Origin: Larkinella humicola
Lineage (GTDB): Bacteria; Bacteroidota; Bacteroidia; Cytophagales; Spirosomataceae
Direction: 5' to 3'
NCBI RefSeq assembly: GCF_008727875.1
Contig: NZ_VTWS01000002.1
Span: forward strand, 930,001-994,000
Length of the DNA stretch: 64,000 nucleotides
The notes beneath the pieces were generated by a model that searched no databases, had not been told where the DNA came from, and was given only the letters and a program-made list of their open reading frames with translations. A program made the translations under genes and the position numbers. Below, in pieces: positions 1 to 64,000 of the stretch; the stretch's first letter is position 1; each line of letters opens with the position of its first letter.

Positions 1-67
1 ATAAGTTTACAAAATAATGGCTTTAATCTTTAACTCGCTCGCCATTTAAACCAAAAGCAATTCAATA

Positions 68-269
68 ATGGTTCTGAAAAGCCTGATTTCCAACCCTATA
101 AAACAGCGCTTACCCCCTGACATCATCCTGAACCCGGTGTTAACCCACCTACGCCCGGAAAGCGTTCGAAAAAGCCGGGTTGACCATTCGCGATATTAAG
201 TTTGGCAACGGGTGTGGGCGACTCAATACCGTTGATTACCAGGATTTGATCTTTGTGACCAAAAAATAG
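68..269 (+). pseudogene. Relic of a class I SAM methyltransferase (5' and 3' ends only)
   Basis: Two short reading pieces lie end to end in different frames. From 68 a frame reads MVLKSLISNPIKQR and runs to a stop at 197-199. From 144 a second frame reads FEKAGLTIRDIKFG and then YQDLIFVTKK, with its stop at 267-269. The second piece resembles the last strands of small Bacteroidota SAM-dependent methyltransferases, and the first resembles the amphipathic start of such proteins. The whole catalytic core with its glycine-rich SAM motif is missing, so I read this as a gene that lost its middle by deletion and frameshift. The family assignment is inferred from a short C-terminus and is weak. A strong hairpin follows the stop immediately, as expected behind a former gene. 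Confidence 0.35.
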
Positions 270-270
270 C

Positions 271-314
271 GTTTTTGTCGTTGCCCTGCGGTTTCCGGGT
301 GCAACGACAAAAAC
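271..314. terminator. Bidirectional terminator-like hairpin
   Basis: A perfect 13-bp inverted repeat has its left arm at 271-283 (GTTTTTGTCGTTG) and its right arm at 302-314, with three further G:C pairs possible inside. The outer ends are T-rich on one strand and A-rich on the other, so it could end transcription in both directions. It lies directly behind the methyltransferase relic and about 260 nt before carB. Confidence 0.6.
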
Positions 315-351
315 ATTTAAAAGTTTTTCTTCCTAATTCGTCTCCATCCAC

Positions 352-359
352 TAATTTTG
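352..359 (+). promoter_or_regulatory. Possible Bacteroidota -7 element upstream of carB
   Basis: TAATTTTG fits the Bacteroidota -7 consensus TAnnTTTG. A T-rich stretch about 25 nt upstream could serve as the -33 region but lacks a clear TTG. It would give a leader of roughly 210 nt before the carB start at 578. I see no gene in 315-577; a 63-codon frame there has no recognisable features. Confidence 0.25.
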
Positions 360-577
360 TGGGATTTTTGACCATACCGAAACAGATTGGCTTCGGAAGC
401 AACTAAACGGTTCGCCCTGTGTCTGCGTTCCGGTCGCTGTGCCAACCTGTTTTCGCTTCGGGCCAGTACGTTTCAGGGGGTCAGGAATAGTGATTGTGTG
501 TTAAGGATTGACACGCATTTTTCATCGGTTTGCCGTTGCAACGGTCGCCAGATTCATTATTCATTCGTCTCACTGTA

Positions 578-3472
578 ATGCCCAAAGACTCCTCCATCCG
601 TTCGATTCTCATTATCGGCTCCGGCCCTATTGTCATCGGTCAGGCCTGCGAATTTGACTATGCCGGTTCCCAGGCCGCCCGTTCGCTGCGCGAAGAAGGC
701 ATCGAGGTATCGCTCATTAACTCGAATCCGGCCACGATCATGACCGATCCGATCAATGCCGATTACGTCTATCTGAAACCGCTTGAGAAAAAATCCATCG
801 TCGAAATTCTCAAAAAGCATCAGGAAGAAGGCCACCCCATCGATGCGGTTTTACCGACGATGGGCGGTCAGACGGCCCTGAACCTGGCCATTGACTGCGA
901 CAAAGCGGGTGTCTGGAAAAAATACGGCGTCCGCATCATCGGCGTAGACATCAAAGCCATCGAGACCACCGAAGACCGCGAGAAATTCCGGTTGAAAATG
1001 CTCGAACTGGGCGTTGGCGTTTGCAAAGGGCGCACAGCCCGTTCGTTTCTCGAAGGAAAAGAAATTGCCCAGGAAATCGGTTTTCCGCTCGTCATCCGGC
1101 CGTCCTATACCCTCGGCGGAACCGGGGGCGGTTTTGTCGACCGACCCGAAGACTTCGATCAGGCCCTCAACAACGGGTTGCACGCTTCGCCGGTGCATGA
1201 GGTGCTGGTTGAACAGAGCGTGATGGGCTGGAAAGAATATGAGCTGGAACTCCTCCGCGACGGTGCCGGGAACTTCATCATCATCTGCTCCATCGAGAAC
1301 TTCGACCCGATGGGAATTCACACCGGCGACAGCATCACGGTGGCTCCGGCAATGACCCTGCCCGATACGCTCTACCAGCAAATGCGCGATCTGGCCATTA
1401 AAATGATGGATGGAATCGGGAAATTTGCCGGGGGCTGTAACGTCCAGTTTTCGGTTAATCCGGCCGACGACTCCATCATCGCCATTGAAATCAACCCGCG
1501 CGTGAGCCGGTCTTCGGCCCTGGCGTCGAAAGCCACCGGGTATCCGATTGCGAAAATCGCGGCCAAAATGGCGATTGGCTACAACCTGGATGAACTAATC
1601 AACCCGATCACCGGCTCGACCTCGGCATTCTTCGAACCCGCCATCGACTACGTGATTGTGAAAGTCCCGCGCTGGAATTTCGACAAATTTCCGGGTGCCG
1701 ACCGCTCGCTGGGTCTGCAAATGAAATCCGTAGGCGAAGCCATGGGCATTGGCCGCAATTTCCAGGAAGCTTTGCAGAAAGCCTGCCAGTCGCTCGAAAT
1801 CCGGCGCAACGGTCTGGGTGCCGACGGCCGGGAACTGACCGACCAGGCCGCGCTGACCTACAGCCTGGCACACCCAAGCTGGAACCGGCTGTTCCACATT
1901 TACGACGCCTTCAAAATCGGCATGTCGTTCAAAACCATCCAGAATCTGACCAAAATCGACAAGTGGTTTTTGTACCAGATCGAAGAACTGGTGGAGCTGG
2001 AAAAGGAGATCGGAAAGTTTGATCTGGACGATGTACCGGCCGCTTTGATGCTGAAAGCCAAGCAAAAAGGCTATGCCGACCGCCAGTTGGCCCATTTGCT
2101 GGGGGTCAAGGAAAGCAATATTTACGATTTCCGTCAGGAGCACAACATCCGGCGCGTTTTCAAATGCGTAGACACCTGCGCGGCTGAGTTCGAAGCCCGG
2201 ACGCCCTATTACTACTCGACCTTCAACAGCCCGCAGTTGCCCAGTGCCGGTGGCGCATTCCCCGAAAAAGGGGCTTTGCCGGTCGGTATGCTGGCGGGGA
2301 ATGAATCGATCATCAGCGACCGCAAGAAAGTGGTGATCCTCGGCTCAGGTCCTAACCGCATCGGGCAGGGCATCGAGTTCGATTATTCCTGCGTACACGG
2401 CGTTCTGGCCGCGAAGGAGTGTGGGTATGAGACGATTATGATCAACTGCAATCCCGAAACCGTTTCGACCGACCCCGACATTGCCGACAAACTCTACTTT
2501 GAGCCGGTTTTCTGGGAACACGTTCACGCCATCATCATGCACGAAAATCCCGTGGGGGTCATTGTGCAGTTGGGCGGACAGACTGCCTTGAAAATGGCCG
2601 AAAAACTGACACGTTACGGCATTAAGATCATCGGTACGGATTACGAATCACTGGATTTGGCGGAAGATCGCGGACGCTTCTCGGCACTGCTGCGGGATTA
2701 CAACATTCCGTATCCGAAATTCGGAACGGTGCGCGGTTCCGACGAAGCCGTCGAACTGTCGCGCGAACTGGGTTTCCCGCTTCTGGTGCGGCCCAGCTAT
2801 GTTCTTGGGGGTCAGAGCATGAAGATTGTGCTCAACGAAAAGGAACTCGAGCAGCACGTCGTCAAGATTCTGCACGATATTCCCGACAACAACATCCTGC
2901 TCGATCACTTCCTCGAAAATGCCATTGAAGCCGAAGCCGATGCCATTTGCGACGGGGAAGATGTCTACATCATCGGGGTGATGGAACACATCGAACCGGC
3001 GGGTATTCACTCCGGCGACTCCTACGCCCTGTTGCCGACATTTGACCTGAGCGACGCCGTAATCCAGCAGATTGAAGCCCACACCCGAACGATTGCCAAA
3101 GCGTTGAAAACCGTCGGCCTGATCAACATTCAGTTTGCCGTGAAAGACGAGGTGGTGTACATCATCGAAGCCAATCCACGGGCATCGCGGACGGTGCCGT
3201 TCATCTGCAAAGCCTATCAGGAACCGTATGTTAACTACGCGACGAAGGTGATGCTGGGCGAGAAAAAAGTGAAGGATTTTGACTTCAAACCGGTCAAAGA
3301 AGGCTATGCGATCAAAATACCGGTCTTCTCGTTCAACAAATTCCCGAATGTAAACAAGGAACTCGGCCCGGAAATGAAATCGACGGGTGAAGGCATTTAC
3401 TTCATCGACGACCTGGAAGACGAGTTTTTCCAGAAAGTCTACTCCGAGCGGAATTTGTATTTGAGCCGGTAG
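578..3472 (+). CDS. carB: Carbamoyl-phosphate synthase large subunit, without the C-terminal allosteric domain
   Basis: Large ATP-using subunit that makes carbamoyl phosphate from bicarbonate, ammonia (from the CarA glutaminase subunit) and two ATP, for pyrimidine and arginine synthesis in the cytoplasm. Two homologous ATP-grasp halves are visible. The first opens with GSGPIVIGQACEFDY near residue 12, the second with GSGPNRIGQGIEFDY near residue 588, and each is followed by its NPE/NSNPAT nucleotide region. I chose ATG 578 because the protein family starts with MPK-xx-SI just before the first motif; the frame is open upstream to 530 but that part has no similarity. The product is 964 residues, against about 1073 in E. 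coli. It stops shortly after the second ATP-grasp half (GPEMKSTGEG near 930), so the MGS-like domain that binds UMP and ornithine is absent, as in other Bacteroidota CarB proteins I recall. carA is not in the window. Confidence 0.97.
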   Translation: MPKDSSIRSILIIGSGPIVIGQACEFDYAGSQAARSLREEGIEVSLINSNPATIMTDPINADYVYLKPLEKKSIVEILKKHQEEGHPIDAVLPTMGGQTALNLAIDCDKAGVWKKYGVRIIGVDIKAIETTEDREKFRLKMLELGVGVCKGRTARSFLEGKEIAQEIGFPLVIRPSYTLGGTGGGFVDRPEDFDQALNNGLHASPVHEVLVEQSVMGWKEYELELLRDGAGNFIIICSIENFDPMGIHTGDSITVAPAMTLPDTLYQQMRDLAIKMMDGIGKFAGGCNVQFSVNPADDSIIAIEINPRVSRSSALASKATGYPIAKIAAKMAIGYNLDELINPITGSTSAFFEPAIDYVIVKVPRWNFDKFPGADRSLGLQMKSVGEAMGIGRNFQEALQKACQSLEIRRNGLGADGRELTDQAALTYSLAHPSWNRLFHIYDAFKIGMSFKTIQNLTKIDKWFLYQIEELVELEKEIGKFDLDDVPAALMLKAKQKGYADRQLAHLLGVKESNIYDFRQEHNIRRVFKCVDTCAAEFEARTPYYYSTFNSPQLPSAGGAFPEKGALPVGMLAGNESIISDRKKVVILGSGPNRIGQGIEFDYSCVHGVLAAKECGYETIMINCNPETVSTDPDIADKLYFEPVFWEHVHAIIMHENPVGVIVQLGGQTALKMAEKLTRYGIKIIGTDYESLDLAEDRGRFSALLRDYNIPYPKFGTVRGSDEAVELSRELGFPLLVRPSYVLGGQSMKIVLNEKELEQHVVKILHDIPDNNILLDHFLENAIEAEADAICDGEDVYIIGVMEHIEPAGIHSGDSYALLPTFDLSDAVIQQIEAHTRTIAKALKTVGLINIQFAVKDEVVYIIEANPRASRTVPFICKAYQEPYVNYATKVMLGEKKVKDFDFKPVKEGYAIKIPVFSFNKFPNVNKELGPEMKSTGEGIYFIDDLEDEFFQKVYSERNLYLSR

Positions 3473-3509
3473 TCACCCTGTCAGCGGTCACAGACCCTGA
3501 CAGCGGTGA
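3473..3509 (+). repeat. Bulged palindromic element, copy 1
   Basis: Arms TCACC/GGTGA enclose the stem CTGTCAG (3478-3484) / CTGACAG (3497-3503), an unpaired C, the inner stem GGTC/GACC, the loop ACA, and a second unpaired C on the right. It starts right behind the carB stop codon. The same architecture recurs at 3553, 7966, 8029, 55095 and 55248. Confidence 0.8.
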
Positions 3510-3552
3510 TTGTCCGGACAATGATGAGAACGGAAATAATCAATTATAAGCT

Positions 3553-3600
3553 CAGCGCCACCGCTGATCAGGGTCTTCGACCGCTGACAGGGTGGCGCTG
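3553..3600 (-). repeat. Bulged palindromic element, copy 2, inverted relative to copy 1
   Basis: Read on the minus strand it has 10-bp perfect outer arms (CAGCGCCACC and its complement), then CTGTCAG, an unpaired C, GGTC, the loop GAA, GACC and CTGATCAG. The last stem carries one extra T relative to other copies. Copies 1 and 2 face each other across about 45 nt, so the pair can also fold into one large hairpin behind carB and may help terminate it. Confidence 0.75.
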
Positions 3601-3694
3601 AATTTTAAGTATTTTATAATATCAGTAGAGCAACTGTTTAATCCGCTTTTGCGTTATATCTTTATCTCATAACCCGAACAGCCAGTCGTTCAGC

Positions 3695-3931
3695 ATGATT
3701 TTTAAATTCTTATTCGTTCTTCTGCTCCTGATTGCTTTTGTGCCGCCGGTACGACGCTTTTTCTTCTGGCTGCTGGTTGGCCGCCAACTTGCCAAAGAAC
3801 AGCGTAAAGCCAATGAGCGTTTCAACCAGGGCGGTCGCGAAGGCGAAACCCGCGTTTATACGACTACGCCCGGTGCTACCGACTCCAAGTTGAAAGGTGG
3901 CGAGTACGTGGATTACGACGAAGTGAAGTAA
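3695..3931 (+). CDS. DUF4834-type small membrane protein
   Basis: A 78-residue protein with one N-terminal hydrophobic segment (about residues 2-28, including FKFLFVLLLLIAF and FFFWLLVG), followed by a charged tail with KEQRKANERFN and an acidic end (VDYDEVK). This layout matches the DUF4834 family of small Bacteroidota envelope proteins, whose function is unknown. It stands alone between the palindrome pair behind carB and a convergent lipoprotein gene three bases away, so it is probably its own transcription unit. The family name is from recall; the membrane segment is seen directly. Confidence 0.7.
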   Translation: MIFKFLFVLLLLIAFVPPVRRFFFWLLVGRQLAKEQRKANERFNQGGREGETRVYTTTPGATDSKLKGGEYVDYDEVK

Positions 3932-3934
3932 CCC

Positions 3935-4351
3935 TCACGGCCTCACTTCCCGTTCTTTCTGGTACTTCACGGCCATTCCCCGCATGGAATATCCATTGAC
4001 GGTTGCCGAACTGTAATATTGATACCGAACAGCAATCAGCGCATCGGCCCCCAGTTTTTTCGCCTGCATCGTTAAGCGCGCCAGCAGCAGTTCTTTCTGC
4101 TCGATGTTGTTGCCCCGTTTCACCATGCGCCCCTTAATCGGCTCTTGCTGTTGCTGGGTCAGCGGCACTTCTTCCTTGTATTCCAGCCATTCCATTTCCG
4201 TAAAGGGCCGGTCAGGCTGCTGATTTTCGTAGAACACATCCACCGGATAATTGGGCGACATCGAAATCGGAATCGCCGGTCGAAAACACCCCACCAGACT
4301 GACTACCAGGAAAATTGTGCCTGTTAAACCGTATCTGCCTAACTTTATCAT
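3935..4351 (-). CDS. Lipoprotein with a small C-terminal alpha/beta domain (YbjQ-like)
   Basis: 138 residues from ATG 4351 (MIKLGRYG). The N-terminus is a lipoprotein signal, a hydrophobic run ending in VSLVGC, so the mature protein would be attached to lipid through that Cys. The second half reads KKLGADALIAVRYQYYS and then GYSMRGMAVKY, which resembles the YbjQ/heavy-metal-binding or DUF4156-like fold found in surface lipoproteins; this is a tentative match. The frame is open to 4372 because of a repeat region (MMNDECK), but those residues come from the heptamer repeat at the end of purN, so I prefer the inner start. It is co-directional with purN and starts 11 nt after purN ends, so it is probably co-transcribed with it. 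Function unknown. Confidence 0.65.
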   Translation of the reverse strand: MIKLGRYGLTGTIFLVVSLVGCFRPAIPISMSPNYPVDVFYENQQPDRPFTEMEWLEYKEEVPLTQQQQEPIKGRMVKRGNNIEQKELLLARLTMQAKKLGADALIAVRYQYYSSATVNGYSMRGMAVKYQKEREVRP

Positions 4352-4384
4352 TTTACATTCATCATTCATCATTCATCATTCTTA
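4352..4384. repeat. Heptamer tandem repeat (ATTCATC) at the purN 3' end
   Basis: Three to four tandem copies of the 7-nt word ATTCATC (AATGATG on the other strand) with a degenerate copy (TTTTACA) beside them. The repeat encodes the last residues (MMNDE) and stop codon of purN. Similar words form the hairpin at 16815-16892. Confidence 0.8.
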
Positions 4385-4961
4385 ACACCTTTTCCACCAC
4401 TTCCGGGTAATACCGGTGTTCCAGCACCTGCACTTTTCGGGCCACATCCTCCGGCGTATCAAACGGTTCGAGCGCGCAGGAAGCCTGAAAAATGATGTTT
4501 CCCTCGTCATAATGCTCATTTACGTAATGAATCGTGATCCCCGATTTGAGTTCTCCCGCTTCGACCACCGCTTCGTGTACGAAATGGCCGTACATGCCTT
4601 TGCCGCCGAATTTCGGTAACAAAGCCGGATGAATGTTGATCATCCGTTGAGGAAACGCTTTGACCAGCGCTTCCGGTATAAGCCACATGAAACCCGCCAG
4701 CACAATCAGATCAATCTCCTGTTTTTGAAGGAGTTCCACAATGCGGTTGGTTTCGTAAAACGTCTTCCGGTCGAACACCAGAACCGGCACATGGAGTTTT
4801 TGGTCGGGACCGAACCCCCGGCGCGCCCGTTCGATAATCCCGGCTTTCGGGTTGTTGGATAGGATCAACGTGACCTCAATGTCGGGATGATCCGTCAAAT
4901 ACCCGGCAATTTTCTCCGCGTTGGTTCCGGAGCCGGAGGCAAAAATGGCAATTCGCTTCAT
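4362..4961 (-). CDS. purN: Phosphoribosylglycinamide formyltransferase 1
   Basis: Cytoplasmic GAR transformylase: transfers a formyl group from 10-formyltetrahydrofolate to GAR in the third step of purine synthesis. The 199-residue length is typical. Visible motifs are the N-terminal nucleotide-binding loop IFASGSGTNAE, the catalytic INIHPALLPKFGG containing the conserved Asn and His, and the later YVNEHYDEGNII with the conserved Asp. Start ATG 4961 gives the usual MKRIAIFASG beginning. The last five residues (MMNDE) and the TGA stop lie in a tandem ATTCATC repeat, so the native C-terminus seems to have been replaced by repeat sequence. It is divergent from the ABC transporter genes across 74 nt, which should hold both promoters. 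Other purine genes in the window (purE, purK) are 12 kb away. Confidence 0.95.
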   Translation of the reverse strand: MKRIAIFASGSGTNAEKIAGYLTDHPDIEVTLILSNNPKAGIIERARRGFGPDQKLHVPVLVFDRKTFYETNRIVELLQKQEIDLIVLAGFMWLIPEALVKAFPQRMINIHPALLPKFGGKGMYGHFVHEAVVEAGELKSGITIHYVNEHYDEGNIIFQASCALEPFDTPEDVARKVQVLEHRYYPEVVEKVLRMMNDE

Positions 4962-5035
4962 GGATTGATCAAAATGGAACGCAATAACGCTACAAACCTA
5001 CGTATCTTTCGAAAAAAATTGATGATATTAGCCGT

Positions 5036-5662
5036 ATGCTTCAATCGCATCAACTGACCTTTTCGTACGCACCGACCAAACGATTCGCCTTCCCGGACAT
5101 CCGCTGCAACGACCGCGAAGCGGTTTTGATTCTGGGAAAATCCGGTACGGGCAAAACCACGCTGCTGCATCTGCTGGCGTTACTCCTTCGGCCGGAGAAC
5201 GGCTCGGTCACCATCGACCAGACCGACCTGACCCAATTGCCACCGGCCAAAACCGCTACCTTCCGGGCCGCTCATGTGGGCATCATCTACCAGAAACCGC
5301 ATTTCGTCAGCGCACTTTCGGTAATGGACAACCTCCTGCTGGCCAATTATCTGGCCAAAAACCCGCAGGATAAAAACCGCGCCCGCGAACTGGCCGCGCA
5401 TCTGGGCTTTGCCGATCACCTGAGCAAGAAAACGCACCAGATGAGTCAGGGCGAACAGCAGCGGGTGAGCATTGCGCGGGCCGTCATGAACAAACCGGGG
5501 GTCATTCTGGCCGATGAACCTACCTCCAGTCTCGACGACGTCAACTGCGCCCGGGTGGTGGCGTTGCTGCGCGAACAATCCGAGCAAATTGGAGCCAGCC
5601 TGATCGTGGTGACGCACGACCAGCGGTTGAAAGACGAATTTTCGAATCAGGTGATTCTCTAG
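5036..5662 (+). CDS. ABC transporter ATP-binding protein (LolD/MacB class)
   Basis: 208-residue ATPase that would power the permease encoded 6 nt downstream. Walker A is GKSGTGKTT (about residue 34), the signature is MSQGEQQRVSIARA, and Walker B is VILADEPTSSLDD followed by the switch His in VVTHDQ. The short length and the signature fit the LolD/MacB/FtsE class, which works with FtsX-like permeases rather than classical transport channels. There is no membrane segment, so it sits on the cytoplasmic face. Start ATG 5036 is followed by LQSHQLTFSY, as expected for the first strand. Substrate unknown; mechanotransmission on an envelope lipid, lipoprotein or export partner is an inference from the class. 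Confidence 0.9.
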   Translation: MLQSHQLTFSYAPTKRFAFPDIRCNDREAVLILGKSGTGKTTLLHLLALLLRPENGSVTIDQTDLTQLPPAKTATFRAAHVGIIYQKPHFVSALSVMDNLLLANYLAKNPQDKNRARELAAHLGFADHLSKKTHQMSQGEQQRVSIARAVMNKPGVILADEPTSSLDDVNCARVVALLREQSEQIGASLIVVTHDQRLKDEFSNQVIL

Positions 5663-5668
5663 AAACGT

Positions 5669-6901
5669 ATGAATCTCTTTAAAATAAGCTGGGCCAATCT
5701 GAAAGATAAACCGCTCAGCAGTTTCCTGAGTGGCTTGCTGATGACGCTGGGCATCACGATCATTTCGCTGTTGCTGCTGTTGAACAAGCAGTTGGACGAG
5801 CAGTTTTCCCGCAACGTCAAAGGCATCGACATGGTGTTGGGCGCGAAAGGCAGCCCGCTGCAACTGATCCTGTCGAGCATTTACCAGATCGATTCGCCGA
5901 CGGGCAACATTCCGCTGGAAGATGCCGAACGGCTGACCCGCAACCCGATGATCAAAACCGCCATTCCGCTGTCGATGGGCGATAGTTACAAAACCTTCCG
6001 GATCGTCGGGACGAACAAAAAATACGTTGATCACTTTGAAGCCACTGTCGGCCAAGGTGCACTCTTTCAGAAAGACCTGGAAGTAACCATTGGCGCCCGC
6101 GTGGCCGAAACGACTGGTCTGAAACTGGGCGACACCTTCGCCGGTTCGCACGGGCTGGACGGCAACGGCGAAGAACACGGCGAGACGAAATACAAGGTCG
6201 TCGGCATTTTCAATCCGAACAGCAGCGTCATCGACCAGTTGATTCTGACGCCTTTATCGAGTGTCTGGGCGATTCACGAGCACCACGAAGAACACGAAGG
6301 CGAGGAACACGAGGGCGAAGCACATACCGACGAAGACCCTGATCACGAAGCCGAAGCGCCCCGCGAAATTACCAGCATGTTGGTGAAGTTCCGGAATCCA
6401 ATGGGCATGATGGTGGCCCGGGGCATCAACGACAACTCTAAACTGCTGGCGGCTCTGCCCGCCATCGAAATCAACCGCCTGTTCGATTTGCTCGGCATTG
6501 GCGTCGATACCCTGCGCGGACTGGCGGTGGCCATCATGCTCATCGCCGGGATCAGCGTATTTGTGTCGCTCTACAATTCGCTGAAAGAACGCAAGTACGA
6601 AATGGCCCTGATGCTCTCGATGGGTGCTGGCCGAACACAACTCTTCGGTATGCTGCTCCTGGAAGGGTTGACGCTTTCCCTGATCGGTTTTTTGTTAGGA
6701 CTGGTTCTCAGCCGAATCGGATTGCTCCTGTTCTCCATGCGCGCCGAACGCAATTTCCATTACAGCTTGAACAACCTGAACATCCTGCCCGAAGAATGGC
6801 TGGTGCTGGGCGTCGCCGTCCTGATCGGTATTGTTGCCGCAGCACTTCCGGCTTTGGGTGTCTACCGCATGAATATTTCGCAGACGCTGGCGGAAGAGTA
6901 A
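5669..6901 (+). CDS. FtsX/MacB-like ABC permease with a His/Glu-rich periplasmic insertion
   Basis: 410-residue inner-membrane permease paired with the preceding ATPase. There is one transmembrane segment at about residues 17-39 (LSGLLMTLGITIISLLLLL), a large periplasmic MacB_PCD-like domain, and three more segments in the last 130 residues (around 285-305, 325-350 and 370-392), the usual FtsX layout. The periplasmic domain contains a striking run at about residues 201-230 made almost only of His, Glu, Asp and Gly (EHHEEHEGEEHEGEAH and more), which could bind divalent metals. It starts 6 nt after the ATPase stop, so the two are co-transcribed and probably translationally coupled. A role in metal-responsive efflux or lipoprotein traffic is a guess; the family has many substrates. 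Confidence 0.88.
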   Translation: MNLFKISWANLKDKPLSSFLSGLLMTLGITIISLLLLLNKQLDEQFSRNVKGIDMVLGAKGSPLQLILSSIYQIDSPTGNIPLEDAERLTRNPMIKTAIPLSMGDSYKTFRIVGTNKKYVDHFEATVGQGALFQKDLEVTIGARVAETTGLKLGDTFAGSHGLDGNGEEHGETKYKVVGIFNPNSSVIDQLILTPLSSVWAIHEHHEEHEGEEHEGEAHTDEDPDHEAEAPREITSMLVKFRNPMGMMVARGINDNSKLLAALPAIEINRLFDLLGIGVDTLRGLAVAIMLIAGISVFVSLYNSLKERKYEMALMLSMGAGRTQLFGMLLLEGLTLSLIGFLLGLVLSRIGLLLFSMRAERNFHYSLNNLNILPEEWLVLGVAVLIGIVAAALPALGVYRMNISQTLAEE

Positions 6902-6902
6902 T

Positions 6903-7014
6903 CAGTTTACAGTTTTCAGTATACGGTGCGGTTCCCCGCCGGGACTGACGCGAGCTACTATGAATGCGCCAGCCACCGTAAACCGAAAACCGTATACCGA
7001 AAACTGTAAACCGG
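6903..7014. repeat. Long hairpin with heptamer-phased arms (GTTTACA family)
   Basis: The left arm at 6903-6927 and right arm at 6989-7014 are near-perfect inverted copies and read as 7-nt words (AGTTTAC, AGTTTTC, AGTATAC). The region near the tip holds ACTGACGCG and AATGCGCCAGCCACC, which closely match the tip of the hairpin at 16247-16324. It fills the gap between two convergent genes and may act as a bidirectional terminator. Confidence 0.8.
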
Positions 7015-7018
7015 CAAA

Positions 7019-7951
7019 CTAACTCCCAAAAACCGCCTTCACTTCCTTTAAATCCTGCCGGTGGGCCGTCAGGGCGTCCATCGTGTTGGGCGACTGTTTT
7101 TCGATGCATTGTTCCAGCACCAGATGCGGATGAACACCCATGGCTTTTAGTTCTTTGGCCAGACGCGGGTAATCAATATCGCCATCGCCAAAGGTTTCCG
7201 CCCAAACGCCGTTTTTCGACTGGCGGAGGTGCAGTTCCGTGATGCGTTTTCCGTAGAGTTTCACGATGTCGAACAAAGCGATCTGCGAATTGCCCGAACC
7301 CCGGTAAATCCAGTGTACATCCAGGCAAAGCGACACATTTTTGGGATCGGTTCCCAGCATCATGTGGTGGAATTCGCGGGCAGCGTTGCGCATTTCGACG
7401 TCGTGCGTATGGTACGACAGCGTCATGCCCCGCTTCCGGAGTTCGGCTCCGAGCCGGTCCAGGTTGGCGGCTTGGGTGGCTAAGTCCACATCGGTTTTGT
7501 CCTCCCCACTCCCCCACTTGATCGGGCTGGGATTGGTCACCACCAGCCGCACCCCCAGCGGACGGGCCGCATCCGCAATGGCCGTTACCGTTGCCAGCGT
7601 TTTATCCGCTTCATCGGCCTTGTGCAAGGTGCTGTTGACATACAGCGAATGCATTTCCAGTTTGTGCTTTTTCAGCAAGGGTGCCAGCTTCTGGATTTCG
7701 TCTGCCGACGTAATCGACGGCTCATATCCGACAATACCCGATTTGGCAAAATCGGCCAGCGACGCATCCAAATCCGCCGACCAGTTGCGGCCCTGCCGTT
7801 GATAAAACGTATGCCAGGTATACTGGTTGCAGGCAATCTGCGGTCGCCCGGCGGCAGCGGTTTTTGCTTCGGCCACAGCGGTTTTGGTCAACGGAAGCAG
7901 CGCGGCCAAACCGGCCAGAGACTGTAAAAAAGTACGACGATCTGTGTTCAT
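7019..7951 (-). CDS. Exported sugar phosphate isomerase/epimerase-like protein (AP endonuclease 2 fold)
   Basis: 310 residues. The N-terminus MNTDRRTFLQSLAG is a twin-arginine signal (RRTFLQ) followed by a hydrophobic stretch and an Ala-rich cleavage region near 26-33, so the protein is probably exported folded. The rest looks like a xylose-isomerase-type TIM barrel (AP_endonuc_2): GIVGYEPS, HKLEMHSLYVN, YHTHDVEM, SLCLDVHWIYRGS and HLVLEQC carry the usual metal-binding His, Asp and Glu positions. Family members isomerise or epimerise sugars or inositol derivatives; many Bacteroidota members with Tat signals have no known substrate. The gene is convergent with the ABC permease gene and divergent from the M14-like gene, with two palindromic elements in the 197-nt gap upstream. 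Confidence 0.85.
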   Translation of the reverse strand: MNTDRRTFLQSLAGLAALLPLTKTAVAEAKTAAAGRPQIACNQYTWHTFYQRQGRNWSADLDASLADFAKSGIVGYEPSITSADEIQKLAPLLKKHKLEMHSLYVNSTLHKADEADKTLATVTAIADAARPLGVRLVVTNPSPIKWGSGEDKTDVDLATQAANLDRLGAELRKRGMTLSYHTHDVEMRNAAREFHHMMLGTDPKNVSLCLDVHWIYRGSGNSQIALFDIVKLYGKRITELHLRQSKNGVWAETFGDGDIDYPRLAKELKAMGVHPHLVLEQCIEKQSPNTMDALTAHRQDLKEVKAVFGS

Positions 7952-7965
7952 GGGTTTAGGGCGAA

Positions 7966-8000
7966 AACCCTGTCAGCGGTCGGAGACCCTGACAGCGGTT
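7966..8000 (+). repeat. Bulged palindromic element, copy 3
   Basis: Short arms AACC/GGTT enclose CTGTCAG (7970-7976), an unpaired C, GGTC, the loop GGA, GACC, CTGACAG (7989-7995) and a second unpaired C. It lies in the divergent gap before the isomerase-like gene. Confidence 0.8.
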
Positions 8001-8028
8001 AAACTTTTGGTTTCTTTGAGCAAGAATA

Positions 8029-8093
8029 TTGCGGTAACTTTTTCACCCCGTCAGCGGTTGAAGACCCTGACAGCGGTGAAAAAGTTACCGCAA
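8029..8093 (+). repeat. Bulged palindromic element, copy 4, with 19-bp perfect arms
   Basis: Perfect 19-bp inverted arms (8029-8047 and 8075-8093, TTGCGGTAACTTTTTCACC) enclose the element core: CCGTCAG, an unpaired C, GGTT, the loop GAA, GACC, CTGACAG and a second unpaired C. It is 56 nt before the M14-like gene start, where it could affect that gene's transcription or the 5' end of its mRNA. Confidence 0.85.
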
Positions 8094-8148
8094 ATTATCT
8101 AAATTTAACGCTTCGCTCCATCTTTCAAACTTTGTTTACCTGTTTTTC

Positions 8149-9825
8149 ATGAAACACCGTTTTCTCCCGACTGGGCTGGCGGGCGTTCTGAGTTGCTTTG
8201 CGGTCTTCTTTCAGGCCGTTGCGCAAACGCCACCCGCCGGACAATACTCCTCTTCTGCTCAACTTGCAACCCGATTAAAAGCCCTGACCAGCCGCTACGG
8301 CGCATTGACGACCCTTCAGTCCATCGGCAAATCACGCGAAGGAAAAGACGTGTGGCTGCTGACGGTGGGCCGCGGAACGGCAGCCCAAAAACCGGCCATT
8401 GCGATTGTCGCGGGGGTGCAGGGCGCTCATCTGGCCGGTACCGAACTGGCTGTTCAACTCGCCGAAAAACTGTTGGCGGCTTCGGGTCAGGATAGCGTGG
8501 CCCGGTTGCTCGACAGCAAAACGTTTTATATTTTCCCCAGCGTCAACCCCGATGCGCAGGAACAATTTGTGGCCAAACCACGCTACGAACGAACCGGCAA
8601 CGGTGCCGATACGGACGACGACCGCGATGGCCGGCTGAACGAAGATCCTTTTGAAGACCTGAACAAAGACGGTTTGATCACGCAAATCCGTGTGGAAGAT
8701 CCGACCGGCACCTTCATCCCCAGCAAAGACGACCCGCGTGTTCTGGTTAAAGCCGATCCGGCAAAGTCTGAAACCGGGCGTTATCTGGTGATTTCGGAAG
8801 GAACCGACAACGATAAAGACGGCGCTTTCAACGAAGACGGCGCGGGTGGGGTGGCCCTAGACAAGAATTTCACCTTCGACTATCCGTTCTTCACGCCCGG
8901 TTCGGGCGAAATGCCGGTGTCGGAACCGGAAAACCGGGCCTTGCTCGACTTCCTCTACAAAGCCCCGAATGTTTACGCGGTTTTTACCTTCGGGCCGTAC
9001 AACAACCTTTCGGAAGCGCCGAAATTCGACCGGACCAAAACCGCCCGGCGGATTATTACCGGTATTCTGGAAAAAGACGCCCCCGTCGGCGATCAGGTTT
9101 CAAAACTCTACAACAGCCAGACGGCGCTGAAAGATGCGCCACCGATGCCACCCACCAAAGGCAATTTTGCCCAAACCGCCTATTACCACTACGGTCGGTT
9201 CAGTTTCTCGACACCGGGCTGGTGGGTGCCCAAAGCCACGGCTTCGGCGGATACGACGAAAGGAAAAAGCACGCCGAAACCGTCGGACAATGACGACGTG
9301 AAGTTTCTGAAATGGGCCGATGCCAACAACGTCCGCGAGGTGTTTGTCAACTGGCAACCCATCGAACACCCTGATTTTCCGGGCCGGAAAGCAGAAGTGG
9401 GCGGGATCGCTCCGTTTGCCAAACTGAATCCACCGGTTTCATTTCTGAACGAGATTGCCGACAAACACCTGAAATTTATGACGGCTTTTGTTCGCCAGAT
9501 GCCGGTGATCGACGTGGTGAACCTGCGGACGGAATCGCTTTCGGGCGGACTAACGCGCGTCACGGCGCAGGTGATCAACCGGGGCCTGCTCCCGACGGGT
9601 TCCGAAATCGGCGACCGGGTGAGGTTTGTTCCCAAGATGAAAATCGAGCTGCGAACCAGCAACGGCCAAACCGTGGTGTCGGGCCGGAAGCGGATTCTGC
9701 GCAGTCCAATGGCCGCGAGCGAGTCGATGGAAGTCACGTTCCTCGTCTCCGGCACGGGCCGCGCAACGCTCGAAGCCGGGAACGTCATGACCGGCCTTAA
9801 ATCAATCGACATCACCCTCAAATAA
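8149..9825 (+). CDS. M14 carboxypeptidase-like protein lacking the zinc ligands (predicted pseudoenzyme)
   Basis: 558 residues with a signal peptide (hydrophobic to about residue 26, ending AVAQ). It aligns by eye with the M14 metallopeptidase encoded directly downstream, including repeated calcium-loop-like acidic motifs (DTDDDRDGRLNED, DNDKDGAFNED). The M14 zinc motif HxxE is replaced by Q91-G-A-H94 in AGVQGAHLAGTE. The third zinc ligand His is Gly 282 (FTFGPYNN), and the catalytic Glu position reads Pro 356 (FSFSTPGWW). The substrate-binding Asn-Arg pair is Asp-Lys (LDKNF). So the fold appears kept but the chemistry lost. It is co-directional with the active-looking paralogue 86 nt downstream, suggesting they act together, for instance as an inactive partner or a substrate-binding form. 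The alignment was made by eye, so exact residue pairing needs a structure-based check. Confidence 0.85.
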   Translation: MKHRFLPTGLAGVLSCFAVFFQAVAQTPPAGQYSSSAQLATRLKALTSRYGALTTLQSIGKSREGKDVWLLTVGRGTAAQKPAIAIVAGVQGAHLAGTELAVQLAEKLLAASGQDSVARLLDSKTFYIFPSVNPDAQEQFVAKPRYERTGNGADTDDDRDGRLNEDPFEDLNKDGLITQIRVEDPTGTFIPSKDDPRVLVKADPAKSETGRYLVISEGTDNDKDGAFNEDGAGGVALDKNFTFDYPFFTPGSGEMPVSEPENRALLDFLYKAPNVYAVFTFGPYNNLSEAPKFDRTKTARRIITGILEKDAPVGDQVSKLYNSQTALKDAPPMPPTKGNFAQTAYYHYGRFSFSTPGWWVPKATASADTTKGKSTPKPSDNDDVKFLKWADANNVREVFVNWQPIEHPDFPGRKAEVGGIAPFAKLNPPVSFLNEIADKHLKFMTAFVRQMPVIDVVNLRTESLSGGLTRVTAQVINRGLLPTGSEIGDRVRFVPKMKIELRTSNGQTVVSGRKRILRSPMAASESMEVTFLVSGTGRATLEAGNVMTGLKSIDITLK

Positions 9826-9832
9826 ACCCTCA

Positions 9833-9909
9833 TGTTCTCTGATCAACTCTGATTAATAGTTGTTTCACAGAGTTGACCAGAGAACATCAGAGGGAATCAG
9901 AGAAAACTT
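9833..9909. repeat. Hairpin with decamer-phased repeat between the two M14 genes
   Basis: The arms at 9833-9851 and 9868-9886 are inverted copies with one mismatch. The right arm continues as 10-nt tandem words each starting CAGAG (CAGAGTTGAC, CAGAGAACAT, CAGAGGGAAT, CAGAGAAAA). It ends 2 nt before the start codon of the second M14 gene, so it occupies that gene's translation initiation region. Confidence 0.75.
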
Positions 9910-9911
9910 TT

Positions 9912-11663
9912 ATGAAAAAGATATTCTTTCTTTTACTAACAGGAATTCCTCTCGCTCTTTCCGCGCAGCAGAAACCGGTTCAGAACGACGATCTGACCGG
10001 GTTGCGGGCCGTGGGTTCGCCCGCCAATCCGAAAGTGCCGATGCGCTGGAATCATTACAACGACTACGCCGGGATTACGAAGTTTTGCCAGGATATGGTG
10101 AAGGCTCACCCGAACCTGGTGAAGCTCGAATCGATGGGCAAAACGTTTCAGGGCCGCGATTTGTGGGTGCTGGTCGTGAGTGATTTCAAAACCGGCAATG
10201 CCGATCGCAAACCCGGTTTTTACATCGACGGCAACATTCACTCCAACGAGTTGCAAGGGTCGGAAATTGCGATGTATACAGCCTGGTATCTGGCGGAGAA
10301 TTTTGGCACCATCGAGTTTACGACCCAGTTGCTGAAAGACAAGGTGTTTTACATCGCACCCAGCATCAACCTCGACGCGCGGGAAGACTTCATCAAAAAT
10401 CCCAACAACCCCAATTCGCCCCGCTCGGGGCTGATGCCGTTCGACGATGATGGGGATGGGGAGATCGATGAAGACAAATACGACGACCTCGACGGCGACG
10501 GCAACATCGTGCTGATGCGCCGGAAAACCCCGCTGGGCCGTATGAAACAGGACCCCAACGATCCGACGCGCATGATTCCGGCCAAACCCGAAGAACCGGG
10601 TGAATACGAACTGCTGGGCTACGAAGGCATCGACAACGACGGCGACGGACAGGTAAACGAAGATGTAGCCGGACGCTATGATCCCAACCGTGACTGGGGC
10701 TGGGGCTGGCAACCGGATTACATTCAGGGCGGGGCGCTTTTTTATCCGGGTACCTTGCCCGAAACGCAGGCCATCAAGAAATACATCATCGGCCACCCGA
10801 ACATCGCCGGGGCACAGAGCTATCACAACTATGGCGGGATGCTGCTGCGCGGACCGGGTGCCGAAGAAGATCAGCAATATTACAATCCGAGCGACATTGC
10901 GGTGTATGACGTCATCGGTCGTACGGGCGAAAAAATCATTCCCGGCTACAATTACTACGTGATTTACAAGGATTTGTATACGGTTTATGGTGGCGAAATC
11001 GACTGGCTGGCGTTGGGCCGGGGCGTTTTCACATTCTCGAACGAGCTGATGTCGTCGTATCTGCTGTTCCGGCAAAAACCGGGAGAAAGCAACCGGTTTC
11101 AGAACGATGAGTTCAATCAGTTTGGGAAATATCTGCTGTTCGATGACGCGTATGTGGCCTGGAAACCGTTCAAACACCCGCAGTATGGCGACATCGAAAT
11201 TGGCGGCCCCAAGAAGAATTACATCCGGAATCACCCCGGTTTTATGCTGGAAGAAGACGCCCACCGGAACATGTCGTTCACGCTTTTCCACGCCCACCAG
11301 ACGCCGAAGCTGGACGTTCAGGCCATCACGACGAAACCGCTCGGCAACGGCCTGACGGAAGTGACGGCCACCGTCGTGAACCAGCGCGTGATTCCCACGC
11401 ACTCCTCGCACGACATCCGGTTTAAAATTGAACGACCCGACTACATCACGCTCAAAGGTGCCACGCCACTGGCGGCTATGATTGTCGAAAATGCCGATCT
11501 GAATATCACAAAAGAGCAGAAAACCAATCCCGCAACGATCGAGGTGCCGAACATTCCGGGCATGGGTTACGTGAAAGTTCGCTGGATCGTGAAAGGAAGT
11601 GGGAGCAAATACACGGTTTCGGTCGACAGCCGGAAGGGTGGCGTGGTTGAAAAAACGCTGTGA
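9912..11663 (+). CDS. Secreted M14 family zinc carboxypeptidase
   Basis: 583 residues from ATG 9912, which begins a signal peptide (MKKIFFLLLTGIPLALSAQ). The frame is open further upstream only through the decamer repeat, so I reject the earlier start. All M14 features are present: HxxE as H110-S-N-E113 (DGNIHSNELQGSE), the Asn-Arg pair in DPNRDWGW, a zinc His at about 305 (QSYHNYGG), and the catalytic Glu at about 378 (FTFSNELMS). Between them are acidic calcium-loop-like repeats (DDDGDGEIDED, DLDGDGN, DNDGDGQVNED) resembling thrombospondin type 3 or EF-hand loops. The C-terminal third is a beta-rich domain. It should remove C-terminal residues from peptides outside the cytoplasm. The preceding gene encodes an inactive-looking paralogue. 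Confidence 0.92.
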   Translation: MKKIFFLLLTGIPLALSAQQKPVQNDDLTGLRAVGSPANPKVPMRWNHYNDYAGITKFCQDMVKAHPNLVKLESMGKTFQGRDLWVLVVSDFKTGNADRKPGFYIDGNIHSNELQGSEIAMYTAWYLAENFGTIEFTTQLLKDKVFYIAPSINLDAREDFIKNPNNPNSPRSGLMPFDDDGDGEIDEDKYDDLDGDGNIVLMRRKTPLGRMKQDPNDPTRMIPAKPEEPGEYELLGYEGIDNDGDGQVNEDVAGRYDPNRDWGWGWQPDYIQGGALFYPGTLPETQAIKKYIIGHPNIAGAQSYHNYGGMLLRGPGAEEDQQYYNPSDIAVYDVIGRTGEKIIPGYNYYVIYKDLYTVYGGEIDWLALGRGVFTFSNELMSSYLLFRQKPGESNRFQNDEFNQFGKYLLFDDAYVAWKPFKHPQYGDIEIGGPKKNYIRNHPGFMLEEDAHRNMSFTLFHAHQTPKLDVQAITTKPLGNGLTEVTATVVNQRVIPTHSSHDIRFKIERPDYITLKGATPLAAMIVENADLNITKEQKTNPATIEVPNIPGMGYVKVRWIVKGSGSKYTVSVDSRKGGVVEKTL

Positions 11664-11690
11664 CGTCCAACGAACGTAGACAAACCCAGT

Positions 11691-11721
11691 TTCGACTACA
11701 ACAACCATAGATTTGACTACA
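11691..11721 (+). promoter_or_regulatory. Phased direct repeats, possible AraC-type operator
   Basis: TTCGACTACA (11691-11700) and TTTGACTACA (11712-11721) are direct repeats exactly 21 nt apart, two helical turns, the arrangement AraC-family regulators favour. TGACCTTTG at 11741-11749 loosely fits the -7 element. The reductase gene starts at 11771 and an AraC-type regulator follows it, so this may be the regulator's binding site. Confidence 0.4.
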
Positions 11722-11770
11722 TCTATTTTTTGGGGGCTGCTGACCTTTGCAGAAACAAAAAAATAGAAAA

Positions 11771-12670
11771 ATGAAAATCATATTAACCGGTTCGTTGGGA
11801 CACATCAGCCAACCTTTGACGCAGGAATTGGTAGAAAAAGGCCATGCGGTTACCGTCATCAGCAGCAAACCCGACAAGCAATCCGCCATCGAAGCCCTGG
11901 GAGCCGTCGCAGCCATTGGGTCCCTGCAAGACGCTGACTTTCTGACGGATACGTTCTCCGGTGCCGATGCGGTGTATACGATGGTGCCACCAGCCAATTA
12001 TTTCGATCCTACCCTCGACCTGCTGGCCTACTATCACCAAATCGGCACCAACTATGCACAGGCCATCGGCCAGTCGGGCGTAAAGCGGGTGGTGAATCTC
12101 AGTACGATTGGCGCTCATTTAGCAGCCGGTGAGGGCTCGGGTATTTTACTGGGCGCGCACGATGTAGAGCAGATCCTGAACGCGTTACCCACGGGCGTAG
12201 CCATCACCCATATCCGGCCCACTTCCTTTTACTACAATTTATACGGCTATACCGCAATGATCAAAGCGGAGGTCATCATTGCCGCCAATTACGGGGCAGA
12301 GGGCACCATACCCTGGGTTTCGCCCGTTGATATTGCAGTTGCGATTGCGGAAGAACTCGAAACCCCGCTTGTGGGCCGAACCGTGCGGTATGTAGCCAGT
12401 GAAGAATTGACGGGCAACGAGACTGCCGCCATTTTAGGGGCGGCTCTCGAAATGCCTGAGTTGAAATGGGTTCTTATTTCGGACGAACAAACGCAGAAGG
12501 GTCTGGTTGCTGCAGGCATGAATCCGACCATTGCGACCGGGCTGGTTGAAATGTATGGTAGTCTGTATACAGGTGTCCTGGCCCAAGACTATTACCGCCA
12601 TAAACCAGCGGTGATGGGCAACGTAAAACTGACGGATTTCGCGAAAGAGTTTGCGGCCGCCTTTCACTAA
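11771..12670 (+). CDS. NmrA-like NAD(P)-binding reductase
   Basis: 299 residues from ATG 11771 (MKIILTGSLGHISQPL). The N-terminal glycine-rich loop TGSLGHISQPL, with strand-helix-strand order and ISSK at the second strand end, marks an atypical short-chain dehydrogenase of the NmrA/NAD(P)H:quinone-reductase-like group. The classical Tyr-x-x-x-Lys is not obvious, as is common in NmrA-like proteins. VVNLSTIGAH and HIRPTSFYYNLYG fit the conserved central and substrate-side regions. It could reduce quinones or sense the NADP redox state. It is followed 19 nt later by an AraC-type regulator in the same direction, and two phased direct repeats lie upstream, so the pair looks like a small inducible unit. 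No signal peptide, hence cytoplasmic. Confidence 0.85.
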   Translation: MKIILTGSLGHISQPLTQELVEKGHAVTVISSKPDKQSAIEALGAVAAIGSLQDADFLTDTFSGADAVYTMVPPANYFDPTLDLLAYYHQIGTNYAQAIGQSGVKRVVNLSTIGAHLAAGEGSGILLGAHDVEQILNALPTGVAITHIRPTSFYYNLYGYTAMIKAEVIIAANYGAEGTIPWVSPVDIAVAIAEELETPLVGRTVRYVASEELTGNETAAILGAALEMPELKWVLISDEQTQKGLVAAGMNPTIATGLVEMYGSLYTGVLAQDYYRHKPAVMGNVKLTDFAKEFAAAFH

Positions 12671-12689
12671 AAAATAAGTTTCCTGACGT

Positions 12690-13607
12690 ATGGCAACTCT
12701 GCAACCACGCCGATTTAAGACAATAAGCGAATTTCATCAGTTCAGGGAATTACCTAAACCTGAACATCCGTTGATTAGTGTGATCAATCTGGAATTGGTC
12801 AAGCAGTTGCCCACCAACGAAACCGGTTTAGTAAAGGATTTTTATTCCATTGCGCTGAAAAGGAACTTCAATGCCCGGATGAAATACGGGCAGCAGGAAT
12901 TTGATTTTAACGAAGGTCTGATGTTCTTCATGGCCCCGGGCCAGGTTCTGAAAATTGAGATGGAGAAAGATACGACTCTGCAACAGTCGGGGTGGATGCT
13001 ACTGGTCCATCCCGACTTTTTGTGGAATACACCCTTAGCCAAAACCATCAAGCACTACGAATATTTCGACTACTCGGTGAACGAGGCCCTGTTTCTGTCC
13101 GAGAAAGAAGAAGCCATTATGGCCGGGATTGTCGAAAGCATTCAACAGGAATACCACGCCAACATCGACCGGTTTAGTCAGGAAATCATCATTGCTCAAC
13201 TGGAATTGTTACTTAAATATGCAGACCGGTTTTATCAGCGACAGTTCATTACCCGAAAAATAGCCAATCATAAAATCCTGAATCGTCTGGAGAAGCTGAT
13301 TGCCGACTATTTCAACAGCGATGACTTAATGAAACAGGGATTGCCAACGGTGCAATACGTTGCTGAAAATCTAAATCTATCCCCCACGTATTTAAGTGGC
13401 CTGCTCAAATTAGTAACCGGACAAACCACCCAGCAACACATCCACGACAAATTGATCGAAAAGGCCAAAGAGAAATTATCTGCTACCGATTTGTCCGTCA
13501 GCGAAATTGCCTACGAATTAGGATTTGAACATCCGCAGTCGTTCAGCAAGTTATTCAAGACTAAAACCAGCCTTTCTCCGCTGGAATTTCGGCAGTCGTT
13601 CAACTAA
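12690..13607 (+). CDS. AraC family transcriptional regulator
   Basis: 305 residues. The C-terminal third carries two helix-turn-helix units typical of AraC/XylS proteins: VQYVAENLNLSPTYLSGLLK (about residues 222-241) and SVSEIAYELGFEHPQSFSKL (about 270-289), ending in SLSPLEFRQSF. The N-terminal 200 residues form an effector-binding domain of the cupin type common in Bacteroidota AraC proteins, with MFFMAPGQVLKIE around residue 74. It lies directly behind the NmrA-like reductase gene and probably controls it in response to an unknown small molecule. It ends 7 nt from the convergent phosphoribosyltransferase gene. Confidence 0.92.
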   Translation: MATLQPRRFKTISEFHQFRELPKPEHPLISVINLELVKQLPTNETGLVKDFYSIALKRNFNARMKYGQQEFDFNEGLMFFMAPGQVLKIEMEKDTTLQQSGWMLLVHPDFLWNTPLAKTIKHYEYFDYSVNEALFLSEKEEAIMAGIVESIQQEYHANIDRFSQEIIIAQLELLLKYADRFYQRQFITRKIANHKILNRLEKLIADYFNSDDLMKQGLPTVQYVAENLNLSPTYLSGLLKLVTGQTTQQHIHDKLIEKAKEKLSATDLSVSEIAYELGFEHPQSFSKLFKTKTSLSPLEFRQSFN

Positions 13608-13614
13608 TCGTGGT

Positions 13615-14124
13615 CTAGCGCATGTACACGCCGATGCGTTCCTCGTCGCTCAGCACCACCAGCACGTGTTCGGTCAGGGTGGTGGAGAGTTTGTAGCCAA
13701 TGTAATCGGCGGCAACGGGGTAGCGTTTGTGGTCACGATCGACCACCACGGCCACCTTCAGCTTGGTCACGGGCACATTCAGAAACGGTTGCAGGGCAAA
13801 CGCCAGGGTTCGGCCCGAGTTCAGGACGTCATCGATCACGATGACCGATTTACCGGTGAAAACCGACTTCTCGCCATCCAGATGAACCGGCGGTTGGGCC
13901 AGCGTCGTTTTATCGAGCGTAATTTTCATCACCCTAACCTCCAGCGGAGAAATCTGCCGCAACACCTCCGCCAGTCGTTCTGCCAGCACGTAGCCTTCGC
14001 CCGATACGCCGGCCAGAATCACGTCGGATTCTTCAAAGTTGTTCTCGTAAATCTCGAAGGCAATCCGGCGTATTTTTTGCTCTACTTGTACGCGGGTCAG
14101 AATCTGGGTAGTCTCGGAAGTCAT
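13615..14124 (-). CDS. Phosphoribosyltransferase family protein (PyrR-like)
   Basis: 169 residues, type I phosphoribosyltransferase fold. The PRPP-binding motif is VIVIDDVLNSGRT at about residues 95-107, and the early GVSGEGYVLAERLAE forms the PPi loop region. Its length and the LDKTTL-type hood region are like the PyrR/hypoxanthine phosphoribosyltransferase group. It could salvage a base such as uracil or hypoxanthine or act as a regulator; the sequence alone does not decide. It is cytoplasmic. The gene is divergent from the YcxB-like gene and convergent with the AraC gene, so it forms its own transcription unit. Confidence 0.85.
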   Translation of the reverse strand: MTSETTQILTRVQVEQKIRRIAFEIYENNFEESDVILAGVSGEGYVLAERLAEVLRQISPLEVRVMKITLDKTTLAQPPVHLDGEKSVFTGKSVIVIDDVLNSGRTLAFALQPFLNVPVTKLKVAVVVDRDHKRYPVAADYIGYKLSTTLTEHVLVVLSDEERIGVYMR

Positions 14125-14250
14125 AACCGATCAGGGAAGTCGATGGTAAAAAATGAAAATTACCCGAAAACGTCGAATGCTCAAAATAAACGAAGCCTTT
14201 TCGTACTTTTGCACCTTTGTTAGTGAAAAGAGCCGCGACGGCGGACCGTT

Positions 14251-14312
14251 GAGACAAGTGAGAGAAGAGATAAAAGACCTTTCTCACCTCTCTTGTCTAC
14301 TCTCTATTGTCT
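14251..14312. repeat. Imperfect hairpin with heptamer-like purine/pyrimidine arms
   Basis: GAGACAAGTGAGAG on the left (14251-14264) pairs imperfectly with CTCTCTTGTCTAC and neighbouring pyrimidine words on the right (14282-14312). The words resemble those of the hairpin at 19389-19475. It ends 18 nt before the YcxB-like gene. Confidence 0.6.
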
Positions 14313-14330
14313 AAAAGTTTATTTATTTCA

Positions 14331-14909
14331 ATGATTATCAAAACCAAAAAATACGCCCTCGACCAGAAAACCTACATCAGTCTGGCGATGCGTAGCTGGG
14401 TAAAAAACAACTGGTACTGGGGTTTCGTCCCACTGGGTCTCATTTTTGCCAATGCCATCCTGAACGTGACGGGCGTCTACCCAAACTGGTGGATTTACCT
14501 CGTCATTGTGCTCCTCACCATCCTGTATGTGCTGTTCTGGGCCGTCCAGTTTACGGGCATCACGCAAATGGAACAGACCAAATCGCTGTTTCAGAAGTAC
14601 GTCTACGAGATTGACAGCCGCCAGATTATGCTGAAACTGAACGCCCGCGAAGGCGGTATCCTGAAATGGGATCAGATCCGGAGCGTGACCAAAGACAAAA
14701 CCGCTTACGTCATGGTGGTTTCCAACGACCAGGCGATGAACGGCATGAAAGTAAACTGGCTGGCCAAAATCGTGGCCAAAGGCATGAAAAATGCCCAGTT
14801 CCTCTACCTGCCGTATTCGATCTTCACCACCGAAAACGAACTGAAATTCATGGATACACTCCTGAAACGGAAGGGCTTTTTGGCAGAACCCGAAAAGGTA
14901 AAAGAGTAG
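14331..14909 (+). CDS. YcxB-like membrane protein
   Basis: 192 residues from ATG 14331 (MIIKTKKYALDQK); the longer frame begins in repeat DNA and is rejected. Two transmembrane segments lie at about 28-48 (GFVPLGLIFANAILNV) and 53-75 (WWIYLVIVLLTILYVLFW). The cytoplasmic C-terminal half, with YEIDSRQIMLKL, LKWDQIRSVTKDK and FLYLPYSIF, matches the YcxB-like C-terminal domain, a PH-like beta fold of unknown function. A heptamer-like hairpin lies just upstream and a strong terminator just downstream, so the gene is monocistronic. Confidence 0.75.
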   Translation: MIIKTKKYALDQKTYISLAMRSWVKNNWYWGFVPLGLIFANAILNVTGVYPNWWIYLVIVLLTILYVLFWAVQFTGITQMEQTKSLFQKYVYEIDSRQIMLKLNAREGGILKWDQIRSVTKDKTAYVMVVSNDQAMNGMKVNWLAKIVAKGMKNAQFLYLPYSIFTTENELKFMDTLLKRKGFLAEPEKVKE

Positions 14910-14917
14910 ACCTGAAA

Positions 14918-14965
14918 AAAGGCAACGGGGAATGCCGGTTTTAGCCGTTCTTTCCCGTTGCCTTT
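14918..14965. terminator. Strong bidirectional terminator between convergent genes
   Basis: AAAGGCAACGGGGA at 14918-14931 pairs with TTTCCCGTTGCCTTT at 14951-14965 around a 19-nt loop. It has A and T tracts at its outer ends, so it can terminate both the YcxB-like gene and the Dabb gene. Confidence 0.85.
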
Positions 14966-14972
14966 ATCTTCT

Positions 14973-15359
14973 TTATTTCGCCTGGTTGGTGAAATCGACC
15001 ACCGTTACGTCGGCCAGCCAGCCGCCAACGAGTTTACCAAATTCCTTGTGAGCCGGGTGCGGCAGGTAGGTATCCCGGTCTTTTTCGTTCGCAAACGTCA
15101 GCACAAAGGCGTGCGTCAGGCCCTTGTCGAGTTTCTCCGGGCTGTTGTTGGTTCCCCACTTAAAGCCCTTGATTTCTTTTATTTTCAACGGTAACGCTTC
15201 AAAAGCGGCTACAATTTCGGCTACTTTGGCGGGCGTAGCCTCGGGTTTGAATTTAAACAGGACAACGTGGGTGAGATCCGATGGAGTCATTTTGTTTTGA
15301 GCGGAAGCGCCGGTCAGGGCGAGACCAAAAAAAAGAAGGGTGGCAAAAACGGTTTTCAT
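14973..15359 (-). CDS. Exported Dabb (stress-responsive alpha/beta barrel) protein
   Basis: 128 residues. The N-terminal signal peptide MKTVFATLLFFGLALTGASA is followed by a single Dabb domain: LTHVVLFKFKP, FEALPLKIKEIKGFKWG, FVLTFANEKDRDTYLPHP and HKEFGKLV. These are the standard conserved positions of this ferredoxin-like dimeric barrel (about 95 residues). Dabb proteins are small dimers of mostly unknown role, induced by stress in plants and common as secreted forms in Bacteroidota. It shares a terminator with the YcxB-like gene and lies 72 nt behind the LysM gene on the same strand. Confidence 0.85.
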   Translation of the reverse strand: MKTVFATLLFFGLALTGASAQNKMTPSDLTHVVLFKFKPEATPAKVAEIVAAFEALPLKIKEIKGFKWGTNNSPEKLDKGLTHAFVLTFANEKDRDTYLPHPAHKEFGKLVGGWLADVTVVDFTNQAK

Positions 15360-15431
15360 GGATGGATTCGTAAGTTGACTCTGCGAAGGCAGAACGTTTC
15401 AAATAAGACAATCTGACTCGGAAACTACTGT

Positions 15432-16232
15432 CTACTGTTTTTCGGCATACGGGATGACCAATTTCTCACCCCGGGCGGCATAATTTTTGGTCTTTCCGTT
15501 GGCTTTCATCAGTGCATCGACCGTAACCCCGTATTTTTCAGCGACAACGCGCAAAATATCACCCGCACCAACGGTATGATACGCCCGGGCTTTCACCTTC
15601 AGTTTGGTCACGTCGGCCTTCACCGCGTTGTCTTTCAAATCCGGATTCAGCGCTTTTAACGTACTGATACTCAGATTATACTTCGTGGCCACGCTGTAGA
15701 TCGTTTCGCCCGGTTTTACGGTATGCGTAATCGACACCCCACCCGCCGGAATATTAACTTTGGGCGTTTCTTTTTTCTCTTCTTTGGGCTTTTCTTCTTT
15801 CGGCTTTTCCTCAACGGGTTTCTCTTCCCGCACCGGTTTTTCTTCTTTGACTTCCGCTACCGGTTTTTCCGCCGGTTTGCCCACAGCCGGGCGTTCTTCA
15901 GAATCCAAAGCTGGTTTTTTAGGGACCTCCTTTTCCTCATCAAGGGGAGATGGAACCGTTTGCGACAAATCGACGGGGGCATTCCGGCTGGACGTATCAA
16001 TTTCGATGGGCGCCACCAGCTCCGGTTCCAGCGGTAGTTCCACCGGTTTTTGCACCGTCGTATCCAACGCGACGCTGGTCAGTTCTTCCGACCCTTTCGT
16101 GTCATCGGCCACGTACTCGTAGCCCACGTACAACAGGGCCAGAATCGTCAGAATCAGAACGGCCAGCGTAATGGTGGGCAAACTTGAACCCTCCGTCTGC
16201 CGGGGGTTACGCTTCGCATTTTCGGTTTCCAT
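15432..16232 (-). CDS. Membrane-anchored protein with two LysM domains
   Basis: 266 residues. A single transmembrane helix at about residues 20-43 (ITLAVLILTILALLYVGYEY) follows a short cytoplasmic N-terminus. Next is a long linker rich in Pro, Glu and Lys (about residues 60-165, with EEKPVEEKPKEEKPKEE-like repeats), then two LysM domains. The first starts ITHTVKPGETIYSVATKYN (about 169), the second YHTVGAGDILRVVAEKYG (about 217). LysM binds the glycan chain of peptidoglycan, so the linker would let the domains reach the cell wall from the inner membrane. The gene follows purE on the same strand, separated by a perfect hairpin, so it may share the purK-purE message or be insulated by that hairpin. 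Confidence 0.88.
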   Translation of the reverse strand: METENAKRNPRQTEGSSLPTITLAVLILTILALLYVGYEYVADDTKGSEELTSVALDTTVQKPVELPLEPELVAPIEIDTSSRNAPVDLSQTVPSPLDEEKEVPKKPALDSEERPAVGKPAEKPVAEVKEEKPVREEKPVEEKPKEEKPKEEKKETPKVNIPAGGVSITHTVKPGETIYSVATKYNLSISTLKALNPDLKDNAVKADVTKLKVKARAYHTVGAGDILRVVAEKYGVTVDALMKANGKTKNYAARGEKLVIPYAEKQ

Positions 16233-16246
16233 ATGTAAGGTTTACA

Positions 16247-16324
16247 GTTTACGGTTTACGGTTTATGGGTGGCTGACGCACGAATAAGAATGCGTCAGCC
16301 ACCCATAAACCGTAAACCGTAAAC
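16247..16324. repeat. Perfect 34-bp hairpin with heptamer-phased arms (GTTTACG) and CTGACGCA tip
   Basis: The left arm at 16247-16280 and right arm at 16291-16324 are perfect inverted copies with a 10-nt loop. Outer arms are 7-nt words (GTTTACG, GTTTACG, GTTTATG; a further GTTTACA-like word precedes them). The tip GGCTGACGCA matches tips at 6903-7014 and 16815-16892. It separates purE from the LysM gene. Confidence 0.9.
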
Positions 16325-16327
16325 CCG

Positions 16328-16810
16328 TTAACTGTTCTTTACCTCCTGACTCATTTTTTCTACTTTCGCTTTCATGTCTTCCTTGTAGTCGTGCAACCGT
16401 TGGGCGACGGTTTCGTCGAACGTTCCCACAATCTGAGCCGCCAGAATCCCGGCATTGCGGGCGCCGTTGAGGGCGACGGTTGCCACCGGCACGCCCGAAG
16501 GCATTTGCAGGATCGACAAAACCGAATCCCAGCCATCGATCGAATTGCTGGATTTCACCGGCACCCCAATCACCGGCAAGGTCGTCAGCGAAGCGACCAT
16601 CCCCGGCAAGTGGGCGGCACCACCCGCGCCGGCAATCACCACTTTCAGACCGCGCTGGCGGGCGGTTTTGCCGTATTCCACCATTTTCTCCGGCGTCCGG
16701 TGAGCCGATACGACGTCAATTTCGTAGGAAACTCCCAACTCAGTCAATATATCGGCCGCTTCCTGCATGACCTTCAGGTCCGAGCTGCTGCCCATGATGA
16801 TTCCAACCAT
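16328..16810 (-). CDS. purE: N5-carboxyaminoimidazole ribonucleotide mutase
   Basis: 160 residues, class I PurE. It moves the carboxyl group from N5-CAIR (the PurK product) to carbon 4 to give CAIR in purine synthesis. Motifs seen: [12 protein letters not shown] at residues 4-15 for phosphate binding, [11 protein letters not shown] with the catalytic His, [14 protein letters not shown], and [16 protein letters not shown]. The start at 16810 gives the typical [11 protein letters not shown]. It lies 71 nt behind purK on the same strand with a heptamer hairpin in between, so the two enzymes of successive steps are probably co-expressed. Confidence 0.96.
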
Positions 16811-16814
16811 ATGT

Positions 16815-18039
<1,225 letters not shown>

Positions 18040-18115
18040 ACTTGTAACAATCCTCCGCAAAAGTAGCCCCAATTCGGACTTTATCGTACTTTTTAAGACA
18101 CTATATTCGATCTAC

Positions 18116-18646
18116 TTAGCGTCCTGTTGACTTCTTTCTTCCTTTAACAGAAGCAGCATCCGGCGGCTGAACCGGTTTACGCAGCCGTTCATCAAACTCA
18201 TGGGGAATCACTTCCAAAATCTTCACCTGACTCATTAACAGATGAAGTGGATTGATCAGCAGGTTGCGGGAGGGCGAGCTTTTGAGAATGACGGAAGGGA
18301 CTGAAAAAGCTAAAATAGGATACGTTGGCCTAAGTTTCGGCAACAAAAAGAAAGGAAGATTCTCAGAAAACTTGATTTGATCCCAGCCGGTAGGCAGCGT
18401 TTCAGGGTCTAATTCTTCGATGGAATCAGGCAGCTCAATCGTTAACCGAACGAACGGAGGAAGATCACGAACCGGCGTACCATCCAAGTGAACCAGGGTT
18501 TCCAGTAAGGCGAGTTCCGGCGTTGTCGACACATAAACCAGCGGAGTGCCCAGGGGATTCCAGCGTCCGCCATTGAGACGAGCACCTTCTCCGGTCAATA
18601 CTGAATCAACAAATTGTCTTTTCTGAATACGGTAGACTAAAGCCAT
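18116..18646 (-). CDS. RES-domain toxin
   Basis: 176 residues with the RES fold of the RES-Xre toxin family. Known members degrade or phosphorylyse NAD+ and stop growth. The conserved Arg, Glu and Ser positions are visible: GEGARLNGGRWNP near residue 20-32, LALLETLVHLD near 46-56 with the Glu, and the later FSVPSVI and INPLH near 115-133. It is encoded 3 nt behind the antitoxin gene on the same strand, the usual order (antitoxin first) for this family. The C-terminus has a basic tail (KGRKKSTGR). Active unless bound by the antitoxin. Confidence 0.88.
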   Translation of the reverse strand: MALVYRIQKRQFVDSVLTGEGARLNGGRWNPLGTPLVYVSTTPELALLETLVHLDGTPVRDLPPFVRLTIELPDSIEELDPETLPTGWDQIKFSENLPFFLLPKLRPTYPILAFSVPSVILKSSPSRNLLINPLHLLMSQVKILEVIPHEFDERLRKPVQPPDAASVKGRKKSTGR

Positions 18647-18649
18647 ACG

Positions 18650-19144
18650 TTAACTATAGACACCATATTCGATACGCCCTAAAACCTGATCCACCACTTG
18701 AAAACCCGTCGCGGTGTCCAGCATTTGCAGGGGCGACTGGTTTTCTAAAATCTCCAGCGGCCGGCGCAACCATCGATTGAACTTTCCCTGGTCTTCAAAA
18801 ACCCGTAAACCATGCGCTGCCAGTGCGCTCAGCAAAAGGAGCCGTTCGGATTCAACTTTATTTAGAGAACCGGCAACCAGCCGTCGGGCCATCGTCCGTT
18901 CGTTCGTTGATAAAAGCGTTGCCAATTCCCGAATGGTTAACTCCAGCAAATCAGCCGCTTTCCGGACTTCGGTATGGATTATACCCGAGCGGGACTGCGC
19001 AATCAGTTCAAAAGGACTGGTCCGCTCCGGCAACACGCGAACGGTTGAGGGAGCGGACAGAACAAGTTTACCCTGAGCCTTTTTTGATTCCTTGTTCCTC
19101 CTATTCCCTCCGGTTTCGACGGTTTTGTTCGCTGCTCCTTTCAT
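18650..19144 (-). CDS. Xre/MbcA/ParS-type antitoxin
   Basis: 164 residues. A basic N-terminal tail is followed by a helical DNA-binding region (about 65-105, with ELTIRELATLLSTNERTMARR) and a C-terminal toxin-binding domain of the DUF2384 type (about 110-160, with LRVFEDQGKFNRWLRRP and LDTATGFQVVDQVLGRIEYG). These antitoxins block the RES active site and repress their own operon. The perfect palindrome 15 nt upstream of the start fits that autoregulation. Toxin gene follows after 3 nt. Confidence 0.9.
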   Translation of the reverse strand: MKGAANKTVETGGNRRNKESKKAQGKLVLSAPSTVRVLPERTSPFELIAQSRSGIIHTEVRKAADLLELTIRELATLLSTNERTMARRLVAGSLNKVESERLLLLSALAAHGLRVFEDQGKFNRWLRRPLEILENQSPLQMLDTATGFQVVDQVLGRIEYGVYS

Positions 19145-19158
19145 GGCTATCTACAATT

Positions 19159-19178
19159 TGTCAGTAATAGTACTGACA
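19159..19178 (-). promoter_or_regulatory. Palindromic operator of the RES-Xre operon
   Basis: TGTCAGTA (19159-19166) and TACTGACA (19171-19178) form a perfect 8-bp inverted repeat around ATAG, just upstream of the antitoxin start codon. Position and symmetry fit a binding site for the antitoxin dimer. Confidence 0.7.
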
Positions 19179-19388
19179 TTTTACGTATTCGTAACGCGGA
19201 GTCCATAAAAAAGGTTTGCCTTGCTGGTAAACCGCTTTGAATAGCCCATTTTCGCGCGTTTTAGCCTTTTTTTGTTCATTAAATAAATAATCCGTTTTCC
19301 CACACCCGCCTGGTTCTCAACAATTCCAACTCTTCCTGTTAATTTGCACGTTCATACCTGAAGCGGGAAGTACCAAAAGTAGCGTACA

Positions 19389-19475
19389 AGACAAGAGATG
19401 AAAGACAAGAGACAAATCAACCCTTTGACTATCAACTACCTGTCTCATTTCTCACGTCTAACCTCTTTCATCTCT
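19389..19475. repeat. Imperfect hairpin with heptamer arms (AGACAAG) upstream of gtrA-like gene
   Basis: The left side reads 7-nt words AGACAAG, AGATGAA, AGACAAG, AGACAAA from 19389. The right side (19441-19475) is a mostly complementary pyrimidine run ending TTTCATCTCT. It ends 10 nt before the next start codon. The remainder of the 19179-19388 gap shows only AT-rich DNA without a gene. Confidence 0.7.
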
Positions 19476-19485
19476 ATCGTAAATC

Positions 19486-19977
19486 ATGAAGGATAAACTA
19501 TTTAATCAAAAAGACTTAATTGCTTATTTTATTGTTGCGGCCATTGGTGCCTCCCTGCAAATTGTTGTGAGTTCGTTGCTTCAGGAATGGTTTAAGGTTT
19601 CCTACGAAAATGGCGTCTTACTGGGCTACATCAGCTCCTTTTTCATTGGTTTTTTTCTCACCAAACTGCTGGCATTCAACGCTAAAAACTCGGCCAAAAC
19701 CCGCCGGGAGATGGTTAAATTTGCGATGGTTTCAGTGATTTCCTGCCTGATTACGGTCTACGGCGCGTCGGCCTTATACAACTTCTCGGTCAGTCAGAAC
19801 GGGATTTACGTGTTTACGCTGCCGGGATCGGTCAAGACCGTGAATGTCAACAAGTTGTTTTCCCACACGTTCGGAATGGGCCTGAGTTTCATCTCCAATT
19901 ACATTCTGCACAAAACCTTTACCTTCAAAAATACCGGTTTCTACGAACGGCTGAAATCGCTGCTGAATCTGAACTGA
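19486..19977 (+). CDS. GtrA-like membrane protein
   Basis: 163 residues with four transmembrane segments: about 12-33 (IAYFIVAAIGASLQIVVSSL), 42-63 (VLLGYISSFFIGFFLTKLL), 75-97 (FAMVSVISCLITVYGASAL) and 128-148 (HTFGMGLSFISNYILHK). The closing FISNYILHKTFTF with an aromatic-basic end is the GtrA signature. GtrA-like proteins flip or present polyprenyl-linked sugars for cell-surface glycan synthesis. No glycosyltransferase gene is nearby, so the partner is elsewhere. It is convergent with the SNF2 helicase gene, separated by 5 nt. Confidence 0.9.
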   Translation: MKDKLFNQKDLIAYFIVAAIGASLQIVVSSLLQEWFKVSYENGVLLGYISSFFIGFFLTKLLAFNAKNSAKTRREMVKFAMVSVISCLITVYGASALYNFSVSQNGIYVFTLPGSVKTVNVNKLFSHTFGMGLSFISNYILHKTFTFKNTGFYERLKSLLNLN

Positions 19978-19982
19978 TCCGG

Positions 19983-22900
19983 TCAATCCAGCAACGCCAG
20001 AATGTCTTCTTTCGTCAGCGATTTCATGAAGTTTTCCTCGGTTGTAATCAGGTCGCTGGCGAGCTTTTGCTTGGAACGTTGCAGGGCCAGAATCTTCTCC
20101 TCCACCGTGTTTCGGGAAATGAATTTGTAGGTAAAAACCGTCCGTTTCTGCCCAATCCGGTGGGCGCGGTCGATGGCCTGAGCCTCGATGGCCGGGTTCC
20201 ACCACGGATCGAGAATGAACACGTAATCGGCCGCCGTCAGGTTGTGACCCAGTCCGCCCGCTTTCAGCGAAATCAGAAACAGCTTGATCGAGTCGTTGTT
20301 CTGAAACAGATCCACCTGCCCCCGGCGGTCCTGCGTCGAACCGTCCAGGTACGCATATTGAATCCCGCGTTCCTGCAAATACTGCTGAACAACGTCCAGG
20401 TGTTTGATGAACTGACTGAATACCAGAATCTTGTGATTATCAGCCATCGCACCTTCCAGCCGCATTACCATGTCGTCCAGTTTGCCGGAATTGCCTTCGT
20501 AGGTTTCGTCGATCATGCGCGGGTGGTTCGCAATCTGGCGGAGTTTGGTCAATCCCTGTAAGACCACCATCTGCGATTTGGCCATGCCGTCTTCTTCAAT
20601 GCGTTCCAGAATCAGGTTCCGGTAATACGACTTGGCTTCTTCGTACTGCTTCTCCTGTTCCGGCGACATGTCGCTGTAGTGAATATTCTCCACTTTTTCG
20701 GGCAGGTCACGCGCCACCTGCGACTTGTGCCGCCGAAGCATAAACGGTTTGATGATACCGTAAAGCCGCTGCGTTTTCTGCTCGTCGTTCTTTTTTTCGA
20801 TCGGAATCTGAAACTCGTTGCGGAAAAACGTCTGGCTTCCCAACAAACCGGGGTTGATAAACGTCATCTGGGTCCACAGATCCATCGTACTGTTTTCCAA
20901 CGGCGTACCGGTCAGAATAAGCCGGTGGGCCGAGTCGAGTTGCATGACTGCCCGCGTGATGTGCGACGACGGATTTTTAATGGCCTGCGATTCGTCCAGA
21001 ATGATGTAATGAAACCGGTACATCTTCAGCAAATCGATGTCGATCCGGACAATGCCGTACGAGGTCAGAATGACGTCATACCCATCGAACTGGGCGGTAT
21101 TTTTGTCGCGGTAGGTGCCGGTATACGCCATGACGCGCAGGCCGGGCGTAAACCGTTTGGCTTCCAGCTCCCAGTTATACAGCAGCGAAGTGGGCATCAC
21201 GAGCAACGTCGGCTCCGTAAAACCGGCTTCCTTCTGCGACTGCAACATCGCCAGCGTCATGACGGTTTTGCCCAACCCCATATCATCAGCCAGGCAACCG
21301 CCAAACCGGTATTGGTTCAGGAATTGCAACCAGTCGTACCCGGCTTTCTGGTAAGGCCGCAGTTCGCCCTTGAACCCGGCGGGCAGCGGGTGCGCATTGA
21401 TTTCTTCAAAACTCCGCAGTTTTTCGAGCTTCCGGCTGATTACCGCCGATGCCAGGCTCTCTTCCTGCAATTCCTGCACCAGCGCAATGTGGTGTTTGTG
21501 CAGCACCAGCCGGTCGCTGTCCACCTCGTGTTCCATGAACGCGAAGAGTTCCGAGTACTTCGTAAACCACGTTTCGGGAATGACAGCAACCTCGCCGTTG
21601 GGCAGCGTAAACTCCCGTTTCTTGTTCAGAATCAGCGAACGCAGCTTGATAAACGGAATCTCGAATTCCCCGAATTGCACCTTGGCATAAATATCGAACC
21701 AGTCGCGGGTTTCGTTGATCGAAACCACGATGGACGAATAGCCTAAAAAGTAGCGTTTCGTGTCATCAGCGTGTTGCGAAATCCGAAAACCGGCTTCCAC
21801 GAGCCGGTTGTGGTTTTGCTGGAGCCACTCGAAAGCGGTCGCTTTTCCGAGTTTGGAATGCCCGTTGTCTTTTAGTTCCAGGCCGTTTTCCTTGAGCCAG
21901 AAAAGCGTCGATTTCTCCTTCCGAACATCCCGCCGAATCTTGTGAAAAACGTAGTCATCACCCTTCTTTTCGATGCTGACGTTAGACGAATCCGTGAAAC
22001 CGTCGTAGCGAAACGTAAACTGACCATACTGAAACAGCAGGTCGAAAACCACCTGCGAGTCGTCGACGGGCGCGGCATGGGCCATTTCCGTCAGCACGTT
22101 GTTCATCCGTTCCGACGCCCCGTTTCCGTTCCGAAGGCCGGTCGAACCCGCCTGATCAAACAGCGCGGGCGTTGTCCGGTGCGCGACGGCATGTTCCGAA
22201 ACCGTCAGCACGGGCGCGGGGGGCAACACTTCGCTCCGGATCTCAAACCCTCTGGCGTATACGTCGTAGGACGCAATCAGGGGGGCCACGAAGCGGTGAT
22301 AGTACTGATCCTCAATATTTTTCGGAATGACGATATTCCTTTTTTGCAGAAATGGCTTCAGTTTTTTGCCATCGACATTTTTGTCGAAATGAAACAACCG
22401 CTTCCCCACCATCATCCAGGCCGGATCGTCGCAAATCAACAGCGCATCCTTAAACTGAAATTCGACCCGTTCTCCGGCGTATTTAATAATGGGAAAGTAT
22501 TCCGTGGCGGTTTCGGTCCGCACAAAATTGAAAAAGACGCGGGCCTTGTCCGGCATCCGCTCAACGGACATCCAGGCCGGGTTGCCGTCGTTGCCCATGA
22601 CATACAACGGTTTTTCGGCCAGCCGCTCCAGAATCAACGCCCGGCGGGTTTCGAGGTATTCGCAAATCCGTTCCCGCAGTTCTTTATCCCCTTTCTGGGG
22701 GTCGTAAATCTTCAGAAAGAAATCGACCGCCGGTAATTTTTTGGGATTAAATTTTTTCAGAATGACGTCCTGCTGGATTTCGTCGATGATGCGAATCAGC
22801 TCAAAATCAGCGTCGTCCAGTTCACTGGCAAACTCCCCGGCATTTTTGGCCGACAGCGTCTGGTTCTGCAACGTCAGCTCACCCCGCGCATTGAGTTGCA

Positions 22901-22988
22901 CGACGAAGGCTTCAAACAGATACCCCAGAAACTCGTGTTCCAGGAGTGAATAGACCAGTTGAAACGGTTCCGCGGGAGAGACTTTCAT
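19983..22988 (-). CDS. SNF2-family helicase-like ATPase
   Basis: 1001 residues from ATG 22988 (MKVSPAEPFQLVYSLLEHE). The frame is open to 23138 but the extra residues look unrelated to the family. The N-terminal half (about 1-520) is a Bacteroidota-type extension without zinc-finger cysteines. The motor follows: Walker A GGCLADDMGLGKTVM near 566, Walker B DESQAIKNP near 664 (DESQ rather than DEAH), LTGTPLENS near 690, and in the second RecA lobe SLKAGGLGHNLTAADYV and DRAHRIGQ near 915-950. Such proteins translocate on double-stranded DNA and remodel bound proteins such as RNA polymerase. No methylase or nuclease lies nearby, so a defence role is not supported. Confidence 0.92.
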   Translation of the reverse strand: MKVSPAEPFQLVYSLLEHEFLGYLFEAFVVQLNARGELTLQNQTLSAKNAGEFASELDDADFELIRIIDEIQQDVILKKFNPKKLPAVDFFLKIYDPQKGDKELRERICEYLETRRALILERLAEKPLYVMGNDGNPAWMSVERMPDKARVFFNFVRTETATEYFPIIKYAGERVEFQFKDALLICDDPAWMMVGKRLFHFDKNVDGKKLKPFLQKRNIVIPKNIEDQYYHRFVAPLIASYDVYARGFEIRSEVLPPAPVLTVSEHAVAHRTTPALFDQAGSTGLRNGNGASERMNNVLTEMAHAAPVDDSQVVFDLLFQYGQFTFRYDGFTDSSNVSIEKKGDDYVFHKIRRDVRKEKSTLFWLKENGLELKDNGHSKLGKATAFEWLQQNHNRLVEAGFRISQHADDTKRYFLGYSSIVVSINETRDWFDIYAKVQFGEFEIPFIKLRSLILNKKREFTLPNGEVAVIPETWFTKYSELFAFMEHEVDSDRLVLHKHHIALVQELQEESLASAVISRKLEKLRSFEEINAHPLPAGFKGELRPYQKAGYDWLQFLNQYRFGGCLADDMGLGKTVMTLAMLQSQKEAGFTEPTLLVMPTSLLYNWELEAKRFTPGLRVMAYTGTYRDKNTAQFDGYDVILTSYGIVRIDIDLLKMYRFHYIILDESQAIKNPSSHITRAVMQLDSAHRLILTGTPLENSTMDLWTQMTFINPGLLGSQTFFRNEFQIPIEKKNDEQKTQRLYGIIKPFMLRRHKSQVARDLPEKVENIHYSDMSPEQEKQYEEAKSYYRNLILERIEEDGMAKSQMVVLQGLTKLRQIANHPRMIDETYEGNSGKLDDMVMRLEGAMADNHKILVFSQFIKHLDVVQQYLQERGIQYAYLDGSTQDRRGQVDLFQNNDSIKLFLISLKAGGLGHNLTAADYVFILDPWWNPAIEAQAIDRAHRIGQKRTVFTYKFISRNTVEEKILALQRSKQKLASDLITTEENFMKSLTKEDILALLD

Positions 22989-23381
22989 AACACCGTAATG
23001 ATTACTGCCTGACTGCACCAGGCCCGGGAATACCGGGTTGGTCGTAAAAAATCGCGCTTCCGGACGGAAAGGATAAGCTTCAAATAAGCAAGCAAAAAGG
23101 CTGATTTGCCGTCCGGTTAGAATACGCAACAAACTCAAATATACGAAGAGCTACAACAAAGGCAAATCGAAAAATACGGAAGCCCGCGCGAACTGATTTT
23201 ACGGCCTGAGAATGGGATCAGCGGCATTTTGACGCGGTAAATTTTAATGGCCGATTCGCCGATAGAATCCCCCTGAACACAAAACCGCTTAGTACCTAAG
23301 TGAGAAAAAATTGCAATTCATTCAGAAACCGAGCGAGGGTTGTGCCAATTTTTCTTGTCTTTGTAGTAGACCCTGAACTGT
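22989..23381. other. Divergent gap between the SNF2 and sigma factor genes
   Basis: About 390 nt. Its first 150 nt could extend the SNF2 reading frame; otherwise I see no gene, repeat or clear palindrome. It should contain the promoters of both genes, but I could not fix a -33/-7 pair with confidence. Confidence 0.5.
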
Positions 23382-24041
23382 ATGAATGAATCGACCCTGC
23401 AACCGGATTTTTCGGACGAACGACGCCCGGACGCACGAATAAGCCTGGTGGTATCGATGGACCCAAACCGCGCTGCTGACCCGGAGTGGATGATCCGGCG
23501 AATGCTGCAATCGGACCCGGTAAAGGGGTTCGAGTTGCTCTACCAGCGGTATTACCGCCCCTTGTGCAGCCACGTTACCCGCCTGGTGTATTCCCGCGAA
23601 ATTGGCGAAGACCTGGTCGGCGATCTGTTTTTCCACCTGTGGCAAACGAATCAGTACACCCAGATCACGGGCTCCTTCCGCGCCTACCTGTTTTCGGCCG
23701 CCCGCAACCGCGCCATCAACTACCTCCGCTGGGAATTTAACCGAACCGAGCCTACCGAAAACAATGAGCGGATCGACCCGGCAGACAGCACCCAATCCGA
23801 CACAGATCTGGCCTTTGAAGAACTCACGACCCGCATCCACCGGGCGCTGGACGCCCTGCCGCCCCAGTGCCGCAACGTGTTTGTGCTGAGCCGGTTTGAA
23901 GGCCGGAAAAACAGCGAAATCGGGGCTGATCTGCACATTTCGGTCAAAACCGTAGAAGGTCACCTCACCAAAGCCCTGAGCCGGTTACGACAGGCCCTCC
24001 ACGACTATTGGCTGGTGTTACTCCTGCTGCTGACCTGGTAA
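23382..24041 (+). CDS. ECF-type RNA polymerase sigma factor with hydrophobic tail
   Basis: 219 residues. Region 2 (about residues 45-110) contains FELLYQRYYRPLCSHVTRLV and DLFFHLWQ. Region 4 (about 145-205) contains LDALPPQCRNVFVLSRFEG and the helix-turn-helix NSEIGADLHISVKTVEGHLT. It would direct transcription of the downstream SusC/SusD genes after release from the FecR-type anti-sigma factor encoded 27 nt later. The last residues, YWLVLLLLLTW, are strongly hydrophobic, which may tether the protein to the inner membrane or fold against FecR. The N-terminus before MDPNRAADPEW is variable, so the start could be the internal ATG at 23457. First gene of a five-gene unit running to 31316. Confidence 0.92.
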   Translation: MNESTLQPDFSDERRPDARISLVVSMDPNRAADPEWMIRRMLQSDPVKGFELLYQRYYRPLCSHVTRLVYSREIGEDLVGDLFFHLWQTNQYTQITGSFRAYLFSAARNRAINYLRWEFNRTEPTENNERIDPADSTQSDTDLAFEELTTRIHRALDALPPQCRNVFVLSRFEGRKNSEIGADLHISVKTVEGHLTKALSRLRQALHDYWLVLLLLLTW

Positions 24042-24068
24042 GTATCTCTCCTCCTTTTCGACGACAAC

Positions 24069-25070
24069 ATGCAATCGGAACTATCCAAGGCACTGCTCTT
24101 TGCCTATTTTGAAGGGACTACCACGCCGATCCAGACCCAGCGGATTCAGCGATGGCGACAGAAACCCGAAAACCGGGAGCGGTTTTTCGCCTGTCTGGAA
24201 GAATGGGAAAATCAGCGGCTGCAATACGAAGCCGACCCAGAAACCGCCTTCCACCAGTTCCGGGAACGGATTCAGCAACTCGAATCAACCCCCGAAACAC
24301 CGGTTTTGCCGCTGCCGACGCCTTCCGTCCGCCGGGCGTGGCTCGTTGCCGCTTCACTGGCGTTGCTCACCCTGCTGGCCGTCTGGCAGCGCGACCGCTG
24401 GCTCTACCGCACCTATTCAACGCAGTACGGCGAACTGAAAACCGTTGGGTTGCCCGACGGCAGCCGGGTGACGCTGAATGCCCATTCCAGCCTGCGGTTG
24501 TCGCGCTGGACGTTTGGCCAAACCAGCCGGGAAGTTTGGCTCACCGGCGAAGCCGAGTTTTCGGTCCGGCATTTGCCCACCCACCAGCGGTTTATCGTCC
24601 GGACGCCCGATGAGCTGGAAGTGGTTGTATTGGGTACGGAATTCGTCGTTTCGAGCCGCCGACAAGGTTCGCGCATTGTGCTGAACAGCGGGAAAGTGGC
24701 TTTCCGGTCGTTGCAAGGCTCGTCGCCCGCGCCGGTGGTGATGAAACCGGGTGACGTGGCCACCGTTAAGCCGGGCGGTCAGGTTCAGATGCAATCCCAC
24801 CAGTCGGTCGAACGCTACCGGGTCTGGAAAGAACACCGGTTTCTGTTTGACCGGACGCCCTTATCGCAGGTGCTGGCGACGCTGGAAGAACATTTTGGCG
24901 AAACTGTACAACTGGCTGACTCTGAATTGGTTCACCGGCAGATTACCGGCACGTTTCGCGCCGAAACCGCCCCGGTTCTGCTCGATTTGCTGACCACCCT
25001 GACCCGCACGCAGGTTGTCGAAACCGATTCTGGCAACGTGATGATTCCTCTTTCCCCCCTAAACCCTTAA
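24069..25070 (+). CDS. FecR-type anti-sigma factor
   Basis: 333 residues. The cytoplasmic N-terminal part (1-88) binds the sigma factor. One transmembrane helix lies at about 90-108 (AWLVAASLALLTLLAVW). The periplasmic FecR domain follows (about 120-215, with LPDGSRVTLNAHSSL, REVWLTGEAEF and VVVLGTEFVVSS) and a C-terminal DUF4974 domain (about 255-325, with FDRTPLSQVLATLEEHFG). FecR relays the signal from the TonB-dependent transporter STN domain to the sigma factor. It is 27 nt behind the sigma gene and 5 nt ahead of susC, with the same strand and base use, so this is one regulatory cassette. Confidence 0.95.
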   Translation: MQSELSKALLFAYFEGTTTPIQTQRIQRWRQKPENRERFFACLEEWENQRLQYEADPETAFHQFRERIQQLESTPETPVLPLPTPSVRRAWLVAASLALLTLLAVWQRDRWLYRTYSTQYGELKTVGLPDGSRVTLNAHSSLRLSRWTFGQTSREVWLTGEAEFSVRHLPTHQRFIVRTPDELEVVVLGTEFVVSSRRQGSRIVLNSGKVAFRSLQGSSPAPVVMKPGDVATVKPGGQVQMQSHQSVERYRVWKEHRFLFDRTPLSQVLATLEEHFGETVQLADSELVHRQITGTFRAETAPVLLDLLTTLTRTQVVETDSGNVMIPLSPLNP

Positions 25071-25075
25071 AACGT

Positions 25076-28000
25076 ATGGTGCCATTTCTAAGAATCCTGC
25101 TGCCGACGGCGGGTTGTCTGCTCTCGGTGGCCGTTCAGGCGCAAACCCTGGCGTCGGTCCAGCCGACCCGGTCGGTCATCCAGTCGTCGCCCGGTTCGAT
25201 GGTTCAACTGCGCGACGCCCTGCTGGAACTTCGCAGTCGCTACAAGGTCGATCTGGCCTTTGAAGAACAGCAGCTTCAGGGCGTCAGCGTTCCCACCGGC
25301 TGGTTCCACCCCAAATGGTCGCTGGAGAAGAACCTGGAAGGCTTGCTGCGGACCACGGATTTTCAGGTGAAACGACTGTCCAACGGAACCTACCTGATCG
25401 TGTCGAACGCGGCCCGGATGCGACCGGCGCGAACCGCATCACCCAACCGGTCCGAAGCACCCACCTCGATGACGCAGCCCGAACATTCCGGGGCCAACAA
25501 CAACGCTGCCACCCGAACCGTGCCGACTGAAACCGCAACGCAGCCCACCGACGTGGCCGTTCAGGGGCGCGTGACCGCCACCGGGTCGGACGAAGGGCTT
25601 CCGGGCGTGAATGTGCAGGTGAAAGGAACGACCACCGGTACCACCACCGACGCCAATGGCTCGTTTACGCTCCGGGTGCGCGACGAACAGGCGGTGCTCG
25701 TGTTTTCGTCCATCGGCTACGAAGCCCAGGAAGTGACGGTGGGCAGGCGGCAAACGCTGAGCGTGATCCTGAAACCGAGTGAGCGTTCGCTGGAAGAAGT
25801 GGTGGTCGTGGGGTATGGAACCGTTAAAAAGAGCGATTTGACGGGTTCGGTCTCCTCGGTTTCGGGCAGCGAATTTCACAAATTGCCGATGGCAACGCTC
25901 GATCAGGGATTGCAGGGCCGGGCTGCCGGGGTGCAGGTGACCCAAACCGACGCGGCTCCCGGCGGCACGGTTTCCATCCGGATTCGGGGCGGCAATTCGA
26001 TCACCAACAACAACGAGCCGTTGTACGTCGTGGACGGTTTTCCGGTGACGGCCCTCAAAAGCCTGAATCCGTCGGACATCGAATCGATTGAAATTCTGAA
26101 AGATGCCTCGGCCACGGCCATCTACGGTTCGCGGGGTTCCAACGGCGTCGTGCTGATTACGACCAAACAGGCCAAGGCGGGCCAGTCGCGTTTCGACGCC
26201 GAATATTACACCGGTTTTCAGAAGCTGATTTATAAAATTCCGCTGCTGAACGGAACGCAGTTTGCCGAACTCGCCAACGAAGCGGCCGCCTTCCGAAACC
26301 GGGCGTTGCCGTTCGCCGATCCGAAGGCGCTGGGCGAAGGCACCGACTGGCAGGACGCCATTTACCGAACCGCCCCCATCCGAAACTACCAGCTTACGTT
26401 TTCGCAGGGACTGGAGAAAACCCGATTTATGGTCAGTGGCAATTACTTCGATCAGGACGGGATTATCAACAACTCCAATTTCAAACGGTTGTCGCTGCGG
26501 TTCAACATGGAAACCAAAATCAACACGAAACTGAAGTTTGGCAACAACCTGCAACTGAGCTACGTCAACAACCATGCGGTTCTGGTCAACAGTGGCGGCA
26601 CCGGCAGCAACGGCGTCGTTCACACGGCTTTGACGAGCGGCCCGAATTTACCGATCTACGATCAGGACGGCAATTATTTTGTCGACTGGCAGCAAATCGG
26701 CCCTTCCGTCCGGCGGGACAACGCGGTTTCGCTGGCCAATGAAACCACCAACTTGACGCGCACCGCCCGCATTCTGGGCAACATGTTTCTGCAATACGAA
26801 GTCGTGAAAGGGCTGACCGCCCGCGTCAGTTTGGGGGCCGACGCCACGTTTTCGAAAAACAACCTCTACATTCCCCGCACGACTTACCGCGCGTATTTTC
26901 AGAACGGCATTGCCAACGTAAGCGACCAGCAATCGTATAACTGGCTGAACGAAAACACCTTGACGTACGACAAAACCGTAGGTGTTCACCACATCAATGT
27001 GCTGGGCGGTTTTACGATCCAGCGGGAAGTCAGTGAAGAAGTGGAAGCGAAAGGGCAGAATTTCGTCAACGACATTCTGACGTACAACAACCTCGAAGCC
27101 GCCGGACTCGTGCAGCCAGCCGCTTCGGGGGCCAACCAATGGTCGCTGATGTCGTACCTCGGCCGGATCAATTACGGGTTTCGGGAACGGTATCTGCTGA
27201 CGGTTTCGCTGCGGGCCGATGGGTCGTCGCGGTTTGGAGCCAGCAACAAATGGGGCTATTTCCCCTCCGGGGCGCTGGCCTGGCGGGTGTCGGAAGAACC
27301 GTTCATGCAGGCCCAGCGGGTCGTTTCCGATCTGAAATTCAGAACCAGCTACGGCGTCACTGGTTTTCAGGAAATCCCGCTCTATCGGTCCCAGAGTTCA
27401 CTCAGCAACACCTCCTCCATTATCGGCAACAACCTCGCCATCGGGATTGCCCCATCGCGGGTTGCCAACCCGAACCTGAAATGGGAACGAACGGCGCAAT
27501 TTGACGTCGGCATTGATTTCGGCGTTCTGAATAACCGGGTGCGGTTCACGGCTGATTATTACTACAAACGCACCAAAGACCTGCTGCTGGAAGTGAGTGT
27601 TCCCTGGACGTCGGGCTACAATACGTCGCTCCAGAACGTGGGCAGCACTGAGAACAAAGGGTTCGAATTTTCGGTCAGTGCCACGCCGGTCAACGGCAAA
27701 TTCAAGTGGAACGTGGATGCCAATTATTCCCAAAACCGCAACAAAGTGCTGAGTCTGGGCGGTGTAAACGAGTTTTTTGGCCCCGAATCGGGTTCCAGTT
27801 TCTACTCGCCCGGCCCCGCCATTCTGATCCGGAAAGGCCAGCCGGTCAACTCCTTCTTTGGGTATATCGGCGACGGTTTGTTCCGCACGCAGGAAGAAAT
27901 CGCCAGCGGCCCGGTTCACCGGTACATGGAGCCGGGTGACCTGCGGTTTAAAGACGTGGACGGCAACGGCACGCTATCCCCCGCCGACCGAACCATCATC

Positions 28001-28504
28001 GGCAATGCCCAACCCAAGTTCATCTACGGTCTGAACAACACCTTCACCTACGGCAACTTCGACCTGACGGTTTTGATGCAGGGTGTTTACGGCAACAACA
28101 TTCTGAACCTGCTGCGGGTCTACGAACTCGAATCCATGCGCGGCACCCACAACAACCACATCCGGGCGCTGGACCGCTGGACACCCCAGAATCCGAACGC
28201 CTACATGCCCAAAGCCGATTACCGTGGTCAGGAGCAATTCATCAGCACCCGGGCGCTGGAAGACGGTTCCTACCTGCGGGTGCGGAATGTGGTGCTGTCC
28301 TATAACCTGCCGGGCAAGCTGGTCAAATGGGCGCGTTCCGCCAAAATTTACGTGAGCGGCCAGAACATCCTGACCTGGACCAAGTACACCGGTTACGATC
28401 CGGAGGTCAATTCGCACGGGCAAAATCCGATCAATCAGGGCATTGATTACGGGGCGTATCCGCGCGCCAAAACGGTTATGATCGGTGTCAATCTGGGCCT
28501 TTAA
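25076..28504 (+). CDS. SusC/RagA family TonB-dependent outer membrane transporter with STN domain
   Basis: 1142 residues. Signal peptide to about residue 23 (AVQAQ). An STN domain follows at about 40-108 (LRDALLELRSRYKVDLAFEE), which marks a transporter that signals to FecR, then a Thr/Pro-rich linker. A carboxypeptidase-regulatory-like domain lies at about 160-235 (GRVTATGSDEGLPGVNVQV), the SusC signature EEVVVVGYGTVKKSDLTGSV near 240, and the plug (LQGRAAGVQVTQTD, YVVDGFP, IEILKDASATAIYGSRG) to about 365. The rest is the 22-strand barrel, ending in the aromatic/Leu-rich VMIGVNLGL. It should import an unknown oligosaccharide, peptide or similar ligand with the SusD protein encoded 12 nt downstream. 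No glycoside hydrolase or peptidase is in the unit, so the ligand cannot be named. Confidence 0.96.
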   Translation: MVPFLRILLPTAGCLLSVAVQAQTLASVQPTRSVIQSSPGSMVQLRDALLELRSRYKVDLAFEEQQLQGVSVPTGWFHPKWSLEKNLEGLLRTTDFQVKRLSNGTYLIVSNAARMRPARTASPNRSEAPTSMTQPEHSGANNNAATRTVPTETATQPTDVAVQGRVTATGSDEGLPGVNVQVKGTTTGTTTDANGSFTLRVRDEQAVLVFSSIGYEAQEVTVGRRQTLSVILKPSERSLEEVVVVGYGTVKKSDLTGSVSSVSGSEFHKLPMATLDQGLQGRAAGVQVTQTDAAPGGTVSIRIRGGNSITNNNEPLYVVDGFPVTALKSLNPSDIESIEILKDASATAIYGSRGSNGVVLITTKQAKAGQSRFDAEYYTGFQKLIYKIPLLNGTQFAELANEAAAFRNRALPFADPKALGEGTDWQDAIYRTAPIRNYQLTFSQGLEKTRFMVSGNYFDQDGIINNSNFKRLSLRFNMETKINTKLKFGNNLQLSYVNNHAVLVNSGGTGSNGVVHTALTSGPNLPIYDQDGNYFVDWQQIGPSVRRDNAVSLANETTNLTRTARILGNMFLQYEVVKGLTARVSLGADATFSKNNLYIPRTTYRAYFQNGIANVSDQQSYNWLNENTLTYDKTVGVHHINVLGGFTIQREVSEEVEAKGQNFVNDILTYNNLEAAGLVQPAASGANQWSLMSYLGRINYGFRERYLLTVSLRADGSSRFGASNKWGYFPSGALAWRVSEEPFMQAQRVVSDLKFRTSYGVTGFQEIPLYRSQSSLSNTSSIIGNNLAIGIAPSRVANPNLKWERTAQFDVGIDFGVLNNRVRFTADYYYKRTKDLLLEVSVPWTSGYNTSLQNVGSTENKGFEFSVSATPVNGKFKWNVDANYSQNRNKVLSLGGVNEFFGPESGSSFYSPGPAILIRKGQPVNSFFGYIGDGLFRTQEEIASGPVHRYMEPGDLRFKDVDGNGTLSPADRTIIGNAQPKFIYGLNNTFTYGNFDLTVLMQGVYGNNILNLLRVYELESMRGTHNNHIRALDRWTPQNPNAYMPKADYRGQEQFISTRALEDGSYLRVRNVVLSYNLPGKLVKWARSAKIYVSGQNILTWTKYTGYDPEVNSHGQNPINQGIDYGAYPRAKTVMIGVNLGL

Positions 28505-28516
28505 CACCCGACTTCC

Positions 28517-29929
28517 ATGAAAAAGAAACTATCTACCCTACCTATCCTTTTCCTGAGCGTATGGCTCGGCAGCAGTTGCCAGTTTCTGGACGAAAACCCG
28601 CAGGATTTTCTGGCACCGGCCAATTTTTACAAAACCGAAGCCGATGCCGTAGCTGCCGTCAATGCGGTTTACAGCCACCTGTCAACGGGCGCGTACTACG
28701 GCGGGGGAGCCTGGCGGATGGGCGATCTGGCGTCCGATCTGCTGGACGACGGCGCGGTGTCGCGCACCGAAACGCTGGAATTGAATACGTACACGGTTGC
28801 CTCGACGAACGCCGTTCTCGCTGATTTCTGGCAGCGATTGTATGTTGCGGTCAATCAGGCCAATGCGGCTATTGGGCGTGTACCGGGAACGACGATGGAT
28901 GCCACCCGGAAAGCGCGGCTGGTGGCTGAAGTGCGGTTTTTACGAGCGTTATTTTACTTCGATCTGGTCAAAGCGTTCGGCGATGTGCCGCTGGTTGTGG
29001 AAGAAACCACGAGCCTGAATGCGCTGTCGGTGGTTCGCCGGCCAGCCGCCGAAATTTACACCCAAATTATTCAGGATTTGCAGGAGGCCGAGAAAGGCTT
29101 GCCGGTTAGCTACGCGGCTGCCGATCTGGGCCGGGTCACAAAAGGAGCGGCTCAATCTTTACTCGCTAAAGTGTACCTGTTCAACCGGGATTTCGCGGCT
29201 GCGGCCCAAAAAGCGCAGGAAGTGGTTCAGTCCAATGCGTACAGTCTGGTTCCTAACTACGCGGATCTGTGGCCGGCCGAGAAGGAAAACGGGCCGGAGC
29301 ATATTTTCTCGGTTCAGTACAAAGCCGGGGTCGTCGGCAGCGGTTTTAACGAAACCTTCGGCGTTCGGGGCGGCAAAACCCCGATCACGGGCGGCAGTGG
29401 CGCTTTTGTCAAGAAAGCGTTTATTAGCAGTTTCGAAACGGGCGACCTTCGCAAAGACGTCAGCATTAAGGATTCCTACACGTTTTCGGACGGCAGCAAA
29501 GCCACGTTTCAGCCCCACGTCTGGAAATACTTCAATCCCAACGGCACCACACCCAGCAATACGGACACCAACTGGCCCGTCATCCGGTACGCCGACCTGC
29601 TGCTGATTCTGGCCGAAGCCCGGAACGAAGTGGCGGGTCCAACGCCCGAAGCCTATGCGCCGATCAATCAGGTTCGCAGCCGCTCCAAACTCAAAGCCCT
29701 GCCCACCGGACTCACCAAAGAGCAGTTTCGGGATGCGGTTTTGCAGGAACGCGGCTGGGAATTGTGCTTCGAAGGCCACCGCCGGTATGACCTGATTCGA
29801 ATGAATAAACTACGGGAAGCGATGCAAAAAGTAGCGGTTACGACCACCGTACCCAAGCATAATCTGTACCCGATTCCGCAACGCGAACTAGACACCAACC
29901 GGGAGCTTCAGCAAAACACCGGTTATTAA
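28517..29929 (+). CDS. SusD/RagB family nutrient-binding outer membrane lipoprotein
   Basis: 470 residues. The N-terminal lipoprotein signal ends at SSCQFLDENPQ, where the Cys would be lipidated and exported to the outer surface. SusD features seen: LDENPQDFL at the mature start, the TPR-like helices with VRFLRALFYFDLVKAFGDVP near residue 140, AQSLLAKVYLFNRDF near 215, and the C-terminal RYADLLLILAEARNE and ERGWELCFEGHRRYDLIR. It forms the lid of the SusC transporter and captures the ligand. It sits 12 nt after susC and 13 nt before the FAD oxidoreductase gene. Confidence 0.96.
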   Translation: MKKKLSTLPILFLSVWLGSSCQFLDENPQDFLAPANFYKTEADAVAAVNAVYSHLSTGAYYGGGAWRMGDLASDLLDDGAVSRTETLELNTYTVASTNAVLADFWQRLYVAVNQANAAIGRVPGTTMDATRKARLVAEVRFLRALFYFDLVKAFGDVPLVVEETTSLNALSVVRRPAAEIYTQIIQDLQEAEKGLPVSYAAADLGRVTKGAAQSLLAKVYLFNRDFAAAAQKAQEVVQSNAYSLVPNYADLWPAEKENGPEHIFSVQYKAGVVGSGFNETFGVRGGKTPITGGSGAFVKKAFISSFETGDLRKDVSIKDSYTFSDGSKATFQPHVWKYFNPNGTTPSNTDTNWPVIRYADLLLILAEARNEVAGPTPEAYAPINQVRSRSKLKALPTGLTKEQFRDAVLQERGWELCFEGHRRYDLIRMNKLREAMQKVAVTTTVPKHNLYPIPQRELDTNRELQQNTGY

Positions 29930-29942
29930 ACCCCTGACAATC

Positions 29943-31316
29943 ATGCAACGCCGAGATTTTTTAACCACCGCCCTCGCAGGAGCCACCGTTTCCCAGTCGG
30001 CCACAGCCTATTCCACCATCCGCCCCGATGCCAACACCCTGGCCGAAGCCGCCCGCGAGGTGCCGGTGGTGGGCGACTATGACGTCATTGTCTGCGGTTC
30101 CGGCCCTGCCGGGGTCGCAGCCGCCATCGAAGCCGGACGCAGCGGAGCCAAAACGCTCCTGCTTGAAGTCCACGGTTGTCTGGGGGGCGTCTGGACCTCC
30201 GGTTGCCTGACGTGGATTCTCGACAACACCAACAAAGCCGGTTTGGTCCAGGAAATCAAAACCGAACTGCAAAAACGCGGAGACAGCGCAACGGTTCCGA
30301 CGGGCGGCACGTTTTCCTTCGACGCCGAAGGCATGAAACTGTTGCTGGAAGAATATTGCCTGAAAGCCAACGTCACCGTGCGGCTATTCACGCGGGTGGT
30401 GGCGACGGCTCAAAAAGCCGGGCGACTCACACACGTCGTCACGGAATCGAAATCGGGGCGGGAAGCCTGGTCGGGCAAAGTATTCATCGACTGCTCGGGC
30501 GACGGCGATCTGGCGGCTCAGGCCGGTTGCGGTTTCGACTACGGCGACAGTTCAGGGCAGGGACAACCGATGAGCTTACTCTGTCTGATAACCGGCGTCA
30601 ACTACGCGGACATCAAGGAATATGTTCGCGACGCAGCCGACAGCAAAGGCGGTTCGCCGTCCAAAAAACGACTGGAAGAAGCCATCCGTCGCGGGGGTCA
30701 TTCGCCCTCGTATACGCACCCCAGCATCCACCCCATCCGCGAGGATTTGCACATGCTGATGGCCAATCACGAATACGGTTTTAAGGGCACCGACGCCAAT
30801 CAGGTTTCGCAGGCGACGTTGAAAGGCCGGGCCGAAGTACACAAGATCATCGGGAGTTTACAATCGCTCAAGGGCGTCTGGAGCAACCTGCGGCTGGTGG
30901 CCACGGGCGAGCAGATTGGCGTTCGGGAAAGCCGCCGGATTCACGGCCTCTACACGGTTTCCCGCCAGGATCTGATGACCGGAATCCGCCACCCGGATGC
31001 GGTTTGCCGCGTGACATTTGGCGTCGATGTTCACTCCGTTAAAAAAGACGACGAAGCCACCACCAACTACAAGCGGGGAACGTCCAGCAAACCGTATGAC
31101 ATTCCGGTTCGGGCGTTGATTGCCAAGGATGTGCAGGGATTGATGATGGCCGGACGGTGCATCAGTGGGGATTTTATCGCCCACTCCAGCTACCGCGTTA
31201 CCGGCAATGCGGCCATTATGGGGCAAGCCGCCGGTCGCGTGGCCGCGCTGGCCGTTCAGTCCAACCGGCTACCGCAGGACGTCAAATGGGCGGATGTGAA
31301 GTGGAGCGTGGAGTAG
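29943..31316 (+). CDS. Exported FAD-dependent oxidoreductase (FAD_oxidored family)
   Basis: 457 residues. MQRRDFLTTALAGAT is a twin-arginine signal (RRDFL), so the enzyme is probably exported with its cofactor bound. The dinucleotide-binding loop is VIVCGSGPAGVAAAIEAGRSG-like, from about residue 48 (VCGSGPAGVAAAIEAG), followed by the FAD_oxidored feature GGVWTSGCL near 82. FIDCSGDGDLAAQAGCGFDYG near 182 and the C-terminal MMAGRCISGDFIAHSSYRVTG (first part MMAGRCISGD) fit the PF12831 group. Substrate unknown. As the last gene of the sigma/FecR/SusC/SusD unit it probably oxidises the imported ligand or a product of it in the periplasm. Many such enzymes act on sugar acids or on glycoside-linked alcohols; this is inference. 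Confidence 0.88.
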   Translation: MQRRDFLTTALAGATVSQSATAYSTIRPDANTLAEAAREVPVVGDYDVIVCGSGPAGVAAAIEAGRSGAKTLLLEVHGCLGGVWTSGCLTWILDNTNKAGLVQEIKTELQKRGDSATVPTGGTFSFDAEGMKLLLEEYCLKANVTVRLFTRVVATAQKAGRLTHVVTESKSGREAWSGKVFIDCSGDGDLAAQAGCGFDYGDSSGQGQPMSLLCLITGVNYADIKEYVRDAADSKGGSPSKKRLEEAIRRGGHSPSYTHPSIHPIREDLHMLMANHEYGFKGTDANQVSQATLKGRAEVHKIIGSLQSLKGVWSNLRLVATGEQIGVRESRRIHGLYTVSRQDLMTGIRHPDAVCRVTFGVDVHSVKKDDEATTNYKRGTSSKPYDIPVRALIAKDVQGLMMAGRCISGDFIAHSSYRVTGNAAIMGQAAGRVAALAVQSNRLPQDVKWADVKWSVE

Positions 31317-31329
31317 AAAATAATAAAAT

Positions 31330-31421
31330 AATTATAAATGTAAAATGGCAAATATCAAATGTAAAAGTCGCTCATTTCCAGCATTTTTACATTTGATATT
31401 TGCCATTTTACATTTATAATT
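31330..31421. repeat. Perfect 37-bp hairpin with heptamer arms (AAATGTA) between convergent genes
   Basis: Arms 31330-31366 and 31385-31421 are perfect inverted copies with an 18-nt loop. Each arm reads as 7-nt words AAATGTA, AAATGGC, AAATATC, AAATGTA. It fills the gap between the oxidoreductase and dnaN stop codons. Confidence 0.92.
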
Positions 31422-31453
31422 AAAACCCTTAAGCCTGTCTGTCGGATCACCAA

Positions 31454-32590
31454 TTACGCGTATGTATTCAGCATCACCGGCATCACCAGCATCAAAATAT
31501 CTTCGTCTTCTTCCTTGTCGGCCGGAATGATCAGACCGGCGCGGTTGGGGGCCGACATCTCGAACGAGAGCATTTTGGCGCTCAGGTTATTGAGCATTTC
31601 GGTCAGAAATTTAGCGTTGAAGCCGATTTCCAGCGGATCGCCGTCGTAGTCGCAGAGCAGCTTTTCGTTGGCTTCGTTGCTGTAATCCAGATCTTCGGCG
31701 GAGATCGTCAGGGAGTTGGTTTTGAGCGAAAGCCGGATCTGGTGCGTCGTCCGGTTGGCGTAAATCATGATCCGTTTCAGCGAATTCAGAATGTCCGTCC
31801 GGCCAATGGTCATGATGTTCGGGTTGTTGGTCGGAATGGCGTTTTCGAAGTCCGGAAACCGCTCGTCGATCAACCGGCAGATCATTTGCGTCGATCCGGC
31901 GGGCGATCCGGCAAAAGTAAACGACGCGTTCGACTGGCTGAACTCGGCTTTCACCGGCGCGGCTTCGGGCAAAGAGGCCTTCAACAGCGTCAGGGCTTTG
32001 CGCGGAATGATCATTGACGAATCGCTGGGCGAACTGATGTCGGTCCGGCGGTAGCGAATCAGCCGGTGGCCGTCGGTAGCGACAAACGTCGCGCTCCCGG
32101 CAGTCAGTTGTAAATATACCCCCGTCATGGCCGGGCGCAGGTCGTCGGTGCTGGTGGCAAAAACCGTATTGTTGATGGCGCTTAACAACGCATCCGATGA
32201 CAGTTCGACCGTCAGGCTCCGATTGACGGTCGGGATTTTCGGGAAGTCGATCGGATTTTCGCCCGACAGTTTATAGCGACCGTTATCCGTCAGAATTTCC
32301 GTTCCGAAGGTTTCCGTATTGACGTTGAACGTAATGGGTTGTTCGGGCAAACCGCGCAGCGTATCGAGCAGCAGTTTGGCCGGAATGGCAATGGCTCCCT
32401 TCTCCGACGACTCCACGGCAATGTTGGTGATCATGGTCGTTTGCAGATCAGAAGCCGTGACCGTCAGGATGTCATCTTCCAGTTTGAACAGAAAGTTTTC
32501 CAGAATCGGCACAATCGGATTCGTTGCCACCACACCGTTGATGGCCGAAAGTTGCTTGAGTAATACGGAGGAGGAAACGATGAATTTCAT
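31454..32590 (-). CDS. dnaN: DNA polymerase III subunit beta (sliding clamp)
   Basis: 378 residues from ATG 32590 (MKFIVSSSVLLKQL). The clamp forms a ring around DNA and holds polymerase III. Three similar domains are recognisable: FIVSSSVLLKQLSAINGV at the start, then GRYKLSGENPIDFP near 108 and SATFVATDGHRLIRYRR near 165, IMIYANRTTHQIRLSL near 275, and the C-terminal VMPVMLNTYA in place of the more usual MPMR end. The usual neighbours dnaA and recF are not here; as often in Bacteroidota the clamp gene lies with unrelated genes. It follows gldG on the same strand with a decamer hairpin between. Confidence 0.96.
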   Translation of the reverse strand: MKFIVSSSVLLKQLSAINGVVATNPIVPILENFLFKLEDDILTVTASDLQTTMITNIAVESSEKGAIAIPAKLLLDTLRGLPEQPITFNVNTETFGTEILTDNGRYKLSGENPIDFPKIPTVNRSLTVELSSDALLSAINNTVFATSTDDLRPAMTGVYLQLTAGSATFVATDGHRLIRYRRTDISSPSDSSMIIPRKALTLLKASLPEAAPVKAEFSQSNASFTFAGSPAGSTQMICRLIDERFPDFENAIPTNNPNIMTIGRTDILNSLKRIMIYANRTTHQIRLSLKTNSLTISAEDLDYSNEANEKLLCDYDGDPLEIGFNAKFLTEMLNNLSAKMLSFEMSAPNRAGLIIPADKEEDEDILMLVMPVMLNTYA

Positions 32591-32658
32591 ATGCAATTTT
32601 GTTTGGGGCCGTTAGTCCAATGAGAACAAAAGTAGGAAAAATAGTCGAATTTTCAGGG

Positions 32659-32761
32659 GTTGTTTCGCAGAGTTTAGCAGAGAAAAAAAGAGTTTAGCGG
32701 AGAAAGTTTTTTAAGAACTCTGCTTAGCTCTAATTTTCTCCGCTAAACTCTGCGAAACAAC
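32659..32761. repeat. Hairpin with decamer-phased arms between gldG and dnaN
   Basis: Outer arms 32659-32683 and 32737-32761 are inverted copies with one mismatch. The arms are built of 10-nt words (GCAGAGTTTA, GCAGAGAAAA, AAAGAGTTTA, GCGGAGAAAG). The period of 10 is shared with the repeat at 9833-9909, and so is the word CAGAG. Confidence 0.85.
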
Positions 32762-32771
32762 TTTTAAACTT

Positions 32772-34427
32772 TTATGCGTACTTCCTCCGGCGGGTGAATT
32801 GCCAGATGACGCCCACGAAACCGACTAAAACGACCGGTCCGAGGAGGTTCAAAAGCTGCCACGGTAAACGGTCTTCCTTCATCCGGATTCGGTCCAACGG
32901 CCTCAATGTCACCTGTTTGGTGCGAGCCGCAATGATGCCGTTGTCGTCCAGCAAATAATTGACCGCATTGACCACAAAATCTTTGTTGGCGAAAGTGTTT
33001 CTCGAAAACCGTTCGTAGCCCAGCGGATAGGGCGCGTTGGTGCGGTAATTGATGTCGTTGATGAGCAGATCGCCGTCGGAACAAACCAAAATTTTGGTAG
33101 ATTCTCCCTGGGCTTTGAAAGCCGCAGCGCGCGGATCGCCGGGCAGAATGCGGTTGGCATATAGCGACTGAAAACGACCTTCCAGCAAACAGGCAATCAT
33201 CTGAACGCCGTTGTTGTAGGTGCGCGGATCGGGTTGCTGACGGGCTTCGTTGTAGCTCACCAACGCCGGGGCTTTCAGGATTTTAGTATACTGCGAGGTC
33301 ATCAGCAAGGGCGTTTTCGCAATGCCCACCGCCTGTACCGTATCGAGTGTGCTCGTAAACCGGGTGTAAATCGCGTCCAGATTGCGGACAATCGGACTTT
33401 TGCCAAAGGTATTGACCAGCGGAAAAAACCGCCATGGCAGCATCTGAACGTTCGGTTTGTCGCCCATATCGCCGACGTTCAGCGGAATCATGGCGCAACT
33501 CAAATCCTTGATAATGTCGTTGTTAACCCGGATTCCCCACCGAAAAAAAAGGTCGTTCAGGTTCAGGTCGAGCGGCTGGGCGTAGGTTCCCTCCCGCCCT
33601 ACGCTGTCGATTTTCAGGCCATCGACAAAAAACAGGGCCTTGCCGCCATTGACCACAAACTGGTCGATTTTGTATTTGTCGGCTTCCGAAAACGCGCGGT
33701 CGGGTTTGGGAACAATCAGCCCATCCAGCCCTACCAGATCGCGGGATTCCTGCAAATTGATCAGCTTGATGTCGTAAAACTCATTGAGTGTCGCCAGCAG
33801 ATCGGAAAGCCGGAGCGGTTCGATAGTGGTGTACGAAACCGCCACCCCCAGCACTTTTTTCTCCTTAATGGTCAGACGACGAATGGCCGACGCCAGCTCG
33901 TATTCCACGTTTTCAATCGACTGGTTCAACTGCTCTTCCGACGAATTGGAGCGGTTTCCGCGCAGCAGCAAAACCGGCTGTTCGCGACCCTGATAGGAGA
34001 CAATCGCCCACGGAAAAATCAGTTGTTCGGTGCGCTGATTGCCTTCGGCGGTAAAATTCAGGCTGGTGGGAGCCAGTCCTTTCTGAATCAGTTGCGTCTG
34101 TTGCTCGGCGCGTTGTTTGGCATCCGGATTGGCGGTTGGATCGATAAACCGGAACGTCAGGGTTTTGCCGGACCTCGCCTGAAACTCGTTCAGTGTTTCC
34201 CGAATGCTGGTTTCCAACCGTTTGAAACCAGCCGGCAGCTTGCCCGTCAGGTACACATTGACGTGCACATCATCGTCGAGATTCGCCAGCAGGTTTTCGG
34301 TGGCTTCCGACAGCGTGTAGCGACCGTCCTGCGTCAGATCGACCCGAAAAAACAAAAACGACGACAGCAAGTTGACAAGTACCAGGACGGCCAGAACAAC
34401 ACAGAATCGAAAAAGGAATGACTTCAT
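32772..34427 (-). CDS. gldG: Gliding motility-associated ABC transporter component GldG
   Basis: 551 residues. A transmembrane helix lies at about 8-28 (CVVLAVLVLVNLLSSFLFF), followed by FRVDLTQDGRYTLSEAT, the typical GldG opening. Next is a large periplasmic domain (ABC_transp_aux type) with LRGNRSNSSEEQLNQSIENV near 178 and FVNGGKALFFVDGLK near 280. A second helix is near the end (LLNLLGPVVLVGFVGVIWQF), then RRRKYA. GldG and GldF form an ABC transporter with the ATPase GldA and are needed for gliding in flavobacteria; in Cytophagales the role is less certain. gldF is usually next to gldG but the neighbour upstream here is a divergent DUF4833 gene, so gldF must lie elsewhere or be absent. 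Confidence 0.9.
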   Translation of the reverse strand: MKSFLFRFCVVLAVLVLVNLLSSFLFFRVDLTQDGRYTLSEATENLLANLDDDVHVNVYLTGKLPAGFKRLETSIRETLNEFQARSGKTLTFRFIDPTANPDAKQRAEQQTQLIQKGLAPTSLNFTAEGNQRTEQLIFPWAIVSYQGREQPVLLLRGNRSNSSEEQLNQSIENVEYELASAIRRLTIKEKKVLGVAVSYTTIEPLRLSDLLATLNEFYDIKLINLQESRDLVGLDGLIVPKPDRAFSEADKYKIDQFVVNGGKALFFVDGLKIDSVGREGTYAQPLDLNLNDLFFRWGIRVNNDIIKDLSCAMIPLNVGDMGDKPNVQMLPWRFFPLVNTFGKSPIVRNLDAIYTRFTSTLDTVQAVGIAKTPLLMTSQYTKILKAPALVSYNEARQQPDPRTYNNGVQMIACLLEGRFQSLYANRILPGDPRAAAFKAQGESTKILVCSDGDLLINDINYRTNAPYPLGYERFSRNTFANKDFVVNAVNYLLDDNGIIAARTKQVTLRPLDRIRMKEDRLPWQLLNLLGPVVLVGFVGVIWQFTRRRKYA

Positions 34428-34581
34428 ACCTGCGTAAAACGCTGAAAGCAGTTAAGTTGTGCGAAAGTAGAAGAAAAAATGACGGGCTGCACGCTGCACG
34501 ATCCGCTAAATTTTCAAAACCGGCGTAGGGGTAACATCGGCGATAGCGGTCTTAGGGTCGTAAACAACAAACTACTGAATC

Positions 34582-35133
34582 ATGATCACAAAGAGCCTCC
34601 ACACCGTCTTTTTTCTGTTTTTGCTGGAATTGACCAGCGCGTTCATCCCGGTTTTGGCCGGTGTCCGCGAGTTTCCAGTGCCGCCGTCTGCCCCCAACCG
34701 GCTGTTTTACATTCAGCGGAGCAATAACACCAACACCGTTATTTATGAAGCGAATCTAACAGCCGGTCGGCGGCTGGATGCGAACGATCCGGTCAGCGTG
34801 TACTGGATTCGGTACGCCGAGCAGGGTCAACGCGAGTCGCTGTCGATGATTCAGTGGAAACTGGCGTACGGCTACAAACACAAGGTAGTGAATCGCAGCG
34901 AAAACAGTTTTGAAATTTACCTGAACGCTTTCAAAAAACGCACCATCTGGGTGGATATGCAACAGGGAAAGCCAATAGCCCTCACCACCATTAACGGGCG
35001 AAAAGCGTGTCTGCAAAAAGTCTTCGTGCAACTCGAATCCGGTTCGGGCCTGATGCCGAAGGTGCTGTACGTCGAACTGTTTGGCATCGACCCGGTGGCC
35101 GGAAATGCGGTTTACGAACGCATGATGGTGTAA
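34582..35133 (+). CDS. Exported DUF4833 protein
   Basis: 183 residues. The N-terminal hydrophobic segment HTVFFLFLLELTSAFIPVLAG is a signal peptide or anchor. The mature part matches DUF4833: NRLFYIQRSNNTNTVIYEAN near 42, DPVSVYWIRYAEQG near 70, EFPVPP before it, and FVQLESGSGLMPKVLYVELFG near 150. These are small secreted beta-rich proteins of unknown function, common in Cytophagales. It is divergent from gldG across 154 nt, which should contain both promoters. Monocistronic as far as can be seen. Confidence 0.8.
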   Translation: MITKSLHTVFFLFLLELTSAFIPVLAGVREFPVPPSAPNRLFYIQRSNNTNTVIYEANLTAGRRLDANDPVSVYWIRYAEQGQRESLSMIQWKLAYGYKHKVVNRSENSFEIYLNAFKKRTIWVDMQQGKPIALTTINGRKACLQKVFVQLESGSGLMPKVLYVELFGIDPVAGNAVYERMMV

Positions 35134-35217
35134 TTACAACCCGCCCAACCACTCCATCAGCCGATCTTTCTGCGCCCGCGAAACCGAAACTCCGAAAACC
35201 GGTGTCAATCCTCCAAT
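35134..35217 (-). pseudogene. Possible C-terminal relic of a LytTR-type regulator
   Basis: On the minus strand a 27-codon stretch reads GGLTPVFGVSVSRAQKDRL and ends MEWLGGL-stop at 35134-35136, with an upstream in-frame stop near 35217. The VSVSR-x-x-KD pattern resembles the end of LytTR DNA-binding domains. No upstream part remains, so it would be a degraded gene end. The match is short and could be chance. Confidence 0.25.
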
Positions 35218-35250
35218 TTAAGGATGCAAAAACCCCGAATTTGAGGATTT
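35207..35250 (+). promoter_or_regulatory. Two operator-like sites upstream of the response regulator gene
   Basis: Site A at 35209-35226 is ATCCT-8 nt-AGGAT, followed by GCAAAA. Site B at 35237-35248 (GAATTTGAGGAT) is the exact inverse of ATCCTCAAATTC found in the site at 38579-38596. The sites lie 130-170 nt before the response regulator start, suggesting autoregulation. Confidence 0.55.
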
Positions 35251-35378
35251 CAAGGCAGCACCCGGTTTGGGATATTTGTACAAAAAATTGTATGATAATA
35301 GGCGTCCAAACGAGAAAAATAGTGTACTATTAATTTTCGGCCTGTTATTCAGACAATTTAGTCCCAAAAACCACTGTC

Positions 35379-36020
35379 ATGCGCATTCTTGTCGCCGAAG
35401 ATCACCGGATTCTGTTGGAAAGTATATCAATGCTGCTGTCGAGTATCGACGGAATTGAAGTGGTAGGCAAATACACCAACGGCAGGCAGGTTCTGACCGC
35501 GCTGGAGGTCGAAAAAGGCATTGATCTGGTGGTTTCCGATCTGCAAATGCCGGTGATGGGCGGGATCGAGCTAACGCTCCAGATCCGGGCGCATTTCCCG
35601 GACGTCAAAATTTGCCTGCTCACCGTGGCCGACCAGCCCGAAGCCATCAAGGAAGCCCTGCGGGCCGGAGCCGACGGCTACGTACTGAAAAGTGCGGAAC
35701 GGGAAGATTTGGAAACCGCCCTGAAAACCATCTGCGAAGGCCGGAAATTTTACAGCGACGCCGTGTTGATGCAACTGGCACACGACCCCGTACAGGAGCT
35801 GAACCCGGCGGTCGACAAACCGCAGAAAATCACGATTACCCAACGCGAACTGGAAGTGCTGAAGCTCATCGCTCAGGAATTTTCGGGGACGCAGATTGCC
35901 GAAAAACTATTCATCAGCCCCACCACCGTCGAAACCCACCGCAAACACCTCATGCAGAAACTGGGCACCCAAACGACGATTGGACTGGTGAAGTATGCCA
36001 TCAAATTCCAGCTAATTTAA
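35379..36020 (+). CDS. NarL/LuxR-type response regulator
   Basis: 213 residues. An N-terminal receiver domain carries the acidic pair in LVAEDHRI (Glu7-Asp8), the phosphorylation site Asp54 in LVVSDLQMPVMGG, and the conserved Lys in DGYVLKSAERED. The C-terminal LuxR helix-turn-helix (about 145-208) reads ITQRELEVLKLIAQEFSG and FISPTTVETHRKHLMQKLG. It is probably phosphorylated by the HisKA_3 kinase whose gene lies 0.5 kb downstream on the opposite strand. Shared ATCCT/AGGAT sites stand upstream of this gene and in the gap between the kinase gene and the DUF5018 gene, which hints at the regulon. Confidence 0.93.
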   Translation: MRILVAEDHRILLESISMLLSSIDGIEVVGKYTNGRQVLTALEVEKGIDLVVSDLQMPVMGGIELTLQIRAHFPDVKICLLTVADQPEAIKEALRAGADGYVLKSAEREDLETALKTICEGRKFYSDAVLMQLAHDPVQELNPAVDKPQKITITQRELEVLKLIAQEFSGTQIAEKLFISPTTVETHRKHLMQKLGTQTTIGLVKYAIKFQLI

Positions 36021-36050
36021 AACCATTTCAACCCTTAAATTGCTCATTCT

Positions 36051-36518
36051 ATGTCCGACGAATCCCTCGACCAAACCGTACCCGACTCCTCCCATGAGAG
36101 CAGAACCCTCCGGCTGCAAGGTTTTGCCACAATCGATCATGATACTGTAAACCGACTAGTTAAGGTAAAACTCTTTGACGGTGAAGAGTCTAATTATCAT
36201 GATTTTACAATACCGTATGCGGATATTCTGGAAAAGGAAATTTTTTCCTGCAAGATTGGCGGGCAAGCGGTTTCTTTCCTCAATCTGGTTGTAACCTATA
36301 CGGAAGAAAGGTTCTCTACATTGACCGGGTATATTCCTGCTGGTATGGCTCCTGTTCAGCCCTTTATCCTTCCTGCCCCTGGGATCTCTGCAGCCGCTAG
36401 GGATAGTAAAGTGCCTCCCGGCGCTCCCCCGAAGCAATTTACCGCTATTTCACTCGATCTTAATCACTTCGAAGCTGGTAACCTGGCCCGGGTAGAATCC
36501 GGCAGACGGATGAGTTAA
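36051..36518 (+). CDS. Hypothetical protein in the two-component locus
   Basis: 155 residues, no family recognised. The first half is predicted mixed beta, with LRLQGFATIDHDTVNRLVKV and IPYADILEKEIFSCKI; the later part is rich in Pro and Ala (GMAPVQPFILPAPG). There is no signal peptide or membrane segment. It starts 31 nt after the response regulator stop and may be co-transcribed. Its stop codon overlaps the stop of the convergent kinase gene (shared TTAA at 36515-36518). From about 36120 on, base use is more AT-rich than in the neighbours, so it may be recently acquired. Function unknown. Confidence 0.6.
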   Translation: MSDESLDQTVPDSSHESRTLRLQGFATIDHDTVNRLVKVKLFDGEESNYHDFTIPYADILEKEIFSCKIGGQAVSFLNLVVTYTEERFSTLTGYIPAGMAPVQPFILPAPGISAAARDSKVPPGAPPKQFTAISLDLNHFEAGNLARVESGRRMS

Positions 36519-38500
36519 GCGCTCCATTCCAATCCCTGAACATCCCCATCAGAGTACCTACTTTCGATGGGGATGTTTATCGCCATTTCGGTTCCCTGAG
36601 GCATTCGCTGACGGGCCTCAAACGTGCCGCCCAGCGCATCCAGACGGCTTTTGATGTTTTGCAGCCCGACGCCTTGTTTTCCGGATTCTGCAGGAAGGCC
36701 AATCCCGTCATCGGCGACGGATAATTCAATTCCGCGGCTGGTTTGCTTCAGTTCAATGTCGACTTTCAGCGCCTGAGCGTGCTTGATGACATTGTTGATC
36801 AGTTCCAGCAGAATGCTGTATACATTAAATTCAATTTCGGCGGGAAGACGTTCCCGAAAGAGCGACGTCGATAGCCGAAACTGCAACGGAGAATTCTGGT
36901 TTAATTTGGCAATCAGCGTGGTCAAAACGCTCGCTAATCCTTCCTTTTCAAGCTCGGCCGGGAGGATGTTATGCGAAATATTCCGTACTTCCGAATACGC
37001 ACTTTTCACCATTTGCTTCACATTCCGGTAGACAGATTGTTCCTGATCCGACAGATTTTGGGGGTTGATGTGCTGAATACTCATGTTGACCGCACTCAGC
37101 AGGCTACTCAGGTTGTCGTGGAGTTCGATGGCCACGCGTTTCCGCTCGATGGTTTGCCCTTTAAAAAGGGCTCCTTTGATTTCCTCATTTTTCTCAATCA
37201 GTTCCCGGTTGGCCTGCACCAGCTCCTGAGTTCGGGTTTCCACCCGCACTTCCAGGGTTTTGTTGATATCCGAAAGTTGTTCCTGCGCCTGTTCAAGCAG
37301 CACTTTCTGCTGGTTGATCTGCCGGTTTTTACTTTGCAGCCGCCGGTTGTTCCAGAACAGCAATACCGCCAGAAACAGAATTCCCGCTATGCCCAGAAAC
37401 AGGACGTTCCGGGTTTGGGCCAGCTCCTGGTTTTGGTTTTCCTGCGCCAGTAACTGCACCTGCTGCTTCTGCAATTCGTTCTGTTTCTGAACATTATCAT
37501 ACTGAGCCTGCAACGCTTCAATCCGCTGCTCATTTCGCTCCTTCGACAAACTATCTTTTAAAACCGTAAAGTTTTCGTGTGCCTTCAGGGCTTTGCTGGT
37601 CTCGCCGGTCTGTTTAAAAATCTGGTAAAGTTTTTCTTCTGCCTCCACCACAACGCTCGAATTGTTGACGCTTCGCGCAAATTTTTGGGCCTGATTACAA
37701 TACGCCAACGCTTCCTTCCATTTCTTTTGAGTGATGTATAAACCGGCGATGTTGAGCAAAATACTTCCTTTTAAATCCACGCTACCGGTTTGTTCGGAAA
37801 GTGCCAGTGACTTCTGATAAAACGTTAGTGCTTTCGGACTGTTTCCCATCCCGTCATACACCCACCCGATCGCGTGCAGGCTCTGGGTTTCATACCAGAG
37901 ATTCCCGGCTTCTTTGGAAACCGTATTGAGTTCCTGATAAACCGTTAACGCTTCGCCAAGCCGACCCTGTTCTTTGTAAACCCCACCCAATACATTCAGA
38001 ATGGGCATCTGGGCTTTGGGGTTCGGGTGATCCCGGAGAATTCCCAGCCCTTTCTCACACAACTCAATGGCTTTTGAATAGTCTTTCAGGCTCATATACG
38101 CGTGGGCCAGACCGCCTAATGACACGGCGGCCCGCGTATGATTTTTTAATTTTTCAGCGAGCAGGAGTGCTTTATAATGAGCTTGAATACTTTGGTAATG
38201 ATCCCCTTTAATCTGGTAGATATACCCTTCAAACTGGTACGCATAAATCAGGTCCTTTTGCAATTTAGGTTGCTGACTCAGGGCAATCATCTGGGCGGTG
38301 TAGTGAAGGGCGGAGTCCAGATTGACCTCGACGTACCGCGTCATCAGTTGTTTCAGCGACCCGTAAATCGTGGTGTCGCGCCCGAGACTCACGGGCTGCG
38401 CCCGCAACACTTTTAGGTTCTGTTTCAAACTGTCGATCTCCGGTGTTTGGGCAGCGCCCATCCGGGCCAGTAAACACAGTATGAGCAGCAATTTCTTCAT
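36515..38500 (-). CDS. TPR-containing sensor histidine kinase (HisKA_3)
   Basis: 661 residues from ATG 38500 (MKKLLLILCLLARMGAAQ, a signal peptide). The exported sensor part (about 20-330) consists of TPR repeats such as GGLAHAYMSLKDYSKAIELC and AIGWVYDGMGNSPKALTFYQ. A coiled coil (many Gln, Glu and Lys) precedes a transmembrane helix at about 366-386 (NVLFLGIAGILFLAVLLFW) and a second coiled coil. The kinase core has the phospho-acceptor in ERKRVAIELHDNLSSLL (about residue 461) and HATPase motifs NVIKHAQA, SVADDGIGLP and GVGLQNIKSRL. Such kinases partner with NarL-type regulators; the one at 35379 is the evident partner. What the TPR domain senses is unknown. Confidence 0.93.
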   Translation of the reverse strand: MKKLLLILCLLARMGAAQTPEIDSLKQNLKVLRAQPVSLGRDTTIYGSLKQLMTRYVEVNLDSALHYTAQMIALSQQPKLQKDLIYAYQFEGYIYQIKGDHYQSIQAHYKALLLAEKLKNHTRAAVSLGGLAHAYMSLKDYSKAIELCEKGLGILRDHPNPKAQMPILNVLGGVYKEQGRLGEALTVYQELNTVSKEAGNLWYETQSLHAIGWVYDGMGNSPKALTFYQKSLALSEQTGSVDLKGSILLNIAGLYITQKKWKEALAYCNQAQKFARSVNNSSVVVEAEEKLYQIFKQTGETSKALKAHENFTVLKDSLSKERNEQRIEALQAQYDNVQKQNELQKQQVQLLAQENQNQELAQTRNVLFLGIAGILFLAVLLFWNNRRLQSKNRQINQQKVLLEQAQEQLSDINKTLEVRVETRTQELVQANRELIEKNEEIKGALFKGQTIERKRVAIELHDNLSSLLSAVNMSIQHINPQNLSDQEQSVYRNVKQMVKSAYSEVRNISHNILPAELEKEGLASVLTTLIAKLNQNSPLQFRLSTSLFRERLPAEIEFNVYSILLELINNVIKHAQALKVDIELKQTSRGIELSVADDGIGLPAESGKQGVGLQNIKSRLDALGGTFEARQRMPQGTEMAINIPIESRYSDGDVQGLEWSA

Positions 38501-38576
38501 GTTCGGCGGGTAATTCGCAAACATAAGCGATCCCCCACACTATTCATAGCACCGGCCAGCCGGTTTCCGGATGCGC

Positions 38577-38604
38577 ATATCCTCAAATTCTAGGATGCAA
38601 AATC
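38577..38604. promoter_or_regulatory. Operator-like palindrome between the kinase and DUF5018 genes
   Basis: ATCCTCAAATTCTAGGAT (38579-38596) is an inverted repeat ATCCT/AGGAT with an 8-nt spacer, followed by GCAAAA as at the response regulator gene. It stands 79 nt upstream of the kinase start (minus strand) and 110 nt upstream of the DUF5018 gene (plus strand), so it could control either. Confidence 0.6.
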
Positions 38605-38713
38605 ATCTGTATCAGGGATTTCTGAGGAGCATCTTCGTATCGACCTTTGATGCCATCGACCGGCCAGCCACGGCACCGCATTCGCTTAGATAGACCATAA
38701 ACGTACCTCAATC

Positions 38714-39985
38714 ATGAAATCACCAGTATCATTCTTCACGGTTCTTCTTTATTTGCTGCTGTTCGGGGTCATTTCCTGCAAGAAAAAAGAAACCACCGTC
38801 ACCCCAACCCCCGTTACGCCGACCAAAAGTTCGGCCAAAGACCTCAAAACCTTCGCCTTCAATACGCTGACGCCCGCCGTTACGGCCACGATCGACGCGA
38901 CGGCCAAAACCGTCAAAGCCGAGGTCCCGACTGGCACTGACCTGACGAAGCTCGTTCCGACCCTCACGGTTTCCGAGAAAGCCACGGTTTCGCCCGCTAC
39001 GGGCGTGGTGCAGGATTTCAGCAAGGCCGTCACCTATACGGTGACGGCGGAAGACGCCAGCACGCAGGTGTATACGGTGACCATAGTGGTCAGTACGCCT
39101 ATCGTGAATACAGGATTGCTCAAAATGACCCAAAAAGCAACGGTTAGTGGTGCTGATATTGGAAGTTATTTGGCTAACGATGGCGCATTATTAGCTAATA
39201 ATGGTAAGATTTATCTACTGGCCTATTCGAAAACAAATTCTGGTAGCACGCTGGATCGCTTATACCAATATGACCCTGCTACGGACAACTGGGTGAAAAA
39301 AAGTGATATCGCGCTGAATAGAAGGAATCGAATCGAACTGGCATTTACCCACAATGGAAAAAGTTACGTGGGCGTTGGCTTCAGTGGGGATGCCAAGAAT
39401 ACCATCAGTGAGTGCGATTTTACCAAGGAACCGGCGGTTTTTACCACCTTAGGAGTGCTGGGTAATGCCAGCAGTGTGGCTCAATACTCGTATGATGCCG
39501 GTAAACTTTACTACTATTCAACTAATGGGGGTTGGGGTGTGCTGAATCTGGATAAGAATGAATTGGCTAGCTTTAAAATAGATACGTATCCCGGTAATGC
39601 CCGGCTTGGTTCCAACAGTGATAAGGGGTTGTTTATGAGGGCCTGTAACGGAAAGCTGCTTTTCTTGGGTACTGCGGATAAAGACAGTAAGGCACTTACC
39701 AGTTTTGAGCTTACCGAATTTGATTATGCAGGCAAAAAATGGACGAGTAAGGCTAGCTCTCCCCTAGCTAAAGAGGTTCCTGTAGCGGTGTTTGTAATCG
39801 GGAAAAAATTGTATGCTCAGGGATATTCTGAAACCTTTATCTATGACTCCGATACCGATAAATGGGCAACCGTTAAGTCTCCGTCTCAATTTGTTAATCC
39901 GGCTTATCTGAATGTTTCCGATGGAAAATCCATCTACTACTTTTCTGTGAATGGTGTCGGCTTTTATCAATTGAGCCCCAATTGA
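38714..39985 (+). CDS. Lipoprotein with DUF5018-like domain and Kelch-like propeller
   Basis: 423 residues. The lipoprotein signal ends GVISCKKKETT. A Thr/Pro linker follows, then a DUF5018-like beta domain at about 40-130 (LKTFAFNTLTPAVTATID, TDLTKLVPTLTVSEKATVSP, TYTVTAEDASTQVYTVTI). The remaining 290 residues look like a Kelch/galactose-oxidase propeller: LYQYDPATDNWVKKSDI, FTHNGKSYVGVGF, FIYDSDTDKWATVKSP. It should sit on the cell surface and bind an unknown ligand. Base composition changes sharply at about codon 133 (near 39110): before it GC-rich codons, after it many AT-rich ones (TTA, AAT, AGT, GGT). That suggests the propeller half came from another source by recombination. Confidence 0.75.
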   Translation: MKSPVSFFTVLLYLLLFGVISCKKKETTVTPTPVTPTKSSAKDLKTFAFNTLTPAVTATIDATAKTVKAEVPTGTDLTKLVPTLTVSEKATVSPATGVVQDFSKAVTYTVTAEDASTQVYTVTIVVSTPIVNTGLLKMTQKATVSGADIGSYLANDGALLANNGKIYLLAYSKTNSGSTLDRLYQYDPATDNWVKKSDIALNRRNRIELAFTHNGKSYVGVGFSGDAKNTISECDFTKEPAVFTTLGVLGNASSVAQYSYDAGKLYYYSTNGGWGVLNLDKNELASFKIDTYPGNARLGSNSDKGLFMRACNGKLLFLGTADKDSKALTSFELTEFDYAGKKWTSKASSPLAKEVPVAVFVIGKKLYAQGYSETFIYDSDTDKWATVKSPSQFVNPAYLNVSDGKSIYYFSVNGVGFYQLSPN

Positions 39986-40143
39986 TTTGATGGACAGGCC
40001 CTGCCGAAAACCTGTCATCAAAGGCAAAGTATACATGCCTGGTTCGAGCGGAGCCGTGCAGTAAATCAGATTCATCACCCGCCGTAAAACACAATTTCCA
40101 AGCATTTCCCGGTATTCATCACATATTTGATTAATCTACTAAA

Positions 40144-40608
40144 ATGGAAAAGAGAATTAAAGTAACGATCGACAGTATTCAGGTCAGGAAATCGGAGAGC
40201 TATGATGGCTGGTTCAGTGAACCGGGCAATTCAGCCGAGTGGAGTCTCAACATTACGGTTGATTCTCAACAATACAACTGGCGGGCAAACAATATCAGGG
40301 ACAATAGCGACCACCCAATCGGCCGGGAGTTCTACGTTGATGTGAACAACAACAAGACGCAGTTTGTGGTCAGATGTTCAGGAATTGAAATAGACGATTC
40401 ATCTGCCAATGATCCGCTCCCGGCGAATGAACTGACTTTGGGTCAATCCAATGACTGGGGAATTGGATCAACGCAGACCCTTTCGGCCGCTAATGAGGAT
40501 TTCAATTACAAAGTTTTTTTCACGGTAACCAAGGTTTACCAATTTGATGACATTGAACTTGGCAGAATACGTACCCGGCTGGACCTCAACGAATTTATCA
40601 ATCCCTGA
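40144..40608 (+). CDS. Hypothetical beta-rich protein
   Basis: 154 residues, no family recognised. Alternating hydrophobic strands (IKVTIDSIQVRK, EWSLNITVDSQQYNWRA, TQFVVRCSGIEID, YKVFFTVTKVYQFDD) suggest a C2- or immunoglobulin-like beta sandwich. It has no signal peptide or Cys-rich motif, so it is probably cytoplasmic or exported by other means. It is AT-richer than the surrounding genes, like the propeller half of the preceding gene, and may have arrived with it. Its stop codon lies in CCCTGACAG, the same word that ends the hybrid kinase gene at 55291, but no full palindromic element follows here. Function unknown. Confidence 0.6.
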   Translation: MEKRIKVTIDSIQVRKSESYDGWFSEPGNSAEWSLNITVDSQQYNWRANNIRDNSDHPIGREFYVDVNNNKTQFVVRCSGIEIDDSSANDPLPANELTLGQSNDWGIGSTQTLSAANEDFNYKVFFTVTKVYQFDDIELGRIRTRLDLNEFINP

Positions 40609-40737
40609 CAGCAGCCTTCGTATCGGTTTGATTCTGCCAACGGGGACTGACCGAGACTGTCAAAAGAACCGGTTTTCGAAAAACCGCTGCGACTTTCGGT
40701 AAGCGTTTCTGCTTTTGGAGTTGGAAGGGATAAAAAT

Positions 40738-40834
40738 AGAATGATAAATTTAAAATGATGAACGCCGAATGCAAAAGTGCTGGATTGGGTAATACTTTTA
40801 CATTTAGCGTTCATCATTTTAAATTTATCATTCT
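40738..40834. repeat. 41-bp hairpin with heptamer arms (GAATGAT/AAATTTA)
   Basis: Arms 40738-40778 and 40794-40834 are inverted copies with 3 mismatches and a 15-nt loop. Words of 7 nt: GAATGAT, AAATTTA, AAATGAT, GAACGCC, GAATGCA, AAAGTGC. It ends 15 nt before the methyltransferase start codon. Confidence 0.9.
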
Positions 40835-40849
40835 TTTTACTTCATACGA

Positions 40850-41902
40850 ATGCAACAAGCTCCCCAACCCGACCTCGCTCCCATTACCCGACACCTGCGC
40901 GCCATGTTTGGCTCCCGATTGCTGATTGCCGCCGTTCATCATCTGGCGGTTTTTGAAGAACTCAGCAGCGGCCCGCTGTCGATCGCCGAACTCAGTCAGC
41001 GGATTGGACTGAAAAGCCGCCCCGCCAGCGTCCTTTTTCCGGCACTTTGCGCGATGGACATGCTGGAAGTCAACGAAATCGGTGCGCTTCAGATCACGGC
41101 ATTAGGGCGGTTTCTTACCCAAAACCAGACCCCCAATCTGATCGGATACGTTGGTTTGGAAAAGAACGATCCGGGGGCCGTGGAAATGGCGATTCGGCTG
41201 CGGAACGATGGGCCGCTGGATACGTCAGGCGGTATTTCGTATGTCAAGGAAGGCGACGATCCATCGCCGATGGACGATGTTGACCTGAGCCGGATGTTTA
41301 CGCTCGGGCTGGCTGGCAGGGCTCAGAAACTGGCGCCGATTGTGGCCGGAAAGCTGTCGAAAAGCGAGGGACATTTACTCGACGTGGCGGGTGGCACCGG
41401 TTTTTATACCTACGAATGGCTGCTGCTCAACCCATCGGCCACGGCCACGATTCTGGATCGTCCGGCGGTTCTGGCCGTAGCCGAAGAACTACTCGATGCG
41501 TTTGCCCAAAGCGGACGTCCTGGCGCCGAAACCGTTAAAAACCGGGTGACGTTCCAGCCCGGCGACATGCTGACCGATGACATCCCGCAGACGGATATTT
41601 TACTGGCTGCCAGCCTGTTTCACGACTGGCCGACGGAAACCTGTCAGCTCTTGGCCGACCGGTTTGCTGCCGCCATTCGCTCGGGTGGAGAATTGTGGGT
41701 ACACGATGCGTTTCTGAACGACGCGCTGGATGGTCCGCTGGCCGTTACCGACTATTCCGCCCAATTGTTCTGGGGTACTAAAGGGCGTTGCTATAGCCGC
41801 CGGGAATACCGCAACTGGTTTAGCAAAGCAGGACTGGAACCCACTGACGAGAACCTTCCAACGCAGATGGATTACGGGCTGATTTGGGCGCGGAAACGAT
41901 AA
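40850..41902 (+). CDS. SAM-dependent O-methyltransferase family 2
   Basis: 350 residues. An N-terminal winged-helix dimerisation domain (about 15-100, HLAVFEELSSGPLSIAELSQ) is followed by a SAM-binding Rossmann domain: HLLDVAGGTGFYTYEW near 175, ATILDRPAVLAVAEE near 200, FQPGDMLTDDIPQTDILLAA near 235, and HDWPTE with the conserved His near 263. This is the layout of plant-type O-methyltransferases and of the acetylserotonin/hydroxyneurosporene group. The acceptor is unknown; no biosynthetic cluster is nearby. Start ATG 40850 comes directly behind a long hairpin. It is convergent with the P1 peptidase gene 4 nt away. Confidence 0.88.
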   Translation: MQQAPQPDLAPITRHLRAMFGSRLLIAAVHHLAVFEELSSGPLSIAELSQRIGLKSRPASVLFPALCAMDMLEVNEIGALQITALGRFLTQNQTPNLIGYVGLEKNDPGAVEMAIRLRNDGPLDTSGGISYVKEGDDPSPMDDVDLSRMFTLGLAGRAQKLAPIVAGKLSKSEGHLLDVAGGTGFYTYEWLLLNPSATATILDRPAVLAVAEELLDAFAQSGRPGAETVKNRVTFQPGDMLTDDIPQTDILLAASLFHDWPTETCQLLADRFAAAIRSGGELWVHDAFLNDALDGPLAVTDYSAQLFWGTKGRCYSRREYRNWFSKAGLEPTDENLPTQMDYGLIWARKR

Positions 41903-41906
41903 GGAG

Positions 41907-43031
41907 TTACTTCACCTGTCCGGCTTTTTTCAGGAGGTCGACCACTTTCTCAACCGGCAGTTGTTCAACCTGATACCCATTGCTGGTGGTCATCGACCGG
42001 GCGGCAAACAGCGAGTTGATGATCGCTTCTTCGGTGGCTTCGATGGCGGCCATAAAGCAGGGCGAAGTCTCGTCATTGCGAAGGAGTTTCACCTCATCGA
42101 AGGTGCTTTTCGAGGCATTGGGAATGCGGTTGGCGGTCGAGACAGCGATGACATAATCGCCACTGCCGTTAGACGCGATTCCGCCCGTGCGGGCCATGCC
42201 CATGAACGCTCGTTTGGCGAGTCGTTTCAGATTCCGGGCGTCCAGCGGGGCGTCGGTCAGCACCACCATCATGCACGAACCATCAAGTTTTTCTTTAAAC
42301 GAGAATTTGCCCAGTTCCACGCCGACGGGTACGCCCGCAATTTGCAAAACGCCCCCGAAGTTGGTCTGCACCAGCACCCCAACCGTATAACCACCGAGCG
42401 AAACCGGCAGCTTTCGCGAAGCCGTGCCAATACCACCTTTGAAACCGAAGCAAACCGTACCGGTTCCGGCACCAACATTGCCTTCGTCCACCGCACCGGT
42501 TTTGGCCTGTTTGATGGCATCCAGAACGTGCTGTTTCGTAACGGGGCGGCTGCGGATGTCGTTCAGACCGCCGTCGTTGGTTTCGCCGACCACCGGATTC
42601 AGCGAGCGCACCTGTTCATTACCGGGTTGTGCTAAGGTGTAATCGATCACGGCATCGGCGGCCGTCGGAACGCCGAGGGTGTTGGTCAGCACAATGGGCG
42701 TTTCGAGCGTGCCGAGTTCCTCGACCTGCGTGTAGCCCGCCAGTTTGCCAAAACCGTTACCGATGTAGATAGCCGCCGGGCATTTTTCCTGAAACAGATT
42801 GCCGCCGTGGGGCAGAATGGCCGTCACGCCCGTCCGCACCCGCTGACCTTCCTGCAAGGTTACCTGCCCGACCCGCACGCCTGGCACATCGGTGATGGCA
42901 TTGAGAGGGCCGGTGGGCATGACGCCGAAGCGAATGCCGTAGTCGCGGGGGCGTTTGGTCGATTGAGCGTGCATGGTATAACAGCCTATGAAGAGCAGGG
43001 CTGTCAGGAATACGCGGAAGGCGGTTTTCAT
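41907..43031 (-). CDS. Exported P1 (DmpA/ornithine acetyltransferase-fold) aminopeptidase
   Basis: 374 residues from ATG 43031, which begins a signal peptide (MKTAFRVFLTALLFIGCYTM, cleaved near MHAQS). The longer frame to 43175 has no similarity and overlaps the next gene. Family S58 features: RDYGIRFGVMPTGPLNAITD, VPGVRVGQVTL, GVTAILPHGG, ELGTLETPIVLTNTLGVPTA, VVGETNDGGLNDI, GNVGAGTGTVCFGFKGGIGT, and the active-site region GIASNGSGDYVIAVSTANR. These enzymes cut themselves into two chains to expose an N-terminal nucleophile and remove N-terminal D- or L-residues from peptides. The exported form may help in peptide or peptidoglycan recycling. It is co-directional with the AI-2E family gene. 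Confidence 0.92.
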   Translation of the reverse strand: MKTAFRVFLTALLFIGCYTMHAQSTKRPRDYGIRFGVMPTGPLNAITDVPGVRVGQVTLQEGQRVRTGVTAILPHGGNLFQEKCPAAIYIGNGFGKLAGYTQVEELGTLETPIVLTNTLGVPTAADAVIDYTLAQPGNEQVRSLNPVVGETNDGGLNDIRSRPVTKQHVLDAIKQAKTGAVDEGNVGAGTGTVCFGFKGGIGTASRKLPVSLGGYTVGVLVQTNFGGVLQIAGVPVGVELGKFSFKEKLDGSCMMVVLTDAPLDARNLKRLAKRAFMGMARTGGIASNGSGDYVIAVSTANRIPNASKSTFDEVKLLRNDETSPCFMAAIEATEEAIINSLFAARSMTTSNGYQVEQLPVEKVVDLLKKAGQVK

Positions 43032-43089
43032 ACCGGAAAATAGGCAGAGAAGCGGTCTTTTCCAACAGGTCGGCGATGCGCCGGTTTGG

Positions 43090-44208
43090 CTAGCTCGGCT
43101 GGGTCGACGGAATTTTCTTCTTCCGCCGTCGTAATCGCAGCATTTTATTGATGTCTTCCTCCGAGGTTTGGTCACCCAGCAAAATGCCCCAGGGCTCCAT
43201 GCCTTCGACCCGGTCGAAAATCACTTTCAGAATGGCGATGATCGGAATCGACAAAAACATCCCGGAAACACCCGACAGCGCCCCGCCGACCAGTACACCC
43301 ACGATGGAAACCAGCGCGTTGATCCGCACTTTGGAACCGATGATGACCGGCACCAGGAAGTTGTTGTCGATGAACTGCACCACCAGAAATACCGCCACGA
43401 CACCCAGCAACATCGATGGTTCAGGATGATTGACAAAGGTTACCGCCACTGCCAGACCAGTTGCTACCAACCCACCGATGTAGGGAATTAAATTCAAAAT
43501 GGCCGCAATCACGCCCATCAGAACCGCGTATTGAACACCCAGAACCAGCAAACCGACGGAATTCAGCACGGCCACACAGACGGTTTCGGTCACCAGCCCC
43601 ACCACGTAACTCTGAATGACGCTCCGGATTTCGCCCAGCACTTCACGAACGCGTTCCGTATGCTGGCTGGTAAACAGCCGGATGATGAATTGAATCAGCA
43701 TGGCACGGTAATACAGCAACAAAAAAATATAAATCGGCAGAATCAGCAACGTTCCCAGCGGCCCGGTGATGACGCCGAGGGTTCCGGAGCCCTGCAACGT
43801 ATCCATCGTTTGATCCTGGGCTTTTTTGAGGTATTGATCCTGTTTGCTGTAGCTCACATTGTATTCCTGCCGAATCCAGCGCCGGGCATCGTTGTAGAAG
43901 TCGTTGAGGTTTTTTTGCAACTTTGGCCAGTCGTCGGCAAAGTGGGCGATCTGCATCGAAATCAGCATGGTCAGCCCCACGATCGCTCCAATTGCCAGAA
44001 ACAATGCCAGACTAATGGCCACTACTCTCGGTAAACCGCGCCGAACGAGCCAGGCTTCGACGGGGCGCAGCAAAACCGCCAGCAAACCGGCCATAGCAAA
44101 CGGCACAATGATGTCCTGACCGAGGTAAAACGCGGTCATGATCAGACCCAAAGCCAGAAGCGTGTGCGAAAGCCGGTGGTAAAACGGCGGGGGTGTAACC
44201 GAAGACAT
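43090..44208 (-). CDS. AI-2E family transporter (PerM/UPF0118)
   Basis: 372-residue inner-membrane protein with seven to eight predicted helices: two near residues 13-45, one near 62-85, and several in the second half (ILPIYIFLLLYYRAMLI, TETVCVAVLNSVGLLVLGV, VLMGVIAAILNLIPYIGGL, MFLSIPIIAILKVIF). The central periplasmic region has the coiled LQKNLNDFYNDARRWI. LNLIPYIGGLVATGL and DNNFLVPVIIGSKVRINALV are the family signatures. Members were named for AI-2 export, but other members act as sodium-proton antiporters, so the substrate is open. It ends in a basic tail (RLRRRKKKIP). Confidence 0.9.
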   Translation of the reverse strand: MSSVTPPPFYHRLSHTLLALGLIMTAFYLGQDIIVPFAMAGLLAVLLRPVEAWLVRRGLPRVVAISLALFLAIGAIVGLTMLISMQIAHFADDWPKLQKNLNDFYNDARRWIRQEYNVSYSKQDQYLKKAQDQTMDTLQGSGTLGVITGPLGTLLILPIYIFLLLYYRAMLIQFIIRLFTSQHTERVREVLGEIRSVIQSYVVGLVTETVCVAVLNSVGLLVLGVQYAVLMGVIAAILNLIPYIGGLVATGLAVAVTFVNHPEPSMLLGVVAVFLVVQFIDNNFLVPVIIGSKVRINALVSIVGVLVGGALSGVSGMFLSIPIIAILKVIFDRVEGMEPWGILLGDQTSEEDINKMLRLRRRKKKIPSTQPS

Positions 44209-44327
44209 GGTAAGTGACGTTTACGTAAGTTGTGTGTATCGCCCCGGTCACCTCACTCATTTCTGCACGTTTCGGACTGGTTGAATCACCTTTTAACGGG
44301 ATTGGCGGGGAATTGTTTGGGGAAACG

Positions 44328-45389
44328 TCATTCCACCTTGTGAGCTTCCAGCAATTCTGGAAAAATGCGTAGTTGCTCCAGCGCCTGCTCGGTCTGATAC
44401 GGATTAAATAACCGGCTTTTTCGGGCTGACCATTGCATCAGAAATTTGCTAATATCGGATGCATCCAGCGTTTCATGCTCACGTGCCAGATAATCAACTG
44501 TAGAAAGCAGTTCCAGTCCCCATGGCGATTCATAACCATCGATCAATTCGGCAACCTGCTTAAGACGAATTCTGTCCTGCTCTGGAAGGCTCGACTCAAC
44601 ATATCTTAAAATATCAGGTGCTTTTTCCGGAATAAGCTCGAAAGGTTCAAACGGTTTTAAATCTTTTTGTTCAAACCCGCGAATAAATGCGCCGTTTAAC
44701 GAATAAAGAAGATGCCGCACTTCATTCGAGTAAGGGCCGTAATGATGTTTTTTAAAATGAAGTTTTAACTGTTTATCCCCAAATCGCTGCAAAAAGTAGC
44801 CCAGTTTCTGGGCCGCAAACTCTGTAGCGTATTCCCCCAGTCGGCGGTATTGGATCAGAAGATACAGCATCATGGCCCGAGCGGGCGTTAGTTTTACTTC
44901 TTTTCTGCTTTCTTGCCGAGCCAGTACTTCTCTAACCGCGTCATTCGGTTCATACACAATTACATCGGTAGGTAAATTGCCCAGCTTTTGCTCGATAAGC
45001 GGTTTTACATCCTGCCAATTTAATCCTCCATTACCACACCCCAAAGGCGGTAACGCAATTGAATAAATGTCATACGTATTCAGCACGTATACCAGATCAT
45101 CTAATCCCTTCTCAATATAGGTAAGCCTCGATGGCGATTTCCAATGTTCTTTGGTCGGGAAATTAATAACAAATCGGGTACCATTCATCTGTGTAATCGG
45201 CACAACGAGTACTGACCCAATCCGAACCTGGCCCTGCCTGACAGCCTGTTGATATGACCGAAAGTTCTCCGGAAATGCCTCTTTAAACTGCAAAGCGATT
45301 CCTTTACCCATTACGCCCACGGTATTGACCGTGTTAACCAAGGCTTCGGTGTTGGCTTCCAGCAGATTTCCAGTTTTATAGACGATCAT
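44328..45389 (-). CDS. darG: DarG-type macrodomain antitoxin (DNA ADP-ribosyl glycohydrolase)
   Basis: 353 residues from ATG 45389 (MIVYKTGNLLEANTEALVN). The N-terminal macrodomain (1-150) shows LVNTVNTVGVMGKGIALQFK, INFPTKEHWKSPSRL and LPPLGCGNGGLNW, the ADP-ribose-binding loops of DarG. The C-terminal half (about 165-353) is the helical domain with ARAMMLYLLIQYRRLGEYAT and KHHYGPYSNEVRHLLYSLNG, which in full-length DarG also binds the toxin directly. It removes ADP-ribose from thymidine on single-stranded DNA and so reverses DarT. The start overlaps the end of darT by 14 nt, so the two are translationally coupled. Confidence 0.94.
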   Translation of the reverse strand: MIVYKTGNLLEANTEALVNTVNTVGVMGKGIALQFKEAFPENFRSYQQAVRQGQVRIGSVLVVPITQMNGTRFVINFPTKEHWKSPSRLTYIEKGLDDLVYVLNTYDIYSIALPPLGCGNGGLNWQDVKPLIEQKLGNLPTDVIVYEPNDAVREVLARQESRKEVKLTPARAMMLYLLIQYRRLGEYATEFAAQKLGYFLQRFGDKQLKLHFKKHHYGPYSNEVRHLLYSLNGAFIRGFEQKDLKPFEPFELIPEKAPDILRYVESSLPEQDRIRLKQVAELIDGYESPWGLELLSTVDYLAREHETLDASDISKFLMQWSARKSRLFNPYQTEQALEQLRIFPELLEAHKVE

Positions 45390-46017
45390 AATAGGCTTTC
45401 GTTGAAACACGAACGGGAATAGTAAGCCCGGCTTGTTCCACCAAATCTAAAACGATTTGGCGTTTTTCAGTGGTGTACGTCAATAAAAATTCGATAGTCG
45501 CGATTGGAACCTGTTGATAAATCAGCACTTCTGCCTGTTTGCGCCGTTGGCGGTCCGGATCATCTTCAGTGTTTTTCCAGTCAGTACTCGTGATTACATC
45601 CCAATCCACCTGACTTAAATCTTCCCAATTTGTAAAGAAGCGAGTCAAACGGCTGGCAGCATGCCCATCCGTAAAGACGAACACCGAATTTTGTTGTTGC
45701 AGTTTCTGCAATGAGCTAACCAGGTATACAATATCTTCCTGCCGAACTTTAGTGACCCCTTCCCAACCTGTTATAATTTGATACAGCATCGGTGACCGGT
45801 GACCGAAGTAAAAAGAGATATACTCTGAGAACAGCCCGTGAGGTGGCACGGGAATTTGCCGTTCTGCCCGTTCCTGAATAAGTGTATTCTCACCAATTGA
45901 CAGGTAATCAGGACTAAATACCGGAGAATGCCGGGTCACCAAACCATGCTTTAACAGATACGGCAGATTCGCAAGATGAGTCATGCGATAAATCCAAATG
46001 GGGGACGGCAGTGACAT
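45376..46017 (-). CDS. darT: DarT-type toxin (DNA thymidine ADP-ribosyltransferase)
   Basis: 213 residues from ATG 46017 (MSLPSPIWIYRMTHLANL). DarT (DUF4433) transfers ADP-ribose from NAD+ to thymidine in single-stranded DNA, which stalls replication and acts as a toxin and phage defence. Features seen: IYRMTHLANLPYLLKHGL at the NAD-binding start, GLFSEYISFYFGHRSPMLY near 78-96 in the core, VFTDGHAASRLTRFF near 124, and RRKQAEVLIYQQVP with the presumed catalytic Glu near 170. Order darT-darG with overlap is standard. The upstream 0.48 kb has no gene and should hold the operon promoter. Confidence 0.93.
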   Translation of the reverse strand: MSLPSPIWIYRMTHLANLPYLLKHGLVTRHSPVFSPDYLSIGENTLIQERAERQIPVPPHGLFSEYISFYFGHRSPMLYQIITGWEGVTKVRQEDIVYLVSSLQKLQQQNSVFVFTDGHAASRLTRFFTNWEDLSQVDWDVITSTDWKNTEDDPDRQRRKQAEVLIYQQVPIATIEFLLTYTTEKRQIVLDLVEQAGLTIPVRVSTKAYYDRL

Positions 46018-46498
46018 GGCGACGAAATTACCAAAAAGCAATGAAACCCACGCGAATGGGCAGCGAGTAAGTTAAATACCGACCGGCTGAAACGTCAACG
46101 GCGTCTGTCCCGGCCAGCGTTTGAACGCCAGACTTCCATATCTATCCTACTTCTTGTCTGATAAAATCATCCCGAAATAGTAAATTTCTTGTTGAAGATG
46201 CTGCACTGAGATTAGAATCCGATTAGAAGCAAACTCCCTATTATCATAACAATAAGTGAGTGATCGGTAAAAAATACCCGTAATATTATATTAATACAGG
46301 AATATTTACACCTCTAAATAGTTGTATTTATTTAATAAACCATCTATTTTTGTAACTGTGTTTAAGTGATCGGGTACTTTCTCGAAAACGCTACACCATT
46401 CGGTTTTCCAACCGTCTATTTACCCCACCGTAACACTTTTTGAAGCGTCTTTTTTTGATCCGTGTTATACCTAATCGCCCCTTTAAGTTTACGTGTGT
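46018..46498. other. Gene-free gap upstream of darT
   Basis: About 480 nt, AT-rich between 46180 and 46360. On the minus strand a 23-codon stretch near 46072-46143 reads AFKRWPGQTPLTFQPVG and ends in a stop, which looks like the C-terminus of a lost gene, but I cannot name the family. The rest shows no repeat or frame of note. Promoters for darTG and for the small gene at 46499 should lie here. Confidence 0.45.
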
Positions 46499-46723
46499 AT
46501 GTCGTTACCGTTGACCCAGCAGCAAGCTGAATCCTCTGATTTTCTGAAAACATTTCCACAGTTCGACTGCCTTTCCGACGCGCTTTACCGCCGGCAGTGC
46601 ATCGACAAACGCACGGGCGAACTCCACAGCATTCTGCGTCTGGACAAACGGCGGTTCTGCGTGGTGCCTCCCCACTGGGTCCGTCAACTGGAAAAAGCCG
46701 GGTATCCCGTCGCAGTTCGTTAG
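46499..46723 (+). CDS. Small hypothetical protein
   Basis: 74 residues from ATG 46499 (MSLPLTQQQAESSDF); an ATG two codons earlier is also possible. No family recognised. It is a soluble, slightly basic protein with RRQCIDKRTGELHSILRLD in the middle. It lies 63 nt ahead of the FUSC gene on the same strand and could share its transcript. Base and codon use agree with its neighbours, which supports it being real, but there is no other evidence. Confidence 0.45.
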   Translation: MSLPLTQQQAESSDFLKTFPQFDCLSDALYRRQCIDKRTGELHSILRLDKRRFCVVPPHWVRQLEKAGYPVAVR

Positions 46724-46786
46724 GAACAAACGGGAATATCGCTTTTCGGAGTTGGTTACACGGGCAATACCGCCTACCTTGCCACT

Positions 46787-48937
46787 ATGAAAAGGCAGAT
46801 CCGGGAAGTCCGGTATTTTCTATTTGGTCAGCATTTTTCGGATGGCCTGCGCATTACGTTAGCCATCCTGATTCCTTCTGTGGTGCTTTACCGGTTTGGG
46901 CAATTCGAAACCGGTCTGATCATTTCGCTGGGGGCCTTCTGGGTTAGCATTACCGATGCGCCCGGCCCGGTCGTCCACCGGCGGAATGGCATGTTATACG
47001 GCCTGCTGGTGGTGGTGCTGGTTTCGCTCATCACCGGTTTTGCCCGCCTGAACGTCTGGCTCCTGGGCGTCGAAATTCTGCTCTTCAGTTTTTTCTTCTC
47101 GATGTTTGCCCTCTACGGCAACCGGGCCACCGCCGTCGGAACGGCGGGTTTGCTGGCGATGATTCTGACCATGGACCGGGAACTCGAACCGGCGGCTGTC
47201 TGGCAGTATGGCGCACTCGTTTGCGCGGGAGGGCTCTGGTATACAGCCATCAGCCTGACGTTTTCCCAACTCCGCCCCTACCGGGCCGCTCAGCAGGCCC
47301 TGGGCGAATGCATCCACGAAATTTCGAAATTCCTGATGATCAAGGCCGACTTTTACAGCATTCGGACCGATTTACAGGAAGATTACCGGAAACTGATGGC
47401 ACAACAGGCCATTGTCAGCGAAAAACAGGATGCCGTCCGGGAAATCCTGTTCAAAACCCGCGTGATCGTGAAAGAAACGACCTGGACAGGCCGCCTGCTG
47501 GTGCTGACGTTTAGCGACATCCTGGATCTGTACGAGCAGATTACGGCGATGTATTACGATTATCCGTCCATTCGGGAACGGTTTGGCAAAACCGGGGTTC
47601 TGGACGACATTGCGCGGCTTATCCGCCAACTGGCCATCGAAATGGACTACATCGGCCTGGCCATCCAGTCGAACCGCCCCTACAAAAGCCGGAAAGATCT
47701 CATGCGGCACCTGGAACGACTCAAAACGAAGATCGACGACATTGGCAAACAAGACACCGAAGGCAGCAACCTGGTGTTGAAAAAAATTCTGATCACCCTC
47801 CGCAACCTGAACCAGCGGCTGAACGACATTCATACGTATTCGCCGACGGTTTTGAGCGAAAAACCGCAAAAGAATAGAACCGCCGAATATTCCCGCTTTG
47901 TTTCGCATCAGGAAATCGACCCGAAACTGGCGGTCAACAGCCTGACGCTCAGCTCCTCGATTTTCCGGCATTCGCTCCGGGTCACCATTGCCTGTCTGGT
48001 TGGCTTTGTGGCCGCTAAACTGATTGCGTATGGTAATCATGGCTATTGGATTCTGTTGACCGCTTCACTGATTCTGAAACCGGCGTTCAGCCTGACCAAA
48101 CAACGCAATTACGAACGGATCATCGGCACGGTGATCGGCGGATTGATCGGTGTGGGGCTGCTGATTCTGATTCCAAACACCACCGGTTTGTTCTGGGTGA
48201 TGCTGTTTCTGATGATCGGTGCCTACAGTTTCCAGCGAACCAACTACATCGTGATGGTCATCCTGATGACGCCTTACATCCTCATCCTGTTCCGGTTTCT
48301 GGGTTTGGGCGGCATCAGCGTGGCCGAAGAGCGGGTAGTCGATACGCTGATTGGCTGCGTGATTGCCTTTGCCGCCAGTTACCTTTTTCCGCACTGGGAA
48401 TCGCAGCAACTCAAAAATCTGCTGCGTGATGTGCTGGTAGCCAACCGCGCGTATCTGCGCAAACTGGTTGAAAGCCTGTCGGGAAAACCGCTGACGCTGC
48501 TGGAATACAAACTAGTCCGCAAGGACGTCTACGTCAGTTCGGCCAACCTGTCGGCGGCTTTTCAGCGCATGACTTCCGAACCGCAGAGCAAGCAATGGCA
48601 TAAGAATGAAATCCACCAATTCGTGGTGTTGAACCACATTCTATCGTCCAACATCGCCACCATTACCTCCGCCCGGCTGAACGCCGAACATCCCTCGGCC
48701 TGTCCACCCGAAATCCTGCGTCCTGTCCGGCGTTCGCTGACGGTCTTGAACGAAAGTTTGAAAAAACTCGACCCTGCCCCGCCCCAACCTGCGGCCGAGC
48801 CTCCCGCTTCCGAGCCGGTGTTGCCGGAAAAACCGGAAACCGTTGTCACAGAAGATCGCTCCCTGAAAGAACAACTCGATTTTATTCAGAAAGTGAGCCA
48901 CGACATCGGCAAACTCACCGACACCATTCTGACCTGA
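46787..48937 (+). CDS. FUSC family inner-membrane protein (YccS-like)
   Basis: 716 residues. Two blocks of transmembrane helices lie at about 20-165 (ITLAILIPSVVLYRFG, ISLGAFWVSITDAPGPV, GLLVVVLVSLITGFA, FSFFFSMFALYGNRA, GTAGLLAMILT) and at about 395-540 (LRVTIACLVGFVAAKLIAYG, YWILLTASLILKP, GTVIGGLIGVGLLILI, TLIGCVIAFAASYLFPHW). Each is followed by a long cytoplasmic helical region. This doubled layout is typical of FUSC/YccS proteins, related to fusaric-acid resistance and aromatic-acid efflux pumps. ILLTASLILKPAFSLTKQRN is the family signature. Without a membrane-fusion partner nearby the substrate is unknown. The C-terminal tail holds a Pro-rich stretch near 665-690. Confidence 0.9.
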   Translation: MKRQIREVRYFLFGQHFSDGLRITLAILIPSVVLYRFGQFETGLIISLGAFWVSITDAPGPVVHRRNGMLYGLLVVVLVSLITGFARLNVWLLGVEILLFSFFFSMFALYGNRATAVGTAGLLAMILTMDRELEPAAVWQYGALVCAGGLWYTAISLTFSQLRPYRAAQQALGECIHEISKFLMIKADFYSIRTDLQEDYRKLMAQQAIVSEKQDAVREILFKTRVIVKETTWTGRLLVLTFSDILDLYEQITAMYYDYPSIRERFGKTGVLDDIARLIRQLAIEMDYIGLAIQSNRPYKSRKDLMRHLERLKTKIDDIGKQDTEGSNLVLKKILITLRNLNQRLNDIHTYSPTVLSEKPQKNRTAEYSRFVSHQEIDPKLAVNSLTLSSSIFRHSLRVTIACLVGFVAAKLIAYGNHGYWILLTASLILKPAFSLTKQRNYERIIGTVIGGLIGVGLLILIPNTTGLFWVMLFLMIGAYSFQRTNYIVMVILMTPYILILFRFLGLGGISVAEERVVDTLIGCVIAFAASYLFPHWESQQLKNLLRDVLVANRAYLRKLVESLSGKPLTLLEYKLVRKDVYVSSANLSAAFQRMTSEPQSKQWHKNEIHQFVVLNHILSSNIATITSARLNAEHPSACPPEILRPVRRSLTVLNESLKKLDPAPPQPAAEPPASEPVLPEKPETVVTEDRSLKEQLDFIQKVSHDIGKLTDTILT

Positions 48938-49078
48938 ACATCCCGGTTTTTCACCTGTCATATAGCCCCGAATCCGTTGGTAAGAAAGTTCTTTTACTAC
49001 TTGGCATTGCACAGTACCTTTGAATCAACAGTAACAGCAAACGAACAGAAAACAGTAAACAACCAGCCTAATAAAGCC

Positions 49079-49315
49079 ATGAATACGAAACAGTTGCACC
49101 GCATTCCTTCCGAATCCATGCTGGGTGGTGTATCCGCCGGACTCGCTGATTATTTCGGAATTGATAAAGTTTTAGTCCGTATTTTCTTCGTCCTGATGGT
49201 CGTCGTGCCCAACCCCGTTCCTACCGTCCTGATCTACATCGTTTTGTGGATCGTCATGCCAAAAGGCGAGCGGTATTTGACGGCGCACACCGACCAACCG
49301 TATCCACCCAGGTAA
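49079..49315 (+). CDS. PspC domain protein
   Basis: 78 residues from ATG 49079 (MNTKQLHRIPSESMLGG). A single PspC domain: GGVSAGLADYFGIDKVLVRI followed by a hydrophobic helix (FFVLMVVVPNPVPTVLIYIVLWIVMPK). PspC proteins sit in the inner membrane and, in enterobacteria, sense envelope stress; short single-domain forms are common in Bacteroidota with no defined partner. A strong terminator follows 18 nt after the stop. Confidence 0.9.
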   Translation: MNTKQLHRIPSESMLGGVSAGLADYFGIDKVLVRIFFVLMVVVPNPVPTVLIYIVLWIVMPKGERYLTAHTDQPYPPR

Positions 49316-49332
49316 TACGGATTGCAAATCAC

Positions 49333-49366
49333 AAAAAAAAGCGGACCGCTAAAGTCCGCTTTTTTT
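49333..49366. terminator. Intrinsic terminator, bidirectional
   Basis: An A tract and GCGGAC (to 49346) pair with GTCCGC (49354-49359) and a T tract of seven. The stem is 6 G:C-rich pairs extended by 7 A:T pairs around a 7-nt loop. It serves the PspC gene and, on the other strand, the convergent membrane protein gene. Confidence 0.9.
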
Positions 49367-49397
49367 GGCTGCTTACGTACTCAATTTTTAATCAGGT

Positions 49398-50432
49398 TTA
49401 TTGCGCTGCTCCCACCGGGCGGTCATACCTGTTGTGATCGTCTTTTGAGTCAGTACCCATCTTGGCGCCGTAGCCTGAAGCAACGACACCAATGAGCAAA
49501 CCAAAAAAACCAAAGATTGCGGCTTTCGACGCGGCTGAAGCAGTATCGTCGGCGATCTGCCGCGCTTTGGCTTCGGTCTCTTTTTTCGTTTGCTCGAATT
49601 TTACAGCCGCCTGCCTGTACGTATTGATCCAGTTGTCTACAATGCGCTCGGATTCGGCCCGGCTTTTGCCAGTCCGCTTCATCACCACATTCACGGCATC
49701 GTCTCTGTCAACCTGGTTGATGGTGCTTTGTCCTTCTTTAAAAAGCCGGTTGAACAATCCGCTGGCCATATCGTCCGCAGCTTGTGGATTCGATGCCGCC
49801 CGCTCGGCTGTGTTTTCAGCCTGACCGGCGGCTCTGTCGGCTTTCCGTTCCAGTACGTTTGGATTCAGATCTGGATCGCCCGTTTGGCGAAGGATCGTAT
49901 TGACCTCATTTTTCAGGCTGCTCAAATCGAGCTTGTCGGCATCAATTCCATTTTCCTTGAGCTGGTTCTGCACCATATTTCCCAGGCCCGGTGCGGCTGA
50001 AGCAGCCACGTTTCCAGCCGATCTGACAACTCCACCAACCAACCGACCGGCTCCCCCGATGAGGTTGCCAATGGTGGTCGTCAGAAAATAAATAGTCAAT
50101 AGTGTCACCAGACACCAGGTCAATACTCCGTGAATGACACCGTCGAACAGACGGGGGGTGCTGGCTAGCCGTCCGGCCACCCAGCCACCCAAAAACAAGG
50201 AGATCAGACTACTGATAATGTACCAGATCGCACTTCCGATGCCTAATCCGGCTGTTGGGTTACGCTCTTCGACAGAATCGATCGTGCCCAATCCGATACC
50301 TAATCCAAGCAGGGTTAACAACATCTGGGTAACGATAGCTACAAGTACACCAGCGAAGACGGCACTCCAGGAAATGCGCTTCATAAAATTCATCCGGTTC
50401 GGCCGGTCTTCGTAAAGAATTGTGTGTTCCAT
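49398..50432 (-). CDS. Membrane protein with four helices and a long helical soluble region
   Basis: 344 residues. Helices are seen at about 19-50 (WSAVFAGVLVAIVTQMLLTLLGLGIGLG), 66-90 (SAIWYIISSLISLFLGGWVAG), 100-130 (GVIHGVLTWCLVTLLTIYFLT) and near the end at 305-325 (AAIFGFFGLLIGVVASGYGAKMG). Between 170 and 300 is a hydrophilic, Ala/Asp/Glu-rich helical region with two weak internal repeats (NTILRQTGDPDL and NVVMKRTGKSRAESERI). It resembles small stress-linked membrane proteins often found near PspC or general-stress genes, but I do not recognise a named family with certainty. It is convergent with the PspC gene. Confidence 0.7.
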   Translation of the reverse strand: MEHTILYEDRPNRMNFMKRISWSAVFAGVLVAIVTQMLLTLLGLGIGLGTIDSVEERNPTAGLGIGSAIWYIISSLISLFLGGWVAGRLASTPRLFDGVIHGVLTWCLVTLLTIYFLTTTIGNLIGGAGRLVGGVVRSAGNVAASAAPGLGNMVQNQLKENGIDADKLDLSSLKNEVNTILRQTGDPDLNPNVLERKADRAAGQAENTAERAASNPQAADDMASGLFNRLFKEGQSTINQVDRDDAVNVVMKRTGKSRAESERIVDNWINTYRQAAVKFEQTKKETEAKARQIADDTASAASKAAIFGFFGLLIGVVASGYGAKMGTDSKDDHNRYDRPVGAAQ

Positions 50433-50994
50433 GAACGTGTTTAAAATAGAGATGATAGAAATTGGGTAAAATCGGGTCCTTCAGACTTCCTATGATGGTG
50501 CTGAAAGAGGAAACGTCTACGCAGGAAGTCGCTGTCAATGCGCTCGTGTGAGGTAATGTGAAGGTTGTCTTTGTCTACCGTACCTAAAGTGCGTTAGTGC
50601 GTCAACGTTTGTTTTCCGATACATCATTCCTCCTGCTTGCCCGTTTTTAAGCAGCCGAATCGTTCGGGCCAGTAGAGAGTTCGTTCCGTTTTTCGATTTC
50701 ATTTTTCTCAGTGGACAAAACCGTGCCACTACTCGAAAAAGAACAAGCTCCATTTGACAATCAACTGATTATCCTAACAAAAATGTTAATCTGAATGGAA
50801 TTTAGAAATCCAGCGTAGATGGATTTTCCCGGTAATGAGGAATTTTATGTACTGTTTTGGGGAAGTGAAGTCATCGGCAGGTTCTGAAAAACCACCGGAG
50901 TCGCTGGGATGTCTTCCTAGTGCGCTTCTCGTGCCGGATCGTGTTTTCGCGGCCCGGAAAGGGTCGTAGAAGAACCATCGGCTATTGATCGCGT
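50433..50994. other. Gene-free gap of about 560 nt
   Basis: No convincing frame, palindrome or repeat. A 72-codon minus-strand frame near 50535-50753 has no conserved features and unusual codon use. The end next to 50432 should contain the promoter of the membrane protein gene. The hairpin families seen elsewhere are absent here. Confidence 0.5.
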
Positions 50995-51576
50995 TTACTC
51001 CGCGCTCAAATTCAAAATCTCGTTAATCAGCCAGACGCCGTTGGTGCGCACCAGTTTGCATTCGTAACTGGCCAGCAGGTCAAACGCCACACTGGCGCGG
51101 TCTTTCCGAACCGTCACTTTGGTAATTTTGAGTTTATTCAGGGATTCCAATTGCAAATCCACCTCCTGACTGAGTAGGACAAAATCGTACTCAAAACCGG
51201 TCGGTGGGCCTTCGTTTTGCTGCGTAAGCTGGAAACCCTGTTGCCGTTGTCGAAAATAAATCCGCCATTCGTTCAGGAACGTATTCGTTAGCAGGTGGCT
51301 GCTTCGGAGGTAGGCCAGGTATTTTTCGCCGTTTTTAAAGTTCACGGCGTACGGTTTCCCCGGTTTCTGATCGACCAAAATAATGCGGCTCACCGAGTCG
51401 ATGTGGTTTTTATACCAGTTCAGCAACTTCACGACCGCCCGCGCGGCCGCAGCCGAATCCTTGGCAACCGCCGAAACCGCAACGGATTGATGACTATTTC
51501 TTTTAGACATCGTATCAACGCGGTAGCCGGTCAGTGCCAGCACCACGAGAACGCTCAGAATCATTCCTTTTATCAT
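50995..51576 (-). CDS. Exported hypothetical protein (DUF3828-like)
   Basis: 193 residues from ATG 51576 (MIKGMILSVLVVLALTGYRV, signal peptide or anchor). The rest is a small alpha/beta domain: AARAVVKLLNWYKNHID near 45-60 (Trp-Tyr after a helix, as in DUF3828 and NTF2-like folds), FNGEKYLAYLRSS, and YECKLVRTNGVWLINEIL at the end. The similarity to DUF3828 is weak. It lies 27 nt behind the ankyrin genes on the same strand and is probably the last gene of that operon. Function unknown. Confidence 0.6.
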   Translation of the reverse strand: MIKGMILSVLVVLALTGYRVDTMSKRNSHQSVAVSAVAKDSAAAARAVVKLLNWYKNHIDSVSRIILVDQKPGKPYAVNFKNGEKYLAYLRSSHLLTNTFLNEWRIYFRQRQQGFQLTQQNEGPPTGFEYDFVLLSQEVDLQLESLNKLKITKVTVRKDRASVAFDLLASYECKLVRTNGVWLINEILNLSAE

Positions 51577-51603
51577 GACTTTTGGGTGGATAAGCACTAC
51601 TCT

Positions 51604-52617
51604 TCACTCTGGCCTGGATTTCGTATGACTTTCCAGAAGCTTTTTAAAAACCGTATACGCGGGCGGGGTATCGTCCACATCGGCATACAATTCCGCGTGC
51701 CGGGCCATTAGTTGCTTCAGGTCATCGCCCTTTGGTGTCCGATAGTCCGGATTGGCCCCTTCCTTCAGCAACAGTTGGCAAATGTCCCACAACTGCTCCC
51801 GGGCCGCATACATCAGGGGTGAATAGCTCGCTTCGTACGTCGTTTCGTCATCCACCATCACGGCGTTGGGATCGGCACCCCGCTCGAGCAATACCCTGAC
51901 TTTCTCCAGTCGGTCGTCGCCATAGCGCATCACTTCAAACAGAATTGGGCTACCGCCCTCGGGCCGAAAATTGGGGTCTGCGCCTTTGTTCAAAAACCAT
52001 TTGAGTAAGATCGCCGGTCCCTGTTTACAAACCCTGAAATGCGTCGGCACCTGCTGCGGATCCGTTCCCTGGATGGTGGCGCCGTGGTCGATCAACAGCT
52101 TCAGGCACGCCATCAGTTGTGTGATGTTTTTGGTGGTGGCGGCTTTCTCACCCGCAAAATCGAGGAGGGTCGTCGCGTAATAACCGGGTTCATTCAGGCG
52201 TGGAACCGGCTGTTGCAACAACTGCCGAAGCCGCGTGGTGTCGGCGGCTGCCAGAGCGGCTGCCAGGTCCCGGCGGGGTTTATCGTCAAAATAGAGCGAG
52301 CCATTGTCACGGGCTGCCGCAACCTGGTTCCTCTCCAGCGAAGTGAAGTAGTGGTCAGATAGACGCGACAGAATGAAGAGCCCCGGCATCAGCATCAGGA
52401 TCATGATGAGAACCTTCGGGATGGTGTATGGCAGGAGATTGAGTCCCAGAAATAGGATTAGGATGAACGCACCGATAGAGGCAAAACCAACGCCCAATCC
52501 CTGGGTGGCCGCATCACCACTCGGGCGGCTTAGCCCCAGCAGTACATAGAGAACCCAACTCCCGTATAAACCGATCAGAATCCAGTTCAGTATCGTGAGG
52601 ACTTTCAAAGCTTCCAT
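51604..52617 (-). CDS. Ankyrin-repeat membrane protein, paralogue 2
   Basis: 337 residues. Three N-terminal helices: about 6-27 (VLTILNWILIGLYGSWVLYVLLG), 42-62 (VGFASIGAFILILFLGLNLL) and 65-85 (TIPKVLIMILMLMPGLFIL). The soluble part (about 110-320) holds five or so ankyrin-like repeats, such as LMACLKLLIDHGATIQGTD, AILLKWFLNKGADPNFRPEG, KVRVLLERGADPNA, PLMYAAREQLWDICQLLLKEG. It is a paralogue of the gene directly upstream, which it overlaps by one base (stop and start share TGATG), so translation is coupled. Role unknown; ankyrin domains bind proteins. Confidence 0.82.
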   Translation of the reverse strand: MEALKVLTILNWILIGLYGSWVLYVLLGLSRPSGDAATQGLGVGFASIGAFILILFLGLNLLPYTIPKVLIMILMLMPGLFILSRLSDHYFTSLERNQVAAARDNGSLYFDDKPRRDLAAALAAADTTRLRQLLQQPVPRLNEPGYYATTLLDFAGEKAATTKNITQLMACLKLLIDHGATIQGTDPQQVPTHFRVCKQGPAILLKWFLNKGADPNFRPEGGSPILFEVMRYGDDRLEKVRVLLERGADPNAVMVDDETTYEASYSPLMYAAREQLWDICQLLLKEGANPDYRTPKGDDLKQLMARHAELYADVDDTPPAYTVFKKLLESHTKSRPE

Positions 52618-53618
52618 CAGGATTTTTTGGTCGACTTCGCGTTCAGAAACGTCTTAAAAGCCTGATAGTCTGCCGGCAGGGTCTTCCGGTCCGTATACGG
52701 TTCTTCGTAGCTGGTCAGCACGGTTTTCAGATCTTCACCTTCCGGAGTCCGGTAGGTCGGGTCGGCCCCGCGTTCCAGCAGAAGCTGGCAAATGACCCAG
52801 GACTGTCGCTGTGCGGCATACATCAGGGGCGATGTAAACGGCTTGATCGTGTACTCATTGCTACCGGCGGGCGCATTCGGATCGGCGCCGTGATCGAGCA
52901 ATACCTTTACTTTTTCAAGTTGCTCCACATCCAGTCCCATCACTTTAAAAAGCATCGGGCTGCCTGCGTGCGGCCTTTCATTCGGATCAACTCCTTTGGC
53001 TAAAAACCACTCCAGAAGGGCGGGCGAACCGATTTCGCAGATTTGAAAATGGGTGGGTGTGTGCAACGAATCAGGCCCCTGAAAGGTTGCACCATGTTCC
53101 ATCAGCAGTTCCATGCATTGCAGGACCCGTGGCGGATTCTGACTCCTGACCGCCGTCATGGCTGCAAAATCGAGCAGGGTCGTGGATTGGTAGCCGCTTT
53201 GATTGAGCTGGCGTGGGTTCTTTTGCAAGAGCGTTTTCAGTTGCTCCACATCACCAACCGCCACGGCAGCCGCAATTTGCTGCCGCTCTACATCCGGAAA
53301 ATAGAACGAGCCGTTTTCCACAGCCACGGCATCTCTGCGCTGTTTTTGTAATTCAAAATAATTGCTGATGCCGTTGTACAAGCCAAAAACCGCAGGCAAT
53401 GCCAGAACGATCAGCGCGGTGATCTTCGCAAAACGGTACGGCAGTAGATTGAGAACGATGAGCCCGGCCAGGACGAGCGTGGCAAAAATCGCCAGGCCCG
53501 ATTCCATGCCCCGCCCGGCGGCATCGTTGCCGGAGCGGTTCACGGTCATCAGGGTAAAAATGACCAGTGCTCCGTAAATGCCGATAAAAATCCAGTTGGT
53601 CGTAGTAATGATTTTCAT
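52617..53618 (-). CDS. Ankyrin-repeat membrane protein, paralogue 1
   Basis: 333 residues from ATG 53618 (MKIITTTNWIFIGIYGALV). The layout is the same as in the downstream paralogue: three N-terminal helices and then ankyrin-like repeats (VLQCMELLMEHGATFQGPD, PALLEWFLAKGVDPNERPHAG, KVKVLLDHGADPNAP, PLMYAAQRQSWVICQLLLERG). The two proteins match over most of their length, with the closest agreement in the repeats, so they arose by tandem duplication. A start further upstream (to 53654) adds 12 residues with no membrane features and is rejected. First gene of a likely three-gene operon ending at 50995. Confidence 0.82.
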   Translation of the reverse strand: MKIITTTNWIFIGIYGALVIFTLMTVNRSGNDAAGRGMESGLAIFATLVLAGLIVLNLLPYRFAKITALIVLALPAVFGLYNGISNYFELQKQRRDAVAVENGSFYFPDVERQQIAAAVAVGDVEQLKTLLQKNPRQLNQSGYQSTTLLDFAAMTAVRSQNPPRVLQCMELLMEHGATFQGPDSLHTPTHFQICEIGSPALLEWFLAKGVDPNERPHAGSPMLFKVMGLDVEQLEKVKVLLDHGADPNAPAGSNEYTIKPFTSPLMYAAQRQSWVICQLLLERGADPTYRTPEGEDLKTVLTSYEEPYTDRKTLPADYQAFKTFLNAKSTKKS

Positions 53619-53854
53619 GCCCCGAAGATGAGAAGAACAACCGGCGAACACCATCGAAAATCAACACTGAGTTGTTTTGGGTTAATAAGTAACGCCGGTA
53701 TCCAACGGCTGCCTTGACCACCGGGGTTTCACTCAATAGATTTCCGTCAGAAATTTTAGTCCAACCACCGTTTTTGACCAAACTTAAAGTAACTTAGGTA
53801 CCTGAATTACAGGGAGTTTTTTGTGTTTACTATTTTCATGGACCGAATTCCGTT

Positions 53855-55114
53855 ATGAAACGATATCTCACACTCCTGCTGGTCATGCTGTCGATTGCCA
53901 GCCGCGCCAATTCCATCCTGATTCCGATGGACGACCGCCAGAAAAACCACTTAAAGTCATACGGGATTGCCTATTTCGTTCTGAAAGCCGGACTGGAAGT
54001 CGACTGGCTGCTGAACTACCGGGGCGGGAGTTTCATGATCAAACACAGCCCGACCATCGAGACCGAATGCCGGGTTCGGGGCATTTCTTTCGAGATCATA
54101 TCGGATGCCGATGCCAACACCATTCAACAGCAGATTTCCAACCCGGACCTGAACATGGCGTCGGTCAAGCTGGTGTCGGCGGCCCGGATTGTGGTCTATT
54201 CCCCGATCAAGGTCAGCCCCTCCGAATTTGAAAATACGGATGCGGTTTTACTGGTGCTCAAATACGCCGAAATTCCGTTTGAGGTGGTGTATGACGAAGA
54301 AATTCTGAAAGGTGATCTGGCCAAATACGACTGGATTCACCTGCACCACGAAGATTTTACGGGTCAGTATGGCCGCAACACCCGCCGGATGTCGGCGGAA
54401 GATGTCAAGGCGCAGGAAGACATTGCCAAGAAATTCAATTACCCGAAAGTGTCCCAGATGAAACTGGCGGTTGCCAAGAAAATCCGCGATTTCTGCGCCG
54501 GGGGCGGGTATATGTTTGCCATGTGTTCGGGCGCCGAAACGTTCGACATTGCGCTGGCGGCCGAGGGCGTCGACATTGTGAGCAGCACCTACGACGGCGA
54601 CGGCATCGATCCCAAAGCGCAGTCGAAACTGGATTTTGAAAAAACCGTCGCCTTCCAGAACTTCACTCTCGAACTCGACAACGGCTACGGCGGCATGGCG
54701 TTCTCCGACATCAACAGCTCGGCAGGGCGGTTTGGCGGTGGCTGGGATCAACCCTCGGGCTATTTTAACCTGTTCAATTTCTCGGCGAAATGGGACATGA
54801 TTCCCGCCATGCTCGTTCAAAATCACGAATCGAACATCAAGGAATTCCACGGCCAGACCACGGCTTTTCGCAAAAGCACCGTCAAACCCAATGTGCTGGT
54901 AATGGGCACCAGCCCGTCCTCCGACCGCTACATCTACGGCGAAGTCGGCATTGGCCAATGGACGTTTTACGGGGGCCACGATCCTGAAGGCACGCGGGGC
55001 GGAGGCTGGCGAATGGCGACCGACCTGAATTTACACCCCAATTCGCCTGGTTACCGCCTGATTCTGAACAACGTGCTGTTTCCATCCGCCAAGAAGAAGA
55101 AGCGGAAGACGTAA
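53855..55114 (+). CDS. Exported protein with class I glutamine-amidotransferase-like core (often labelled asparagine synthetase B)
   Basis: 419 residues with a signal peptide (MKRYLTLLLVMLSIASRANS). The mature start ILIPMDDRQKNHLKSYGIAY and DWLLNYRGGSFMI are typical of a Bacteroidota family that is commonly labelled asparagine synthetase B, although neither the AsnB glutaminase nor the synthetase motifs are present. The middle contains GGGYMFAMCSGAETFDIALA (about residues 219-238), a nucleophile-elbow-like Cys as in class I amidotransferase or DJ-1/PfpI folds. The end (GQWTFYGGHDPEGTRGGGW) is conserved in the family. The substrate is unknown. The 3' end overlaps a palindromic element: the last codons (KKKKRKT) lie in its left arm. 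Confidence 0.75.
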   Translation: MKRYLTLLLVMLSIASRANSILIPMDDRQKNHLKSYGIAYFVLKAGLEVDWLLNYRGGSFMIKHSPTIETECRVRGISFEIISDADANTIQQQISNPDLNMASVKLVSAARIVVYSPIKVSPSEFENTDAVLLVLKYAEIPFEVVYDEEILKGDLAKYDWIHLHHEDFTGQYGRNTRRMSAEDVKAQEDIAKKFNYPKVSQMKLAVAKKIRDFCAGGGYMFAMCSGAETFDIALAAEGVDIVSSTYDGDGIDPKAQSKLDFEKTVAFQNFTLELDNGYGGMAFSDINSSAGRFGGGWDQPSGYFNLFNFSAKWDMIPAMLVQNHESNIKEFHGQTTAFRKSTVKPNVLVMGTSPSSDRYIYGEVGIGQWTFYGGHDPEGTRGGGWRMATDLNLHPNSPGYRLILNNVLFPSAKKKKRKT

Positions 55115-55171
55115 TTGCCCCGACAGCGGCCAACGGTCCTGTCGGCGGCAATTACGTCTTCCGCTTCTTCT
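55095..55171 (+). repeat. Bulged palindromic element, copy 5, with 25-bp arms reaching into the gene
   Basis: Arms 55095-55119 and 55147-55171 are perfect inverted copies. The left arm is the coding end and stop of the preceding gene, the right arm its inverted copy. The core reads CCGACAG (55120-55126), an unpaired C, GGCC, the loop AAC, GGTC, CTGTCGG (55139-55145) and an unpaired C. The stem change CCGACAG/CTGTCGG keeps pairing, and GGCC/GGTC is a G:T wobble. Confidence 0.88.
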
Positions 55172-55275
55172 GTATTCAGGCTGATTTTACGACAAACCGA
55201 ACCCTGACAGCGGCAATCACGTCTTCCACTTCTTCTGTATTCAGGCTGATTTTACGACAAACCGAACCCTGACAG
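55146..55275. repeat. Tandem 65-bp duplication between convergent genes
   Basis: 55146-55210 and 55211-55275 are directly abutting copies differing at two positions only. Each unit starts with CGGCAAT and ends with CCCTGACAG. Each contains an inverted copy of the 3' end of the upstream gene (first part) and an inverted copy of the 3' end of the hybrid kinase gene (last part). Confidence 0.92.
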
Positions 55276-55315
55276 GGCCTACGGCCGCTGTCAGGGTTCG
55301 GTTTGTCGTAAAATC
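55248..55315 (-). repeat. Bulged palindromic element, copy 6, with 28-bp perfect stem
   Basis: Arms 55248-55275 and 55288-55315 are perfect inverted copies including CTGACAG/CTGTCAG. The inner part is GGCC, the loop TAC, GGCC and one unpaired G at 55287, so the element is inverted relative to copy 5. The right arm contains the last eight codons and the TGA stop of the hybrid kinase gene. Confidence 0.9.
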
Positions 55316-58300
55316 GAGGCTTGTTGGAGCGCATTTTTCAATTCTTCAATCACGATCGGTTTGGCGATGTAGTCGTCCATCCCCGCGTGCAAACACGCTT
55401 CACGATCGTCGGCCATGGCGTTGGCCGTCATTGCAATGATGGTCGGTTGAGGCCCTGGCTGCTGGCGAATCCAGATGGTGGCTTCCAGACCGTTCACTTC
55501 CGGCATCTGCACATCCATCAGAATGACTTCGTAAAACCGCCGTTGCACCAGATCCAGCACCTCGGCGCCGTTTTGGGCCAAATGCGCCTGATAGCCCAGT
55601 TTACTCAGAATGTTGAGCGCCAGTTTCTGATTGGCCGGGTAATCTTCCGCGACCAGAATCTGCAGGGGATAGTCTTTGGAAAACTGATCCGACAGCGCGT
55701 GGTGGACCGCTTTGGCAGCAACCGTCCGGGGTTCGACCGATTGCTTCAGTTGTTTTTGCACCACATCAAAAAGCTGTTGCTGCTTGACGGGCTTGGTCAA
55801 AACCGCCGAGAAAAGTTCCGGATACGATTTGCGGCTTTCTTCACCGATGGAACTCAGCAGAATAACCGGCAGCGTCAGGGTTCGCCCGCGGATGGCCCGC
55901 GCCAGTTGCACCCCATTCATTTCCGGCATTTGCATGTCTGTAATAACCAGTTGAAAAGGAACTTCCTGGTTCATGATTGCCAGGGCCTGCTTGCCCGACG
56001 AAGCCGCTACCACCACGAGTTTCCACTGCTCAAGGTGGGCTTTCAGAATGGTCAGATTCGTGGGGTTGTCATCGACGAGCAAAACCCGTTTCCCGTCGTT
56101 TTCACCGGTATTGAAGAAAATATACTGCCGCTGGGCCTGCTGGCTGATCCGACATCGAATCGTGAACGTGAAGGTCGTTCCCGTTCCGATCTGGCTATGA
56201 ACCGTAATTTCCCCGCCCATGAGCTTAACCAGCCGCTCGCTGATGGCCAGCCCCAGGCCCGTACCACCATACCGCCGGGTCATCGACGAATCGACTTGTG
56301 AAAACGCTTTGAACAGCCGTTGCAGTTTGTCTTCCGGAATGCCGATGCCCGTATCCCGAACCCGAAAAACCAGTTCCAGTTCCTGATCGCTGATCCGCCG
56401 TTGCAACCCAATGCTGACAAACACTTCGCCCCGCTCGGTAAACTTGATGGCATTGCCCACGAGGTTGATCAGAATCTGACGCAGGCGCAGGCTGTCGCCG
56501 ATGACCTGTGTCGGCACCTGGGGATCCAGTTCATACACCAGGTCCAGCTCCAGTTCGGCGGCTTTGCTGGCAAACAGATCGAGGACGTCTTCCACACAAT
56601 GGCGCAAATCGACGTCCTGGAGTTCCAGTTCCAGACTCCCGGATTCGATCTTGGAAAAATCGAGAATGTCGTTGATCACCCCCAGCAGGTTGGTTCCGCA
56701 CTGGTGAATGGTGTCGACGTATTCGTGCTGCTCTTCCGACAGTTCCGTCTCCTGCAACAAATAGGTCATGCCCAGCACGCCGTTCATGGGCGTCCGGATT
56801 TCGTGGCTCATCGTGGCCAGAAAGACGCTTTTGGCCTGATTGGCTTTTTCGGCTTCTTCCCGTGCGTGTTTTTCCTGCAACCGTTGTTCGTGGATTTCTT
56901 CTATGAGCACCTGCAAATGTTCCGATTGGGTCTGAATTTCTTCCGACTGGTACAGCACTTCGGCAGTTCGTTCGCCAACCTCTTTTTCGAGTTCCTTCTT
57001 TTGGTTTTCGATGGTTTTTACCCGATGCCGGTACAAGCCATAGGCTCCCAGCAGCAAGGCCAGCACCAGGCCGGTCCGAAACCACCAGGTAGCCCAGAAG
57101 GGCGGGGTAATGACAATCCGGAGCGACGTGCCCCGCTCATTCCAGACGCCGTCGTTGTTGGATCCCCTCACCCGGAAAACATACTCGCCGGGGTCCAGGT
57201 TGGTGTACGTGGCCATCCTGGAATGACCGGCGTAAATCCAGCCCCGATCAAACCCCTCCAGTTGATACGCATACTGATTTTTTTCGGGCAGGCTGTAATT
57301 CAAAGCCGCAAAAGTTACCGAGAACATCGACTGCCAGTAGGCCAGCGTGATGAGGGTGTTTTCATCAATGCTTTTTCGAAGCAGCGAATCCGGAGCGCCA
57401 ATGACAACGGGTTGATTGAAAAGGTGGAAATGGGTGATAAAAACCGGTGGAATCGCCGAATTATCGCGCAAACTATCGGGATCAAACGCGTTCAGGCCGT
57501 TGGTTCCGCCAAAGAAAAGTTCACCCAGCCGCCCCTTGAACACCGCCCTCCGGTTGAACGAGTTACCCTGCAAGCCATCGCTGACGCTGTAGTTCCGGAA
57601 GGTGCCGGTCCGCGGATTAAACCGGGAAAGCCCCTGGTTGGTGCTGATCCAGAGGTTTTTCCGACGGTCTTCCACCAGCCCCTGAACCACCTCGTTCGGC
57701 AAGCCCTCCGGCTGACGGTATACCGTAAAGGCTTGTGCTTTGGCATTGAATTTGTTAAGCCCGCTGTCGGTGCCCACCCACACCGTACCGTTGGAATCTT
57801 CGTAAATGCTGTTGACCAGATTATTGCTCAAACTTCCGGGCACATTTCGGTGGTACCGGTACCTCGTAAAGGTGTTGCTCCGGCGATCGAACCGGTTTAG
57901 CCCACCGCCTTCCGTGCCGACCCAGATGGTGCCGCTCCGGTCGCAATACAACGCCCGAATAACCGCGTGGCTCAGGGTGCCCGGTTGGGTCGGATCAGGC
58001 CGGTAATGCGTAAACAAACCGGTTTTCTTATTGTAACGGCTCACCCCGGCGCCAAGCGTCCCGAGCCACAGGTTGCCTTCATGGTCTTCGGTAATGGCGC
58101 AAATGCTTTCGTGGCTGATGCCATCCGGGCCGTCACTCCTCGGAAAATTGACAAACTCACCCGGTTCTTTTTCCCACCGGCTCAGTCCGCCCTTGTAACT
58201 GCCCGCCCAAATCCGGTGATCGCGGTCTTCGAAAACGCACATCACGAAGTCGCTACCGATGCTGCGCGGGCGGTCAGGGAGGTGCATAAACCGGGTAAAC

Positions 58301-59508
58301 TGATTCGTTTTGCGGTCCAGGCGGTTCAGTCCCCCGCCGTCCGTCCCCATCCAGAGCTTCCCTTCAGCATCTTCCAGAACGGACAATACATTGTTGTTAC
58401 TGAGGCTGTTGGGATTGTTGCGATCTTTTTCATAGCGTTCAAATTTCCGGGGTTCACGGTCGTAAAAATTGATTCCTCCGCTGTAGGTGCCGATCCACAT
58501 ATCGCCTTTTCGATCCCGGCAAATGGCATAAATCGAGCCATTGTTCAAGCCTTCGCTGTTGGTTTCGCTGAAGGGATAGCGGATAACCGTAGCGAGATCC
58601 CTGCTCAGAATGCTAATGCCGCCGTTCCGGGTGCCCATCCACAGATCTCCCGCGTTGCCTTCTTCCAGCGAAATGACGTCGTTGTGGCCAATGGTGTTGA
58701 CATCGGTTTTGCTGTGTTGAAACCGGGTAAACGTTTGCTGATCGGCATTCAACAGGTTCAATCCCCCACCCTCAGTGGCCACCCAGATCCGGTTTCGTGA
58801 ATCCTGCAAAAGGGCCGTTGTGTTATTGTTGCTTAGCGAGCCCGGGTCGGCGGGATTGTTGACAAAGTGCCGGAAAGTTTGAGTCGTCGCGTCGAACAGG
58901 TCCAGCCCTCCTCCGCCCGTTGCCGCCCAGAGCCGTCCTTTCGCATCGACCAGCATATCGTAGATAAAATCATTCCCCAGACTCCGGGGTTTGGCCGCAT
59001 CGTGGGTGAAATGGGTGAAGGATTTCCGGGTCGGGTCGAAGCGGTTCAAACCGCCACCGTACGTGCCGACCCACAGCATTCCCTGACGATCCTCCGCAAT
59101 CGAAATCACCTGGTTATGACTCAGGCTGTTGAGTTTATCGGACGTCCGCTGAAAGCTGACAAAGGTGTCGGTTTCCCGGTCAAAAAGATTCAACCCGCCG
59201 TCTTCCGTGCCAACCCACAGGCGACCTTTCCGGTCTTCATAAAGGGCCCGAATAAAATTATGACTCAGGCTGGTCGCTTTTTTCGGGTCATTCCGGTATA
59301 CGGTGAAGGTGTAGCCATCAAACCGGTTTAAACCGTCCTGCGTGCCAAACCACATAAATCCCCGCTTGTCCTGTAAAATACAGGTTATATTGTTTTGGGA
59401 TAGCCCTTCATTGGTGGTAAGGTGTTTAAACCGTATCGGAACGGCCTGGGCATCAAATGGCTGAACCTGCAACAGGAATAGCAATAGAACAGCACATATT
59501 ACTTTCAT
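55291..59508 (-). CDS. Hybrid histidine kinase with two-propeller sensor and two receiver domains
   Basis: 1405 residues. A signal peptide is followed by 14 Reg_prop repeats (for example [32 protein letters not shown]), enough for two seven-bladed propellers, to about residue 690. Next come a Y_Y_Y domain (about 735-800, [16 protein letters not shown]), one transmembrane helix (about 806-828) and a coiled coil. Then HisKA with [15 protein letters not shown] (His near 901), HATPase_c with [14 protein letters not shown] and [12 protein letters not shown], and two receivers with phospho-acceptor Asp in [12 protein letters not shown] (near 1190) and [13 protein letters not shown] (near 1332). Classical Bacteroides HTCS proteins end in an AraC DNA-binding domain; here there is none, so a separate response regulator must carry the output. 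The 3' end lies inside a palindromic repeat. Confidence 0.94.
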
Positions 59509-59729
59509 ACGAAGCCCGTTGCGTTATTTTTAATAAAATAACTGTTTCTCAACAAATTATAAACGTGTCTGGCAATTGTACTATTCCATCAAAAATCGTG
59601 CGTAAAATTTTATTCACAGAAAACAGTTTTGTTATCGATTGATTTTTCATGTTGCCTTATTCACCAAACCCCGCCCAGTGTCAATTACCGCTTAAATAGT
59701 GAGTGATCGGTTCGTTATTTCGATCCATT

Positions 59730-60434
59730 ATGGAACGATTTTTCACCTTGTTCGTCGCCAGCCTGTGTGCGGCTCCCCTGTTTTATTTTTTGTTTTCCGA
59801 AGTGACCGTTGCCCTCAACAGCCAGGCCACCGGTCCCGATGCCCGGCTGGGCGTAGCCTACCTGGCAACCTGGGGCGGTTTTCTGGCGGCATTCGTCGGG
59901 TTCTTCGTGGTCTGGTTTCTGGCTCGGTATTGTCTGGTCGAAACGTACCTCCGGTACCTCCAGGTTTTCGACGGGATTGCGCTCATTGGCTGGTTCGTAT
60001 TCTACCTGAACTGGTCGGATCAGCAGGAATACCGGCTGGACTATCCCAACCACCGGGCGGTGTTGGAAGTGGAAATGCGTGCCGCCCAATCGTTTCTCAA
60101 GGGCGAGCCCATCGACAAAGTCCTGATTCCCCAGTTCATCGGGCAGGACCTGGACATGTCGCATGTGGATCGGATACGGAAGGAGGGAAATTTTGTAATT
60201 TTACCGTGGGAAACCACCCCAATCAGTCTGAAAAAATGGCAAATGCGGGTATTCGTTCATACTACTCCGGTCGATTTTCCGCTCGACCTGCCCAGGCGGC
60301 CGCAGGCATCGACGGATTGGTCGGCCTGGCTGATTCCGTCCGATAAACAGGAAGATCCTTTGCCCGATGGCGCCCTGGAACACACCGCGCTCCGGTATCG
60401 CTTCCGGCTAATTCCCCACGGGTCGCCGGAATAA
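59730..60434 (+). CDS. Hypothetical membrane protein with large soluble C-terminal part
   Basis: 234 residues from ATG 59730 (MERFFTLFVASLCAAPLFYF); a GTG start at 59703 is possible but less likely. Three helices: about 4-22, 40-64 (YLATWGGFLAAFVGFFVVWFL) and 78-94 (FDGIALIGWFVFYLNW). The soluble remainder (about 98-234) is beta-rich with VLEVEMRAAQSFLKGEP and MRVFVHTTPVDFPLDLP. No family recognised. The 221-nt gap from the hybrid kinase gene start (divergent) shows an AT-rich stretch but no clear site. It is convergent with the carbonic anhydrase gene. Confidence 0.65.
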   Translation: MERFFTLFVASLCAAPLFYFLFSEVTVALNSQATGPDARLGVAYLATWGGFLAAFVGFFVVWFLARYCLVETYLRYLQVFDGIALIGWFVFYLNWSDQQEYRLDYPNHRAVLEVEMRAAQSFLKGEPIDKVLIPQFIGQDLDMSHVDRIRKEGNFVILPWETTPISLKKWQMRVFVHTTPVDFPLDLPRRPQASTDWSAWLIPSDKQEDPLPDGALEHTALRYRFRLIPHGSPE

Positions 60435-60451
60435 GCAACTTGATGGATCAG

Positions 60452-60491
60452 CTGAGCCGACCGACCGCCGATCACGGGTCGGGCGACTCAG
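60452..60491. terminator. Possible hairpin terminator between convergent genes
   Basis: CTGAGCCGACC near 60452-60462 pairs imperfectly with GGGTCGGGCGACTCAG at 60476-60491 (outer CTGAG/CTCAG, inner CCGACC/GGTCGG, unequal bulge). No T tract follows, so termination is only suggested. Confidence 0.4.
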
Positions 60492-60499
60492 TGAACGAC

Positions 60500-61150
60500 T
60501 TATTTCACGATAGGTGAAACCGGCTCATAGAGGTTGTATATCTCCATGATGCTTTTCATTTTCTCTTCAAAATTAATCTTCAGATCAATCAATTTTCCGG
60601 TACGAACATCGAACACCCAGCCGTGAACCCGGACACCCCGTTCCCGGAAAGCTTCCTGAATGGCTGCGGTTTTGATCAGATTCACACACTGTTCTTCCAC
60701 GTTCAGTTCCACGAGTCGGTCGTAACGGGCTTTAACATCCGCGATGGCATTCAATTCGTCCTTATGAAAGCGGTATACATCGCGAATATTGCGCAACCAC
60801 GGGTTTAAAATGCCTAAATCGACCGGTTCCATGGCCGCTTTCACGCCCCCGCAGTTGTAGTGTCCACACACCACTACATGGTTGACTTTCAAGTGCCGGA
60901 CGGCATAATTCAACACCGACATGACATTTAAATCGACGTTGTTGACCAGGTTCGCAATGTTCCGGTGTACGAACACTTCGCCCGGCTTAACCCCCATCAG
61001 GTCTTCGGCAGTAACCCGGCTGTCGGAACAGCCAATGTAGAGAAACTCCGGCTGCTGCCCCTGCGACAACTTAGTGAAATAATCTTTGTCGCCAGCCAGT
61101 TTCTCGGCGATCCACTTTTCGTTGTTTTGAAATACGCTGCTAATATTCAT
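60500..61150 (-). CDS. Beta-class carbonic anhydrase
   Basis: 216 residues, cytoplasmic zinc enzyme that interconverts carbon dioxide and bicarbonate. Zinc ligands are visible as Cys in YIGCSDSRVTAEDLMG (about 37-52), His and Cys in VVCGHYNCGGVKAAM (about 97-111), with the Asp-Arg pair of CSDSR completing the active site. FVHRNIANLV and VHGWVFDVRTGKLIDL are other family hallmarks. Length matches the E. coli Can type. It would supply bicarbonate for CarB, PurK and fatty acid synthesis. Divergent gap upstream of about 120 nt. Confidence 0.95.
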   Translation of the reverse strand: MNISSVFQNNEKWIAEKLAGDKDYFTKLSQGQQPEFLYIGCSDSRVTAEDLMGVKPGEVFVHRNIANLVNNVDLNVMSVLNYAVRHLKVNHVVVCGHYNCGGVKAAMEPVDLGILNPWLRNIRDVYRFHKDELNAIADVKARYDRLVELNVEEQCVNLIKTAAIQEAFRERGVRVHGWVFDVRTGKLIDLKINFEEKMKSIMEIYNLYEPVSPIVK

Positions 61151-61270
61151 GGGATAGGATGATAAAGTAAGCGCCCAATCTCGCCAATATATTTCTTTCT
61201 TTCAAAAATCAGACAAAAAACCGACTGTACATCACACCCAACCGGTCGCCCCTTTTTTATGGTTGTTGGA

Positions 61271-62143
61271 TTATTTCTCTTCCGCAGTCTGATCGATTAG
61301 CTTCTGCAAGGCCTTATCGAGATCCGGGGTATCTGGGAGCGTCAGCCGGAAAATTTCTTCGAGTGCGGTACGGAATTCGGCCACACTGCGGAGTTCACGC
61401 TGCTCCGATTCGCCCCCCAAATGGTGCGTCGTCAACACCGTATCGCGCAGGCCATACCGCCGGTCGACCGTCGTTCGGGCGACGGCCAGGCTGCGGAGAA
61501 AATACGAATTGGGATGCGAACACAGGTAATAGCTGAACATTTCGTAATCGGGCAACAGAAACTCCCGCAACGTAAAGCGATACAACGACCGCCACTCGTT
61601 CCTGACTTCAGCCTGTACTTCCAGCTCACCATTTGATTCGATCAACCGGAACGGCTCGTGGGGAGTTTCCTGCACGGTATTCAGCTCAAGCCGTACGGGG
61701 CCGGTGGGCGACAAACCGCCAAAGCCCACATCCACCAGGTACGATTCCGGCCCCACCTCCACCTGCAGCAGCATATGGCTGATGGCTTTGACACTGCCTT
61801 CCGGAACGTTCCACAAAACGCGGGCGGCCAGTCCCCGAACCCGAAATCCCAGGGTTTGCAAGACGAAGCTCAACAACCGGTTTTGTTCGAAACAATACCC
61901 GCCCCGCCCACGCTGCACCATTTTTTGCTGCAGCGACTCACTGTCCAGCAAAACCGGCAGGCCCAGCAACGGGTTGAGATTTTCAAACGGGATGCTTTCG
62001 GTGTGGAGACGTTGGAGGGTTCGCAGCGTTTCGAGCGTGGGCGTGCGGTCTCCGGTGTACCCAATGCGCTGAAAATAAGCGTCGAGATCGATTCCCGACG
62101 TAGCTGGCGCTGGTTCTTGTTGCGGAATGAGTTGGGATGGCAT
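61271..62143 (-). CDS. nat: Arylamine N-acetyltransferase
   Basis: 290 residues from ATG 62143 (MPSQLIPQQEP); the frame runs on to 62194 but that part looks unrelated. The catalytic triad is seen as Cys in GRGGYCFEQNRLL (about residue 83), His in VKAISHMLLQVEV (about 123) and Asp in YLVDVGFGG (about 138). Also typical are IPFENLNPLLG and FSYYLCSHPNSYF. NAT transfers acetyl groups from acetyl-CoA to arylamines and hydrazines through an acetyl-cysteine. Cytoplasmic. It is divergent from the HTH_42 gene. Confidence 0.94.
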   Translation of the reverse strand: MPSQLIPQQEPAPATSGIDLDAYFQRIGYTGDRTPTLETLRTLQRLHTESIPFENLNPLLGLPVLLDSESLQQKMVQRGRGGYCFEQNRLLSFVLQTLGFRVRGLAARVLWNVPEGSVKAISHMLLQVEVGPESYLVDVGFGGLSPTGPVRLELNTVQETPHEPFRLIESNGELEVQAEVRNEWRSLYRFTLREFLLPDYEMFSYYLCSHPNSYFLRSLAVARTTVDRRYGLRDTVLTTHHLGGESEQRELRSVAEFRTALEEIFRLTLPDTPDLDKALQKLIDQTAEEK

Positions 62144-62322
62144 GGGTGCAAAGTTATCAACACCCCTGAAAAAATAAGCGGGAAAATTTTTCAAAAATTC
62201 AAACGCCCGGTTTTTACTGCTGACACAGGGCTGTCACCCATCGGTTGTACTTTTACTTTTGATCGATACGAAACGGCAACCAACCCAATCCCGACCCGCC
62301 ATCGTCCCTTTTCACCGACGCC

Positions 62323-63438
62323 ATGACCCATTCAGACCTCGTTCAATACCGCCTTCATCACCAGCACCTGACACAATCCTGGCTGACAACACCCGGCGAC
62401 CTGGTAGCCTGGTTTGGGGCCGTTCAGGGGCAGGATTATGCGGCTGGGAAATGGGCCCTTGGCAACCGGCTACCCGGCAGCACCGACGCCGGCATCGAGC
62501 AGGCGATTGCCGATCGAACCATCCTGCGTACCTGGCCAATGCGCGGCACCCTGCATTTTGTGGCGGCTGCCGATATTCACTGGATTCTGGACCTAAACCA
62601 GCCCCGTTTGCAAACCCTCTATGCCAGTCATTTCCGCCGGCTTGAACTCAGCGAACCGGTTATTGCAAAAAGTAAAGCGGTTTTCACGAAAGCGTTGTCG
62701 GGCGGCCACCACCTGACGCGCTCCGAACTAAAAACCGCTCTGGAACAGGCGGGCATTCCGGCCCACGAAAACCGCCTGAGTCTGCTGCTGGCGCGGGCTT
62801 CCTACGACCGGCTGCTTTGCCACGGTGTCCGTCGGGACAAGGAGTTTACGTTCACGCTGCTGGACGACTGGGTGCCGCCCACAAAACCGCTGCTGCGCGA
62901 AGAAGCCCTGGCCGAATGGACCCGGCGGTATTTCACCAGCCACGGACCGGCGACCCTGGCGGATTTTAGCTGGTGGTCGGGCCTGACGCTGACCGACGCC
63001 AAAATCGGAATGGATCTGATCAAATCCGGTTTCGTGTCTGAGGTGGTGGCTGGTCAAACGTACTGGATGCCTGCGTCTCTGCCCACCCTGCACGATCACA
63101 TCACAACCGCCTATCTGTTACCGGTTTACGACGAATACCTGGTCGCCTACAAAGACCGGAGCGGCCCGCTTGGCGGTTTGGATCCGGCGCAGATCGCCAA
63201 AACCGGCAACGGTATTTTCAGCCCGGTTATCGTAATCGACGGGCGGGTGGCTGGCACCTGGAAACGGACGTTAAAGAAAGATTCGGTTTGGATCGAAACC
63301 AGCCTGTTTACCACCCTGACCGATGCGCAGCAACAGGCCCTGTCCGATGCCAAAGAGCGGTATCGACGGTTTTTAGGCACGTCACCGGTTTATACCGCCC
63401 ATTCACTCACCGCAGAACGGTTACCCGTAAGAAAGTAG
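62323..63438 (+). CDS. HTH_42 (AlkZ/YcaQ-like) winged-helix protein, possible DNA glycosylase
   Basis: 371 residues. The HTH_42 superfamily includes AlkZ and AlkX (YcaQ), which remove bulky alkyl adducts and interstrand crosslinks. The N-terminal region reads AWFGAVQGQDYAAGKWALGNR-like; within it VQGQDYA has the Q-x-Q pattern of the AlkZ catalytic site. TILRTWPMRGTLHFVAAADI near 65-84 is another hallmark, and TSHGPATLADFSWWSGL near 205-221 lies in the third winged-helix domain. So it may repair alkylated DNA. The x in Q-x-Q is Gly rather than an aliphatic residue, which makes activity uncertain. Its 3' end overlaps the convergent methyltransferase gene by 32 nt. Confidence 0.8.
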   Translation: MTHSDLVQYRLHHQHLTQSWLTTPGDLVAWFGAVQGQDYAAGKWALGNRLPGSTDAGIEQAIADRTILRTWPMRGTLHFVAAADIHWILDLNQPRLQTLYASHFRRLELSEPVIAKSKAVFTKALSGGHHLTRSELKTALEQAGIPAHENRLSLLLARASYDRLLCHGVRRDKEFTFTLLDDWVPPTKPLLREEALAEWTRRYFTSHGPATLADFSWWSGLTLTDAKIGMDLIKSGFVSEVVAGQTYWMPASLPTLHDHITTAYLLPVYDEYLVAYKDRSGPLGGLDPAQIAKTGNGIFSPVIVIDGRVAGTWKRTLKKDSVWIETSLFTTLTDAQQQALSDAKERYRRFLGTSPVYTAHSLTAERLPVRK

Positions 63439-64000
63439 CCGGAACGGAGGTCGTGTTCTCACGGGTACTTTGATTCTGGCTGGTAAACAATGCTTCCAGT
63501 TCCTGCTTCAGATCACCCGCCTTCCCATTTTTTTCGGCGGCTTCAAACGCGTTCATGGTGGGTCCGTAGTAGTTCCGGAACCGGTTTAGAAATTCGGCCG
63601 GCGAAAAAGGCGCATTGAAGGTATAGGTATCCTTTTCGAAGGATACATTCCCTTCCGGTATTCCGGCCTGTCCAAAGCGTTCCAGCACCTGGCTCTCCAC
63701 GCCCCACAGCATGGGACTGATGAATCCCTCCGGCGTTGGGGGTGTATAGGCTGAACTGATCCTCAGTATTTGCGCAACCAGCGTAGGATCGCCCGGTATC
63801 CAGTTTCCCATGACGATCCGGCCACCCGGGCGGGTCACCCGAACCATTTCTTTGGCGACCTCGAAGGGTTGGGGTGCAAACATGGCTCCGAAGATGCTGA
63901 CGACCAGGTCAAATGACTGATCCTTCAACTCGCTCAGATCGGTGGCGTCGCCTTCCTGAAAGGTGCAGTTGGTCAGCCCTTCGCTCCGGGCCCGTTGGTT
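63407..64000 (-). CDS. SAM-dependent methyltransferase, class I (5' end outside the window)
   Basis: 198 residues visible; the start lies beyond base 64000. The visible frame begins NQRARSEGLTNCTFQEGDAT, the region behind the second strand of a Methyltransf_11/25 domain, and continues FDLVVSIFGAMFAPQP (fourth strand) and VTRPGGRIVMGNWIPGD (fifth). The C-terminal part (with PEGFISPMLWGVE and FRNYYGPTMNAFEAAE) is typical of ubiquinone-like or small-molecule methyltransferases in actinobacteria and Bacteroidota. The SAM-binding glycine-rich loop must be in the missing part. Acceptor unknown. It overlaps the HTH_42 gene tail by 32 nt. Confidence 0.85.
   Translation of the reverse strand, partial: NQRARSEGLTNCTFQEGDATDLSELKDQSFDLVVSIFGAMFAPQPFEVAKEMVRVTRPGGRIVMGNWIPGDPTLVAQILRISSAYTPPTPEGFISPMLWGVESQVLERFGQAGIPEGNVSFEKDTYTFNAPFSPAEFLNRFRNYYGPTMNAFEAAEKNGKAGDLKQELEALFTSQNQSTRENTTSVPATFLRVTVLR

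Follow-up and report, generated by a model that had tools for sequence, protein, structure and literature searches.

How do short hairpins that share a single core come to lie between long inverted arms that differ from place to place? The question is posed by the window, the whole 64-kb stretch of Larkinella humicola DNA analysed here, within which a 27-base pattern of the core allowing up to three mismatches has exactly six matches, and none in each of 100 shuffles. An earlier note on this DNA described six copies of one architecture, each with inverted arms. All six places are confirmed, with copies 2 and 6 deviating from the architecture. Arms are not found at every copy, as those at 3473 and 7966 have merely the 3-bp RCC/GGY pairing and a further 1-2 bp. 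The features are as follows.

3473-3509, plus strand: copy 1; core 3478-3503, ACC/(C)GGT; arms 5 bp in total, no real long arm; z -4.95.
3552-3601, minus strand: copy 2, the inverted partner of copy 1 in a doublet; core 3564-3590, its stem holding 1 inserted nt; arms of 11 bp at 3552-3562 and 3591-3601; z -6.99.
7967-7999, plus strand: copy 3; core 7970-7995; ACC/(C)GGT plus 1 bp.
8029-8093, plus strand: copy 4; core 8048-8073; 19-bp arms 8029-8047 and 8075-8093, the right arm being the left flank copied inverted.
55095-55171, plus strand: copy 5; core 55120-55145; 25-bp arms 55095-55119 and 55147-55171; the upstream ORF (53855-55114) supplies its 3' end, stop included, as the left arm, and the right arm is an inverted copy of the left.
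55147-55276, plus strand: tandem duplication of period 65 (55147-55211 and 55212-55276), orthologs compared; it holds the gene end copied in inverted form, then a filler of 12 nt with no traced source, and at 55201-55213 a half core, ACCCTGACAGCGG.
55248-55315, minus strand: copy 6; core 55269-55294, lacking the C of the outer bulge; 21-bp arms 55248-55268 and 55295-55315 (28 bp if counted through the stem); the downstream ORF, 55291-59508 on the minus strand, has the right arm in its 3' end.

The core has a consensus of about 33 nt, RCC-CTGWCAG-C-GGYC-NNN-GRCC-CTGWCAG-(C)-GGY, forming a bulged hairpin that holds an internal 14-nt direct repeat (ACCCTGWCAGCGGT, twice). Folded as DNA, each of the six window copies is a bulged hairpin, with z between -4.95 and -14.33; nothing within the 64 kb reached the gathering score of Rfam. 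Covariation was measured on 88 distinct cores, picked by closeness to the consensus, against 500 shuffles. Stem cells pair in 95.6% of cases compared with a shuffled mean of 88.9%, and stem covariation is 0.216 compared with 0.104. Two-sided changes occupy 72 cells compared with a mean of 28.7, a number reached by none of the 500 shuffles, which bears out the earlier observation that stem changes keep the pairing. The number of pairs showing any two-sided change is four, an unremarkable value for the shuffles (156 of 500). The same note took only the centre to be conserved; however, the stem is preceded by ACC or GCC in 177 of 193 copies, and (C)GGY is usual on the far side. That note had named two observations that would tell against it, a lack of compensatory changes and the presence of conserved ends: the compensatory changes are there, and so are conserved ends, albeit short.

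The core pattern has 72 matches in the L. humicola genome, and the reversed pattern has none. The family occurs in five of eight other Larkinella and sporadically elsewhere in Bacteroidota. A looser pattern is found in 12 of 119 genomes, L. humicola included, and a stricter 31-base exact pattern in one of 395 genomes of the phylum, that of L. humicola, in a sample without other Larkinella; the 35-nt consensus has no match to plasmids and phages at E 0.01. Among 200 copies examined for context, 65 lie between convergent, 79 between tandem and 11 between divergent genes, with 28 inside crude ORF calls. Close pairs of cores are inverted in 57 of 61 cases (46 '+-' and 11 '-+'), and 17 of 50 doublets have partners with identical cores compared with 5.6 expected (0 of 5000 draws), the pairs being from L. 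humicola, L. punicea and L. terrae with orthologous pairs kept in. We thus observe many intergenic copies of a short, imperfect palindrome, with compensatory stem changes and inverted doublets of like partners, as in REP and REPIN elements. The earlier note had set the element apart from REP by its copied ends; avoidance of divergent pairs, inverted doublets and matched partners place it closer. The best reading is a family of REP-like hairpins between Larkinella genes, single or as inverted doublets, and sequence comparison establishes both the family and its pairing.

A gene that might mobilize the family was sought with the PF01797 profile (Y1_Tnp) in L. humicola and 19 other genome entries (18 distinct, G509 and G018 being one MAG). 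No match of the L. humicola genome falls in the window, in agreement with the earlier statement that a REP-type transposase gene is absent there. That note's proposed search for a co-occurring RAYT-like gene gave none adjoining a core: of the 55 matches, 49 loci (47 distinct) were examined, none of which has a core with up to five mismatches within the flanks scanned, of about 1.5 kb or less at contig ends. For these loci, a linked RAYT as the gene of the family is accordingly rejected. A looser pattern gives one five-mismatch match at Y1 locus L059, and a single lone half site is present at Y1 locus L205. When 424 ORFs near copies were compared all-against-all, no recurrent transposase-like group was seen by eye among the 25 largest groups listed. 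An unlinked Y1 enzyme could work in trans on the cores.

Arms of at least 9 bp are present in 40 of 218 copies (18%), compared with 0.15% in a control in which right flanks were dealt out anew; copy 2, with its 11-bp arms, is scored short in this count owing to its stem insertion. The proportion is 20/68 in L. humicola and 14/45 in L. punicea, about 30% of copies in each. L. terrae has many copies and few long arms (2/44), and Bacteroidales has none in 18. The earlier note regarded locus-specific copied ends as the rule of the element; with arms shorter than 9 bp in 178 of 218 copies this cannot be sustained, and the arms appear to be added later, site by site. Long arms occur in 17 of 41 copies without the outer bulge C compared with 23 of 157 others (Fisher p 4e-4 for all genomes pooled, leaving out 20 unclassed copies and counting in orthologous ones). 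The difference is seen in L. punicea (8/14 compared with 6/29, p 0.035); it is not significant in L. humicola alone (7/14 compared with 13/47, p 0.19), and the counts in sp. C7 are 0/4 and 1/6. Such an association is expected if the 3' side has been copied from the 5' side. Cores with long arms are no more decayed than those with short arms (p 0.14, 0.45 and 0.38), so that arm length is no simple function of age.

The origin of the arms is best seen at orthologous sites. Six armed sites were searched in eight relatives; the sites were chosen because L. humicola has arms there, and the comparisons are of fixed differences. At G000:C14:440560 the element lies at one gene end, at the same position in L. 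humicola, sp. C7 and L. punicea, and 3 nt further on in the same frame in L. terrae and L. rosea. It is absent in G001, G004 and G005, and in G007 the flanking genes are found apart with no element seen. The 21-bp arms are present in L. humicola only, one of the five species with the element, and therefore arose after insertion. By eye, the 21-nt copy runs up to CCGCT, with which a second element begins. The old right flank is missing in C7, and the full armless right side is visible in L. punicea, L. terrae and L. rosea.

At window 8029 the site is unsplit in G001, G004, G005 and G007. Here the right arm is the left flank inverted over 19 nt, after which the old flank resumes from CGCAA (by eye); this match stands in the site of G007, and the other three relatives share 3-4 nt of it. 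Candidate return-point matches of 5 nt are seen at two sites, 8029 and C14:440560, as judged by eye. In the C7 ortholog of 8029 (L111) the arms are kept and the core is inverted. At 55095-55315, C7 has one core and no arms; L. humicola alone has gene end, core and inverted gene end, followed by inverted next-gene end, core and next-gene end. The course may also have been the reverse, with C7 losing the arms through recombination between two cores.

Concerted changes in both arms are found at C14:477524 (L. humicola and L. punicea), C11:1738904 (L. punicea and C7) and C17:360220 (L. humicola and L. punicea). L. humicola and L. terrae both have arms at C11:1295286, with matching changes, and these arms are either older or were made twice. 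At C17:256681, L. punicea has the same 9-bp arms as L. humicola. Of the 20 long-armed L. humicola copies, C11:564710, C11:1295286, C1:49752, C14:477524, C13:1003213 and C17:256681 were compared with a limited set of loci, and the ancestry comparison omits C14:553090 (no ortholog in one locus tried), C19:199201 and C16:66761. Judged by these alignments, the concerted arm change and core inversion are real, and the arms are lineage-specific inverted copies of flank. The earlier claim that long arms are copied from the surroundings is therefore correct, one arm being the old flank and the other its inverted copy.

Template switching at quasi-palindromes predicts concerted arm change and core flips inside kept arms. 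In the literature on E. coli, template switching makes quasi-palindromes more perfect (PMC7202029), creates and maintains hairpins (PMC8794818), and homogenizes the arms of inverted repeats and inverts the spacer (PMC8604942). In Larkinella we find reverse-complement flank copies absent in relatives, homogenization of arms and inversion of the spacer, the last at window 8029 relative to C7 and, at C13:801677, in the opposite orientations of L. humicola and L. rosea. We consider it probable (about 0.78) from the sequences that this is a REP-like family, with a mobilizer not found here, whose hairpins repeatedly seed template-switch palindromes. The core would spread between genes by its mobilizer, with the arms coming later. 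Once in place, the imperfect hairpin would misdirect DNA polymerase; the nascent strand would fold back on the stem, copy about 10-28 nt of the opposite flank as an inverted repeat, and rejoin the template further downstream, where a short match allows it. The outcome would be a long, near-perfect palindrome specific to the locus, whose arms might later be homogenized and whose core might be flipped by the same process. That polymerase template switching is the agent, and that its steps have this order, is what we infer.

Three other explanations were considered. The arms might be made during insertion, by a foldback-primed mobility reaction that copies the target flank each time. The arms are indeed inverted copies of target flank, and at G000:C13:801677, where L. 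humicola and L. punicea have arms, the close relative C7 lacks both element and arms, as the element is also missing in G001, G004, G005 and G007. In L. rosea, however, the element at this site directly follows the same stop codon, is oppositely oriented and has no arms. Armed copies are thus found in two of four species there and in one of five at C14:440560, arms are below 9 bp in most copies (178 of 218), and arms have changed in concert after insertion, so that we think this improbable. We likewise give little credence to selection for a strong 3'-end hairpin (a terminator or mRNA stabilizer) with arms built by ordinary compensatory point mutations. It would accord with the scarcity of copies between divergent genes (11 of 200, against 65 convergent and 79 tandem) and with 10 of the 20 long-armed copies of L. 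humicola overlapping, on crude ORF calls, the 3' end of a gene. Yet a single lineage has the arms of 19-28 bp as complete blocks, both sides of which show multi-base and indel changes; C7 or L. punicea, with flanks 3-9% diverged, lack these blocks; and no T-run is visible by eye after the arms at 8029 or 55095. The retention of particular hairpins may well be a matter of selection. Insertion into the loop of pre-existing hairpins such as terminators, with arms older than the core, is very unlikely and largely refuted at the sites compared. In its favour, some published REP families are located inside conserved palindromes (PMC3733652), the window has four core-less hairpins with arms of at least 18 bp, and in G005 the gene junction of C14:440560 holds a long hairpin of an unrelated kind. 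Against it, no element-free ortholog read at the six sites in eight relatives has the L. humicola arms as an empty palindrome, C7 has the right-arm sequence just once at C11:226490, the C14:440560 element is armless in four other species, and arms contain coding 3' ends repeated inverted on the other side.

Returning to template switching, a tentative extension, which we think possible at best, is that the hairpins are nurseries of palindromes in which the process, besides growing arms, makes an inverted doublet out of one core without a transposase. The form would be flank, core, inverted flanks, core and flank, as at 55095-55315 and perhaps G000:C15:73891-73971. Were this true, REPIN-like doublets and rewritten gene ends could arise without a transposase. 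The main reading links REP-type repeats with template-switch mutagenesis, usually separate fields, and ends that seem copied from the surroundings need no special transposition rule. The many orthologous sites in close species provide a natural record of long hairpins arising, homogenizing and flipping, and of the copying and alteration of gene 3' ends.

Literature searches limited to open-licence papers found none on Larkinella palindromes and none tying REP elements to template switching, a link that may be published elsewhere. As described in PMC3733652 and PMC3116915, REP and REPIN elements share with the Larkinella family a hairpin of 20-40 nt whose loop is short, copies that number in the tens, lie mostly between genes and avoid divergent pairs, subfamilies with compensatory stem changes, and doublets in inverted orientation, 20-100+ bp apart, whose partners match. 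Unlike REP, the Larkinella stem has a foot of RCC / CGGY and no GTAG/GGAG or CGTC tag of the kind given in PMC3733652; the core has no adjoining RAYT (49 loci), holds an internal 14-nt repeat and has long locus-specific arms in 18% of copies. Structures of TnpA-Y1 subclass 2.6 are also non-canonical REP-like hairpins of Bacteroidota with genomic copies; by their description in PMC6006769 they flank their own Y1 gene, unlike the Larkinella cores (0/49 Y1 loci). MITEs are similarly small, non-coding and dispersed; unlike them as outlined in PMC3733652, the family has no conserved 15-30 bp terminal inverted repeats, and flanks beyond RCC/GGY vary by locus. At 55095-55315 an inverted copy lies between two direct flanks, as in small inverted triplication and origin-dependent inverted-repeat amplification (PMC13334657 and PMC4689423); those are listed for cancer and yeast genomes, while here the scale is tens of bases and the host a bacterium. 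Quasi-palindrome template switching, in the accounts of PMC7202029, PMC8794818 and PMC8604942, shares inverted arm copying, homogenization, spacer inversion and one-step stems, and is described there for reporters, for RNA genes and for coding inverted repeats of yeast. In Larkinella, by contrast, a dispersed repeat family provides the seed at numerous sites, and a gene end is often part of the flank that is copied.

All six copies of the bulged hairpin described in the earlier note were recovered in the window, which spans G000:C13:930001-994000. The core reads ACCCTGWCAGCGGYC-NNN-GRCCCTGWCAGCGGT, and can therefore equally be read as two direct copies of ACCCTGWCAGCGGT at a period of 19 nt. 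An array with a 19-nt unit lies at G000:C20:82976-83058, in contig C20 of the L. humicola genome, and a lone half-unit occupies the place of copy 1 (3473) in Larkinella sp. C7. We find 72 matches to the core pattern at up to three mismatches in the 7.86-Mb genome of L. humicola, a few of which count one place on each strand or come from array units that overlap; the reversed control pattern gives none. At up to one mismatch the pattern is carried by 12 of 119 genomes, L. humicola included. Within the genus, L. humicola and five of the eight other Larkinella genomes are positive, with 4 to 65 matches, and at this threshold there are no core matches in the relatives G001, G004 and G007. The matches listed for named genomes include L. 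terrae, L. punicea, L. rosea, sp. C7, Arcicella, Flectobacillus, a further Spirosomataceae MAG, Paludibacter and two Bacteroidales MAGs. A core variant with a long loop, for example CTGTCAGCGCCGGGCCGTCG...CGGTC...GACCCTGACAGCGG, is present in the loci L109, L170 and L266-L268.

For the structure of the element we used a working set of 218 copies (68 from L. humicola, 45 from L. punicea, 44 from L. terrae and 61 others), in which the copies from outside L. humicola are a sample. Both W positions of the CTGWCAG stem were unconstrained in the search pattern; the pair is T-A in 116 of the 218 copies, A-T in 89 and neither in 13. Over 88 distinct cores, 95.6% of cells are paired, and two-sided changes affect 2.5 times as many cells as in shuffles. 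Nearly invariant pairs add little weight because the copies were chosen by their closeness to the consensus, and the weight of the pairing evidence rests on the W and Y/R pairs.

Arm length was counted outward from the stem with a mismatch penalty. Arms of at least 9 occur in 40 of the 218 copies, a pooled figure that includes orthologous copies, versus 0.15% in a control with the right flanks redealt. They are common in L. humicola (20/68) and L. punicea (14/45) and rare in L. terrae (2/44). By crude ORF calls, 10 of the 20 armed L. humicola copies have an arm overlapping an ORF's 3' end. The association of bulge loss with arms is weak inside single genomes.

The flanks of six armed sites were searched in eight relatives. 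These sites were picked for their arms in L. humicola, so the number of derived arms is not a rate. At the sites compared, L. humicola is nearest to L. punicea ZZJ9 and sp. C7, with L. terrae and L. rosea further away.

At C14:440560 (contig and position in L. humicola, as below) the element lies at one gene end, in the identical position in L. humicola, C7 and L. punicea, and 3 nt further on in the same frame in L. terrae and L. rosea. Judged by eye, the upstream gene takes its stop codon (CCC TGA) from the element in these five species, and its last residues are altered. Arms of 21 bp are present in L. humicola alone, and the second arm is an inverted copy of the coding end. There is no element in G001, G004 or G005; in G007 the flanks were found only separately, and no element was seen. 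The orthologous junction in G005 (locus L283) holds an unrelated long hairpin where five species carry the element.

Between 55095 and 55315 in the window, the order in L. humicola is gene end, core, inverted gene end, filler, inverted next-gene end, core, next-gene end, together with a 65-bp tandem duplication. Here a single armless core is found in C7 and half an element in L. punicea. The element is missing from G001, G004 and G005; G005 may retain a decayed remnant. L. terrae, G007 and L. rosea have a different neighbor at the gene end and no element. The probable direction of change at 55095 rests on parsimony.

At C13:801677, arms occur in L. humicola and L. punicea. In L. rosea an armless element in the opposite orientation directly follows the same stop codon, and in L. 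terrae the element, also armless, sits about 7 nt further on. Nothing is present in C7, G005, G004, G001 and G007. At window position 8029 the site is unsplit in G001, G004, G005 and G007, and L. terrae and L. rosea have an armless long-loop variant. L. humicola and C7 share the same arms here, but the C7 core is reversed; in L. punicea the right arm is present and the left arm shortened.

At C17:360220 the C7 core is armless, the L. humicola arm pair is 22 bp with 3 mismatches, and L. punicea has a perfect 25-bp pair unlike that of L. humicola, with the coding side changed too. G005 lacks the element, and the remaining relatives gave a single flank or flanks apart. In the L. punicea ortholog (L329) the coding-side arm differs from both L. 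humicola and C7, jointly with the other arm; since both changed together, the last codons of the gene may have been rewritten by arm homogenization. At C11:226490 the arms of L. humicola and L. punicea are mutually unrelated, L. terrae has an armless doublet, and C7 has the right-arm sequence once, without a core; G005, L. rosea, G001, G004 and G007 have no element. Two more sites among the loci at hand are concordant, C2:62903 being armless in L. terrae and C15:73946 having 7 bp in C7. At C11:1295286 both L. humicola and L. terrae are armed, and no armless relative is seen among the loci at hand.

At these sites the arms are lineage-specific and of later origin, each a copy of one flank in inverted form. 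Where two junctions were closely examined by eye, the end of the copy coincides with a 5-nt match. Both concerted arm change and core flips are seen, and this combination is characteristic of template switching where an inverted repeat is imperfect. A special transposition rule is not required for the arms. In 49 loci no Y1 gene (RAYT-type transposase) was flanked by the core, and one element-bearing Bacteroidales MAG, for which completeness is not given, has no PF01797 matches.

The window also contains long perfect palindromes without the core:

16247-16324, palindrome with arms of 34 bp
16818-16892, palindrome with arms of 22 bp
31329-31422, palindrome with arms of 38 bp
40738-40834, palindrome with arms of 28 bp

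The first two have an inner GCTGACGCA motif in common, and the arms of the core-less palindromes are built of GTTTACGG-, GATGAAT- or AAATGTAAAATG-like repeats. These hairpins suggest that palindrome growth in the genus may extend beyond the core family. A second dispersed palindromic repeat lies at 6897-7024 (GTTTACAGTTTTCAGTATACGGT...CTGACGC...GCGCCAG...ACCGTAAACC). Among the matches listed there are dozens of it in C7, L. terrae, G005, L. punicea and L. rosea, and none in G001, G004 and G007 except in orthologous genes. A third family consists of a CCCCTAAATCCCCTAAAGGGGACTT palindrome about 90-100 bp long (locus L055, about 1676-1804); dozens of copies are among the matches listed in L. punicea and L. 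terrae. The gap at 3473-3640 is about 0.8-1.5 kb in relatives (L257, L259 and L260) and holds two small ORFs there, by eye resembling a putative antitoxin and PIN-type toxin.

The gene context of 200 copies is tandem in 79, convergent in 65 and divergent in 11; another 28 fall within crude ORF calls, and 17 are at the edge of a contig or locus. Neighbors within 180 bp are inverted in 57 of 61 cases, comprising 46 '+-' pairs spaced by 26-143 bp and 11 '-+' pairs spaced by 12-28 bp. Partner cores are identical in 17 of 50 pairs from three species, orthologous pairs included, versus 5.6 expected. The REP and REPIN elements, as described in PMC3733652 and PMC3116915, likewise avoid divergent gene pairs and have inverted doublets and matching partners, as in the Larkinella core family.
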